DNA of 64,000 nucleotides from Hysterangium stoloniferum (taxonomy: Eukaryota > Basidiomycota > Agaricomycetes > Hysterangiales > Hysterangiaceae): positions 558,001-622,000 of the forward strand of contig WHVD01000019.1 in assembly GCA_015178975.1 (NCBI GenBank), given 5' to 3'. The stretch's first letter is position 1. Each line of letters starts with the position of its first letter. Below are positions 1-64,000 of the stretch, piece after piece. Both the position numbers and the translations under genes were made by a program. The notes under the pieces were generated by a model. The model was not told the origin of the DNA and did not search any database. It worked only from the letters and a program-made list of their open reading frames with translations.

Positions 1-1039
1 GAGGCACAGTAGCTAGAAACTGTGTCAGATAGAACTTACCAGCCTGATGCTTGACTAACTCACAGATTTCTTCAGCATGGCAGATATTGCAAGTATGTAT
101 CTAAGATCAGAACCCTACAAGGGCTACAATATGAGTTTGTCAAAGGTACATATCTACCAAATCAATGGTCAACTTGAAAGTGAAATATGAAGTGACTAGA
201 AACATACAGTGTGATCTCAGAGAAATTGAAGAAAGCATTGAGATGTTACTGACTAAGGGATGATATCAAGCAGCATGTGAGGATGCCATTGAGAGAGTCA
301 AAATTAGGAGAATAGGTCATCATTGCCCATGTATGAAAAACCATCTCTCCATGCAGTGTCTTCCTCTCAAAGATCAACTATACTTCTTAATCTAGTGATA
401 CTCAGAATCTTAATGCTCTCACTCTTTGATGCTACTTAATCAATGCAGCTCTCCCCAGCTTTATGAAGATGGCTGTCCTCTCCAGATTGTACACTGCCTT
501 CATCACCCCTAGATGCTGCTACTTTCTGTCACTGCCAGTCTAAAGAAATTCAAACCTCCCCAAAATTCAACAACAAATTTTCAGACTATTCCTGGCTATG
601 TTGAAGAAGCATTCACCAATGGATGAATTTTTGATTGGAACACTCATGAAGAGCCTTCTCCACAGGCTTGGTATGTTTCTTTCATTTTTTAATCTTTATG
701 GAGCTGCTCATTGTTTTCTTTTATCTTCTTTCTATTTTTTCTCACACAGGCCAATTGACAAAAAAGGCAATCAGTTTGCTCCAAACATGTTGAGTGAGGC
801 ATTGAAACTATGTACATATATGACATACATATGTACCTCTCCCTTGCTGTCCCTGTCAGACCCAAGAGCCTCAAGGTGTGCTGACCATCAGGACCCAATA
901 TTCACTCCCTCTTGGCCCTAACTCAGATCCCAACCTACATCCCTCATGTAACTTTGTCAGGTCTCATCCTATCACCAAGTCACACTTTGACCTCAGCTCT
1001 GATCCATAATGTTAGGACCAGGAAACCTGCCATGTTTCC
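1..1039. other. No recognisable gene; repeat-derived sequence
   Basis: AT-rich sequence with only short open frames. I could not match any of them to a protein family, and none has a plausible splice pattern. The base composition (few CpG, many TG/CA) is like the decayed transposons that follow, so this is probably old transposon sequence rather than host DNA. Boundaries cannot be seen. Confidence 0.4.
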
Positions 1040-1235
1040 TGTTAGGACTGGAAAACCCACTGGGACCTGGGACCTACTCTACCAGTCTTCAACTCTCCTT
1101 TTTAAGCACAAGTTACTGACTGGGTCCCACCTGGAGATCTTGGCCCTTCAGATATATGCAATATTTGTCTCAATCTATTTTGTAACCCAGTTGTCAACTA
1201 TTTTACTATGCTGATGTGTATGTTCCTGTCTGTTA
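1040..1235 (+). repeat. LTR fragment, family D
   Basis: The segment begins TGTTAGGACTGGAAAACC and is co-linear with 15532-15706 through several shared blocks, such as AACTCTCC, CACCTGGAGATCT, CAGTTGTCA and GTGTATGTTCC. The 15532 copy sits directly after a polypurine tract, so the family is read as an LTR. Here the 3' part is degraded and no TSD is visible. Confidence 0.5.
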
Positions 1236-1309
1236 AGTGCCATGTTGGGAACTTATTCCAGAACTATTGGGAAGTATGTTACTGGGAACTCAGAAACCTC
1301 AGGATAGGA

Positions 1310-1739
1310 TGTCACAGCCATCACAAGTCACAACATTGTCAAAAATATTCAAAGGTAATATTCGACAACTCTTCGACTCATTGAATTTGACTTGACAAAC
1401 CTGAACATTATTCAACAACATTGAATCTCTTTTGACATGTCTCATTTCAATGCCATGAATGATTTCATTATTAGATCATAATATAGTCATAACAATATGA
1501 AGAAAAGCATAAAAGGGCTACGAAAGGAGTGAGGGAAGTCAGTCAAAATATCTGTAAATTAGTCATATTAATAATCTAACTTGTCATAACTTCTTCAACA
1601 ACACTTCCGTGAGTCCTCACGACTGGTAATAGCCTCTTACTTCATTGACAGGGCAAATATATACTTTGTTGGACAAGGCTTTTGAGTTCGATCAATAGAA
1701 TATTATTCAACTTTATTGAAGAATAATCAATTTGTGACA
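1310..1739. repeat. Solo LTR, family E, older copy
   Basis: Starts TGTCACAG, ends TTTGTGACA, and is flanked by TAGGA and TAGGG, a TSD with one change. It aligns over its whole length with 33530-33947. Many sites that are CG in that copy are TG or CA here, so this copy is older. It is non-coding. Confidence 0.75.
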
Positions 1740-2073
1740 TAGGGTCAGGATGTTGGCTTCAGCTTATGTACTGCACCTCTACACAAACACTCAGAATGTT
1801 CTTAATTTCAGAGATGGGATTTATGCTGGAAGATTATAGATATTCAGAATTCTGAAGAGTTCTGAATATTGAGCATACAGAAAGAAAGAAGGAATAAGAA
1901 ACTAAGTTGATATCAGATCTAAGGTAAAGTACAAATTTGTGGAAACTAATATAAGTTCTTTCATTATTGTACTACAAACTAGGATCATAATAAGACAGAT
2001 TAAGGTAAGTATTCCAAAATGGGAATACAACAAGAAAACAAGTGAATACTTGTTGACTGACAAGTTACCAACT
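1740..2073. other. Spacer with LTR-like remnants
   Basis: No gene seen. A stretch near 1753-1785 (GGCTTCAGCTTATGTACTGC) resembles the core block shared by the window's LTR families, so this is probably a remnant of another LTR. Confidence 0.35.
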
Positions 2074-2833
2074 TGTTAAGAACAGAAAACTGACTGATGT
2101 CGGCAGACCGACGGGGACTGAATGGAAGGACTAGGCTTCAGCTTACATATGTGCTGCACTCTCGCAAGTTACCATCAGGTGTCCTTAAATTTTGGGCAGG
2201 CAGAAAACTAGTCCTGTCAATATTCCTCTCGGTAAGTCACCAATCAGGAGCCGAAGGATAAGTTGAGGGTTGGGTAGAAGGGTCGGAGACTGGGTGTGAG
2301 CAAGTGCAAGCAGAGGCGGAGAGCGGGATATTTAGAGTGAGACTATGAGGGATGTATACAAGTGTTCTGAGTCGATATTCTGATTGACTTGTAGCTACAT
2401 TACAGTTGGACTTAAATACTAGTTATCAGTGTCTTGAAATACTAACTAGGTAAGAGCAGGAATGTCCAATTAGTGACAAATAAACTTGACTAGGAACCAG
2501 AAGGTTACGATAAGATCGGAAGCCATGACTATCTGAGAGCAGGATTACAAGAAAAGGGAATAGTCCAAGAGCTACAAGTATATATGGGCATATGTGACAC
2601 ATAGAGTAGAACAGATCATCATAATAAAAGGGACGTATCAAAGCATAACCAGATGGTACGAGTATAACTTGACAGGGGTGTAAATGGGGTTTGATCGCCA
2701 TGAAGCAATACATCAGTGTCAGTATACTGACAGTTGCAAATATGATGACTTGATCTGTAACTTGAAATGTAGGCAGACAATAGTATCGTCAGGGACCATC
2801 GGGTTGTGATGGGGTTGCAACACAGTTGTAACA
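2074..2833 (+). repeat. Solo LTR, family A
   Basis: Starts TGTTAAGAACAG and ends GTTGTAACA, about 760 bp. It is flanked by CAACT and CAAAT, a TSD with one mismatch. Full-length relative of 14781-15523, and its first third matches the truncated copy at 34054. It contains the shared LTR core block (GGCTTCAGCTTA...) near 2137. Non-coding. Confidence 0.75.
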
Positions 2834-2992
2834 CAAATGCAGAACAAGGATGAGGTTCAGAAGTATGGGAACTATAATGCTCCATAGTCAGAAGTCAGGT
2901 CAGAAGTTGAGTCAAAAATTTGGGTTGGAGAGTTGAGGTGGAAAGTCAGATAATTACAGAAGATTGAAATATCTGGGAATGGCTCATAACAC

Positions 2993-3413
2993 AGTCACAA
3001 CCCAGACTTTTCCTGGACTACTGTCACCTGTGCCTATTTCCTGCCTCCCATTCCATTTTTCTGTTCTGAAGATTGTAGTACAACTCATCTATATAAACTA
3101 GCACAAATTGTATTCATAAACCAATCAGAAAATGAACTTAGTTTCCCCAATACTCCAATTATAGTTTGCCACTCAACCTGTACCCTCAGAACCCATGGGT
3201 CTTCTGATTTAGAGTCTTCAGACTTCCTGCCTCAGCTCTCCCACATACTTACCATCATTCCCTCTTCCCAGACCCCCCAGACTCCCTGTTCACTCCACCT
3301 GACATTGGACATAACAATTGTGTGAGGGTGCAGCACATACATAAGCTGAAGCCAAGTCCTACCTGCCACCTGGACTTTCCATGGGTTCTCCCCAGGACCT
3401 TACCCATGAGACC
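2993..3413 (+). repeat. LTR fragment, family C
   Basis: Co-linear with the split copy at 15707-28939. Both carry the blocks TATAAACTAGCACAAATT and CCTCAGAACCCATGGGTCT, and an end segment containing AAGCTGAAGCCAAGTCCTAC. The start is degraded (AGTCACAACCC for TGTTACAACC), and the end is cut by a family B LTR beginning at 3414. Confidence 0.65.
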
Positions 3414-4427
3414 TGTTAAGGTGCAGGTGTGTGCAGAGCTTAGGGGAGGGTTTCTGGAGAAACCCATGGGTATTCCAGTAGGACTTGGCTTGTTAGGGAA
3501 ACGGAAACACTAACAAGGCTACCAAACACAAGATAAAACAGAAATATGAAGTGAAGAGGGGATAGCTCAATGACAGGGGAGATCACACTTGTTTTAGTGG
3601 GATTTTTAAGTGATTGAAACTAAAGACTAGCTATGTACATGCCCCCTATTTATACTATTTATTATTTATGAGAAATTAAAAGAAAGTGCATATATGCACT
3701 ACTATTGAGCAAACTGGCACCTCGGGTTTGCGTCGGCACCGACTTTGTCTGCAGCAGTGGGGCACACATCTGTGCAAGGGACAACTTTAGACACACAGTG
3801 CTTCCCACTGTGTGTCAACCAGGTTTTGGGCAGTGGTGGTGGCCTTACGATGATGGTGGATACGGCAACCTCACGATAATGACGGCTGTGATGGCCCTGC
3901 GATGACAATGGTGGATACGGCCATGCGATGACAGAACAGCAGCAGCAATTTTGTGACAATGACTTTGCAATGGTGGTGCAGGGTGGTGTGATTATGTAAT
4001 CACATTTGCACCTGTATCTGTGTGTAGGTGCATATATGTACCTTATAAAATATAGAAAAAATATAGAGAAATGTAGAAAAATATCATAAACTTAAATAAA
4101 ATAAATGGCAACCATATATTGCCCTGACATGGCTTCAGATTATAGGCTGTACCCTCATGAGATTGTAGCATCCAATTTCTGGGTGTAGTCGATAGGTTCA
4201 ATATGTGAAAGTTGATGTCGAAAGACCTAGTTGGAAAGCCTGCAGGCTCCAACAGGGTCAATAGCATTGTGAGATGAGAGGTGGAGATAGAATAGAATAG
4301 GTGCTAGAGTTACTGGGGAAACTTAGTTGATTTTCTGACTGGATTGTATGTACAAACATCAGCTAGACTATATAGACTGTGAAATGTATGCAATACTAAA
4401 TCTGGTAATAATGAAAGACTATAGTGG
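3414..4427 (-). repeat. Truncated family B LTR, split by a solo LTR
   Basis: Positions 3414-3490 and 4145-4427 together follow the family B LTRs read on the plus strand at 15746 and 61569. They share TTTCTGGAGAAACCC, then GTAGGACTTGGCT, then TTCTGACTGGATTGTATGTA. The family G solo LTR at 3491-4139 interrupts the copy. It stops about halfway along the family length, where it joins gypsy-1 gag sequence, so the 5' part of gypsy-1 was lost or rearranged here. Confidence 0.65.
3491..4139. repeat. Solo LTR, family G
   Basis: Starts TGTTAGGGAAAC and ends CCCTGACA, 649 bp, with an exact TGGCT duplication on both sides (3486-3490 and 4140-4144). Removing it restores the GGACTTGGCTTCAG block of the surrounding family B LTR, an independent check on the borders. 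It contains short imperfect repeats of a GATGGTGGATACGGC unit near 3850-3920. A second, broken copy lies at 33442-34053. Confidence 0.85.
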
Positions 4428-5106
4428 ACTTTCTGAGGAAGAGCTGCTTTGGCTTGAAGATTGGGATGCTTTTGTTATGGAGCTAGAAACCAACTTTGGC
4501 CCATATGACCTGACTGGAGAAGCTGAGAATAGCCTCACCAATCTTCATATGAAGGACAGCCAGTGCATCACAGACTACATTGTCCAGTTCAATAATCTTG
4601 CAGTGCATTGTCAATGGGGTGATCCCACTCTCTGCCACCAATTCTACACCAGTCTGCCATCCTGCCTTAGGGATGAAGTCTCAAAAGGAGAAGATGGCAA
4701 GCCAAAAACACTGTCCCATATGCACCTCAAGGCTTAAAACGTGGATGCATGCTATTGGGAGCATTGTGCAGAAGTTGCCTGTGAGACCTCTGTAGACATG
4801 GTCACCAAGTCTATGGCCAATAAAACCAACAACAACACTCCATCCACCAGCAACCAAAACTCCATGCAATCTGATCAGAAAAATGATAAAAAGTCTTCCA
4901 ACAACAACAACAACAACAACAAAGGTCAGCAGTCTGGCAAGCAAACTGGAAAACCTGACCTTACAGGCAAGCTCAGACCCAATAGCAAACTGACCCCACA
5001 AGAAAGACAATGTTGTATGGACAATAGCCTTTGTCTCTTGTGCAGAGAACCTGGTCATGAAGTTCTGGAATGTCTGTTGGCAAAAGCAAACTCTACAAAA
5101 GGTTGA
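4418..5106 (+). pseudogene. gag: gypsy-1 gag with zinc knuckle (partial)
   Basis: The capsid-like segment contains MELETNFGPYDLTGEAE and QFYTSLPS, typical of the retrotransposon gag family in fungal gypsy elements. An Asn/Ser-rich linker and a CCHC knuckle (CLLCREPGHEVLEC, C-x2-C-x4-H-x4-C) follow. A stop near 4737 requires a frame change to reach the knuckle. The first residues of the open frame come from the upstream LTR fragment rather than from gag, so the true N-terminus is lost. Gag would coat element RNA in virus-like particles. Confidence 0.75.
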
Positions 5107-5309
5107 ACAGCCAAGACTTCCTCCACGGAATCCCCATCGAAGGACAAACTGGCTTCCAACTTGAAAAAAGAGTAAGCAACCTCATGGACTCCATGCAGGT
5201 TGGGGGTTGTGTTGCCTCTCTGTGCATTCATGAATTTACCCATCCACTCTTTTGAACTCTGACACATTTTTTATTAAACTTATGTCTAATATGATTCCGA
5301 AATTCATTT

Positions 5310-5640
5310 TTTCAGCACTCATAGATTCTGGCTTGACTCATTGTTTTTTAGATACAAAATTCACGCAAAAAAATCTGTTGTCAACTTATCCAATAAATCC
5401 AGTTGGACTCTGACTTTTCAATGGCACAAGCAATTCAGTTATCACCCAAGCTTGCAATTTATCCATCTGTTTCCCATGTGGAACATCTTAGTTGGTCACT
5501 TTCTATGTGACCCAGTTAGACTCAAGTTGCTCAGTTGTCCTAGGACATAACTGGCTTACCTGCTACAATCCATTGATTGACTGAGTAGCAAACAGTATAA
5601 CTTTCCAGACACCCGCAGCACCTGAGATCACTGTACCTGA
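5310..5640 (+). pseudogene. gypsy-1 aspartic protease remnant
   Basis: A conceptual frame reads ALIDSGLTHCFLD, which holds the D-S-G catalytic triad of retroviral-type proteases. Stops interrupt the rest. It lies between the gag knuckle and reverse transcriptase, the standard place. It would cleave the Gag-Pol polyprotein but is non-functional here. Confidence 0.6.
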
Positions 5641-5641
5641 C

Positions 5642-6947
5642 ATGGCCTCCACAGCACCCATGGCCTTACCGGCACCTGTGGCCTCAGTGGCCCCTGTGAT
5701 CCCTATGGCACCCATGGCTTCCCTGGAACCCACAGCACCTCTGTCTATTTCTCTCATTAATGCTGCAGTGTTTATCGGGGCTACAAAAATGGATGGATCC
5801 CAGGCATTCACTATCAATTTGAAAATTGATGAAGGAACCAGTCATTTTTCAACTCCAGCATCTGAGCAAACTGCTGATCTAGAAGGTGTCCTGGAGAAAT
5901 ATCATGATTTTGTGGATGTTTTCAGTAAGTGAAAAGCTGACTGGCTTCTGCCCCACAGAGAGTATGACTTAAAAATTAACCTCGACAAAGGTGCCCAGCC
6001 ACCCCTTGGATATATTTACCCACTTTCCTCCATGGAACTTTCCACAATTTGGGATTTCCTGGACAAACATTTGTCCATAGGTTTTATCAGACCCTCCAAG
6101 TCTCCTTTTGGAGCACCTGTTCTGTTTGTCAAGAAAAAGGATGGATCCCTCAGACTATGTGTTGATTTCAAAGGACTCAATGCTATCACAAAAAAGGATA
6201 AGTATCCACTCCCACTTATATCTGACCTGCTTGATGCTCCATGGAATGCCCAGATTTATACCAAAATAGACCTTAAACACGTCTACCATTTGGTCTGGAT
6301 CTCCACAGGAGACAAGTGGAAAACCACTTTCAGATCCCGTTATGGGGCCTTTGAGTGGTTGGTGATGCCCTTTGGACTCACCAATGCTCCATCTGTTTTT
6401 CAACGTTTTATTAATGACATTTTCTCTGACATGCTTGATGTATGTGTCATTGTTTACTTGGATGACATTCTTATCTACTCCAAGGACCCCACGGTACATG
6501 ACAAACAACTCTGTGAAGTTCTCTGGAGACTCAGACAACATGGTTTATTTGTGAATGGTAAAAAATGTACTTTTGACATGGACTCGGTGGAATTTCTAGG
6601 TTTCATAATGGGACCCAGTGGACTCCGTATGGATGAAGCAAAAGTACAAGTCATCAAAGATTGGCTGGAACCCAGAAAAGTCAAAGATATACAATCCTTT
6701 CCTCGGCTTTGCCAATTTTTACTGACAGTTTATCCATGGATATTCTGAAATCATGGTTACCCTTACTCGTCTTATGCACAAGGATACTCCATGGAATTTT
6801 AATGATAAGTGTCAAAAAGCTTTCAATCTTTTAAAAGATTCTTTCTCTTCAGCTCCAATTTTGTTGCATTGGAAACCAGACTTTCTGCTCATTGTCAAGA
6901 TGGATGCCTCGGACTATGCACTTGGAGCCATTCTTTCTATCCAGGAC
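5642..6947 (+). pseudogene. pol: gypsy-1 reverse transcriptase and start of RNase H
   Basis: The longest intact part (6032-6748) carries reverse transcriptase blocks in order: APVLFVKKKDGSLRLCVDF, the MPFGLTNAPSVFQRF block, and the catalytic YLDD box (VYLDDILIYSKD). RNase H starts near 6890 (VKMDASDYALGAILS) and is cut at 6947 by the solo LTR at 6948-8373. Frame changes occur near 5932 and 6748. The spacing matches a Ty3/gypsy pol. Confidence 0.85.
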
Positions 6948-8373
6948 TGTGATGTATTAGCCTTATTTTAATACTATCTTCTGAAAAAGGAGTCCAGTGC
7001 TCTATCAAAATGTGCAAATACTCAATTCACTGCAAGGTAAAATAATTTAAGTATTTGATATTAATCAGTGGCAGCCTGAATAGACTTAGAACCCCTGAAG
7101 TCAAGAGTTTACTTGAATATATGCACCCTACTTTGCAAAGAAGGTTTTGAGAGCTGCTTTTGCAAGCTGTTCTTTTTCTATGAAAACAACTACTAAAATA
7201 TGAATAACAATTCACTGATTCTGAAACTAGATTCAACTTTGATTCTAGCTAGTTTATATATATTTTATACTATTTATCAAACAGTAAAAATATTTATAAA
7301 CAGGTCAAAAGATTAGATATAGAATAAAACACTATTTGGCTAATATATGCTTTATTTACACTAACCTACAGGGTCTACTGTGATACTAACTTATCAGGAT
7401 CTCAATGTAGTCTTAAGGATCTTGCAAGAATATTCTCAGTATTTATTTATGCCAAAAACCAGGTAGAAATTAGAATGTATGTATTCCTAATCTCCATATA
7501 ACCTAAAATATTTATTACTTTAATTGATAACCAACAACTCAACTAGAGGTGGATAAGTAATAAAGGATAGCCAGCTACTCAACTAAGAGGTGGCAAAAGG
7601 GAACAAGATTGTTTGTCAGAAGCTCAACTAGAGGTGACAAGGGATCCTGAGTTAGCTTAGGTCAGCAGCTCAACTAGAGGTGACTAAGTGTATGTATTTG
7701 TCCAACAGCCCAACTAGGTGGAATATAACTGCTGATGCAGTGGCACACTGATGTGGCTGATAAATGTAGTTAAATTGAGTTATATTTCAGTGGTGGAGCA
7801 GAGCTCCTTATATACAGTAAAATCTAAGACATGGGGAGAATGTTCTAGCTACTTGTTTTACCTATTTTTAGCTATTTTACCTGGAATCTGCTGGAATATT
7901 CCAGGAGTTTCTACTACTTTCCATTGTAGCATACATATATGCTGATGTAATACTCTTGTGTGTCACAAAGTTGATGATTTTCGTGTGTACATGCTGATTA
8001 CTTAATTTTCCCGTGCATGTCACAGTGTTTCCATATGTGTGACATTATTGTTATTCAGCCATTTGTGACAGCTGGGTCCTGTTTGTGACAGCTTGTCATT
8101 TGTGACAACTTGTCATGTTTGTGACAATATTCCCACACATTGCACAATAAGTGCCAGATGGCCGACTTCAAAGATATTTAGTTAAAAAAGAATAAACAGT
8201 AGAAATTCGATAGTTCTCCCATAAAAATATGAAATAAATTGTAATAATTCAGGTTAATTTCAGGAGACTATTGTAAAATAATTCTGTCACAATATAAATA
8301 CATTTAAACTTGTTTTTATCAATTTATTTGGGAATTTTTGTAAAAAATAGAAAAACCTTAGAAATACATAACA
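6948..8373. repeat. Solo LTR inside gypsy-1 RNase H
   Basis: Starts TGTGATGTATTAG, ends AATACATAACA, 1426 bp. The duplication AGGAC is exact on both sides (6943-6947 and 8374-8378). Removing it brings two halves of RNase H together. It is non-coding. A degenerate minisatellite built around CTCAACTAGAGGTG lies at about 7528-7740, and clustered TGTGACA repeats at about 8060-8130. No other copy of this family is in the window. Confidence 0.85.
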
Positions 8374-8378
8374 AGGAC

Positions 8379-10304
8379 TCTGACAGAGAAGTCCACCCCA
8401 TGGCTTTTCTGTCCCAGACTTTCACCAGAGCAGAGCTCAATTATGACGTCCATGACAAGGACTCCTAGCAATTTTTTCAGCTTTCAAAATGTGGTGACAC
8501 TATTTGGAAGTCTTGGGAATTCTGATTGATGTTGTAACAGATCACAAGAACCTGGAATGCTTTTCTACTATGAAACTTTTGACCTGCCAGCAGGCCTGCT
8601 GGTCTGAATACCTATCAGCCTTTAATATGATTATTCGCTTTTGACCTGGTCACCAAACCTGACGCTTTAACTAGATGATGGGACATCTATCCTAAAGAGG
8701 GGAGCAACGACTATGCTACAGTAAACCCACACAACTTGAAACCCATTTTCATGAATCAGCAGCTTACCACATCAGTCTGCACAACTTTCCTCATCCATCC
8801 CATCATCCGTGGGATTATCATTATGGATATTGAGAAGTCACATCAAGATATTCTATTGGCAATTCCACTAGACCCAATAACTAAAGCACACTTTGACAAT
8901 CCCATGGACCCCAGTCAACTCTGGTGGTCTCTCGACCAGCATGGTTTCATTAGACTTGACAATCGCATATATGTACCAGACTCCAATGGCCTCTGCCTCA
9001 GGATTCTCCAGTACAAACATGACCATCCACTCTCAGGATATTTTGGGTTCAACAAAACTCTATCATTAATAAGAAGAGAATATACTTGGCCCGGACTTCG
9101 AGACTTCATTAAGCACTATTGTAAATCTTGCATTACTTGTCCACACTCTAAATCACAGCCTCACAAGCCATACAGCCTTCTGAAACAACTCCTGGTACTG
9201 GAACACCCATGGAATTCCATCTATGGATTTCATCAAACACCTACCAGACTCTGAAGACTTTTCCACCATTCTAGTCATTGTTGACAGATTCTCAAAACAA
9301 GGTATATTCATTCCCACACACAATACCATCACATCTGTGCAGTTAGTGGAACTTTTCATTATCAATATATTTTCCAAGCACAGAGTCCCGTCCCATGTAA
9401 CTTCCGATTGAGGATCAGAATTTGTATCTCACTTCTTTAGATCCCTTGGGAAATCCTTGGACATGAAATTACACTTCACATCTGGATATTACCCAGAAGG
9501 TGACAGAAAAACTGAGCATGTCAATCAGACATTGGAACAATACCTCCATGTATATTGCAACTATCAACAGGACATTGGAAATCCCTGTTACCACTTGCAG
9601 AATTTGCTTACAACAATGCACCCTCGGCCACTACTGGCATTTCCCCATTCTTTGAAAATAAAGGGTACAATCCAAATATTACAGTACACCCAGAATGAAA
9701 TCTCACCTCTGCCCATGCTCAAGAGTTTGTCATGGACCTCCATGAGCTTCATGAGGAACTCCAGACTGCAATAATGTCTGCCCAAGAGCATTACCAGCAT
9801 TCAGCAGACAAAAACCAGATTCCACCACCAAACTTCAAAATTGGTGATCATGTTTTTGTCAAAGCTCAATTCTTTCAGACTACCCGTCCATCAAAGAAAC
9901 TCACTGAAAAATATTTAGGTCCATTTGAAATAATAGCACAAGTAGGTTCAGTCTCCTGGACCCTACAGCTTCCAGATAGCATGGATGCAGTACACCCAGT
10001 ATTTCATGTTTCTATGCTAGAACTGTGTACTGCTAACACTATCCTGGATCACATGCAATCTCCGCCTCCTCTGGTCATTATTGATGGAGAACCTGAGTTT
10101 GAAATCTCACAAATTTTAGATTTGAAAATAGATAAGCATCGATACACTTGTAAACTGCTTTACTTGGTCAAGTGTGCAGGTTACAAGGGCACTGATGAAG
10201 AGACTTCATGGATTTTGGCCACAGAACTCGGTAATGCCATGGAGATTGTTACTGACTTTCACACAGCTTACCCACTCAAACCCAGACCACTATCCTCTCT
10301 CTGA
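8379..10304 (+). pseudogene. pol: gypsy-1 RNase H end, integrase and chromodomain
   Basis: RNase H resumes (HPMAFLSQTFTRAELNYD). Integrase follows with an HHCC zinc-binding region (near 9020-9150, ending CKSCITC) and a D,D,E core: MDFIKHL, then VTSD, then the EHVNQTLEQYL glutamate. The codon after VTSD is TGA where an arginine (CGA) fits, a CpG-type stop. A frameshift lies near 9220. The C-terminus has a GPFEII segment and a chromodomain (YLVKCAGYKGTDEETSW), which defines the chromovirus clade and can direct insertion to heterochromatin. Confidence 0.85.
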
Positions 10305-10539
10305 CCACATTCCATGGACCACATGTTACTTTGGATTCATTTTCATTTTTCCCTGTCAGGCTATGTCTCTCTTTGCTTTTACAGGTTTCTGACAAGTCCT
10401 AGTGGACCTTCCCACAGACTTTTTTTTATGTTTTATGTTTTCATTTTATCACACAAAAAAAAAAAAACTATTAAGACTTTATTATTTTATCTTCAATCTA
10501 CATGTATGGGGCTATGCTTCTGCTGAACCTCAGCAATCT

Positions 10540-11425
10540 CCTTTGGGAGCTCTGCTATCTCCTCGGGGACCCCATCCTCATCCAAGCCAGGCTCCTCAGA
10601 ACTCCCAATCTGTGGTTCTGCATATACATACATACCTGCCATATTCTGCCAAGACCTTCCAGAACACCCCACAGAGCTCCTGGAGCACCTCCACCACTGT
10701 CCTCTGCATCTGGTTGCTCTCTTCCAGCAACTGGTTTTGGGCCTCTATGCCCATGGCTATCCACCCCAAGACCTCCTCCAAGCCCGCAGGCCTGTCTGAA
10801 CTACCCGTGTCCTGTGGGTTCATGAACAAGTGAGCACCTCACTTTGAGGTGCGCACATTGCCAACAGTCCAGTCCCCACCCAGACTTCTGATGACATTCA
10901 ATGTTCCAGTCATTACAACTGGAACACTGTGGGTCATTTTTCACCTGCAAGCAGACTGGAGCCACTTTCCTTGCCTTCTGTTGATGTGGTCAGTCCCCAG
11001 AAAAACCCCATGGACCCAAGACTTACCTTTTGAGGGCTCTCCAGCTCCCCCTTGGACTCAGACTCAGCCTCTACCACTTTGCCCTAAGAGCAGAGTCAGT
11101 AAACTGACTACACAATTCATTGGGACTTACCTTTCCTGGCAACTGCGGCTCTCTCTGCAGCTGCTTTGGCTTGTTCTTCAGCAACCTGTGCAGCCTCCTC
11201 CTTATCTTTCTTCCTCTGCTCTTCAGCCTCTTTCTCTGTGGCCAGTGCCACCCAATATTCCCACTCCAATTCCTCCTCCACCTTTTTCTCTGCCTCCTCT
11301 CATTTTCAGCACTGCTCCTCCCACTGCACCAGGATTTGGGCAGTGGTGAGTGGAGCCTGATATATGGGGCCTATGGAGGGCCCAGCAATGGCAATCAGCT
11401 TGCATGGTGTTGGCTTTGGACCCAT
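10540..11425 (-). pseudogene. Antisense ORF of gypsy-1: coiled coil plus Zn2Cys6-like cluster
   Basis: Read against the element, from ATG at 11425. The order is an N-terminal block MGPKPTPCKL, a long Glu/Ala/Lys coiled coil (ELEWEYWVALATEKEAEEQ), then at 10926-10834 a cysteine cluster with spacing C-x2-C-x6-C-x9-C-x2-C-x6-C (begins CSSCNDWNIEC, ends CWQCAHLKVRC), then a second helical segment (QNQLLEESNQMQRTVVEVLQ). The spacing fits fungal Zn2Cys6 DNA-binding clusters. Stops and a frame change break it. It lies between pol and the 3' LTR, about 205 bp from the LTR. Homologous copy at 13380-14604. The function is inferred from the motif only. Confidence 0.65.
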
Positions 11426-11629
11426 TGATGATGGGGGTAATAAAGAAGAAGAAATTTTTATTTTTCAATTTTTTATATAGGCTCATCACATCTGAACCTT
11501 ACCTTCTAGATCACATGAACTCTTGACACATACATGTAACTGACATGATTATCTGACACATGTGCATAACTGACAAAACTTTATTAAGTTCTAGAGCCTC
11601 TTTGGGACTTCAGCATAAAGAGAGGGTAC

Positions 11630-12469
11630 TGTTACAACCAGAAAACCCGCCAGACTCCGGGACCTACCCTATAGGCACCAGCACCCTTTACACACCAGTT
11701 GTCAGTTTACTGGAAAACCTGCCAGACTCCAGATGTCAGACCTGTCTGTGCTCGACCTCCATTACTTCATGTATCAGTCACTGGAATACCCACCAGGACC
11801 TGTGCACATTGCACCTGTCTATCTCCAACCCTGTCCCATGCATCAGATCCCACTCAGAAAACCCGACAGCTCTCTAACTGAGCCCCATTCCCATTATGAT
11901 CAAATGACCTGTCACATTTTGGACTCCACTCCTGCCCCATTCCCATTATGGTCTAATGACCTGTCACGTTTCAGACTCCACTCTGTTCCTAACACCAAAT
12001 CTGGTGTTTACTTATCTCATTTCATGATTACTAGTTTGGATTTCATGATTACTGGATTTGGTATGACATACATTCCACAGTCTATATAGTCTGGCAGATG
12101 TTGTACATACAATCCAGTCAGAAAATCAGCTTAGATTCCTCCCAGTAATCTCAGTACATTTTCTGCTCTAATCTCCTCTTTGAAACACACCACTATTTAC
12201 CTCGTCAGTGGGCTCCAACTTATCTATTACTCAACCTCTGACTCATCACCACCCGACCCCTCAACCTCTGCAGGATTCCCGCAGTCGACTCTCCAACCCC
12301 TCAACCCACCAACTACTCCCCAGACTCCCCAGGATTCCCATCTGCCTGTCTGAAATTGGACAACACAATCTCACAAGGGTGCAGCCTATAAGCTGAAGCT
12401 AAGTCCTACCAGCTTTCCCACAGGTTTCTCCAGAAACCCTCCAATAAGCTCTGTGCACACTCCTTAACA
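11630..12469 (+). repeat. 3' LTR of gypsy-1, family B
   Basis: Starts TGTTACAACCAG directly after an AAAGAGAGGG polypurine tract and ends CTCCTTAACA, 840 bp. Other family B LTRs are at 22959-23780 (same direction), 15746-16555, 61569-62371 and 3414-4427 (opposite direction). It carries CCTATAAGCTGAAGCTAAG near 12387, a possible TATA-type promoter core. Confidence 0.75.
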
Positions 12470-13379
12470 TTTCCTCAAACAATTCATTGATTTCCTTGAC
12501 CCCCACAGTGTTAGGATCCCCATTGTTTTGGACCCCCACAACCTGTTTTGGACTTGAATACACTCTGTTCTCATTATCAGTAGCTCCACTTATGGTATCA
12601 CTGCCTGCAGCATTCATTATAGTTCAGCCCCTTAGCCTTACATTCCATCTCTGTCCCATTCACTCCCCTGACACTATCTCCACATATATGTCTTACTTGC
12701 CACCTCAGACCCTTTAGTATTGGTTTAGTACTTCACATTTAATCCCTTTTGCTTCCCTGCCTTGTTGTAAGCCTGGCACCCCAGTCTTACGCATTGTCTT
12801 GTTTCCCTTTGTTCGCCTCCACACTTTGTTTCCCTTTGTTCGCATATGCCCCTTGTTTCCTTTTGTTCACCTCCACTATTGTTCCATTAACACATGATTG
12901 CGGCACATACTTAAATAGCTAGGAAGTCTTCCAGTCCTTAGAACTTACCGTACGCTGCAACATCCTGTATATCGTCTCAGTTCTAGACAATACACCGTGG
13001 TCCTGTCAACTCGTGTGACCGCCAGTGATCCCAATTGACGACGGGATTGCACTTGTCACCTATTTCCCTTGATCCATTTTACCCTTCAATTCCTTGATTG
13101 GCCTTCCAATCATCTATCTTGCTATAGTATAAAGCTTCTTCATGTATGCTACAGTTCTCCAGTTTGAAAATTGACTTAGATTACCCCCTAGGTGTCTTTG
13201 GCAAGTCATGACCCTTTACTTCTCGACTCTTAGAACTTTGGCCCCCCAGTCAATTGAGCTAAGTGTTGGTCTCTGTTTCTATTGTACTATCTGCTCTGTT
13301 TGAAATACTGGAGCACCTAACAGTTCGTGTGAGGGCACAACACATAAGTTAAAGCCAAGCTCCACTATGTTTATAGAGT
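12470..13379. other. Repeat-derived spacer
   Basis: No coding region recognised. TTTGTTCGCC-type repeats occur at about 12810-12880. A GTGAGGGCACAACACATAAG stretch near 13328 matches the LTR core block. It is probably internal or LTR sequence of the damaged element whose 3' end is at 14781-15706. Confidence 0.4.
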
Positions 13380-14604
13380 CAGACTTCCTGACTAGTACAA
13401 TCTCTATCATCAGCCCCCCAATTAACTTGTTTCTTATCATTGGCCCCCCGACTTAGAGCCTCTCCCTCCTTTAGGCTTACATAGATCTTAACACACAGAC
13501 CCCATGGCCCTCCTCTGACAACACATTCTGTGCCTCTATCTGCAGCTATCTGCCCCAAAACCTCTTCTAAGGCCCCTGGCCTCTTTGTGCCCCCCTGACT
13601 TCCTGGTGTGCAGACCCTATGGCCTCCTGGACCAGTGAGCACTTGGCTTTCATGTGTATGCAAGCCAACAGCCTGGATCCTAACTGGACTTCCAGAAGCA
13701 TTCCATGCCCTGGTTAGTACAATCAGAGCACCATGGGTCATTTTTGGTCTCCAGTTGGGCTGGCAATAGTTTCCTTTTCTGTGAGAAATGTTGTTAGTAT
13801 AGGAGAACCTGTGGACCTATCCGACTTACCTTATTATGGGAAGCCCCAGGCTCACCCTCAGACTCTGAATCAACCTCTGCTGCCTTGCACTGGAAGGAAC
13901 TCATGAGGACTTTAAAAAAGAAATTGTTACAAAGTCAAACCTACCTTTCTGAGTGATGCCCTGGGTGTAAGGGCAACCCCTGCAGCCTGTGGTACTCACA
14001 CTAGGCTAGCAGGAGGGAATTTGAAGTAATATTAGATCTGATATATATATACAAGTAACTATCTAACTCACCTAACAGGAGGGAATCCGAAGAGAAACAG
14101 TCTAAGGAATTCTCCCTGCAAGGTGTGACCCATAGGCACCCAGTAGTCTAAAAATAACTCTACCTATTACAGAACAGGGGGCCTTCCCCCAATGGAACAC
14201 TACTACTATGAGAAGGAGAGGGAAAGTGATGGATGGCATGGGGTTGGACTGTAGACTCAGGGACTCCAATAAGATGAGGAAATGGTACTTCCTGGGGTCT
14301 GTGACAGAGGTCCCCTGACACTGGGCACCTGGGCATGCTCTGCCACTACCTAGGCAGCCTCCACCCTATCTTCCACTGCTTTCTTGGCAGCCTCCTCCTC
14401 TGCCTTCTCTGCAGCCAATGCTGCCTGGTACTCCCACTCCAGTTCCTCCTCTTCCTCCTCCTCCTGTACCTTCCTGGTGACCTCCTTGCATTGCCATCTT
14501 TGGTCTTCACACTGCTCAAGTATTTGGGCAGCTGTGAGAGGAGTGGACCCCATGGGTGACCCAGCTTGGACAGTTGGTCTGCATGGCATTGGTTTTGGTG
14601 CCAT
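13380..14604 (-). pseudogene. Second copy of the antisense coiled-coil ORF
   Basis: From ATG at 14604 an intact 84-codon run reads MAPKPMPCRPTVQAG then a coiled coil (EEEEEEELEWEYQAALAAE), matching the gypsy-1 antisense product in order and sequence. Further on, near 13740-13640, a frame holds DPWCSDCTNQGMEC, aligned with the first three cysteines of the Zn2Cys6-like cluster; stops and losses remove the rest. It lies about 175 bp before the polypurine tract of the next LTR, the same arrangement as in gypsy-1. Confidence 0.6.
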
Positions 14605-14780
14605 AAGTGGTGATGGTGGTGGTATGAAGAAAAGAAATATTTTATTAGTTTTGAGTTTCTTATAGGCTCCTCACATCCGAACTTTACTTCCAGATCACCT
14701 GACATTTTGACACATATGTTTAACTGATAAACCTTAACAAACTCTAGGGCCTCCTTGGGTAATCAGCCTTAAAGGGAGGA

Positions 14781-15523
14781 TGTTAAGAACTGAAAACTGA
14801 CTAATGTCAGTAGGCCAATGGGGACCGATCAGAAGGACTTGGCTTCAGCTTATGTGCTGTGCCCTCGCAATTATCCATCGGGTGTCCTTAAATTTTGGAT
14901 GGATGAAGACTAGTCCTAACAAATTCTTCTCGGTGTGTTACCAATTGGAACTGAAGGATAAGTTGTGTGTCGGGCCAAGGGGTCGGAAACTGAGAGTGGG
15001 CGAGTGCATGCAAAGGGGGATAGCAGAGTACTTAGTATGAGGCTTCTAGAGGTGTAAGAGGGTATTCTGAGTCGATATTCTGATTGCCTTGTAACTAGAA
15101 CTACAGCGGGTTCATATACAAATATTCAGCATCTAGAAAATACTAACTAGGAGAAGAGTGGAAAATGGTATTGACAAATAAGCTTGACTAGGAATGGGAA
15201 AGTTACAATTAGTTTGGAGGCCGTGAGATAACTGAGAGTGGGATTATGAGAAAAGGAAATAGTCCAAGGGTTACATGTATATACAGACATATGTGAAACA
15301 TAGAGTAGAATGGATCATCATAATAAAAAGGGGACATATCAGAGTTTAACTAGATAGTATGAGTATATTTTGACAGGGGCATAAACAGAGTTTGATCACC
15401 GTGAAGGCATACATCAGCATCAGGAAACCGACAGTTTCAGATGTGAGGACTTGAATGATGACTTGAATCGTCGATAGGTGGCGATAACCTCGGTGACCGT
15501 CGGGTTGCAACATGGTCATAACA
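14781..15523 (+). repeat. Solo LTR, family A, inside a polypurine tract
   Basis: Starts TGTTAAGAACTG, ends GGTCATAACA, 743 bp. The GAGGA duplication is exact (14776-14780 and 15524-15528). Removing it rebuilds AAAGGGAGGATAC directly before TGTTATGACTGG at 15532, parallel to the gypsy-1 tract and 3' LTR. The insertion therefore hit the polypurine tract of another gypsy. Confidence 0.85.
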
Positions 15524-15531
15524 GAGGATAC

Positions 15532-15706
15532 TGTTATGACTGGACGACCTGCCAGGCCCCAGGTCCTACTCTACAAGTTTTGACTCTCCTTTTTTAAGCA
15601 CACATCACTGACCAGTTCCCACCTGGAGATCTCAGCCCTTCAGTATGTCTTGATCTGGTTTGCAACCTAGTTGTCAGCTATTTTATTATGTCCATGTGTA
15701 TGTTCC
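15532..15706 (+). repeat. 3' LTR (family D) of a second gypsy, truncated by nested insertions
   Basis: Starts TGTTATGACTGG just after the interrupted polypurine tract. It matches 1040-1235. A family C LTR interrupts it at 15707; any continuation would lie after 28939. Confidence 0.6.
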
Positions 15707-15745
15707 TGTTACAACCTGGACTATCCCCAGACTATGGTCACCCAC

Positions 15746-16555
15746 TGTTAGGATACACACACAGGGCGGGTTTCCGGAGAAACCCGCGGAATATCCGGTA
15801 GGACTTGGCTTCAGCTTATAGGCTGCGCCCTCGCTAGATCGTGTTGTCCAATTTCAGACAGGCGGACGGGAATCCCGGGGAGTCCGGGCGGGGGTTCGTG
15901 GGTCGTGAGTCGTAGGTCGTGAGTCGAGAGTCGTGAATCGAGATAGTCGAGAGAGATAGATGCACCGGAGCCCGTGGGCTCCGACTAGTGTGAGCGGTCT
16001 GATAAGAGTAGGGTTTTAGAGAGGAAAATGTATTAGATTACTGGGGGGAATCTAAGCTAATTTTCTGACTGGATTGTATGTACAACATCTGCCAGTTTAT
16101 ATAGACCGTGGAATGCATGACATACCGAATCCAGTAATAATGAGACGAAACGAGCAAAACATAAAACGGGAATAGTAAACACCAAATTGGTGTTAGGAAC
16201 GGGACGGAATGGAGCGGAGTCCGAATCGTGACAAAGCATAACCCATAACGGGAAACGGAGCGGGAGCGGAGTCCTAACTCATGACAGGTCATTTGACTAA
16301 AACGGGAACGGGGCTCGATTAGAGCGGTGACGGGATTCTAAGCGGGTTCCGGTGACTGATGTGTGGGACGAAGACGGACATAGACAGAGACGGGGTCCGG
16401 GGGAAGTCCGGTGACTGATATGTGTCTTAATGAGGTCGAACGTAACGAGTCTTGACATAACGGAGTCCAGGCGGGAAATCCTATAAACAGACGATTGGTG
16501 CTTGTGGCGTACGAGTTAGTGCCCGGAGTCCGGCGGGATTTGTCCGGTCGTAACA
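15746..16555 (-). repeat. Solo LTR, family B, CpG-rich copy
   Basis: Starts TGTTAGGATACAC and ends GTCGTAACA, 810 bp, with an exact CCCAC duplication (15741-15745 and 16556-16560). Its many CG dinucleotides (GGGCGGGTTTCCGG, repeated TCGTGAGTCG-type units near 15898-15950) mark it as younger than the family members at 11630 and 22959, where the same sites are TG or CA. Confidence 0.85.
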
Positions 16556-17416
16556 CCCACACCCATTTCCCACCTTCTGTCATTTTTCCATTACATTTGG
16601 ATTGTATTACAATTCATTTATATAAACTAGCACAAATTATATTTACAACCCAATCAGAAAATCAACTTAGTTTCCCCCATACTCCAATTATAGTTTGACT
16701 CTCAACCCATACTGTAATGTATTTAGGGGTTTCTCTTAGGTAGCTCAATATATGCTATAGTGTCACAGAGCTTCAACAATAAAATAAGCAAAGGTCCAGT
16801 AATTTAAATACTGATAGATTAATTAGTTGTGCTATTAAGCTTAAACAACTAAAATCAATGCTTATTTTGATTATTGAAAGGTTCAAAAGAACAATATATG
16901 ACTCTTTTTAGCAAATAAAAGAACTATTCCTTGAGAATAGGGGCTGGAAGCTGAATATATGCTCAGTAACTTGGCAGAGACTTGATATAAGAGCTTTGGT
17001 TTCTTATATGCTTATTTGTAACTATTAATAGATATTTAACAAGGAGTTAAATATTTTATTAATAGAGAAAATAATTTGTATTGGATTTCTTGTGTGCTTG
17101 TACTTGATTAATTCACTAACTTAAGGATGGGCCTTGAATAATCTAAGTGTTGGCAGGGATTTCAGTAAGGATACTTATTAGGTTTATTATGTATTTAATA
17201 AGTCTAAAGGGTAGCTGTGAGGCTGGGGGAACTTAGATGATTAGCTAAGTTCGAGAATGCTGACAAAGAGTTCTAGATTTTGCAAGTATACAGTAGGTGC
17301 TTGCAGTTAGTGTATCAGACTAAGGCTATTATTGTCCTTAGGATGATGAGATAAGCTTCTGAGCTGTGCAGTAAAATATGTGTGATAAGATGATTTATTG
17401 TGGATTTCTGGCCCTC

Positions 17417-17683
17417 TGTAATGGTAGTGGACTTGGGTTAGGATGGACTTGGCATCGGGCCACCAGGCCCACCTAACCCGTGGTGTCTTAGACTACTAGT
17501 GTGTTTGTTTCACGGGGTTTTGACTTGTTGCAAGGGGCTCTACTACTATTATCATAAATAGGTAGATCTCTTGTATGGTTACAATAGTCTCTTTCAAATA
17601 GGAACCTAGTCCTACTCATTTCGTTCGCTTTTGCAAGAGCTCTCTGAGGGATTACACTACTTCTTCATAGTGGAACCCTTACA
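17417..17683 (+). repeat. gypsy-2 5' LTR
   Basis: Starts TGTAATGG and ends CCCTTACA, 267 bp. It aligns along its length with 27837-28102. Visible differences are mostly transitions, for example CATCGGG against CATTGGG and TTCACGGGG against TTCATGGGG, both CpG losses in the 3' copy. Confidence 0.85.
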
Positions 17684-17802
17684 CTTTTTGAGTATATTGT
17701 TTCCTATTTAACATTCTTTATTAACACTACTAGTGGACTGATCACCCACTAGGTTCTTTTACTACATGTGCACCTATAATTCAACATAACTACTTTTGTC
17801 AA

Positions 17803-20800
17803 GATGTCCGAAATTAATCAACCAATCACTTGACGAGGCACTGTCTGAAGTCTGATCCCCATTTGGGGAAGGGGGGGAGGATGGACTGTGATGCCGAGAT
17901 GGAAGGGGTATTGCTATCTACCTCTGATTCCTCAATGCCCACTCGAAGTGGAAGGGCTGGTAATCCCTAAGGGTGATGCCTCGAGAAAAGAGTCAATATG
18001 TAATGAGGAGAAGACAACCCCTTTTCCCACTTACAATGAGTATTCGAGTACTCAAATCTCCCTCCATAACTGGACTCAGCAGTATAGTCTTCTGCACCCA
18101 GAAGAGATTGCCTCTCTGTGAAAGACTTTTTGAATGAAGCATCAAGCCATGAAACCTCTTCTACAAATGCAGTCACTTTACTTCCCAGAGTGGTTTGAGG
18201 TGGGGGGCGGCAGTAATGAAGATGAAAGGAGGCAGGAGGAGGCTGACATACCAGTTTTGGAACACCACTCAGCTCCGTAGTTTAGATGGGCAGACAGTTC
18301 CAATTCTGATGAGGATCCATTGGGGCCGCTGCCCAGGACATGGATCCTACCTGACATTGTGCACCATGGGAGATTCAAAGGTCTGAAATGTCGGCAGCAA
18401 GACCTAAGCCGTCAGTAAACCTAAATGCCATTGTCATTGAGGTACAAGATACTGAACCTCCATCTGAAGTATTGGAGCCTGTACATCCCGAAGGAACAAG
18501 ACCAGAAGGGTCATCTCTATCCACTAAGGGGAAGGTGCGAATGGACGGTGAGAGTATCCTGGGGGACCAGCATAAAGCGAATTCACACCCACACTCTACT
18601 GCCAAGAGTGAGAGGCAGAATAGTAAGTCTTCAAGGGGTCCACAGTCCAATAGGGTGACCAGCTGATATGTGAGAGAGTTTTCACAGGTGCCCAAGGGTG
18701 GGTACTTCGCAGTTGGAGGGCAAGGAGAATTTGAACCACCCTCAGATTCAAGCAGTTCCACCAGTAGTGATGGGTCAGATGAATCATCAAGTAGCACTAC
18801 AACTGGAGGGTCAGCTAATAGGAGTGCAGACTCACCTAATTCAGGGTCGGAGTCAGAGAATGACTCTGGAGGTCCATCAGAAGCAGGCCAGAAGAAGAAG
18901 ACTAGAAAGAAAAACTCACCTAGCTCAAAACGGATAAAATCCGAAAGATGCAAATAGTCAGCAGCTGATGCCAAGTGGACTAAGAAACTCTTAGCAGGAG
19001 TCAAGATGAAGCAAGCTGTGGTGTATAATGGCATAGCCAATTGTAATGTATTCAGGGGTTTCTCTTAGATATGTAGCTCAATATATGCTATAGTGTCACA
19101 GAGCTTCAACAATAAAACAAGCAAAGGTCCAGTAATTTAAATACTGATAGATTAATGAGCTGTGCTATGAAGCTTGAACAACTCAAATCAATGCTTATTT
19201 TGATTATTGAAAGGTTCAATAGAACAATATATGACTCTTTTAGCAAATAAAAGAACTAATTCTTGAGAATAGGGGCTAGAAGCTGAGTATATACACAGTA
19301 ACTTAGCAGAGACTTGATATAAAGCTTCGGATTCTTGTATGCTTATTTGTAACTATTAATAGTTATTTAACGAGGTGTTAAATAACTTATTAATAGAGAA
19401 AGTAATGTGTGTTGGATTATTTGAGTGCTTGTACTTGATTAATTCAATAAACTTAGGGCTGGGCCTTGAATAATCTAGTATTGGCAGGGACTTCAGTAAG
19501 AATACTTATTAGGTTTATTATGTAATTAATAAGCCTAAAGGGTAGCTGTGAGGCTGGGGGAACTTAGATGATTAGCTAAGTTCAAGAGTTGCTGACAAAG
19601 ATTCAAGATTTTGCAAGTGTAGGTGCTTGCAGTTAGTGTATCAGACTAAGGCTATTATTGTCCTTAGGACGATTAGATAAGCTTCTGAGCTGTGCAGTAA
19701 AATATGTGTGAGATAAGATTGATTTTATTGGAAACTTGGCCCTCCTTATATACATTTTGATAACTAAATATTTAATCATTTATTTATTTTATGAGGTCAT
19801 TATTTAGGTCATAATGACCTCATATTCTATGTATTTTTTACCCTTTATTAACCATGTGATTCCCCTCTCTGAGACAAGGGTTCCAACCTTTGGCTTGAAC
19901 ATGAAGGTTCAAGGCCACGGTCCTGGGATGGAGGCAATTGATGAGTTGGCAGAATCAAATAATGACTTGAGTAGTCACATCTGTGACTTGTGTGATATCC
20001 CGACACCAGAGGCTTATTTAATAGGTCACATGACTCCAAAAATGCACACATTGGAGCAAGCAATGTGCTGAAAGGCAATTAAATAAAATATAAATAATTA
20101 GTTAAAAATTATAATAAATTAACTAACATATAATAGCATAATATGAGCTCATATATGCTATTATTATGCAAAGTTAAAAGGAACTAAGCCTTATATTTCA
20201 CAATAGAATATAACAAAAATACAATAAATTTTAGAAAATATTAAATAATTCAGAGAAAATTAAGAGAACTTTATGAGATAAAGCTGATACCTCACACTGA
20301 TCTTGACGTCCTAGAAGCATTTGTCTATGCCTATGATCTTTGGACAGAAATCAATGGGTTAGATTGGAAATGGGCCGTGAAGCTAATAATTTACTATTTG
20401 GACAGCAAGGCAAGCTCATTTTATATGAAGCATATTGCCCTGAGCTGAAAACAGTGGACACTTAAAGCCGTCTATGATGGACTTTTTGATTACTGTTTTC
20501 CAGCTGATTATAAGCTGAGGTTGTGGAAACAACTAACTTCATCCAGGCAGGGTGGAAATTGTTTCCATGATTTTGCATGAGATGTGGAAGAATAGCGCTA
20601 TGCAGTTCCCTGATATGCAAGAGCGACAGCTTAAACAAATTGTCTGGGATGGGGCTCACAACTACATCAAAGAAAAATGGTTAGATAATGGTTTAAATCC
20701 AGATAATACCTCATGGAAGTGACTTATCAAAACTGCAACCTGGTTTGAAGCTGCTCAGGAATTTCATCAGGCTGAAAAAGGATGGCGAGAAACCCCTCCA

Positions 20801-21110
20801 ACCAGATTAGCCCAACCATGGCCACGACAGAATGAGCTGGCCAAACAGACCTCAGGACGGGTTGGTGGTATAAGAAATTTTCCTCATCCTTCCACATCAT
20901 CAGGGTCAGGTGGAATGGGAACCCCTGCTAAAGTACAGCAATCTAAATTGAGTCATGCCAAAATGAACCAGCTACAGGCAGAAGGGCGGTGTTTCATGTG
21001 TAAGAAAGAGGGTCATGAAGCATGGAATTTTCCTCAGGAGAAGGTCCTCCCTGTCCCGAAAGAGGTTACCAATGTGTCTGCAGGGTCCATCCAAGTGCAA
21101 TGACTTACCA
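17803..21110 (+). pseudogene. gag: gypsy-2 gag, split by a solo LTR
   Basis: An ATG near 17803 (MSEINQPIT) opens a frame with stops. A Ser/Asp-rich region follows (18670-18957, including SDGSDESSSSTTTGG). Positions 19041 and 20297 rejoin across the solo LTR as GIAN-LDVLEAF. The capsid-like part (VYAYDLWTEINGLDWKW, FYMKHIAL) carries several TGA/TAG stops. A knuckle near 20983-21030 reads CFMCKKEGHEAWNF, where the last cysteine is now Phe. It is non-functional. Confidence 0.65.
19042..20296. repeat. Family H solo LTR inside gypsy-2 gag
   Basis: Starts TGTAATGTATTC and ends ACCTCACA, 1255 bp. The flanks CCAAT and CTGAT differ by two transitions and are read as a decayed duplication, because excision restores an in-frame GIANLDVLEAF junction. 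It has a palindromic AT-rich segment (ATATGAGCTCATAT, near 20140). The same family also surrounds gypsy-2, so this family moved both before and after gypsy-2 arrived. Confidence 0.8.
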
Positions 21111-21159
21111 ATTTGGAAAAACAAAAGGAGCAGGTGGATATCCCTCTTTGAATGGCCTC

Positions 21160-22460
21160 CTTTGTGCTTGAAACTGTTGGAGGCTCAGCAGGAATTTAAT
21201 AACTTACATGATCGCATCTATGCTGCATGGTTTCAGAAAACTATTACAGAGTACTTTGGGCCGGATACTGCAATCACTGAAGGGCATAATCCACTAACAC
21301 ATTTCGAGGTTATCTATTCACATGAGGCATTCATGGTGAAAGACAACATCTTATCTGGCGCTCCTTTGCGAATTTGGAAGATAGAATGTCAGGAGCGTAG
21401 GTATCGAGTGGACCAGAGTATCTTAAATAACACTGCATGGGCAGGGAAACTGCTCCCTGCCAAATGCACTGACCAAGTTAACATTGCCACAATTATACAG
21501 CAGCACTGCTGTCTGCATTTCTCAAACTCAGAGTCAGTTGCTGCTGGGATACGACACACTGAGCAGTTTAAAGTGGTATTTGATCTGTTATACTGGACGT
21601 ATGAGATCATAGACCACCTCCAACCCCAATTATATATGGCGATTAGCAAATGGGCCCTCTTCAGTGGTGACTGGGCCATTTTGCAAGTGGTTAGTACCAC
21701 TATAATCATGGGGGGATCAACAGAGTGGGAAGAGTTACTTGAGGATGATGACTCACCAAGTCTAGGAGAGCAGGCATTGGGACAACAGCTTCTGGAGGCA
21801 TTGAAGGAGTACTTCCTGCCAGAAGAAGTGTTGCAGGAAGGCATTTCCCCTGATATGTGCTTTAAGGTTTACACAGAAGAAAAAGGACTCCGTATCTGGG
21901 ATGAGGTGAATACTGACCTCCCATTATTTATGCCTTGGTCTGTTGTAAGGCTTAATGAGGACTTCGAAGATAAAATACAGGCTGTATATGAGGAACACAT
22001 ACCTGGGTTCTCCCATGATATGCCTGCCTTTAGAAGATACTGTAGAGATGCTATGTGCCAGCTGTTGGAGCTTCGCTTTCACGTATATTATACGATGAGT
22101 ATCTGTCGAGATGTCTATGGTGTGGAAAGATGGCAGTTCCAAGTCCGTTGTACCACTGGACTATATGAGATTCATGATTGGGAGTTGGCTGTTAAGTGCA
22201 TAGTGACTCCAGACCACCTACAACATGAGGAGTGGAGCATTCCTCAGATACTAGCTCACCAGGTGACCACAGAGGATTCGTCCAAGGCTAGCATTTTTGT
22301 AAACACTGTTCATATCCCTGAGGGGAAGACGGCTGGGAAAAAACAGGATCAGTTGAGCTATGGAGGTGTTGAAACAGTCGAGCATACCTCAATGCAACCC
22401 AAGGATTTTACTCACTGGTTGCCAAAACCAGTTGTCATTGAAGCATTCATCAATGGTTGA
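21160..22460 (+). pseudogene. gypsy-2 unknown domain between zinc knuckle and protease
   Basis: About 430 codons read open without a stop, from LLEAQQEFNNLHDRIYAAWF to VIEAFING, in an element whose other parts have many stops. I do not recognise the domain. It is rich in aromatic and acidic residues and has no visible metal-binding or catalytic signature. It sits between the gag knuckle and the protease start (ALIDS), an unusual position for a large insert in Ty3/gypsy. It could be an extended linker or a lineage-specific Gag domain. Confidence 0.55.
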
Positions 22461-22463
22461 CCA

Positions 22464-22958
22464 GTGAAGGCTCTCATCGATAGCAGGTCACTTGCAGATT
22501 TTATGTCAATGGCCTTGGATGATCAGCTTCAGGTCCTTAAAGAACCACTGGTAAAACCACTGACCCTTCAGTTGGCTGTACATGGATTGCGGTCCAAGAT
22601 CAACTTTTCTGCAATGGCTAAGTTTACCTATCAGGGTATAAATTGTTCTCGCCATTTTGATGTGGCTAACCTTGATTCCTATGACCTGATAACAGGAACT
22701 CCATTTATTTTTCAACACTGATTTATGCTTGGGTTGAATCCTACAGGAGTTAATATAGGGTCAAACCTACCACTTCCCCTCAAAGGGGACACTGTAGCAT
22801 TACTACACTCCACGGCAGCAGAAATTTTTGACGATGAGTTGGAAAGGTTAAGGGCAGACTTATGTGCTGAAGCAGCTGACCTTGATCCTGATACAGCATC
22901 CACGCAACTACCCCCATTGTGGGCAGTCAATCATACTATTCTGCTGATAGGCAAGGGG
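22464..22958 (+). pseudogene. gypsy-2 aspartic protease region
   Basis: Reads ALIDSRSLADFMS: the expected D-S-G triad has become D-S-R, which would abolish catalysis. The following LDSYDLITGTPF matches the second conserved part of fungal gypsy proteases. A family B solo LTR inserted just downstream cuts the connection to reverse transcriptase. Confidence 0.65.
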
Positions 22959-23780
22959 TGTTATGACTGGAATTCCTGCCGGACTCTGGGCACTAACCTA
23001 TACACACCCATGCCCTATACGCACCAATTGTCAGTTTACCAGAATTCCCACCAGACTCCATACATCAGACTTGTCTACGTTCGACTTCATACGTTGTGTA
23101 TCAGTCACTGGAATACCCACCAGACTCCATCCCTGTCTATGTCCAACTCTGTCCCACACATCAGTCACCGGACCCTGCTCAGAAAACCTGTCATCCCTCT
23201 AACAGAGCCCCATTCCCATTTTAGTCAAATGACCTGTCACAATTCAGACTCCGCTCCCGCTCCATTTCCCGTTATGGTTTATGATTTGTCATGATTCGGA
23301 CTCTGCTCCATTCCATCCCATTCCTAACACCAAATTTGGTGTTTACTATTCTCATTTTATGTTTTGCTAGTTTCATTTCATTATTACTGGATTTGGTATG
23401 TCATTCATTCCATGGTCTATATAGTCTGGCAGATGTTGTACATACAATCAGTCAGAAAATCGGCTTAGATTCCCCCCAGTAATCTAATACATTTTCCACT
23501 CTAAACTCCTACTTGAATTACACCGCTCATGCTAGTCGGAGCCCATGGGCTCCAGCACATCTATCTCTCTTATTTATCTTGACTCCCAACCTCTCAACCC
23601 ATGACCTCTGACCTATGACCCCTCAACCCACGAACCCTGCCTGGACTCCCCAGGAATCCCGTCCACCTGTCTAAAATTGGACAACATGATCTCGTGAGGG
23701 CACAGCCTATAAGCTGAAGCCAAGTCCTACCAGATATTCTGTGGGTTTCTCCAGAAACCCACCATGTATGTACCCTAACA
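22959..23780 (+). repeat. Solo LTR, family B, inside gypsy-2 pol
   Basis: Starts TGTTATGACTGG and ends TACCCTAACA, 822 bp. The flanks AGGGG and AGGAG are a duplication with one transition. Same orientation as the gypsy-1 3' LTR. It is CpG-poor compared with 15746-16555, so it is an older copy. Confidence 0.8.
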
Positions 23781-25074
23781 AGGAGAAGGTTTACTCATGG
23801 AGACCATCCAAGTGCCCCGAAGCTATGTGTCAGCTGTGGCAGGATAAGAAGAATGCCTACTTACAAAATGGGCGGTGGAGGGTGGTGACTGGCACAAATG
23901 CGTGTCCAATGCTGATTATTCCTAAACCACCAAAGGCTGATGGAGCCTTGCGAATACACACAGTGGTTGACAAGTGTGAGCAAAATGCTAATACATATAA
24001 ATTAGCCACACCTTTGCCAGATATCGAGGTGATCCTGCAGAATGTGGTGCATCATAAATATTGTAGCCTCATTGACAGCAAAGACACATATGAGCAAATC
24101 TGAGTGATACCTGAACATGTTTGCCACACATTGTTCACCTCTGCTGATGGTACCATGGAAAGTTTGACATTACAGATTGGTGACTGTAATGGACCATCCA
24201 CATACCAGACTCTCATGAACCATATTTTTGCATCATACACTGGAATGTTTATGGATGTATACCTTGACGACATTGTGGTATATTTGGATTCCATTGCAGA
24301 TCACATAAAGCACCTCCAAACCATTTTCAAGGTGCTCTGTCGGGAGAAACTATATCTAGCAGTTGACAAGATGCATTTGTTCATCTCAGAACTGAACATA
24401 TTAGGGCATGTGATAAATGATAAAGGAATAAAGATGGACCCACATAAGGTGAACATGGTAGCCAACTGGAAGGTACCTACCAATAAGGCCCTCTTGGCTG
24501 GTTTTCTGGGGGCAGTTGGCTATCTGGCTAATAACTGCAAGGGCATTTGAATTCTGATGGCCAATCTGGCTGGGCTTACTGGTGTCAACAAGGTGTGGTG
24601 ATGGGAGCAACAGAACAATGTGCTTTTGAAGATGTAAAGTGAATTGTTCAGCTTCATCAAGATCGATATCGAATAGCTTTGGACTACTCACCGGGTCATT
24701 CAACTATCAACTTAGTTACAGATGCATGCTTGACAGGTGCCAGTGGCATCCTGAGTCAAGGCGCAGATGTAAAAATGGCAGCAGTGGTGTCTTTCTGGTC
24801 TGGGAAGTTCAATTCAGCTCAACAGAACTATCCTGTGCATGAGCAGGAATTGTTGGCAATTGTCAAATCCTTGAAGTGGTTTCATCCTCAGTTACTGGGA
24901 GTTAAGTTTCAAGTGTGTACTGACCATAAAGGTATAGAGTATATCCTTACACAGAATAACCTATCTCCAAGGCAGACATGTTGGCTGGACCTTTTGAATG
25001 AGTTTGACTTTGATATTCACCTTATTACTGGGGAGTTGAATACATTTGCCGATCCTGTCGCAGATATACAGTAA
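23781..25074 (+). pseudogene. pol: gypsy-2 reverse transcriptase and RNase H
   Basis: Reverse transcriptase blocks include PMLIIPKPPKADGALR, NGPSTYQTLMNHIF and the YLDD box in VYLDDIVVYLDS. RNase H shows VTDACLTGASGILSQ, ELLAIVKSL and TDHKGIEY. Stops occur near 24103 and 24550, and a frame change near 24640. Domain order is typical of Ty3/gypsy. Inactive. Confidence 0.8.
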
Positions 25075-25499
25075 CGAACCTTTGGGGATTGTAAAGGCAG
25101 AATCTGAGTATGTAGCTGATGCTCCACTTCTGGATGATGAAGAGAAGGGAGCAAAGCCAGTTCCAAGGGTATGGGGGGTAGGTGTGTCAACACCCTTGTA
25201 CACAGGGTCTACGGTACTGGTAGCCAAGGAACCATCGTGGAGGTCTAGTAGGTTGGCCACTCATTTGCATCCATCCTATGCAACCTTAGCTGGAATAGTA
25301 TCATGGGGACAATGTGGTGGGAAGCCAGAAGAACATACTGTGGATCAGACTGGGGAAGGTTCTCCTGGTCATCCTGCAGACGACCCACCACAGGAGATAA
25401 CAGCAGATAGACCTGTGATGCCACAGGACCCAGCCCTTCTGCGGAGTTTGACCCACCATCAACATTGGAGGGTGGGAGTCACCAGTTACAAGGGGGATC

Positions 25500-27053
25500 G
25501 TTCTCGGATTTTTCTCTAGCGGATATTATGTCAGACTCTAATCCAGGGTTGGACATTCCTGAAGTATTTTGGGGAAGGTATGGTACTGACCATTTCTTTT
25601 CAAAAATACTGGCAGCACTGCAGGAGTATAAAGGCTTTGAGTTACAGCATGGCCTTCTGTTTTTCAAGATGGCTGGGAGAAAACTCCTTTGTATCCCTGA
25701 TATTGCTGTGGGCAACCGACGGGTGCGAGAAATATTGATTTTGCATGCTCATTTGATTTTGGCCCATCTAGGAGCACAGAAAACCACCACATACTTGCAA
25801 GCCCATTGATGATGAAGGATGTTGAGGTGTTTTGCAGGTCATGTAGTGTGTGCCACATCCAAATCCAATATGCAGCGATCACAGGGACAACTCCACACAC
25901 TGGAAATACCTTCACATCCATGGGAAGCCATTGGCATTGACTTCGTTGGACCACTGCCAGTGTCGAAGAATCACCTTGGAGAGTTTGACAGTATCTGCAT
26001 GATAATTGACCATTTAACCTGCATGGTCCATTTAGTCCTGGCATGTACCAACTATACTGCTATTCACATGGTGGAAGTGATATTTGAACATGTTTACAAG
26101 TTGCATGGATTACTAGCGAGGATTATTAGTGACAGAGACTCACTGTTCACGAGCATATTCTGGAGAGTGCTTCATCGGCTGATTGGAGTAGAGTTGCAGA
26201 TGTCCTCAGCATACCACCCTCAGACTGATGGAGCCACTGAACAAGCCAATTGGACTATGATGCAGATGCTGCGGCAATGTGTTGCACCAAATCAGAGAGA
26301 CTGGGTCTCAAAATTCCCGCTATCGAGTTCGCAATGAATAATGCTATATCCAAAACTACAGGGTTTTCCCCTTTTTTCCTGAATTATGGTCGGATGCCTC
26401 GTCCAATGATCTGGGAGAAGAACACAACATACCCTGGTGTCCAGGAGTTTGCAGAGTGAATGAAATTGGCGATTATGACTGCCCATGACAAAATCCTCAT
26501 GGCTAGGGTGAAGCAAACAAGGCAGGCCAATCGACACCGGTGGGCTGTTGATTTCAGGGTCAATGATCTTGTATATTTATCTACAAAGAACTTACGATTG
26601 CTGAAGCATCACACACAAAATTTAGTGCCTAAGTATATTGGACCATTCAGGATCATTCATGAACTCGAGCCAGGGGCCACTTACGAGCTGGAACTGTCCC
26701 CCGAGTTAAAGAAACAAGGGATTAACCCTTCGTTTCATGCATCCTTGTTGTGTATCCACATCCCGAATGACGATCGTCTATTTCCTGGCAGGCAGCTGAA
26801 ACAGATTCTGGGGTTTGGTCAATCATCCAGTGAGTGGGTTGTGGATAAGATTGTGGCTCACACTGGGAAAGGTGCTGATGCCTTGTTTGAGGTTGTGTGG
26901 AATACCGGGCAAAATACTTGGCTTCCATATAGAGATATGCAGCATTTGCTGCCATTGCAGGCATACCTAGAGGCTGTTGGTGTTGCAAACATAATCATTG
27001 AAAAAGGGGTCTGGGCAATCCATCAATCCCACAAGGATGGGTCAGTGAGCTGA
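25500..27053 (+). pseudogene. pol: gypsy-2 integrase with chromodomain-like C-terminus
   Basis: An HHCC zinc-binding region (HAHLILAHLGAQ ... CRSCSVCH) is split by stops near 25809. The catalytic core has FVGPLP with the first Asp just before it, an SDRDSLF second Asp, and ATEQANWTMMQML. The GPY-type segment (KYIGPFRIIHEL) leads to a chromodomain-like end (EWVVDKIVAHTGKGADALF, then WLPYRDM). Frame changes lie near 26337 and 26460. Confidence 0.75.
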
Positions 27054-27066
27054 AGAGAACAATCGG

Positions 27067-27741
27067 TTGTCAGTGTCTCACCTGTCAAACATGCAGTGTT
27101 TACCGTGTATTTATGTTGGATCAGCTGCACCTATCGATTCTCCTTCCTCCTTTGGCTGTCCCACCATGTCTACCGAGGATGGCCAGACACAGATGGCTTC
27201 AGAGTTCTTCACTGCTACTTTAAATGCCATACGCGATAGTGCTCTGAAAGGGGTGGAGATCACATGGGTATTACAAAGGGAAGAGGTCGAGAGGGCTCAC
27301 CAATGCATTATTGAAATGCAGGAGCAACAGAGGCGTATGATGACCGATATCATGACTACACCTTGCACTAGGGGCCGCACTCAGGTGTGGAGGGAGCAGA
27401 ACTGGTCTGTTGCATTGGCAGAGAGATTAGAGCCACGTGGGATGGCTCCATGGCAGCACAACAGGGAACAGGGTGGTAGTAGTTGTGGCTGCCTTGGAAA
27501 ACAAAAGAAGCAGAGGGTCAGTCCTTCTACCATGGGGTCACTTCTTCAGTGGATTGAACCTATTGCCGTGCAGCAGGGGAGAATAATGTCTGAAAGGATG
27601 GTGCAAGCTAGTAATATTGCTACTATGGCCAGCAAACATTGTACAGCACAGGGAGCTCAAATACATGTTGGAAGGGGTCAGGATGTGACCATGTCAATGG
27701 AAATTGATACTGGGAGTTGGCGGGCAGGATTGGAGCAATGA
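27067..27741 (+). CDS. Extra 3' ORF of gypsy-2, unknown function
   Basis: A 224-codon open frame between the integrase end and the 3' LTR. It has a helical Gln/Glu-rich stretch (ECHQC-free; EVERAHQCIIEMQEQQRRM) that may form a coiled coil, and no catalytic motif that I recognise. It is on the sense strand, unlike the extra ORF of gypsy-1. It could be an accessory retroelement protein or a chance frame. Being open in an otherwise decayed element is weak support for it having been real. Confidence 0.4.
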   Translation: MSVSHLSNMQCLPCIYVGSAAPIDSPSSFGCPTMSTEDGQTQMASEFFTATLNAIRDSALKGVEITWVLQREEVERAHQCIIEMQEQQRRMMTDIMTTPCTRGRTQVWREQNWSVALAERLEPRGMAPWQHNREQGGSSCGCLGKQKKQRVSPSTMGSLLQWIEPIAVQQGRIMSERMVQASNIATMASKHCTAQGAQIHVGRGQDVTMSMEIDTGSWRAGLEQ

Positions 27742-27836
27742 ACTTGACGAGTTGGAGCAAGGGGTTATGGAATTACATAGTTGAGTCAGTCCACCATGAG
27801 TTGCACACTGCATTGCTGGCAGTGTGGGAGGGCAGG

Positions 27837-28102
27837 TGTAACAGTAGTGGACTTGGGTTAGGGTGGACTTGGCATTGGGCCGCTGGGCCCACCTGACCAG
27901 TGGTGTCTAGACTACTAGTGTGTTTGTTTCATGGGGTTTTGACTTGTTGCAAGGGGCTCTACTACTATTATCATAAATAGGTAGATCTCTTGTATGGTTA
28001 CGATAGTCTCTTTCAAATAGGAACCTAGTCCTACTCATTTTGTTCCCTTTTGCAAGAGCTCTCTGAGGTATTATGCTACTTCTTCATAGCAGAACCCTTA
28101 CA
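27837..28102 (+). repeat. gypsy-2 3' LTR
   Basis: Starts TGTAACAG after a purine-rich tract and ends CCCTTACA, 266 bp. It pairs with 17417-17683 and is followed by the CCCTC duplication. Confidence 0.85.
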
Positions 28103-28939
28103 CCCTCCTTATACATATACATTTTGATAACTAATTATTTAACTATTTAATTATTTTATGATATCATCACTGAGTCAGTAATGATATCATGTCTAACTAT
28201 TTATTACCCCTTTTTGATCCTATGACTCCCCAGTCTGAGACAAGGGCTTCAATCTAAGCCTGAACTTGAAAGTTTAGAGGCCAAGATCCAGGATGGAAGC
28301 AAAAGCCAATGACTTGTGCTGTCACATGTTGTAATTGTCACCTGCTGACAAATCATTCCCTCAATCCCAAATTTGAAGTGCCAGGCACAAATGATGACAT
28401 AATGTGTTCCCACGCTTCAAGAGCTTATTGCACAAGGGTAAAGCAAAGTGCCGGGAAACAATAACTAAGTAAATAAGAGATAAATAAATAATTAAAAATT
28501 ATAATAAATTAATCAAGATATAATAGCATTATATGAGCTCATATATATATGCTATTATTATGTGAAGTTAAAAGGAATTAGGCCTTATGTTTCACAATAA
28601 AAATATAATAAAAATTCAATAAATTCAAAAAAAATACTAATTAATTTCAAAGAAATTTAAGAGAATTCTATGAGATAATACTGATACCTCACACATACCC
28701 TCAGAACCCATGGGTCTCCCAACCTAGAGTCTTTGGACTTCCTGTCTTAGCTCTCCTATATACTTACTATCCTTTCCTCTTCCCAGATCCCCTGGACTTC
28801 CCATTCACTCTGCCTGAAATTGGACACAACAATCATGTGAGGGCACAGCACATAAGCTGAAGCCAAGTCCTACCTACCACCTGGACTTTCCATGGGTTCT
28901 CCCCAGGACCCTACCCATACATAAGACCTGAGCTTAACA

Positions 28940-29473
28940 GCTACCCACAGTGTCAACATTCTACTAACATCCCTATAGCAAATACTGCAACAGGGTGCAT
29001 TTGAACACCTGAGCATCCAGCAAAACATCAATATTCTCACATTTAGAGGCAATCCCTCACTATGTGTGATCCCACTGCCTTCAACCCTATGTATACCATT
29101 TCCAACTATTGCTCTGGCATGTACAATTGTAAGTCACCCACAGGTCTTACTGCTTTATTTGATGTGGCATCAATGCCAGTGGATTTAATGGTGCTCAGTA
29201 TTTCTGGCACTATATATGAAGAGTACATGTATGGGTTGAAATTTCTTGAGGAGGAGAATCTTATGAACTGTGCCAAAATGCAAAAGGTGCTTTAGAAAAT
29301 GGCAGGTATGTTTTTGATTTTTTTCCCATTGGTTAAATAATTATCATGTACATATATTTAGGGAACATGCAAAAATTCCTAATGATGAAAAGCTTCATCT
29401 AGTATTCATACCTGGAATGTCTAATGCTACCCTAGAGGTTGAACTTGCAACAATAGCTGAGCAGGAGGCCATA
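28940..29473. other. No recognised gene between transposons
   Basis: One 77-codon frame (29062-29295, starting MCDPTAFNPMY) has no family that I recognise. The segment lies between the end of the nested LTR stack and a Tc1/mariner element and is probably transposon-derived. Confidence 0.35.
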
Positions 29474-31062
29474 CAGTGACTTACAAAATGTATCCAATGT
29501 TTTGTAGTTTCAGCTTATATATGCTATATCCCAGTAGATAAAATAGTAGAAATCACCAAAGTATTTGTGAACATGACCTATCATGTATATATTCATACGG
29601 TAGAATTATATTACATAATATCCATATATGGCTACACTATGAATATTTCAATGGAGAGGGTTCATTGAATACATTTTGTAACTGACACATTTAGGCAGGA
29701 AATTACTAGTATTTACTTAGTGTAGCCACCCTTTGCCTTTAATACATCTGAAACCATCCTAGGCATACTTTCAATCAAATCCTGACACACCTTTTCATCA
29801 ATCCTGTACCATTCATCCACCACCCTCTCCCACAACTCTCCCATCCCCTGGGGTGCATTCTCATACCCTGCCAACCTCCTCTTCAGGTGATTCCATAGGT
29901 TTTCAATGGGATTCAGTCAGGAGACTGTGCTGGCCATGAGAGAACCCTGAAACCATTTTCTTGGAACCAATTCTGGGGTATGCTTGGGGTCATTGTCCTG
30001 CTGGAAGATGATACCATTGGCAGATTTACCATAGTCCTTAAGACTGGCTTGCAGGTCATCCTCCAGAATCTGGATGTAGAGATACCCATCCATCCTTCCA
30101 TCAATCTTGCATGCATACCCAACCCCCTCCCACAGCATGCACCCCCAAACCATTAAAGATCCACCACCAAACTTCAGGGTTCCCTCAACCAGTCTGTCAC
30201 TCAAGCCCTCCCCTGCCTTTTTCCACACCCACTTCCTGCCATCTGACCCCAGCCTATTAATTTTGGTCTCATCAGACCACACCACCTTCTTCCAATCCTC
30301 CACAGTCCAATCCTGATGTGCCAAAGCAAAATCCATCCTCTCCTTCCTATACCTCTTAGAAAGAAGAGGCCTTTTCTTCTTTACCACAGGCTTCATCCCA
30401 GCTGCCTTGAGTCCACAATGCACTGTTTGAGCATTGAGTGACTGGTTGGTGATAGTACAAAGTGCCTTTGTTGCATCTACAGCTGTATCAGCCTTTCCAG
30501 AGCTGATAAGGCGTTGTGCAAAATGGATGTTGGCTGTGGAGAGTTTGGAAGGATGACCACCAGAGGACTTAGAAAGGTGGGAATGGTGTTTAGAACAAAG
30601 TCTAGAGATAGTAGCATAACTATAGCCAGTAGAAACTGAAATATGTCTGGCAGAATGGCCAGCATCAAGTAGAGAAAGAATCTCATACTGGACAGCAGTG
30701 GAAAGGGGGTGCATAGTTAGAATTGAGGGAATCTTAGCTGAGAAAGCCCTTCTACTTATACTGTTGTATAGAATGATCACATGACATGTTGAAAAACATA
30801 AAAAAATGCAAACAATCAACATAGGCACATGGTTTTCATGCCAGAACCTGTCAGTTACAAAACGTATCCAATGAATCCTCTCCATTAAAATATTCATAGT
30901 GTTTCCATATATGGATATTACATAATATAGTTCTACCATATAAATATATAGATGATTGGTCATGTTCACAAATAGTTTGGTGATTTCTACTATTTTATCT
31001 ACTGGGATATAGCATATATAAGCTGAAGCTACAAAACATTGGATACGTTTTGTAAGTCACTG
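29474..31062 (-). mobile_element. Tc1/mariner element 1 with ~217-bp inverted repeats
   Basis: TA duplications flank CAGTGACTTACAAAA... and its inverse (29472-29473 and 31063-31064). The terminal inverted repeats run about 217 bp (29474-29690 and about 30846-31062). Each repeat arm is itself bounded by a short inverted copy of TTACAAAAYGTATCCAATG, one at the outer tip and one at the inner edge. One transposase gene lies between them on the minus strand. Confidence 0.9.
29700..30711 (-). pseudogene. Tc1/mariner DD34E transposase (frameshifted)
   Basis: Likely start MHPLSTAVQYEIL near 30711. An HTH region (HSARHISVSTGYSYATISRL) precedes the catalytic core, which has the first Asp in VVWSDETKIN and the second in FQQDNDPKHT. 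The third acid is in the PIEN block encoded near 29900. Two single-base frame breaks, near 29990-29960 and at about 29925, separate the second Asp from the final Glu, so no functional enzyme is made. The product would cut and paste the element at TA. Confidence 0.85.
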
Positions 31063-31493
31063 TACTTGATTCCCATGACCCTATGTCTGCCCCAGCCTAG
31101 CCTCATTTTCTCATACATTGCTGTCATTGTTTCACATCCTATTGTTCCCACATATGTCCCACATTCATTCAACTCATCCTCTCATTGCACTGCATGACCA
31201 TTCTTTTTGTTTGCTCATTTCACACTGTTCTCCTAAAGTTAATTGCCTTTCAACTTGTGATATTTTGAATATATTGTCTGCTGTTTCTACTAGTTAATAT
31301 TTAATATATTTAATAAATCTATCAAAGTGTGTATAGAGAAGCTAGTTTATAAGGGGACATTCTATTCCTTCTCTCTAATTTTTTTCATGTCTATACTTGC
31401 TAACTCTTAGAGGTATTTTATATTGTCTCCTGTGATTTTCTCATATTCTTCAGAGGGCTATTCCACCCTCTAGGAATATTCTAAGGTAGAGTA
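31063..31493. other. Spacer between two Tc1 elements
   Basis: AT-rich and non-coding, with no repeat unit that I can assign. Confidence 0.35.
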
Positions 31494-33099
31494 CAGTAGG
31501 GGACAAAACTGTCCCAATGTTTTGATAATTCCCATTAAATGTTGTATAACTGATCATATAAATTTCCTAAAATGGTGAAAATATTCTAGCAGATGCCCTA
31601 GCATACTAACTTTCATATTTCTAAGTATTACATACATAGTATTGATGGAAATTGGTGTCACAGTGAATATTTAAAAATAACCAATCATTGGGACAGTTTT
31701 GTCCCCTGCTCTTTTTACTAATTTCACTCTATCATATTATCCACTAGAGAAATGGAAAAATTCCAAAAAGAATCATGTGACATATATGCAATGTTCTAAT
31801 TGATATGTGACTGTGACATTGACATTTCAACTATTACTCTCATCATGAAAGTATTTCTCCTTCCATAAGAGAACAAGCCATCTCTCTCCTCCAAAATGAA
31901 CTCTCCAATAGGAATGTGGCTTCTATCACAGGTGTTAGCAAGACTACTATCAGTAGAATTGCTCAGGAGATAGACATAGACAAAGAAAGCCTGAGAGGAG
32001 GATGTCCTTCCAAGCTTTCTCCTACTGACCAGAGGAGGATCATATATCAAATCACCTCTGGCAAGCTGGATAATGCTGTCCAGGCCACACACTTCATCAA
32101 TTCCATCAATGAATCCCATGTCTCATCCAAAACAGTCAGGAGGACCTTGAAACAGCATAGTTTAAAGGCTGTAGTCAAAGCAAAAAGGCCCTTGCTCAAG
32201 GTTCAACATAGAAAGGCCAGGTTAAGCTTTGCCCTCAAGTACCAAAACTGGACTGTGGATGATTGGAAAAGGGTCTTGTGGTCTGATGAGACCAAGATCA
32301 ACAAGATTGGTTCAGATGGACATCAATATGTGTGGAAAAAAGCTGGAGAACCACTTTCTGATAGGACAATCCAACCTACAGTCAAGTATAGAGGTGGAAA
32401 TATCATGGTGTAGGACTATATGGGTTGGAATAGAGTGGGGATGCTTGTAGAGATTGAAGGAAGAATGGATTCTGAACAATATGTGGAGATCCTGACTCAG
32501 CATTTGTCCCAGAGCATTGAAGATTTGGAGATTCCAGCAGATGAGGCCATTTTCCAGCAGGATAATGACCATAAACACATATCTAAGATGGCACAAAAAT
32601 GGTTTTCTGAAAATCATATTCAGGTGTTAGACTGGCCAGCATAGTTTCCTGACCTGAATCGCATAGAACATCTTTGGTTCGACCTGAAGAAACAGCTCCA
32701 TAAATATCCTTGACCACCAAAAGGAGTTTGGGAGTTATGGGAGAGGGTGGAAGTGAAATGGGCAAAGATTGAGCCTCAGGAGTATCAGAAACTTATAAAA
32801 GATATTCCAAGAAGACTAGCTACTGTAATAAAGACCAAGGGAGGCCATAAAAAGTACTAGAATAACAAGATATCTGATTGAAAAAGAGCAGAGGACAAAA
32901 CTGTCCCAATGATTGGTTATTTTTAAATATTCACTATGACACCAATTTCCATCAATATTATGTAATACTTGGGAATATGAAAGGTAGTATGCTAGGGCAT
33001 CTGCTAGAACATTTTCACCATTTTAGGAAATTTATATGATCAGTTATACAACATTTAATGGGAATTATTAAAACATTGGGACAGTTTTGTCCCCTACTG
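31494..33099 (+). mobile_element. Tc1/mariner element 2 with ~217-bp inverted repeats
   Basis: TA duplications (31492-31493 and 33100-33101) flank CAGTAGGGGACAAAACTGTCCC... and its inverse. The arms run about 31494-31710 and 32885-33099. As in element 1, each arm has an inner inverted copy of its tip (ATTGGGACAGTTTTGTCCCC). The tip sequence differs from element 1, so the two are distinct families sharing one architecture. Confidence 0.9.
31840..32860 (+). pseudogene. Tc1/mariner DD34E transposase with nonsense mutations
   Basis: The frame includes an HTH region (NVASITGVSKTTISRIAQE), the first catalytic Asp in VLWSDETKINKIG, the second in FQQDNDHKH, and the last acid in the NRIEHLW block. 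In-frame stops follow NIMV (TAG, near 32411), WPA (near 32643) and HKYP (near 32713). The reading frame is otherwise kept, so decay is by point mutation. The C-terminus ends TKGGHKKY at about 32860. Confidence 0.85.
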
Positions 33100-33441
33100 T
33101 ATATAGTTAGTGCCTGCTTGGGATGAGCTCGCAGTCTATTTTTAGATACCAATGTTTTGGAGAACTAGCAGAGATGCCCCCCTTATCCTTTTCTCTTTGG
33201 ATATCCCTCTGATAGCCTTGTGAGAGTACCACAGGCCTTGTTAGAGGTAACATGCATACTTCCACTTGGCCATTTTTTCTATTTTCTTTATTGATCCTAG
33301 AGCACCTAGCCTCAAACAATGGTAGCTAGTGGGCACATGAGATGGCTAGCATAGCTAGTGGGCATGCAAGATGGCTAGCATAACTAGCACACCCCCTGAG
33401 ATAGTTAGTATAACTAGTAGGCCCCCAAGATGGCTAGTATT

Positions 33442-34053
33442 GTTAGGGAAACACTAACAAGGCTACCAAAACACAAAGAAGAAAAGAGAGATAAGACAAG
33501 GATAGGAGTAGAGAGATAGTGTCACAACCATCACATGTCACATATTGTCACAAACATTCAAAGGTAACTTTCGACAATTCTTTGACCTATTGAATTCAAC
33601 TTGACAAACCGAACATTATTCGACACCATCGAATCTCTTTCGACATGTCTCATTTCGACGTCATGAATGATTTCATTATTAGTTCATAACATAGTCATAA
33701 CGATACAAAGAAAAGCATAAAAGGGCTACGAAAGGAGCGAGGGAAGTCAGTCGAAATATCTGTATATTAGTGATATTAGTAATCTATCATGTCGTAACTT
33801 CTTTGACAAATACTTCTGTGAGTTCTCGTGACTGGTAATAGCCTCTTACTTCATCGACAGGGCGAATATATACTTCGTCGAACGAGGCTTTCGAGTTTGA
33901 TTAGTAGAATATTATTCGACTTTATCAAAGAATAATTGATCATGACAGATAGAAGTTCTAATGACTTGAGAAGATCACACTTGTATTTAGTGGAAATCCT
34001 AAGATATTGAAACTGGAGTCTGTTAGAATATGATAACATGATTAATCGTAATC
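33442..34053. repeat. Family G LTR fragment, interrupted
   Basis: Positions 33442-33529 and 33948-34053 follow the start of the 3491-4139 LTR (TGTTAGGGAAACACTAACAA, then AGATCACACTTG). It is split by the family E solo LTR and cut on the right by a family A LTR at 34054. Confidence 0.6.
33530..33947. repeat. Solo LTR, family E, younger copy
   Basis: Starts TGTCACAACC, ends CATGACA, 418 bp, with an exact GATAG duplication (33525-33529 and 33948-33952). It keeps CpG sites (TTTCGACATG, CATCGAATC) that are TG or CA in the 1310-1739 copy. Confidence 0.85.
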
Positions 34054-34395
34054 TGTTAAGAACAGAAAACTGACTGATGTCAGTAGACCGACAGGGACTG
34101 AATGGAAGGACTTGGCTTCAGCTTATATGCTGCACCCTTGCAAGTTACCACTGGGTGTCCTTAAATTTCGGGTGGGCGGGAAACTAGTCCTGTCAAGTAA
34201 TCCTCTTGGTAAGTCACCAATTAGAAGCCGAAGGATAAGTTGAGGGTTGGGTCAAAAGGGGTCAGAGACTGAGAGTCAGAAACCAAGGGTGAGCAAGTGC
34301 AAGCAGAGGCAGAGAGTGGGATATTTAGAGCAAGACTATGAGAGTTGTTTAGGAGTGTTCTGAGTTGATATTCTGATTGATTTAATACTACAATA
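34054..34395 (+). repeat. Truncated family A LTR at the edge of the host island
   Basis: Starts TGTTAAGAACAG and follows 2074 onwards up to TTCTGATTGA, then similarity stops and apparently unique host sequence begins. No 3' end or duplication is seen. It marks the border of the repeat cluster. Confidence 0.65.
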
Positions 34396-34866
34396 CATGA
34401 GTGACATATATATGGAAATCCAGTGCTTATCTGAATGAAAACAGAACAAAGAGAAGTACTAATGGAGAAGACAGAACTACATATAGAGTGACGCGAAAAT
34501 GGAGACCAATAGATGGGAGATTTAAGCTCACCTCACAAAGTTGGTGGTACATAAGTGAATTGTATCATATCTCCTTAATCGGAATCTCAATATTCCACTA
34601 CCATCCGATGCCTCACTCGAAGTCAAAACTTCAGGATGATGCAAATGCCGTAGCTTCACAATGCTCTAAACCTTCATTTTTTATCGAGGAAATATATACT
34701 AGTATTCAAAAGTCCTAGACTCCAGTGAAGGAACATCGTTTCACGGCGTCAGATTTCGGACTATGATGGGACACATTTGTGTAGTACATCTATTACATAA
34801 AAAATTATATCAAATAAATAGGTAATATCAAATAACAAAGCAGAGCACCTGACCACCATTGATAAA
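34396..34866. other. Intergenic region
   Basis: No gene seen. It probably contains the 3' untranslated region of the minus-strand Clp1-like gene. Confidence 0.35.
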
Positions 34867-36013
34867 TCAACCGCGCTTTACATTTGGACCACCCACATCT
34901 ATGGACTTTCCCGTCTTGATGGCAAGAGCACTCAGACATACCTCCCAAGCAAACTCCAGAACACTGAACAATCTGTCGTCAAAAACCCCAAGTGCAGATA
35001 AATTGCTCCATAAACCGTGTACTTTGCGGGCGTCGCCAATCAGCTCGTTCAAGGGAAAGGTGGCAGCATGCTTCCGCGCCAACTCGTCCAGGGAGTGTTT
35101 TGTTTCCTCATACACGGGTAATAACTCGTCGAGAAGGGTGTCAAGGCGTCTCGTATAAATGTATGAAAGCAAAATGGAAAACGTCGCGGGACTAGGGATG
35201 CGGAGCGGAACGACAGGGAGGGTGACGATCTCATCTGGTGTGGCGGGGGGCTTGGGTGGCGAAGGAGGGAGTATGGAGAGATTGGCACAGCCCGCAACAA
35301 GCACGAGAGCATGGGCGGGAAATAACACTACGCGCTCGTGATCGCATGCTCCGGAGTAAATAGCAAGGATGTGACTTGGGGGCTCGATATTAATATCGTG
35401 ACAAATAAGTGCCAACTTCTCTGGTAATTGGCCTATTGGAGGTTTAGCTGACGTATTACGGGTTGCCTGAAATAATCTTTGAACAATGTAAATACACCCG
35501 TGTAAACAAAGATCGACGGAAGTGATTAGAAACTCACTTGGGCCCAATTTCTTTGAGCGTATGCTGAATATAGCTCAATGGAACGTCAGCCAAAACAGGA
35601 TTTACTGCAACAACGGCAAGGGGGTCGATGGCGCGGTACTTTGGTCGAGGAAGATAACGAGGCAATGTGAGCAAAGTAGAGCCCTGCTCTCCACCTACGT
35701 TGCTGGCTTGTGAATTGGACTTTGTATTCGGGAAAGCTGTTCTATTTGACACTGCCATCCGTACATTGTCCAGGGGGCGATAAGTGCGAGTTCGAGAGGC
35801 GCGATGGGCTGGTGTGCTTGATAGCAACGATGAAGGCTGGTTAGCGTTGTGGGGAGCGGCGCGTGATGTGCGGCGCCTGCGAGCTGGAGTAGTTGCACTC
35901 GATAAACGAGGGCTCGAATCAAATAGCGATGCATTTTCTTTGTTCGATTGTTGGGAATGAAGGGTCGATTGTAGGGACGAAAAGGAGTGGACGTCGCGGC
36001 GTTCGGCGCACAT
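34867..36013 (-). CDS. Clp1-like sexual-development protein
   Basis: Two exons: 36013 to about 35537, and about 35478 to 34867. The donor GTGAGT follows LKEIGP, and only the acceptor ending CAAAG (leaving LFQATRN) keeps the frame. The predicted product of about 365 residues matches the usual size of basidiomycete Clp1. The N-terminal third is Ser/Arg-rich and probably disordered. The conserved part starts RYLPRPKYRAIDPLAVV and continues ALVLVAGCANL, PVVPLRIPSPATF and LLSYIYTRRLD. From family knowledge, Clp1 acts downstream of mating-type homeodomain factors and is required for clamp formation and dikaryotic growth; its biochemical role is unclear. Assignment is by remembered family pattern, not by a search. 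Confidence 0.65.
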
Positions 36014-37610
36014 GACAGTTTAAGTGTCCTCGATCTTCGTGGACTATGGAAACAATACTTGAAATCAATATTGGCGTTCCCCTGGAAGGCGAAAAGGGAG
36101 GAAACGCGATTATTTTCTGAATTATGGAGCATTTTAAGATGACAGTCAGTAGCACTTATACCCATTGTAAGATAATCTAATATTCCCAATATAGGAATTG
36201 ATCCTGTATTTATCAATGTAGGTCCGTGACTACCGCAGCGTTATGTAAGCGCTGGCCTGAAAAGGGAGAACAAAAGAAAGCTGCGTACATACCTCCATTG
36301 TCGCACGATGCCGATTCATAATTTTAAATCCTTCACATGGATCCGTGGCAATTTTGTATTCTTTGAGGATTGAAATCACTGATCCCCCTTCGACTATCTC
36401 GTCGTTGCAGATGTCATGATCATAGGGGTAGTTGTCAGTATGGCCATCATGTCAAGGTATTTCCCAAAAAGTCTACAAAGGCATTTGTAGCTAAGCTGAA
36501 GTGATGCGATCCCAGCGGAAGTATGTTGCGCCTCGTCGGCTTTCCTTCACTGGGTCCGCGATTCCAAAGATGTTCTCTTTAAATTTAAATATGGAAGGTT
36601 ATATTCACAAGGTTGGCCCAATTAACGTGAGAGCAGATAGACACAGTTCTTCAGGGAGGATATTGTTTGATATAGCCAGAAATGGTTGTAGAAGGTACAC
36701 CTACCTAGGTCCGTTATGGGTGGAAAAAATTGGCGCGGTGTGCTTCAGAAGAGATTCATTTCAAGTACGGCACGATCTTTGAAACTCCACTCACTGCCAC
36801 TTGCTGACAAAAATGCCCATCACAATTGATCATACGTCAAATTTCTCTTGATAAATGTGAGTTGAAATTGGATCAGACCCCACAGCGCCTAGTCATTTAT
36901 GTCGGCAAATTCACGATCCGATATACCTTTATTGTCTACTCTCTCTGGTTCTGTCTCGTATGACCCCTTTCGGCTTCTCAAATTGATGTAGTAAATGAGC
37001 CATGAGAGTACCTCATAATCAGTTCGACCAAAATAAAGTGTCCGTGTGCTCAGCTACAACTTACCTATTCCAATTGGAAACAAACACCTAGTGATATATC
37101 CCAACAACAGTATGGGGCATACTCGCGTGGTAACCAGATCTTACGCTTTGTCACTTGAGTTTAAATCGGTATTCACATGTCTCTGCATATAGGCGTGAGT
37201 AGACATCACAAAAGGTGTAACGAGAATTTAAGCCTAATAGCAAGAAGTTTGGTAATTCGACATAACTGCTACGTGGACTTGCGCAGTTCACCGAACTTGA
37301 ATATAGAACTCCTGATGTATTTGATTACTTCACAGAGAAACAATGAAGCTGCCAAGCACCACAACCCATGCTTTGAATGAGCTTTCTGTGTAAGGAAGCC
37401 ATTGGTTGTGTGGGTTCTGCCAAGTGCTTCTAGTTTGTTAGATTAAAAAATCGGCCCCATAAGGACACTTCTGAATACCGATATTTGATATCTCGTAGTA
37501 CTTCCAAAATTTGTCGAAATAGACCAATATCCTTGTGAACCGGGCCTGAATGTATTACATGCACAAATTTGAATCTTTTTTAGTCCATTTTATCGTAGTT
37601 ACTCGTAAAG
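36014..37610. other. No gene confidently seen
   Basis: Short minus-strand stretches (near 36700-36520, for example NNILPEELCLSAL) look faintly protein-like, but no start, splice pattern or family could be established. It may be promoter sequence for Clp1 plus a gene relic. Confidence 0.3.
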
Positions 37611-39755
37611 TTAAAGAATATTGGACATTTCCATTATCAATTTCTCCGCGGAAGATGAACGTGGCACGATGCTGCAATCAAAGGGGTCAGGACGCCTACA
37701 AGAGTAACTCATGAATGAAGTGATCAAATATGGTCATATGTATACCCACGAAAATAAACCCGGAGAGAATCCGTTGATATCAGGTGCTGGACATCCGTGC
37801 GGAGAGGAGAAATTGAAAACTTGGAGTAGCGATGCGAATGTGATGAAAAGAGTACTCTCAGCCATAGCACGACCGGGACATGCCCTATTGTTGGTTACTT
37901 ATTCATATCATACTAGTAGGCTTCTTGAGATGGCATGGTCGCTCACCTTCTTCCAAATCCAAACGCCGCCTTTGGATCTTTCATATCCGAATCTGTAGTG
38001 CCAAGAAAGCGTTCAGGTCTGAATAACATCGCATCGGAACCATAGGTTGACTCTGAATGAAGTATGCCCCTTTGTATATATTTGGAACGTCACTCTCTTG
38101 GAGCACTATGAGAGTCTCTTACCATACGTTTCCAAATACCATAGTACCTGCAGGGATAAAGTATTGTCCGATAATATCGTCTTGGGTTAGACGATGCGGG
38201 AACGCCGTAGTCAGGACGGGATGCCAACGCAGTACCTCTTTACATAATGCATTGGTGTAAGGCAGATGCTCCCGGTCATCGAATTCGGGCAATCTGTTTT
38301 GGCCAATGACTTGATCAAGTTCACGCTGGGCCTTATATTGAGCTTCGGGATATAGGACCATAAGAAGTATGAATATTTGCAGGGTAACAGCGGTCTGAGA
38401 TAGAACAGAGGTTTTTTAAAGGGTCAGATACAAGAATAAGGCAGCGTACTGTATCCGAGCCTGCGGCATAAATGACACCTGCCACGTTCCTAGTAAGTTC
38501 CTCGTCACCCAGGGATACATGATCTCCATTCGACAAGTCTTCTAGTAATGTTGCAGTTAGGGAGGGCTTGGCCGTCCCTAATTTCTAACGAGGCTATTAA
38601 AACCCACAAACACGTCCAAAATGGCCCATCAACTTACTATTTCTTCTTTCACAGCTTTAAATGGCACTGTGGGCATGTCAAGTAAGATCTTTCGTCCTAT
38701 TCTAGCCGTTTTCTTAAAACCGCCACCCAGCATCCATTCGGGAGTATACCTGACTATGGGGTGTTGGGGGGCACAGAAAACAAATTTATGGGCTAAAAAA
38801 GCAACATATCCTTACGTATTGGTATCGTGTTGACAAAATGTGCACCTGCACTTCCCTCCGAGCCTACCAATTTAACTGCAGTCTCGGCAATGGTGATGTA
38901 TGGGTCATTTTCAGGAAGTACCTCAATCCCATAAGCAATCTGACAGAAGTATCTATAAGTGTTGATGTCACCAAGTACTAATCTCCATACCTCCATTATC
39001 GCGGCACCGACAGAATGCCGGATATGGGACACCCACTTATCTGGAGATTTGTGAAGGCGTTGCAATAAATCTCTACAAATCGGCCGTTCAATCCAATCAA
39101 AGCAATTTGGCGGAGGGAATTACCTTGAACCTTTAAGCTGCGCCGAGAGTATGTGAGAAGCTAATTGTGGGCCATTCAATGTTTGATGAAAGAGTTGTCG
39201 ATGTCGTCGCCACCGCGCTCCGTAGGACATGAAGGTCAATCCCCAGTCGCAGCCCATTCTTCCAGGATACTCTAGTCAAACAAAGATACAAATATTACAC
39301 ATAAATCTACACACAGATCGAGCATGGGCATCATGGGTCGATCAGAGTATATCGCCGATCTCTTTTCGAACAGCTCATACGCCAGATCGGCCGAATTAAT
39401 GTACAGCATGGAGGTACCAAGTACGTTAAGATATACGAGATCACCTGCAGACATGTGGTTAAGAGATAAACGATCGCTTCAATATTCGACTCACCATACT
39501 TGTTTGCCCACTCAGAATATGTCTCCCACTCATGATGAGACGGCAGATCATAGAGATTACCTATAAGAAATCTTCCCGGTGGGCCTGGGGGTAAGACGAG
39601 TCCTAAACTTACAATAATAAATTGTGGGTTTAGCGAATCTCTACAGTCATACCTATAGGGATGCGTCTCCTTAATACCGCTCTTAGCGTTAGGATCGAGA
39701 TCAAAGAAACAAAGATCCCAGCCAAATAGGCAGTCGAGATATTCATCGAGAGCAT
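37611..39755 (-). CDS. Cytochrome P450 monooxygenase
   Basis: Start at 39755 chosen because it gives a classical membrane anchor (MLSMNISTAYLAGIF..., about 34 residues) followed by the proline hinge VLPPGPPG after the first intron. Many short introns follow. Blocks in order: WGLTFMSYGARWRRHRQ (C-helix), I-helix AAGSDT, K-helix ExxR in CKEVLRW, FRPERFLG, and the haem loop FGFGRR-ACPGR, where an intron splits the second Arg codon. The haem-ligand Cys codon is at 37880-37878. The last exon reads RPDPFDCSIVPRS. It looks intact: an ER-anchored oxygenase using a reductase partner, similar to the large mushroom families annotated as O-methylsterigmatocystin-oxidoreductase-like. Substrate unknown. 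Confidence 0.85.
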
Positions 39756-40039
39756 TACTACAATGAGTCAGAATAGGGGTTCTGATGTAGTGCAACCCAC
39801 TATCTATAGGAAGTCTTCCATTTGCAAATTCTTACTTAGTAATGTCCAGATTATAAATACCCGGCGAGATCCGATTTTTGCAATATCTCAACTTGAGGGT
39901 CCCATTTCTTACACATTGAAATGAACCAGAAAGCACCGAATCAGTTGTAAGTAGCGTTAACAAACCTGGGGTAAAAGGTTATAAGCGAAAGAACAGGCTT
40001 TGCCTAGCATCAGCCTTTTAAACAGTGAGCTGCCGCGTC

Positions 40040-40124
40040 GGCCGCCTGGCATAATGGCAATGCGTCTGACTACGATGCGCTCTTCGAAATCAGGAGATTG
40101 CAGGTTCGATCCCTGCGGTGGTCA
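40040..40124 (+). tRNA. tRNA-Arg (ACG) with a 13-nt intron
   Basis: The 7-bp acceptor stem is GGCCGCC with GGTGGTC, then discriminator A. The D arm is GCAT/ATGC and the T arm GCAGG-TTCGATC-CCTGC. The anticodon stem TCTGA/TCAGG encloses the loop CTACGAA with anticodon ACG. About 13 extra nt after the base following the anticodon form the expected nuclear tRNA intron. T runs downstream (from 40129) suit RNA polymerase III termination. It lies 285 bp from the divergent P450 start. Confidence 0.9.
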
Positions 40125-42339
40125 AACATTTTGCTATTTTCGGTTTCGGACTCCTTGATCCGGTTTGTTGGGAAGCCATTCGATGGAAAGGCTTCATTGG
40201 GAAATCAAGCTCAAAACCAATCCAAGTTCACGGTGATTGATGCATGCAAGATCGCCGGGAATTCACTTGTGATGTTGTTCGGAGTCGGAATTTCGAACTT
40301 ATTCTGCATACAATTTCGTAAGTTCTCTTTTAAAATTTCAAATACAGCAGAAAATGTCATTATGTATATTGGGAACCGGGTAAATCAATACATTATGAGA
40401 TTTTACATTATAAGCAAGGAGTTTACCCGGCAGGCTCCCAAGTTTGTTCTGACCCAACCCTATGCATTATGAGCAAATATGCATTTAATTATAGTAATGT
40501 GAAGTCATGCATTAAGACATTATATACTGCTAGTAGTAGCATACCATCGTGCGTATTCAGGTAGCGTTGCTGGAAGTGATGGTATCCTCTTATGACTTCC
40601 CTTCTTTCATATGGTTTATTATAGGCGAGAAGCGACATGTTCACTGATCCCTTGCACCTATCGATAGAAAAAAACGCATAAGTCAGCCAATGCAAAATGT
40701 TGAAAAATTCTTTTCCAATCCATCAACCGCGACTTGCTGACAGGCAATATATATATCGTGTATATAATCTGCAAGCTTAATGTAACTGTTTCTACGTCGC
40801 CTATGGATGAGTCTTGTTTGACGGACCTGCTAGTTTATGGGTGTCTAGCCCGCATCTAGACGATTACAACAATTTCCCCCTCAAAATTTCAAGCTAATCA
40901 CCCATTAACAACGCACCACACTCGTCTCAATAGTAGCTTCTATACACAGCTATATATGTTGTCCTGTATAAGGCTGCAGACAGAAGGGAACAACTGAGGC
41001 TCACAGGCTCCAAATCAAGCATGCTGCTGACAGATTTGTGGGTAGTAAAGATACTTTATTTTTGATCCAAATGAGGCTTCCTCATAATGAATTCACAATA
41101 CCACTATAAAATAAGCACGGACATCTACTCAGTCCACAGTCACAGCGTAAAATGATTTCAAAAAATAGGCTATCAATAGCTGAGAAGTTCCTCATGGCAC
41201 TTGACTGAGAACGCCGAGGTACTGTATTGCATAATTCAAAGGACTTCAAATACGAAGTGCCAGGATTCAAGCTGCCCCTAAGTCCTTGTGGGGATTTTTG
41301 ACAGGTAATATAAGAGATGTAACATCTCATAACGACATATTCTAAATGGTAAACATCACCCGGCTACTGGAACACCCCCGTTCGCCTAATTCTCCATGTC
41401 CTATATGAGCTCAATTTTCAAATTTTCTCGAACGAGCTTGTTTACCACAATGTTTTGAGCAATCCCTGCTGTATGTTAATTCCGCCGAAAATGGCGTATG
41501 AACCCTGCAAAAAGATCGGCAACCCATTCCGATTGTTCCATCATTCTAATCCTAGAGTTGTACGTCCTCCCCCGTTAAAATACAATCGGTGGAAAGTGTA
41601 AAATTCTCCATTTTCAGAAGAAAAATATACTGGACAATCCCTTTGATGCCTTACGGTGAAGCACCGATATGCTTTTCATGAGAAGGTTCAAGTTGAACAG
41701 CAGTGCTGACCCAGTACACCCCAGTCCAAACCAAGTATTCACGGCGAGTCCGTTTTCGTGTGCTAGATAGCACAATTTTTAGCGAAACGTTGCAGAAACT
41801 TATTAAAGCAGCTCCATAAATCCCCCGATGATTGGGAATCGCACGTTCGACATTCAACAGATGCGATTGTAAATGGAGGAAGCAGTTACAAAAAAGCAAA
41901 TCGCACGTGAACCAATTCCTTCGAATCAATATCTAGATAGCATGTGGGATAGATACACTCCCAGAAGACGACCCATACATTGGAGTGATTGAATTGGCAG
42001 CTAGATTGGTCGGAACCGTTTCTGCTCCAGAGCGTAATTGGTTAACACAATACCCTTATTCGTGACCACCGTTTATCACTTCTCACCTCTTGATCTCACC
42101 AGTATCGTAGCAATGCACCTTCCTGAATGGTTTTCTGCCAGATTTAAGAAGAACGCTAAGATCCGCAGGAGGCTCACAAATGTTCTTATCGTGCCTTACC
42201 AATTTATTACGAAAGAAGCTTCCCTGGTTCATTAATGACTGATGATCAGATAAATATTCACGGAGCTGGAACTGCGAAACCGCACCAACTGTCACATTAC
42301 CGATGCGAAAGCCGTTGACAAGAAGATCTCTGACGATGA
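40125..42339. other. Intergenic region without a confident gene
   Basis: AT-rich. Short frames on both strands show no family signature. The 40098-40472 plus-strand frame starts inside the tRNA and is judged spurious. Confidence 0.35.
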
Positions 42340-42650
42340 AGGGGAATCACTATAAAAGTACCAGCAATAGTTTATGCGACGGGTGCTGATACAGTATGCT
42401 ATGTATCTCGGCTTCAGATTCCGGTCATGCTCAATAGTTTTTCAGACGGGCTCCGCCTGCCGTCATTCGAAGATCGTAGCAGTCTGCCCTACATTCCGGC
42501 GCTATGTAAGGAGGTAATGCGTTGGTATCCCCGCACCATTACAACGTTACTGAGACCTATTATCAAGAGGTATCTCGAAGTCCCTGGCCCACGCGAAATA
42601 GTCAATCAGGTGTCAAAGTAGTGGGTCAGGATCCTTTTGCATATGGTGAC
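42340..42650 (+). pseudogene. Cytochrome P450 relic
   Basis: Contains a P450 I-helix (VPAIVYATGADT) and, in another frame, a K-helix region (SSLPYIPALCKEVMRWYP, ExxR retained). The anchor, C-helix and haem loop are missing. It resembles the intact P450 at 37611-39755 (LPYTNALCKEVLRWHP), so it is probably the remains of a tandem or inverted duplicate. Confidence 0.65.
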
Positions 42651-42709
42651 CATCGTTTCAAATCCTAATATACAGTGCGGTACGACAACATCAGTCCAGA
42701 AGATGCCGA

Positions 42710-43652
42710 CTACTTCTCAGTATGCCTGATGGATTCAATATGCTCCATTGGATGGCGCTCAGTCCCTTTCTCGAGGTCAGCCGCCCACAAGGCTGCGCCA
42801 ACGGTCGATGTGAATATGAAGAAAATCGAGGCCAGAGGAATCAAGTTTAAAGCCACGGCTGTAGTACCGAATCTGGGTATTTTATTAGACTATTGATCGC
42901 GGGAAGAATAAAAAATGCGACATGCCCAATATAACCGCCACGACGGCGTTCGATTTCAGCTTGCTTCTGAGTTGCATTGTAGCCTTTGAGTTGATAATAG
43001 CGTCCATGAAATGCAGGACCGGCTTTCCGTCCCTGGGCAATCAGGAAAGCTATAGTCCCAACCATAGGAATGAAGTTGAGGGGAAGAAAGAGAATATAAT
43101 CAATAAGCAGGGACGGTGCAAATCTGAATATGCGTTAATTGGCTAGATTTATATATACCAACTTTCGTGAAATGACCTTTGCATTGGTTGTATAAGCGCC
43201 TTTCCAAGCTTTTCTACACCTTGACGATCCGGCCCCGGCTTGATTTCCCGTCCTCTGCTGACGAGCGCTTCCAGTCCCTTACTTACGAGAGTCGCGTCAA
43301 ACAAATCGGTAAGTGCTCCGTCAAGTAAAAAGGCTTTAGCAATAAATGTAGTTATGGTGGTGGATTCCGATAGAACGAGCGCTATTGCACTTATTGAGCC
43401 AAAGGGGCCATTCACGAGTGTTAAAACCGCTGCTTGTGGTATGTAGGTCACAAAGAACATGGTAGATGTTACCACAGCGGTAAGAAGCATGCATTGAATG
43501 ATGCGAGATGCCAATGGGGGATAGAGGGATGGATGAGAAAGAAAGTAGGCCACTCCAAGAAGTGGATAAATATATGTTTTTGAAGTCAAAGCTTCTTCGC
43601 CAATGACAGCGACTTCGGTCGCGCGATTCTTAACCTGGATTTTAAAGGACAT
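42710..43652 (-). CDS. RRT8/EI24-like multi-pass membrane protein
   Basis: Three exons. Exon 1 (from 43652) has hydrophobic segments (GVAYFLSHPSLYPPLASRII; MLLTAVVTSTMFFVTY), then EKLGKALIQPMQR. Exon 2 has DYILFPLNFIPMVGT, then LIAQGRKAGPAFHGRYYQLKG. Exon 3 has TAVALNLIPLASIFF, then GAALWAADLEK. These blocks match fungal proteins related to yeast Rrt8 (outer spore wall / lipid droplet) and the EI24 domain. Intron 1 needs the donor GTCATT to keep the frame (QR-FAPSLL). Intron 2 works best as a GC-AG intron (GG|GCATGT ... CCCAG|A), giving YIG-FGTTAVALNLIP. Probable role in lipid-droplet or endomembrane biology, inferred from the family only. Confidence 0.7.
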
Positions 43653-44137
43653 ATCCTGGGTGTGGTGGTGGCTGAAGGGTGAAAAACAAGCAGCCCTTCA
43701 TTCCGGGAGTCACCAATGACATCACATTAAGCGCATACCACCTCCCCACCCTTCCGGGTTTCAATCTCGGCCTGGACCAGGCGCCAGGGCATGGGTTCTA
43801 AATACGGTTCTCACAGAAATACAAAAGATAGACCGTGATGTCCGAGAGTCAGTATTACTACCAAAAACAGAAATATTGTTTTTATGAAGATTTTATTAAA
43901 TTCTGAATCCCTCTGAATCACGTAAGGCTGTCGTCAATCAGCCTTGCTGGGTGTCCGCGGGTCACGCAAGTTGAGAGGACCACGCTATATTGTTCAGAAC
44001 AGAACAGATACGAGGGAGTACATAAAAAGGGCTTATCTAATGTAGTTATGTAAAGGTCCATGCCTGGAAGCCAGGCTTACAAATGACTTGATGTGAAGGG
44101 GAAATACAACAATCAATAGGACAAGAACTTGGCAGAT
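43653..44137. other. Intergenic
   Basis: Upstream region of the RRT8-like gene, with a GC-richer stretch at 43730-43800. No gene or repeat assigned. Confidence 0.3.
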
Positions 44138-44167
44138 GAAAGTATTAAAAATAGTATGAGTTGATTT

Positions 44168-44295
44168 TGTTAGTTTGAGTAATGCTAGCAGTGCTTCCCA
44201 GGGTCAGGTGGTGTAATGGTTAACACCCCTGCTATATATGCAGAAGCCCTGGGTTTAATCCCCAGTCTGGCCATTCATTTTCTACACTTTTAACA
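44168..44295 (+). repeat. 5' LTR of the miniature retrotransposon
   Basis: 128 bp, TGTTAG...TTAACA. It carries a tRNA-like unit at 44202-44273 and a T4 run at 44278-44281. It differs from the 3' LTR only at 44256 (T here, C at 44540). Confidence 0.9.
44202..44273 (+). ncRNA. tRNA-like Pol III unit in 5' LTR (B box mutated)
   Basis: The acceptor halves GGTCAGG and TCTGGCC can pair (with G-T pairs), the D stem is GTGT/ACAC and the T stem CTGGG/CCCAG. The A-box-like TGGTGTAATGG is intact. The T loop reads TTTAATC, so the B-box cytosine is lost. T4 at 44278 would terminate Pol III. The anticodon arm is irregular (no T before the putative anticodon), so it is unlikely to be a working tRNA. Confidence 0.75.
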
Positions 44296-44310
44296 GGTTA
44301 TGGGCCCCGC
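44296..44310 (+). other. Primer-binding site, initiator-tRNA anticodon-arm type
   Basis: GGTTATGGGCCCCGC sits directly after the LTR. Its first 12 bases are complementary to GGGCCCATAACC, the anticodon arm of eukaryotic initiator tRNA-Met. Priming from an internal (half-tRNA) initiator fragment is known for Drosophila copia and yeast Ty5. The same 15 bases follow the copia LTR at 55915. Confidence 0.8.
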
Positions 44311-44451
44311 TGTGTGCTATAGGGCATGGTTCCTGTGTGTAGAGTGAACAGCTATATTTGTGTGTGGTATAGTGGACAAGTCTGGACAAAAAGAGCCAGA
44401 GAGGACCTATATCTGCTTATAGTATAGTTGAGTGCTAGCATTAAGGGAGTG

Positions 44452-44579
44452 TGTTAGTTTGAGTAATGCTAGCAGTGCTTCCCAGGGTCAGGTGGTGTAA
44501 TGGTTAACACCCCTGCTATATATGCAGAAGCCCTGGGTTCAATCCCCAGTCTGGCCATTCATTTTCTACACTTTTAACA
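44452..44579 (+). repeat. 3' LTR of the miniature retrotransposon
   Basis: 128 bp, identical to the 5' LTR except at 44540. Preceded by the purine tract AAGGGAGTG and followed by the GATTT duplication. Confidence 0.9.
44486..44557 (+). ncRNA. tRNA-like Pol III unit in 3' LTR (B box intact)
   Basis: As the 5' unit, but with a consensus B box (GGTTCAATCCC). A box TGGTGTAATGG, paired acceptor and T stems, and T4 termination signals at 44562-44565 and again before the LTR end. A Pol III transcript is predicted, not shown. Confidence 0.75.
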
Positions 44580-44799
44580 GATTTATTGTAAAACACAATC
44601 TACAAGGGTTTAAGAGACTTGTAATAGAAGTACTTGTGTGTCAATCAATGTGTCAGTTAATGAATCACCTTTTGACATGATAAATTTGGTGCTAGTTAAG
44701 GTATACATTAGCCTCCAAAAACATGGTCCTCAATTTCCATTTTCATATAAAAAGTTGAAGGAATAGGTGAACCGCCCCTAGGAGAAGGGTGTTTCATCA

Positions 44800-46257
44800 T
44801 CATTTCCTACGGATATCCGCATCCTGTCGCCTAAAATGTCTCGCAGTTCTAGGTGATAAACCAAGGTTCTGCCGGACCAACGAAAACTCCAAATCATTAT
44901 CGCAGTCTGGAATGTATTCTCGACATCCTCCTCCGACTCATTCTCAAGTAATCTATCAAAAGCCACGTTCTCAAAATTAAAAGTTGATGGCTGAGGCGTG
45001 ATGTCTACTGAAGCCCCCACTCAGCATTGCCTGTTTAATTGTTTTTGGGCCCGGAATGCCGCCGCGGCTTACAACATGGAATATCGCCGCGAATGTAGAT
45101 TTATATCCAGGGGGGGATCAAATATATGGGAGCATGAAATTCGTGGGGGAGATAGTCCAATCACAACTTGACAGTGAGTCAAAGGTCGGCCCACACCGGC
45201 AAACATATCTTCCCAGGTATCCCCTAACATGTCGAATAGGAGACCTGATAGAAGCACATCAGAATATACTTCAAACAAGCGAATAATAGCCTACATTTCA
45301 TTTGGTATTGCATTCGTGGCGATAACCAGCCATCGAAAATACAATCTACACCCCCACCCCCATTTTCGCTTCTCGGTATGTTCCTCATGGGACATCGTCA
45401 ACGTCTTCAGTGAAAGTACTCGTTTTTCATGGCAGAGATCCACACAAGGCATTCCTACCCCTGCCACATATGAATTAGGGTGTCAGAGAATTCACGGTTG
45501 CTTATCATGTCGGCCACACACTCCTCCAAAGGAGTCAGCCCGTCACTGTTGTCTCGGCGCTGATGGCCTTGTGCTACACCAAGTTCAAGGATGTTTTTAA
45601 GAATAGAGTTGTTGCGACTGGCTGCCGCAGCATACATAGGTGTAGAGCCCTGGTCATCTTCCTGGTTGAGCGCGGTATGGGTAGCAGTGGAGATAGCTTG
45701 CAAGAGGTTAATGGCAACCTCGCTTTTACCTACTCTTATGGAGGCATGGAGCGGAAATATCTTTACTCTGTGAGACATGATCATGTCCTATAATTAATAC
45801 GGGGGTACATCTTTGAGTTCTTCCTGCAATTGATTTTCTAGCGTCGGGCCAATAACTTGGCCACGCATAGGAACATGGTTGCTCCTGAGCGGCTGCGAAG
45901 GAGGATTGGGGTCTATGGGGAACGCAAAAAATGGCATTTGTCCCACACGACAGAAACCATTCCTCAAGGTCAATTGATTAATATACGTCACATGGTCAAT
46001 TACTATCCCGTGAAAGAATCGAACTTGAGTCTCTTAAACTTCCTTGGTAAGGACCTCCCTTCCGTCCGGTGCAAGAGCTTTATAAGTTTCGCTGGCGTCG
46101 CTCCCTGTAGGACTTTTCCAGCAAATGATAAAGCCACCGTCGATGACGCTCGTAGAACTCGAAAAAAGTTGCCGACAGAGAGTCCTTTTCAGCTTGTAAA
46201 TAAATTGCTGGAACATCCAGGAACCAACCCCATGATTTCGAAACTATTGCATGGGTA
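44800..46257 (-). pseudogene. Ankyrin-repeat protein gene, apparently broken
   Basis: Protein-like blocks run in order but in different frames: WGWFLDVPAIYLQAEKDSLS and FYERHRRWLYHLLEKSYRER (near 46230-46110), an ankyrin repeat region (45784-45455: PLHASIRVGKSEVAINLLQ, GSTPMYAAAASRNNSILKN, DGLTPLEECVADM), IFDGWLSPRMQYQMK (near 45340), and a C-terminal DCDNDLEFSLVRQNLGLSP ending at 44800. Shifts occur inside blocks (for example between VSQSKDI and PLHASIR) where no intron fits, so frameshift decay is the simplest reading. It resembles a large agaricomycete ankyrin family, some members of which carry a MYND finger, not seen here. Confidence 0.6.
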
Positions 46258-48371
46258 AGTGTGGTATAACTTTGCCTTCAAGTTTGCACGAATATACCTT
46301 ATCATTGACTCTGATTTCAGTTGTATAAAGTAGTGGCCCTTCGTCTAACTCAGCTCCCCACACGCCAGTACCTTTCAGATACCCGTTTTATATATGAAAG
46401 CGTTTATTAAAGTATCCAAATTTATCGAACAAGCTTCTCAAAGTTCGTCAGAATGTTCATCTAGAGCCTCTATAAATCGGTCTTTTCTGCGACATGATAT
46501 GAGTCCACCTGATATGAACCCGACTACACCGTGGATGTTATGAAGGAAACGTGTCTGAGGGTTGGACAATATGTTTTGAGGGCGGATAATCTAGAACTGT
46601 CAGTTTTATAGTAAAATAACTCGGGTCGATAATTGGGGAAGACATTGGTGTTGGATGTAAAGAAAGAATGTCACAGCTGGCCACGCTGCCGGTTAAACAG
46701 TCTGGGGATCAAGGGGTCCGCAAACTTGACGGAATTCGAACTCTTCGAAACACTTATGCGGTATCCATGCTTAGGCTTACAAGTATGGGAGTTTGAATTG
46801 TAGATCGGATAAATGTAAAATATGTAGTACCTGTTATAATATTGTAGCTTTGCGGGGTTTCCGACCCCCTCTTTGTGTTAAATTTGATGATGAAACACAC
46901 CTTTTTATAGGGGGAGTCCACCAATTATTGCAACTTTTCATATGAAGATGCTAATTGTGGACCATGCATTTGGAGGTTAATGTGTGTCAGAACCACTATA
47001 CACCTCCCAGAGCATCCAACCTATATTGTCAGGAGGTGCTACACTAACTGACACAAGATATTGAGACACAAAGTACTTTTATTACAAGCTTATTAAACCC
47101 TTGTATATTGTGTATTGCAATAGAGTCAACTCATACTATTTTTAATACTTTGCTGCCACGCGGTGCTGACTAGCCTATTGTTCCCACATAGGCTACATCT
47201 AAGTAGCATGCCTTCATGTGCATACATACTCGCTCGCTGCATGTGGCAGAGAAGGGTCAGGCAGAAGTGACACGCGATTTTTCTTGATACTATTATGAGT
47301 TTCAATATTTGATTTCAACAATACTGGTTGTGTGATTACTTTTTATGGTGTGCATACTGCGTCTACGGTTACGATACTGGGATTAGTTATTACTGAGCAC
47401 AAATAATCCATTCAAAGCACTGTGTAGGATGAGAGTAAGGCATCAGGTTTATGTAAAAGTTCTTACTGTAAGTGTATCGTCTTATATTGCTTTTAATCAC
47501 CAAGCGGCTTATAGCTAGTATCTGGTTGTATTATTGGGTTGAATACGGTGAAAGCTCCGATGTGAAGCTGTCCAATAGTTGACTCATTTCGGTAGTATTA
47601 TACTATTGGACACGGGTATATCTCGGAGGCTAATGGGCGGCTAGGTGGGCAAGAATGAAAATACCGATGGAACCGCACAATCAATAAGTTTGAGAGCTTC
47701 AAAGGAATCCCTTCCTTGTGTGTAAATTTTCAAAAAATCCTGCACGGTGCTCGGCTCGGCCTCAGACCGGGAGGTGGGCCAAGCTGGGCCTTGGGGGCGG
47801 CTTTGGCCCAGCTTGCAATTCTGAAAAACCAAAGCGCGCTAAATATTCCAGATTTATGTAACAAAAGGCCAGTGTAAAGAAATGTAACTCCTGAACTGTG
47901 ATTTGGTAACGATCGGTCACACGCAAGGCTGAACCTGCACACAACCCGCACACGCGGACCCCCACTGGCCCCCACCACTAACCCTACCTGCCGGCGTCCG
48001 GGCAGGTCCCAGTCTGACAATAGATAGCTGGTTACTTGTTCTTCTCATAACGCCTGAATTGCGGGCGTGCCAAACAGAAAAATTCGAAAAAACCCTGGAT
48101 TTTAACTATACAATATCAACCGTGTATGCAATACTGATAGGCATTGTATCTAGACGACACAGAAGAAAATTGCTACTGAAACAGAAGAGAAAATGGAAGG
48201 AAACACTGAAACCACAACAATGAACCCTAAACAAACCTAGAATGGGTGGATACCTGGTAAACGTATACGGAAAAGCACCTTATATATTGTTCGAAATTTT
48301 GCCTTGGGCCAATCGAGTTAAGTGAATGGCAGGCGATCGGAGACGATGCACTGAATGGATGCTCTAATAAC
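46258..48371. other. Intergenic region with repeat fragments
   Basis: No gene recognised. It contains the minus-strand repeat at 46990-47155 and a GC-rich stretch at 47740-48020 with a hairpin (CAAGCTGGGCC and its inverse around 47777-47815). Confidence 0.4.
46990..47155 (-). repeat. Empty-site relative of the miniature-element target
   Basis: Reverse complement reads AGTATTAAAAATAGTATGAG, then TTGACTCTATTGCAATAC without interruption, where 44160-44590 has TTGATTT[insert]GATTTATTGTAAAAC. It therefore shows the pre-insertion state. Confidence 0.7.
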
Positions 48372-49734
48372 CTACGCCGGAGATGGGTTAACTTCCGCAG
48401 CATCGGATGCATCCAAAGACGCCAGGTATTCGATTAATTTATTGGAAATATTTTCATGACCTAAACCACCGAGTCAAAAGAAATTCTCTTCGAAGTTGAA
48501 AAGGAATGATGTTCACCTTCCATTGAGGGATGAAGACCATCGCAAGTGAGTGTTCGATCAATCCAACCTTCGGTTGGTACATGATAGATTTTCGGACCGT
48601 CTGGATCAGACTCCAGCCATGATTCTGCGAGTTCTGTGACCATATTTTGCACTTCCGGCTCGTATATCGTCTCGCGACTCTGCGGATTTGATGAGTTATG
48701 GAATAGACCGAAGGGGGACTGTGCAAGAAAAAAAGTCAGAACAGAGTACAAAAAAGGTTCTTTGGGGGAAATATTATTCACAATTATGTGAATACGGCGC
48801 AAGCTTTCGGGATAGCTCTCCTTCAGGCGGTGAACAAATTTCTTATATTGCTGCGTGAACTCTTCGGGGTCTGCATCCCAGGACTTATCGTCTGATCCTG
48901 TGAGATAGGGTTAACAAGCATTCGAATGGAATCACCACTGACCCACCCAAACAAATAAATATCTCCTTGGGGATATCCGTTGATCGATGCACCCATCCAT
49001 CCGATTTATTCATACCGTCCCAGAAGATATCTATCATACCCTTGGAATTGTTTGTTGTCATGAGACGAGTTCCTGTTTGATCAATTATGCACTTGTCCTT
49101 TGAATGTATATTAAAGAACATAGCTTACCAGGATAGGCGATCATTTCTAAGCGGGCATCAACGCCTTTTGAACGCAACGTACGCACCACAAGCGATCCAA
49201 ATGACTGATAGCTCCCGTGTGGAAGGACAAGGCCGCCGAACGGTGGGGAGAAGCCTGATATGAGCGATGCGCCGATAAAGAGCATAGGCCTCGTTGGTGA
49301 TCCGACTGCTGGGGCGCTTATAGCTCTGCCATCCGTCTTCAAAACAGGTATTAGAGTCTTCCCGAAATATCATAAGTTAGAATACATACAGCAATAATAT
49401 CCGTAACATGAAGTGATGCGCCCCAATCGCACAGCATTATCGTTACATCCCGTAGTGATTCCCCTCCATGACTTGGTTCTATGGTGTCCGACGGTGTAAT
49501 CTTCATAGATCTCTTCCCTCTGACTAATGCCGTTCGAATCGCGGATTGAGTGCCAAATCGCCATAGGATGTTGTGATAGTTCTTTCGTGACGACGTTAGA
49601 GGACCAAGCTCGACGGTAACAGAACGACTTGTGGTTTGGAAAAAGAGGGATGAACCACACCAGTCTGTGCAATAGCAATCCTCTCCTTCAAGGTTCCATC
49701 TACCATGAAATTGGACGTTTGAAGTAAGATCCAT
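48372..49734 (-). CDS. SGNH/GDSL hydrolase, CE2-like acetylesterase
   Basis: Start at 49734 (MDLTSNVQFHGRW) because family members begin with this FHGRW beta-domain segment. About six exons. The N-terminal jelly-roll part (DCYCTDWCGSSLFFQTT) is followed by the SGNH block I serine in LFIGASLISGF, where GDS is usual and GAS is found. A later splice gives ICLG-SDDKSWD at the block III position (Asn expected, Asp here). Block V D-x-x-H is intact in CDGLHPSMEGH. CE2 enzymes deacetylate plant cell-wall sugars; no clear signal peptide is seen, so location is uncertain. The altered block I and III residues may mean altered or lost activity. Divergent to DBP4, 91 bp between start codons. Confidence 0.75.
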
Positions 49735-49825
49735 TAGAAGAGGGGGATGCGCGCCGTCACGGGGTTTTCGGCTGGCGCCGATTTGTCGTTTTATTGGGAG
49801 TAACTTGAACTTATTTTGAACCACC

Positions 49826-52532
49826 ATGGCCTCTCAAGCAGGCCCGTCAGTGCGTCTAAAACGCTCGAAGACGAAGAAGAATGTTGAGATGCAAAAGAAA
49901 AAGCATTTGAGGCGAATAGGGGAAGATAAAAAAGTAGCAGGGCTAGAGGCTGCGGCACAAAATTTTGTAGGTATGCTTTTCGAGTTGATTAGTGACCAGC
50001 TGGTGAATTTTTGCGACATTATCTTAGGAGATATCTGAAGATACTACGGCATTCACTAGTTTGCCGATATCTGATCTAACGAAACGCGGTAGGCATAGGG
50101 TTTGCAGTTGCTACTATAATAGCTCAAACATGCACTATAGGGCTTAAAAAGGCTTTTTTCGAGGATATGACGGATATACAGGCCCATAGCATTCCATTGG
50201 CACTAAAAGGCCGCGATGTGTTAGGTGCAGCACGGACTGGCAGCGGCAAAACATTGGCGTTCCTCGTGCCCGTTTTGGAGCTTCTATACAGACGAAAATG
50301 GGGTCCTCAAGATGGACTTGGTGCATTGATTATTTCCCCCACTCGTGAACTGGTCGGATTTCATTACTCTACTATCGTCAAGATTCTGACACTTCACACA
50401 GGCTATGCAAATCTTTGATGTTTTACGTCGAATAGGAGGGCATCATAGCTTCTCTGCTGGATTGGTGATAGGAGGAAAGAATCTGAAAGACGAGGCCGAC
50501 AGATTATCGAGGATGAATATCCTCGTTGCTACTCCAGGACGGTTACTCCAGCACATGGACCAAACCGTGGGGTTTGAATGTCACAATGTACAAGTTCTTG
50601 GTGCGTTGCATGCATGATAGTATCATGGATTACTCAAACCATGCCGTCATTGTTAGTACTGGACGAGGCCGATCGTATCCTTGATATGGGCTTTGCAAGA
50701 TGTCTAAATGCCATTGTGTCCCATCTGCCTCGTACACGACAAACTCTCTTATTTTCAGCAACACAAACCCAATCGGTGAAGGACCTTGCTCGCTTGAGTC
50801 TCGATAACCCAGCGCACGTCGCCGTGCAAGAAGTTGGTTCAGCAGTCGCGACACCTAAAAACCTGGAGCAACATTATATGGTTTGCGAGCTGGACAAAAA
50901 ACTGGACGTTCTTTATTCGTTCATCAAGACACATCTAAAAGTGAAGGCAATTGTGTTCATGTCAAGCGGCAAACAAGTTCGCTTTGTCTTTGAGACGTTT
51001 TGCAAATTACAACCTGGTATCCCTCTTCTCCATCTGCACGGCAAACAAAAACAAACCAAGCGCATTGACATCTATCAGCGATTTTTGAAGAGTTCACATT
51101 CAATTCTTTTCGCGACTGATATCGCAGCCCGTGGGCTAGACTTCCCATCCGTGGATTGGGTAGTTCAACTCGACGCCCCAGAAGATGCTGAGACATATAT
51201 TCATCGTGTCGGTCGAACGGCGCGGTATGACAGCGCGGGAAGAGGGCTGCTGTTTTTGTTGCCCAGTGAGGAGGAAGGAATGGTCGAAGTTTTAAAAGCG
51301 AAAGGTGTAGAAATTGAACGCATCAAGGCAAAGCAAAGCAAGGTTGCGAGTATCTCACATCAACTACAGAACTTCGCCTTCAAGGAGCCAGAAATCAAGT
51401 ATCTCGGTCAAAGAGTGGGTTGTCACTTTCTATAACATCTAGAGTGCTGAGCTGAACATTTTATAGGCATTTGTGTCCTATATGAAATCAGTTTACTTAC
51501 AAAAAGACAAATCGGTCTTCAAATTGGATGAGCTACCGGTAGACAAGTTTGCTGAATCCCTCGGGCTGCCAGGCACACCGAAGATCAAGTTTTTGAAAAA
51601 AGATACTGCACAGAAAAGAAAAAATGCTGCACGAATAGTGCAGTCTATTCCAGAAGAGGATGATAACTCTGACGACTTATCGTCTTGCGAGGAAAATGAA
51701 GCCGGTGATGTGAGTGAGAAAGTCCCGTCTAAGGTAAGATTTTTCCATCATGCAATTGTGCCTAACTAATATATACAATAGCCAACAACCGTGCGAACAA
51801 AATACGACCGTATGTTCGAACGAAAGAACCAAAATATTTTATCAGAGCATTATTCAAAACTTGTGGACCATTCGACTGATCTCTTGGGTGAAGGCGATGA
51901 GGACGAGGACTTTATCACCTTAAAACGCGCTGATCATGCTTTGGAAGGCAACGAACCTGTAGTGACTTCGGCGGCGTCATCCAAGCGAAAGATGAAGGAA
52001 GGCCAATCTAAGAAGGCCATGCTCAAATACAAAGGCGTTGGTTCGAAGCTCGTGTTTGACGATGAGGGTCAGGCTCACGAGCTATATGAAATGCAAGACG
52101 ATGAAGCATTCCGCAAGGGTGACGTCATCGCAGAGGGACGGAAGTTTGCTGAGAGTGAGCGGGCTCGTCTGCAGGAAGCTGATGTGAAGGATAAGGAGGA
52201 AGCCAAAGATAAGAAACGAGAGAAAAAACGGAAGCGGAAGGAGCGAGAACGTGACGTGAGTCGTAAAGCTGGGCGTTTTGTGTCTTGCTGATCCCCATCT
52301 TTCCTAAAACTAGGAAGAAACCGGGGCTGGGCCCGTGGCTGTTCTTGGCAACGTTCCAGATGACGGTTATGAGTCGCCTGAGTTCGGTTTGCCTTTGGTC
52401 GACGATCTATCGGAAGTGGACGAGAAAGGCTTAACATCTCGCCCATTCAAACGGACTAAGAGAGATACCAATGAAAGTGACACATTAGAGGAAGAGGAGA
52501 CCCTTGCACTAAGGATGTTACGAGGACAGTAG
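49826..52532 (+). CDS. DBP4: ATP-dependent DEAD-box RNA helicase DBP4 (DDX10/Hca4)
   Basis: Eight exons with short introns (first donor at 49967). All helicase motifs are present: Q-motif region TDIQAHSIP, Walker [71 protein letters not shown]. The DBP4-specific C-terminal part follows ([36 protein letters not shown]), then a Lys/Glu-rich tail ([17 protein letters not shown]) and an acidic end. DBP4 works in the nucleolus on U14 snoRNA release in small-subunit ribosome assembly. No break seen, so a functional housekeeping gene is likely. The start has ACCACCATGG context. Confidence 0.92.
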
Positions 52533-52774
52533 CATACGCATACTCACAATATTACACATTTGTCAACTTTACCTGGTGTCACTGGTGTGACCTCTCGTAA
52601 CGTATGAACTTGATACCAATTCCAAACACCATTTACTCTTATAGTTATTTTACTCGTGTTTCAACCTGCATATCTGAAAATATTACACGGAGAATCTGGC
52701 GGGTATGCTCTGATATATGTGTCAGATCTTGTGGTCGGAATTATCAGCGTGGCACACAGATATTTACGCGAAAC

Positions 52775-54703
52775 ATGGCAAGCCGTAGGCAACGCGTTAC
52801 AAAACCCAAAACCTCAAAGTCTTCACTTGTATCTCATACTTTCCCACCATTTTATGCGTGTTATCTTCTCAAATCTATCAAGAGTCCCAAATCTACAGCA
52901 ACATATATTGGTAGCACACCCGATCCCCCGCGCCGTATACGCCAACATAATGGCGAACTTACCCAAGGCGCTTGGAAGACTGTCAGCGGGCGGCCGTGGG
53001 TTATGAGCATGATTGTGCATGGGTTTCCAAGCAAGCTGGCCGCGTTGCAGTTTGAATGGGCATGGCAGCATCCAGATATTGCACGTCATCTCAAAGGTGA
53101 AGCATTATCGAAGACAAGGACTTTGAAGGGGAATATTGCGTGAGTCGTTGGCACCGAAGGCGATTTATTTTCTAATAGTCACAAGTGTGGTGTATTCGAT
53201 GTTGACTACGCATCCGTATAATACATGGCCTTTGCATGTGAAGTTGTTCACACCACAGGCAGTGACAGGATGGGAAGGGGCATGCCAATCCACCACGCCG
53301 CTCCCCGCTGGTTTAACTGTTAGTGTAGAGTTAGAGGGCGTTGATGGCAAAGGCGGAGAAGTCGGTACTGGCCGGAAAGGCCCTATTGATGTCATGGACA
53401 GTATGGATTTTTACTTTTCGCAGGGCATCTTGGAAATTTACAATGTTACTGTAGTGGGTTTCACGACACAATATCTCTCCAAACACATGCGTCTTCTTTC
53501 CACCGGGACGTCTCAGACGTGCTCGATATGCAAGTCAGATTTGGATTTTGAAAAGGTTTTGCATTCAGTCATCATATGGAAAGCTTCACTCACTTTTCAC
53601 ATTAGGATAATCTCTCCATAGCACTTTGTCCAACGCCTCACTGCACAGCTTATTCTCATGTGTCTTGTCTCGCAGGGTCTTTTATCCGTGCAGGTCCAAA
53701 TCCTCAACAAACCCTCATTCCTCGAGGTGGCAAGTGTGATTCCTGTCGCGACTATATTTTATGGGGTGATATTATACGGGGATGTTACCGTCGGCGAACA
53801 GGGCACGAAGGGACTGTCGTAGAACAGTCCGCCATCATCGAAGAAGCTGAGTCAGAAGATGAAGGGCAAATGTTTGGAAGTGAAATTGAGCGGTCGACGA
53901 AGAAGACTGCAAAAACCAAAGGCAAAGGAAAGGCTGCGGCCAAACGACCCACGTCAAAGAATGCAAGAACACCTAAGAAGGGAAGCCAGTTAGCTGCGCT
54001 AGACGAAGAAGAAGGCGAATTCTTTGACCTTGACAACATCAGTGGTTCTTCATCATCTTCACCACTTCAAGGGAAGCGGCACCTTGTGAACAGTCCCAGC
54101 CGTCGTTTACGAATTCCACAGTTATCCACAAAAGGAAAACAAGGGGCCACTCCCGTAAAAGAAGGGGGGATTTTCGACCTTGACAATATCAGTGGTTCCT
54201 CGTCGTCCTCTTCGCCAGCTCGAAGGCAGCGACAACTCTCGGACAGTCTTGGCCATCCTTCAACCCGTGTTAAATCAACCGCAAAGAGAAAACAAAGAGT
54301 CACTCCCACAGAGGAAGATACTTTTGACCTAGACAATCTTAGTGATATCTCTTCGCAACCTTCGCCACGTAAAATAGTCACAGCTTTCGACAGTCCCCTT
54401 CGCCGTGGAAGACCACCGGGGTCCAAGAATAAGCCCAAGGCGAGACCTGCAATAATAAGACCTGCCGAGATATCTGGAGAGTTCTTCGACATCGACCAGT
54501 TGTCGTCGACAGAAAGTGAATTGGACATACGTCAGCGAAAATCGAAGTCTCAGTCTCCGGACGTTCTCACAGAGAAGTTGGCAGCGATGCAATTGGCCGA
54601 CCATTCTAAGAAGTCGCCCCCGCGGAGGCGAAGATCTTCTGGTACTGACAAGAAGAGGAAGAATAAACATAACTCTAATTCCGTTATAGAGATATCTGAC
54701 TGA
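52775..54703 (+). CDS. SLX1: Structure-specific endonuclease subunit SLX1
   Basis: Three exons. The start ([10 protein letters not shown]) precedes the GIY-YIG domain by about 26 residues. Nuclease residues are visible in [25 protein letters not shown] (catalytic Arg) and [10 protein letters not shown] (catalytic Glu). The middle block [13 protein letters not shown] follows intron 1. A C-terminal RING-like zinc domain has [19 protein letters not shown] and [12 protein letters not shown]. With SLX4 it cuts branched DNA such as Holliday junctions in the nucleus. It has a long, probably disordered tail (about 300 residues) with four FDLDN-type repeats and a terminal VIEISD. Confidence 0.92.
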
Positions 54704-55058
54704 CATCCAGGTATACAATGCACATCTCCAATCGGGTTTGAGGCAATTATTGTTATGGTGAACTGGAACTTGTTTATACTCGAGCGAGAAGGCACCAAAG
54801 CTGTACTTAATTCTGTCCATAACTAAATCTCTAAATGTTGTTCGGCAGCCCCACAAAGGACCGAATGTGGGGGACCAAGTCGTTGAGTCGTTTAGGAAAT
54901 GTAAGAATTGAGCGCATGGTTCCATGAGTTTTCCGTAAGGCGACACAATATCTGCAGTACCAAATGAATTTTTAATTTACAAACTAATAAACATAGTGAG
55001 AATTAGTTCACCCCGTATAACGTAACGATATTGTATAAAACGGATGTGCGGTTTATCT
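54704..55058. other. Downstream region of SLX1
   Basis: Probable 3' untranslated and intergenic DNA. No further gene seen up to the foldback element. Confidence 0.35.
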
Positions 55059-55563
55059 CACCGGGAAAACCCCTTTCTCCAAAATATTTTAGGATCTGTA
55101 GTAGAGCCTTATCTTATATAAACTCCAATAATCTCTATTGGATCATTAATAGATTTAAAATTGGTTAAGGATCCAAAAGATAGGTGGAGGGTGATCAAGT
55201 GTACATAGGTTCTTTTAAGCATCAACCATATCATGGAATATAAACTCCTTCAATTTTGTATAGTCCAGTGGGATTCTGTATCCCTTTATCTTTCCTGTGA
55301 CTTGCCAGAGGATGATCCAATTAAAAATCCACAAAACTCCCAGATGCGGTTGCAGGATTTAACATCACATAGAACATGTGTGTAATCAATCGATCAAAAA
55401 TCCCATTCACATCCCTGAATTTGATGGAATTACAAAATGATATAGAATTTGTTAGATAGTCCACAATTGAGTTAAACCCTCCTTTGTTCCAACTGCTTGG
55501 CAAATATAAACTCCCTTTGCTCTCCACATGATCAAAAGAGACCAAATCACACTGGCTCCATGT

Positions 55564-55914
55564 TGTTAGATAAACACCATAAAAACTCCACAAACGACAT
55601 AAACAATAGCAAGACTACAGTTATAGGACAAAGGATTAAGGACACACAAAGGAATTGATCATTCCTTTTGTGCCACTATTTCTTTTGTCCGCGTTATATC
55701 TATTGTTCATAAAAACATATATAAACCATACATCTATCATAGCTACACCTCAGTCCATTATACTATACTATGAGACTGAGGTGAGCTATCTTACACTATA
55801 TCTTCTAACCTATTATTGATCACATATGTATCAGATATATATTAGGTATATAATATTATAGTCCGTTATACTATACTATGAGACTGAGATATATATTAGG
55901 GTTACCTTTTTACA
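55564..55914 (+). repeat. copia 5' LTR
   Basis: TGTTAGATAAAC...TTTTTACA. A segment GTTATACTATACTA (with a shared GAGACTGAG tail) occurs twice, about 107 bp apart, possibly a duplicated promoter or regulatory block. Confidence 0.9.
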
Positions 55915-55930
55915 GGTTATGGGCCCCGCC
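55915..55930 (+). other. copia primer-binding site (initiator-tRNA half-molecule type)
   Basis: GGTTATGGGCCCCGCC follows the LTR directly. It is complementary to the initiator tRNA-Met anticodon arm, as in Drosophila copia and Ty5. Its first 15 bases equal the site of the miniature element at 44296. Confidence 0.8.
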
Positions 55931-55990
55931 TTGTCTGTATAAGCCTACTATACATTGCGATGACTTAGACTGTGACCCTTTATACACATC

Positions 55991-56819
55991 ATGGCCACCT
56001 CCACGACAGCTTCTGCAGATGACATTGCACCCTCTATCACCACTCTCCACACCAACCTTGTCTACTCCGGCCCTAAACTAGATAAACTTCAATCTAACTA
56101 TCAGCCATGGCTTCGTGCCGCCACATTATTTCTAACATTAACTGGCTTCTATGGCTATGTCAAGGGTACAATTCCTCAGCCAGGACCTGAACACCCTCGT
56201 GCTCGAGCCAATTGGGAAGGCAACAGTTCCCTTGCAGCAGCCCTCATTGCTTCCACCATTGAGCCAGTGGAATGGGAGTATATTGACCTGGACCTTGGAG
56301 TGAAGGCTTGGTGGGATGCCCTACTAACCCGCCACAAAAGCGAGGGGCCCATCCGTCAAGTTCAACTGCTCCAAACTGCACTCCTTACCCAATTTTCATG
56401 CAGTGCCTCACTGCCCACAACAGCCGAAACAATTTGTACCACAGTTGACCGTGCCTTTGACATGGGTGGGTGACATTTCATGGGACCTGTTCAAGTGCAT
56501 TGCCCTCCTTAATGCTTTGGGCACTGAATTTCAACACTTATGCTCCATTATTACCCATGACATTTCCCAGTCCACAAAAACTAAACCATTCACTTCCACT
56601 CAGTTGTGCTCATATTTAGACAGCGAGCAAGCCCTGATGAATTCTGACACCACCAAGCATTCCACAAATGCTACTTCCATTGCTCTAACCGCTACCCCTA
56701 AATCTACCAGCCCTCCTGTGTGCTCTAATTGCAAAAAGCAATGCCACACTGCTGAATACTGTATTGCACCAGGGGGTGGGCTGGCGGGCAAAACGATTGA
56801 GGAGTCTAAGCTTACTTGA
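55991..56819 (+). pseudogene. gag: copia gag
   Basis: Starts MATSTTASADDIAPS. The capsid-like part has NYQPWLRAATLFLTLTGFYGY and KAWWDALLTRHKSEGP, typical of copia gag in fungi. A frame change near 56465 is needed to reach the zinc knuckle CSNCKKQCHTAEYC (C-x2-C-x4-H-x4-C, with Cys replacing the usual Gly before His). Confidence 0.8.
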
Positions 56820-56906
56820 CAATGATATAAAGAAGCCAAGCAATTAAAAGCTCTTACTTCTGTTCCTAGTGTCATCCCTGTTGCTAAACCGAAGATCCCT
56901 GTCCAT

Positions 56907-58270
56907 GTGCAGGGAGCTGATGGTCGCCTCTACATAGTACAAATGGACCCTTCTGAGCTATCTTCTGCAGATTCCACACCAATGAATTTTGCAGGTGTTG
57001 CATCACCATCCCCCGATGTGCCGTCACTCCCTCTTGCACTGGAGAATGTTGAGTATGATGGCTGGCTTGTACTTGAGGAGGAGTTAAAAACTACAATTGA
57101 TTGGAACAAACACAGCCAATCACCTCCTACTGCTTTAAGTACATCTATTGTCCAACCATTATCACAAACAAAGCGCACCACAATATCTACTGAAACTCAC
57201 CCATTTTGGCTTGATACTGGTGGGTGCCACCATACACATCTCACCAGAACGAGCAGATTTTCTCACCTTAAAGACTGTCAACCCCCATTCTGTGAAAGGA
57301 CTGGGGGGCTCTTCCATTTGGGCAATTGGTATTGGAGACATCACAATACGTATAGGATGGGGAACTCATATCACTCTTCAAAATGTGCTTTATATTCCAG
57401 ATGCAGTTGTATGCCTGATCTCTGTTCGATGCCTTATGAAGGATTCTGGAATTGTCGCACATTTTGATGACCAATCTTGTTGGCTAAGCACCAAGTCATC
57501 TAATTCCATTATAGCTCGTGGTTCACTACTTCCATGCAAGAATTTCTATTTGTTAACACTGCAATCTACCCAAGCTGAACATGCTCTCATCTCTACAAGT
57601 GCACCTACAATTGAAACTTGGCACTGCCGTCTTGGACATGCAAACTATAAATCCATCAGCGATATGATCAGCAATGGTCTAATCAAAGGTGTGCCATCTC
57701 TTGCAACCTTTCCTTCCAAAGTGTGATTCATGTATTCTTGGAAGAGACCAAATCACCTGTTCCAAAAATTCGTCAGGAAGGAATGGGATACAAAGTGACA
57801 AGGAAACTTGAGAAAGTATGGGTGGATTTAACAGGACCAGAAGCCATCACATCTCATACTGGCAATAATTACATCATGAACATAGTCGATGATTATACAA
57901 ATTTTGTTTGGACTGTGGCATTAAAAAACAAAAGTGATGCATTCCTACAACTCAAAATTTGGGAGCAAGCCAGAGAAATTGAAACGGGACTCCAAGTTGG
58001 AATTTATCGCACAGATAATGGTGAACTAAAAAGCCATGAAATGTCTGATTGGTTGGCATCCCGAGGTACTCAGCAACAATTTACGGCACCCTACACATCT
58101 GCACATATTGGACGAGTTGAATGCATGCATAGAACACTTATGGGAAAGGCACACTCAATGTGAATCTACGCTAAATTACCAGCATACCTATGGGATGAAT
58201 TTTACCTGACAGCAACTCATTTACATATCAAAACGACCACAGCTTCCCTCAATGGCATAACTCCATGGGA
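56907..58270 (+). pseudogene. pol: copia protease, pre-integrase and integrase
   Basis: The protease start is PFWLDTG with a frameshift directly after it. The pre-integrase block reads ETWHCRLGHANYKSI. The integrase core has VWVDLTGPEA (first Asp), YRTDNGELKS (second Asp) and RVECMHRTLMGKA (Glu). A stop follows near 58163, and GITPWELWYGRPP-like sequence continues. Confidence 0.8.
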
Positions 58271-58304
58271 ACTTTGGTATGGCCGACCTCCTGATTATTC
58301 TTAC

Positions 58305-60541
58305 ATGCGAGAGATCGGATGCCACACTTTTGTCCTCATTCAAAACAAAGCAAATCCTAAGATCTATGAATGTTCAATTGAATGCATACTTATTGGCTAT
58401 GATGCAAACTCTAAGACTTATCGTTGCTATGATCCAAAAACACGGCAAATCTATAGTTCATATCATATTCAATTTCTGGAGAGCCACGATGGACATCCAC
58501 AGACTATGGAAACTACAGTTAAATCCAATGATACTTCCACCATATTGAAACCACCTTCATCTGATGTATATTCTCCCAATTCACCCACTGAAGTCCCTGT
58601 TGAATCTCCCAGAATATTACCCCAGTATAGCCAGCCATCCATTCCAGTCCCTTTAGACGGTCCACAATCCCATTGACATTCTAGTCGCATAACTGCTGGA
58701 CAGCCAGTTTCAAACACAAGGCTAGAACGAGCTGTTCAGGAGTCTAAGGATAGTGCAGAGTGGCTGCTGTTGCAGAAGCAGGAACATTTGCGTATGATTG
58801 CAGAACTGCATGATACCATTACAGACTCCCCGTCCCCAACACCAAGACATGATGAATTACACCAAGTCCTTTCTTCTATCCATTCTACCTTGAACTTATT
58901 AGACACAGACATATCCTTGGCAGCTTTCTCCGACACTCTAGGGGTTGACCCATTGACATGTAACGATGAACCACAAACATGGGCTGAAGCTCTCCAATCT
59001 GGTGATGCCTCACAATGGCGAACTGGATTCCAAGATGAACTAGACTCTCTTAAGGCAATGGGGGTCTACAAACTTGTTCCCCGATCTGAAGTTCCTCAGG
59101 GATGTAAAGTACGTAAGGGATGGCCTGTCTTCCAAATAAAATGAGATGAGGCCAGTAAAGCCATTCGATGGAAGGTCTGTTTGGTCTTCAAGGGTTTTGA
59201 ACAAATTTATGGTAAGGATTATCATAAAACAATCTCACCTACAGCACACATGGAATCTTGGCATATTCTGCTCCATATCACTGCCACCCTTGGCTGGGAT
59301 GCACAACAGATCGACATTAAAACTGCTTTCTTTATGGCTTACTTCCTGAAGATGAAGTACAATACATGGAACAACCAGACGGCTTTATTGAACCAGGCAA
59401 GGAAGACTACGTATGGATGATCCTCAGGGGTCTATACGGGATGAAACAAAGTGGATGGATCTGGAACAAAACTATGAATGAGCAGATGCTAGAATGGGGC
59501 TTCACCAGACTCACGTCGGAATCTTGCATTTATTACAGATGCACAACAACTGGCATTGTTATCGCTGCTGTACACGTTGATGATTTCCTTTCTATTGCGA
59601 GTACAGCTGTTGAAAATGAAGCTTTTAAACAGCAAATGCATTGCGTATGGGCAATCTCTGACCTTGGAACTGCCCATTTTGTTGTTGGCATTGCCATCAA
59701 ATGGGACCGGCCAAATAACTCCATCTCTCTGTCTCAAACAGCACTCATCGACAAAATCATACATCAATTTGGACAGAGCACTGCCTCTACAGTGTCTACC
59801 ACCTTTGATCATAGTCTCAAACTTCGATGATTTGACTGCTCTTCCTTATCCAAACTTGAACTTACTGATCTGCTCAAACTACCATATCATTCCTTGGTTG
59901 GCTGCCTACTTTACCTTGCCATATCTACTCGTCCTGATATCTCCTATGCTGTTCAACAACTGTCTCAATACCTTGACAGTTATTCCACTTTACACTGGAC
60001 TGCGGCCATCTGGGTTGTTCGCTACCTAAAGGGTACTAGGGACCTTAAATTGTACTTGGGTTGCTCCAGTGGCCTTTGTCTCACTGGTTATACTGATTCC
60101 AATTGGGCTAACTGTCTTGATACATGTCGCAGTATTAGTGGTTTTGCTTTCACCTTGGGCTCTGGTGTTATCTCATGGGGGACAAAGAAACAAAAAACGG
60201 TGGCAGCCTCGTCTTGTGAGGCTGAATATGTCGCTGCATTTGAAACAGTTAAGGAAGGGACGTGGATCCATACATTACTTGAGGGTATTTCTTTTCCCTG
60301 TGCCACTTCAACAACTATCCTTTGCAATAATAATGCCGCAATTGCTTTATCAGAGGACCCGCTACTTCATGCATGAGTCAAACATATTGACATTAAATAC
60401 CATTTCCTTCGTGAATGCATCCATGCGGGTGACTTCGACATTAAATATATTAACACTAAGGATAACCTTTCCGACATATTCACCAAACCTCTCGAATCTC
60501 CACACTTTATACGTCTCCGTGGTTTCCTGGGATTACACTAG
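58305..60541 (+). pseudogene. pol: copia reverse transcriptase and RNase H
   Basis: WAEALQSGDASQW and the copia-type block GWDAQQIDIKTAF precede PDGFIEPGKEDYVW, LRGLYGMKQSGWIWN and the active-site HVDDF (YVDD in most relatives). RNase H has YTDSNWANCLDT, SSCEAEYVA and DIKYHFLRE, and ends at 60541 (RGFLGLH). Stops or shifts occur near 58676, 59144, 59420, 59830 and 60376. Confidence 0.85.
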
Positions 60542-60564
60542 CCAGACTTCCATGTGAGGAGGAG

Positions 60565-60916
60565 TGTTAGATAAACACCATAAAAACTCCACAAATGACA
60601 TAAACAATAGCAAGACTACAGTTATTAGGACAAAGGATTAAGGATGCACAAAGGAATTGATCATTCCTTTTGTGCCACTATTTCTTTTGTCTGCATTATA
60701 TCTATTGTTCATAAAAACATATATAAACCATACATCTATCATAGCTACACCTCAGTCCGTTATACTATACTACAAGACTGAGGTGAGCTATCTTGCACTA
60801 TATCTTCTAACCTATTATTGATCACATATGTATCAGATATATATTAGGTATATAATATTATAGTCCGTTATACTATACTACGAGACTGAGATATATATTA
60901 GGGTTACCTTTTTACA
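60565..60916 (+). repeat. copia 3' LTR
   Basis: 352 bp. Compared with the 5' LTR it shows 10 substitutions, all transitions, and one 1-bp indel. Confidence 0.9.
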
Positions 60917-61568
60917 CATGTTTTGTGTGATGTGTGACAATTGTGAGGAGCCAGTGTGATTTAGCCTCTTTTGATCATGTGGAAAACAAAGGGAGTTTAT
61001 ATTTGCCGAGCAGTTGGAACTCAATTGTGGACCATCTAACAAATTCTATATCATTTTGTAATTCCATCAAATTCAGGGATGTGAATGGGATTTTAGATTG
61101 ATTGATTACACACATGTTCTATGTGATGTTAAATCCTGCAACAACATCTGGGAGTTTTGTGGATTTTTAATTGGATCATGGCAAGTCACAGGAAAGATAA
61201 AGGGATACAGAATCCCACTGGACTATACAAAATTGAAGGAGTTTATATTCCATGATATGGTTGATGCTTAAAAGAACCTATGTACACTTGATCACCCTCC
61301 ACCTATCGTTTGGATCCTTAACCAATTTTAAATCTTATAAGGATCCAATAGAGATTATTGGAGTTTATATAAGATAAGGCTCTACTACAGATCCTAAAAT
61401 ATCTCGGAGAGAGGGGTTTTCCTGGTGTCTATGTGTTAGATTATATAATACCAACCATTGTTCCAACTGGGTCCATATGGTGTACAGCTCTGAGTTCAGT
61501 ATGTATATGATCTAATAGGAATGGCACTTAGGGTTATATCCTTAAGTACAGTGTAAGACCAAACCTAC

Positions 61569-62371
61569 TGTTAGGATACACACACAGGGCGGGTTTCTGG
61601 AGAAACCCGCGGGATATCCAGTAGGACTTGGCTTCAGCTTATAGGCTGCGCCCTCGCTAGATTGTGTTGTCCAATTTCAGACAGGCGGACGGGAATCCCG
61701 GGGAGTCCGGGTGGGGGTCGTGGGTCGTAGGTCATAGGTTGTGAGTCGAGATAGTCGAGAGAGATAGATGCGTCGGAGCCCGTGGGCTCCGACTAGTGTG
61801 AGCGGTCTGATAAGAGTAGGGTTTAGAGAGGAAAATATATTAGATTACTGGGGGGAATCTAAGCTAATTTTCTGATTGGATTGTATGTACAACATCTGCC
61901 AGTTTATATAGACTGTGGAATGCATGACATACCGAATCCAGTAATAATGAGACGAAACGAGCAAAACATAAAATGGGAATAGTAAACACCAAATTGGTGT
62001 TAGGAACGGGACAGAACGGAGCAGAGTCCGAATCGTGACAAAGCATAACCCATAACGGGAAATGGAGCGGGAGCAGAGTCCTAAATTGTGACAGGTCATT
62101 TGACTAAAATGGGAACGGGGCTCGATTAGAGCGGTGACGGGATTCTGAGCGGGTTCCAGTGACTGATGCGTGGGACGAAGACGGACATAGACAGAGACGG
62201 GGTCCGGGGGAAGTCCGGTGACTGATATGTGTCTTAATGAGGTCGAACGTAACAAGTCTTGATGTAACGGAGTCTGGGCGGGAAATCCTATAAACAGACA
62301 ATTGGTGCTTGTAGCGTGTGGGGGTGTACGGGTTAGTGCCCGGAGTCTGGCAGGATTGTCCAGTCGTAACA
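61569..62371 (-). repeat. Solo LTR, family B, CpG-rich copy
   Basis: TGTTAGGATACAC...GTCGTAACA, 803 bp, with an exact CCTAC duplication (61564-61568 and 62372-62376). Very similar to 15746-16555, with scattered CG to TG/CA changes. It interrupts the family F LTR. Confidence 0.88.
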
Positions 62372-62380
62372 CCTACCCAA

Positions 62381-62453
62381 GGTCAGATGGTGTAGTGGTT
62401 AACATCTTTGTTATGTAATTGAGAGATCCTGGGTTCAATCCCCAGTCTGGCTA
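62381..62453 (+). ncRNA. tRNA-like Pol III unit in the family F LTR
   Basis: Acceptor halves GGTCAGA/TCTGGCT pair, A box TGGTGTAGTGG, T stem CTGGG/CCCAG, consensus B box GGTTCAATCCC, then T4 at 62458-62461. The anticodon arm is poorly paired, so it is tRNA-derived rather than a normal tRNA gene. Confidence 0.7.
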
Positions 62454-62490
62454 TTCATTTTCTACATTACTTATGTTTTCTAACACTATG

Positions 62491-62945
62491 TGAGAACAAT
62501 TAATGGGAGTATGACAAATTGTTGACAATTGTGGGAATATATTCAAGCTCACTCACAAGTACAAAAAGAGCATATATCCATTGTCTTTATTATCATGTCT
62601 TACTCTTTGTGCCACTCAGTCAATTACTTGATGAAGAGTAATTCACCGACCATGGCATAAAATGCTTGAATGAAAACAGGAAAACAAAAACAAAAAAAGA
62701 CAGATAGTGACAAAACATTCAACCACACATTTTTTGCATGGAAAAGAGAAAGTGATTAAAATAATAAGTTTTTCTTTTCTTTTTTACTTCAACAAGAAAG
62801 TGTGAAAAATGAGAAAACCCATGGAATGTCCACTTAAGATGAAAATAAAACAAGTCAAAAATCTGTAAAGCAAGAGAGACATAGGATGACAAGGAATAGT
62901 GAGATGAATCCAAAATATATATGGAGTCCATGGATAATGCAGCTA
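62491..62945 (-). other. 3' untranslated part of a gypsy-1 relative
   Basis: Reverse complement of 62880-62945 and beyond resembles the gypsy-1 sequence after its chromodomain stop (10305-10400: TGGATTCAT, TATGTCTCTCTTGCTTT). No coding region. The antisense ORF is not present in what remains. Confidence 0.5.
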
Positions 62946-63635
62946 GAGAGAGGACAATGGGCCAGGTTTGAGTGGGTATGCTGTATGAAAGTCAGTTATG
63001 ACCTCTGTAGCATTCCTGAGTTCTGTGGCCAAAATCCAAGACATTTCTTCATCTGTGCCATTATAACCCACCCACTTGACCAAGTAGAGCAGTTTACAAG
63101 TGTGTTGACAATTATCTATTTTTGAGTCCAAAATTTGTGAGATTTCAAACTTGGGTTCTCCATCTATAATGACCAGGGGGTGGAGGTTGCATGCAGTCTG
63201 GGATAGTGTTAACAATATGTACATGGTTCTAACATAGAAACATGAAATACCAGGTGTACTGTGCACATACATACATATGTACTATCCAGGAGCCACAAGG
63301 TCCATGATACCGAACCAGCTTGTGCTATAATTTCAAACAGACCAAAGTATTTTTCAGCAAGTTTTTTAGATGGATGGGTAGTCTGGAAAAATTGAGCCCC
63401 AACAAAAACATGGTCACCAATCTTAAAGTTAGGTGGTGGAATCCAGGTTTGGTCCACTGAATGTTGATATTGTTCTTGGGCAGATGTTATTGTTTTCCAG
63501 AGTTCTTGGTGGAGTTATTGAGATCCATGACAAACTCCTGAGCACAGGCTGATGCAAGGTTCCATTCTGGATGTACCATGATATTGGGATTATAACCTTT
63601 ATTTGCAAAGAACGGATAGGGAGTGAAATTCTAAT
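62946..63635 (-). pseudogene. pol: gypsy-1-like integrase C-terminus and chromodomain
   Basis: Minus-strand frames give FFANKGYNPNIMVHPEWNL, IPPPNFKIGDHVFV, GLFEIIAQAGSVSW and the chromodomain YLVKWVGYNGTDEEMSW, ending PLKPGPLSSL at 62946. All align in order with 9600-10304. Several stops. The 5' part is cut near 63635. Confidence 0.8.
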
Positions 63636-64000
63636 GTGACTACTTAGCTAGTTGAGGGGAATGACTGGAAACAAGTAGGGGCTTCTGTTTATGTGCTGTG
63701 CCCTTGCAAACTATTCAGTTGTTCTAATTTCAAATGGACAAGCACTGCTGGAATATGTGGTTTGGAACCCTAAGTACCCACATGTGTGTCTATAGTAGTC
63801 CTTACCCATGTCTGTCCAACATATGGTTGTATGAGTCTGGTCACTTCTGGTGACTATGGTGTGTTCACATTGAGTGGTGGTCCATTTGTCTACTATGGTC
63901 ACTATTTTGCATCCCAATCCCCTTCTATGTATTCTCTCATTATAACAAGTACTTAGCACAATTCTTGGGTTTGATAGTGGACTGAGACCAGAGGTTAAAT
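63636..64000. repeat. LTR-like fragment running off the window
   Basis: A possible TGTGACTACTTAGC start near 63636 is followed by GGGGCTTCTGTTTATGTGCTGTGCCC, a version of the shared LTR core block. The end lies beyond the window, so identity cannot be confirmed. Confidence 0.4.

What the first reader, a model, noticed from the sequence alone, without database searches (positions are those of the whole stretch)
44168..44579. A 412-bp LTR retrotransposon whose LTRs are built around a tRNA-like Pol III gene
Two 128-bp LTRs (TGTTAG...TTAACA), an exact GATTT duplication, a primer-binding site directly after the first LTR and a purine tract before the second define a complete TRIM. Each LTR holds a 72-nt tRNA-like fold with A box, B box and a T4 terminator within 5 nt of its end. 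Plant Cassandra TRIMs carry 5S RNA in their LTRs; a tRNA-type unit in a basidiomycete TRIM would be the analogous case. Whether this exact element is already described I cannot tell.
Basis: partly seen in the sequence, partly recalled or inferred. Interest (0 to 1): 0.9.

Follow-up and report, generated by a model that had tools for sequence, protein, structure and literature searches.

The report
tRNA-promoter mini LTR retrotransposon (Helenus)
This is a real 412-base jumping element that carries a tRNA-like unit in each of its end repeats, but the class (Helenus) was described in fungi in 2024, so it is a new member of a known kind.

Summary
Window 44168-44579 is a complete TRIM: two 128-bp LTRs with one difference, GATTT duplications, a primer-binding site (PBS), a short purine tract and a 72-nt tRNA-like unit in each LTR. 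A paralogue of the target without the insertion lies in the same window. Only the 3' LTR unit passes ARAGORN and Rfam; the 5' one has C to T in its B box.

At up to 3 mismatches the host genome holds 80 LTR/PBS junctions and 296 LTR ends. Of 20 LTRs sampled as solo, 18 have exact 5-bp duplications.

Structure, duplications and primer type match Helenus (Kojima 2024, PMC10886601), known above all from rust fungi and thought to be moved by Copia. The 15-nt PBS is the exact complement of host initiator tRNA-Met nucleotides 25-39, a half-tRNA primer. Copias with the same PBS, some with long open frames, share the genome. A sister family has a PBS for the 3' end of the same tRNA.

Most likely Pol III transcribes it and Copia proteins copy it; transcription is inferred. 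I could not check whether this exact family is catalogued, nor name the host.

The parts
44163..44167 (.). left target-site duplication GATTT
44168..44295 (+). 5' LTR, 128 bp, TGTTAG...TTAACA
44202..44273 (+). tRNA-like unit of the 5' LTR; not called by ARAGORN or Rfam; carries the B-box change
44209..44219 (+). A-box-like TGGTGTAATGG, 5' LTR
   Evidence: LTR position 42; the box name is recalled and used in PMC10886601
44252..44261 (+). B-box-like GGTTTAATCC, 5' LTR, C to T at 44256
44278..44281 (+). TTTT, possible Pol III terminator, 5' LTR (a second TTTT at 44288-44291)
44296..44310 (+). primer-binding site GGTTATGGGCCCCGC, exact complement of host initiator tRNA-Met nt 25-39
   Evidence: with iMet genes
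44296..44451 (+). 156-bp internal region
44443..44449 (+). short purine tract AAGGGAG, then TG, before the 3' LTR
44452..44579 (+). 3' LTR, 128 bp
44486..44557 (+). tRNA-like unit of the 3' LTR, called tRNA-Ile(TAT); Rfam 46.8 bits
44536..44545 (+). B-box-like GGTTCAATCC, 3' LTR
   Evidence: LTR position 85
44562..44565 (+). TTTT after the 3' LTR unit (a second at 44572-44575)
44580..44584 (.). right target-site duplication GATTT
46885..47151 (-). paralogue of the target sequence without the insertion (natural empty site), about 75% identical
55564..60916 (+). Copia LTR retrotransposon, LTRs 55564-55914 and 60565-60916, TSD CATGT, same 15-nt PBS at 55915; coding region in several frames; a relative of the likely kind of helper
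62373..62466 (+). LTR fragment of the sister family (Helenus B here): tRNA-like unit and terminator

Best explanation
[quoted passage not shown] Shown here: paired LTRs, 5-bp target duplication, a PBS for half of initiator tRNA-Met, a tRNA-like unit in the LTRs of the copies read, solo LTRs, LTR-sharing tandems, and Copias with the same PBS, three with a long open polyprotein frame. Inferred: TFIIIC and Pol III use the A and B boxes of the 5' LTR unit, start near its 5' end, often read through the short TTTT runs, cross the 156-bp interior and stop at TTTT in the 3' LTR. The tRNA-like unit would then be the R repeat at both RNA ends. A 5' half of initiator tRNA-Met, ending at nucleotide 39, primes minus-strand synthesis; the new strand jumps between the two R copies; Copia reverse transcriptase and integrase supplied in trans finish and insert the DNA.
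For: Structure and duplications. Empty site. Family size. PBS: 15 of 15 nt complementary to iMet nt 25-39, the same in the window Copia. GGTTATGGGCCC occurs 1104 times in the genome against 3 for the pattern read backwards; only 19 extend to the 13-mer with the further iMet-type base, so most sites are PBS-like rather than iMet genes. Eight open frames behind such PBS sites were scanned: L048, L055 and L058 have 1416-1434 aa with gag, integrase and RVT_2 domains; L049 and L066 have RVT_2 over the cut-off. Between the two families the T arm with B box is 17/17 and the A-box core 10/11 identical, against 11-12/22 in the anticodon arm. Only 34 bp of LTR lie upstream of the unit, which seems short for a Pol II promoter (inference). 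Of the 100 LTRs listed of 390 (both families), 71 have TTTT after the unit and none has 5 or more T.
Against: No RNA evidence. Within the family the tRNA-like part is not clearly protected: in 42 LTR copies, positions 1-34 and 35-91 both have about 0.5 substitutions per site once two subfamily positions (7 and 27) are left out, by hand from the table, and indels are commoner in the unit (0.61 per site) than before it (0.15), mostly in the anticodon arm. Between families the acceptor strands are nearly as conserved (13 of 15) as the boxes, and part of the interior is 88% alike, so conservation does not single out the promoter boxes. Absence of TTTT between the units is not significant (39% of dinucleotide shuffles have none in both families). 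Twenty of the 100 listed LTRs have TTAT and nine have other changes instead of the first TTTT. No Copia in the loci held shares the interior beyond the PBS, so no specific helper is identified; RVT_2 was below the cut-off in L054 and L061 and absent from the L057 frame scanned. Rfam at its cut-off calls no tRNA in L059, a copy of this family. Some host tRNA genes also have T4 as first run: one of two iMet genes (L043) and the Cys, Val and Thr genes of L019, L021 and L026, so T4 need not be leaky.
Confidence: 0.75

Rival explanations
1. A Helenus-type TRIM moved by Copia, but its genomic RNA is made by Pol II (from flanking or cryptic promoters); the tRNA-like unit is a passenger or makes only short Pol III RNAs that end at the first TTTT.
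For: TTTT begins at the fifth base after each unit and could stop Pol III at once. Some host tRNA genes, including one of two iMet genes and those in L019, L021 and L026, have T4 as first run. Conservation within the family does not single out the unit.
Against: Only 34 bp of LTR lie upstream of the unit. The A and B box regions stay alike between two families whose anticodon arms differ, though the acceptor strands do too.
Confidence: 0.2
2. A SINE or dispersed tRNA pseudogene that only looks like an LTR element.
For: tRNA-like part and short size.
Against: Paired LTRs; exact 5-bp duplications in 6 of 8 elements read at both ends and 18 of 20 LTRs sampled as solo; PBS directly after the LTR; no A-rich tail in the sequence.
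Confidence: 0.02
3. The unit is a working host tRNA gene spread by the element.
For: ARAGORN calls tRNA-Ile(TAT) and the acceptor and T stems pair.
Against: The base before the anticodon is A, not the near-universal U33 (recalled rule). The anticodon call differs among copies: TAT, TGT, and ATA with a supposed intron in L059.
Confidence: 0.03

Closest known systems
Helenus (Kojima 2024, PMC10886601; abstract, introduction, methods, results, discussion, legends and tables read; supplement not read)
   Same: TRIM with a tRNA-derived unit in the LTRs; PBS and PPT; 5-bp TSD in fungi; PBS on the anticodon part of tRNA-iMet as the commonest fungal type, iMet 3' end in others; Copia linked; several families per genome; solo LTRs; tandem arrays (reported there for a zebrafish family).
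   Different: Nothing categorical. The unit is called tRNA-Ile(TAT), a type not in the paper's Table 2; whether this family is in its supplement is unknown.
Cassandra (plant TRIM with 5S rRNA in the LTR; as described in PMC10886601; tandem arrays from a title in the listing)
   Same: Pol III gene-derived unit in each LTR, non-autonomous, tandem arrays.
   Different: 5S instead of tRNA; per PMC10886601 its RNA runs from 5S to 5S with an 18-bp repeat and it is known from land plants.
Ajax (PMC10886601)
   Same: TRIM with a Pol III gene-derived unit, 5-bp TSD.
   Different: Partial 5S unit, nemertean worms, tRNA-Leu primer.
Copia elements with an anticodon-part tRNA primer (Drosophila copia and yeast Ty5 as cited in PMC10886601)
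   Same: PBS for the anticodon part of a tRNA; the 3' end at nt 39 of iMet equals the Drosophila copia case as I recall it.
   Different: They encode proteins; no tRNA was called in the LTRs of the host Copias read (the calls in L062 lie in the nested sister element).

Membership tests
Helenus | TRIM-sized element with two LTRs | tested here: met
   412 bp, LTRs 128 bp
Helenus | tRNA-derived sequence inside the LTRs with A and B boxes | tested here: met
   Rfam 46.8 bits and ARAGORN in LTR2; LTR1 B box changed
Helenus | PBS after the 5' LTR and PPT before the 3' LTR | tested here: met
   15-nt iMet PBS; purine tract short, AAGGGAG then TG
Helenus | usual fungal type: PBS on the anticodon part of a tRNA | tested here: met
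   iMet nt 25-39, genes L043 and L044
Helenus | 5-bp TSD in fungi | tested here: met
   6 of 8 elements read at both ends, 18 of 20 LTRs sampled as solo exact
Helenus | PBS shared with Copia in the same genome | tested here: met
   window Copia and L048, L049, L055, L058, L066 with RVT_2 over the cut-off
Helenus | host among the fungi listed by Kojima | not testable with these tools
   genome unnamed; the protein search gave no organism
Helenus | sequence match to a catalogued Helenus family | not testable with these tools
   Repbase and the paper's supplement not available
TRIMp3 | transcription by RNA polymerase III | not testable with these tools
   needs RNA data; PMC10886601 also leaves it unvalidated for Helenus
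Cassandra | 5S rRNA sequence in the LTR | tested here: not met
   the three Rfam matches in the window are all tRNA

The most novel reading that the evidence does not exclude
The LTR is a Pol III start-stop cassette. The tRNA-like unit is itself the R repeat, and a weak T4 terminator, not lengthened in any of the 100 LTRs listed, lets part of the RNA read through the first LTR and end in the second. Shape and pairing of the unit would then be kept for RNA end formation as well as promotion.
Probability: 0.3. Interest if true: 0.5.

Novelty: new member of a known kind. Interest (0 to 1): 0.3.

Why it matters
It agrees with the published Helenus picture and adds detail in one genome: a natural empty site, solo LTRs with duplications, a 15-nt half-tRNA PBS shared with Copias that have long open frames, and two sister families whose PBSs match opposite parts of the same initiator tRNA. 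Many such units could be mis-annotated as tRNA genes. The nearly identical copies give a good substrate for testing whether an LTR element outside plants is really transcribed by Pol III.

Tried and rejected
Selection on the tRNA-like part within the family: not shown. The raw contrast with the upstream part was due to two subfamily positions. The 42 copies were those aligned over the whole LTR, and 20 of them had been picked by an exact 37-nt 3' end, so positions 92-128 could not be used for them and presence of the unit in all 42 is partly a result of the choice.

Avoidance of TTTT between the units: not significant.

A specific Copia helper by shared interior: none in the loci held.

Compensatory pairing in the anticodon arm: the families differ by one base of length there, so I made no count.

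A clean insertion for the sister family in L062: its 5' LTR is truncated, so the match to L063 gives no 5-bp duplication.

Host identity: the protein search and literature terms on assembly size did not name it.

Full report
What is there. Window 44168-44579 is a 412-bp element with two 128-bp LTRs that differ at one base, flanked by GATTT on both sides. Each LTR has a 34-bp lead, a 72-nt tRNA-like unit and a 22-bp tail with two TTTT runs. Both units fold as a cloverleaf. Only the 3' LTR unit is called by ARAGORN and by Rfam (46.8 bits); the 5' LTR has T instead of C inside the B box at 44256. So this copy, though recent by LTR identity, probably has a weakened 5' promoter (inference).

Insertion. 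Joined at the target site with one GATTT, the flanks align with a paralogue at 46885-47151 on the minus strand and with L008 and L047, none of which has an insertion at that point. In L047 the same sequence ends directly before GGTTATGGGCCCCGG, so the target looks like the LTR of another element with an iMet PBS.

Family. In the 111-Mb host assembly the LTR/PBS junction occurs 80 times and a 37-nt LTR end 296 times at up to 3 mismatches, 0 for the patterns read backwards. That leaves roughly 136 LTR ends beyond two per junction, solo or fragmentary. One search listed 43 places that match nearly the whole element at 98-100% and two partial ones; only 40 of 508 candidates were scored. Of 8 distinct elements read at both ends (window, L002, L003, L004, L005, L007, L008, L059), 6 have an exact 5-bp duplication, L008 has a 4-bp one, and L004 has none, with the end of another interior upstream. 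For solo LTRs I took 20 of the 100 places listed, all exact over 37 nt and without a partner: 18 have an exact 5-bp duplication, L090 matches in 4 of 5 and L088 has none. L005 and L006 are one tandem of three LTRs. Six copies fetched because of 2-3 mismatches at the junction (L067-L072) show no normal LTR pair in their 501 bp at the cut-off used.

Primer. The PBS GGTTATGGGCCCCGC is the complement of nucleotides 25-39 of the host initiator tRNA-Met (genes in L043 and L044). A primer ending at nucleotide 39 is the half-tRNA known for Drosophila copia (position recalled; PMC10886601 cites anticodon-loop priming for copia and Ty5). GGTTATGGGCCC occurs 1104 times in the genome against 3 for the control; 19 places have the further iMet-type base, and of 8 such loci read, 2 are iMet genes. 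Nineteen 7.4-kb loci (L047-L066 without L052) hold 20 of the listed sites. In 15 of the 19 loci a repeat ends within 8 nt of the PBS and has a copy downstream; 9 of these 15 are 4.5-6.1 kb in all, and one (L059) is this family. Of 8 open frames scanned, L048, L055 and L058 have 1416-1434 aa (stop to stop) with gag, integrase and RVT_2 domains; L049 and L066 have RVT_2 over the cut-off, L054 and L061 below it, and the L057 frame has a Helitron-like match only. The window has its own Copia in several frames, 55564-60916, with the same PBS and TSD CATGT.

Sister family. L062 holds a related element whose unit is 83% alike and whose interior is 88% alike over 82 bases, but whose PBS is TGGTAGCAACTCCA, the complement of the 3' end of the same iMet with CCA. 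An LTR-end-plus-PBS pattern of this kind occurs 22 times at up to 1 mismatch; membership was read only for L062. The window fragment 62373-62466 belongs to this family by its unit and tail. Between the families the B-box arm is 17/17 and the A-box core 10/11 identical, the acceptor strands 13/15, and the anticodon part 11-12/22. This fits a promoter role but does not single out the boxes, and it is two families, not an independent sample.

Known or new. Kojima 2024 (PMC10886601) defines Helenus by these features: 113 families in Pucciniales, fungal PBS mostly on the anticodon part and most often of iMet, 5-bp TSDs, Copia as the likely helper, and Pol III transcription expected but unproven. 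A library search for Helenus or TRIMp3 with retrotransposon found that paper and one meeting report (listing only). The present element meets each feature that I could test. I could not check its exact family against Repbase or the supplement, nor name the host.

Mechanism. Pol III from the tRNA-like unit with read-through of T4, half-iMet priming and Copia proteins in trans is the reading I favour. The mobility steps are well supported by anatomy; the polymerase and the RNA ends are inference. Tests that could have helped (mutation pattern within the family, absence of TTTT) were inconclusive.

Noticed in passing
G000 C112 about 0.91-1.22 Mb, C68, C410, C526 (among L015-L038): Many clustered tRNA-Lys(CTT)-like genes with introns and mostly T5 terminators; looks like a tRNA-Lys-derived repeat array distinct from Helenus.
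   Followed up: no
G000 C520:241344-241818 and C4:59982-60628: Junctions of this family at a 220-bp period, and iMet-type PBS sites at about 318-bp period: tandem arrays of shortened or other small LTR elements.
   Followed up: no
listing; C16:166028-166617, C25:178243-178458, C57:845549-845855: A subfamily has TTAT in place of the first TTTT (20 of 100 listed); some elements carry LTRs of both kinds, suggesting recombination or mixed templates.
   Followed up: partly
L008:1242-1915: Another copy of the family sits exactly at the end of the same target sequence that the window copy interrupts.
   Followed up: partly
window 40040-40124: tRNA gene called tRNA-Val(TAC) by ARAGORN, Rfam 49.6 bits, 85 bases long, apparently an ordinary host tRNA gene.
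   Followed up: no
L051, L053: Short (about 1.1 kb) elements with 136- and 185-bp LTRs and the iMet PBS but no tRNA call: candidate ordinary non-autonomous elements.
   Followed up: no
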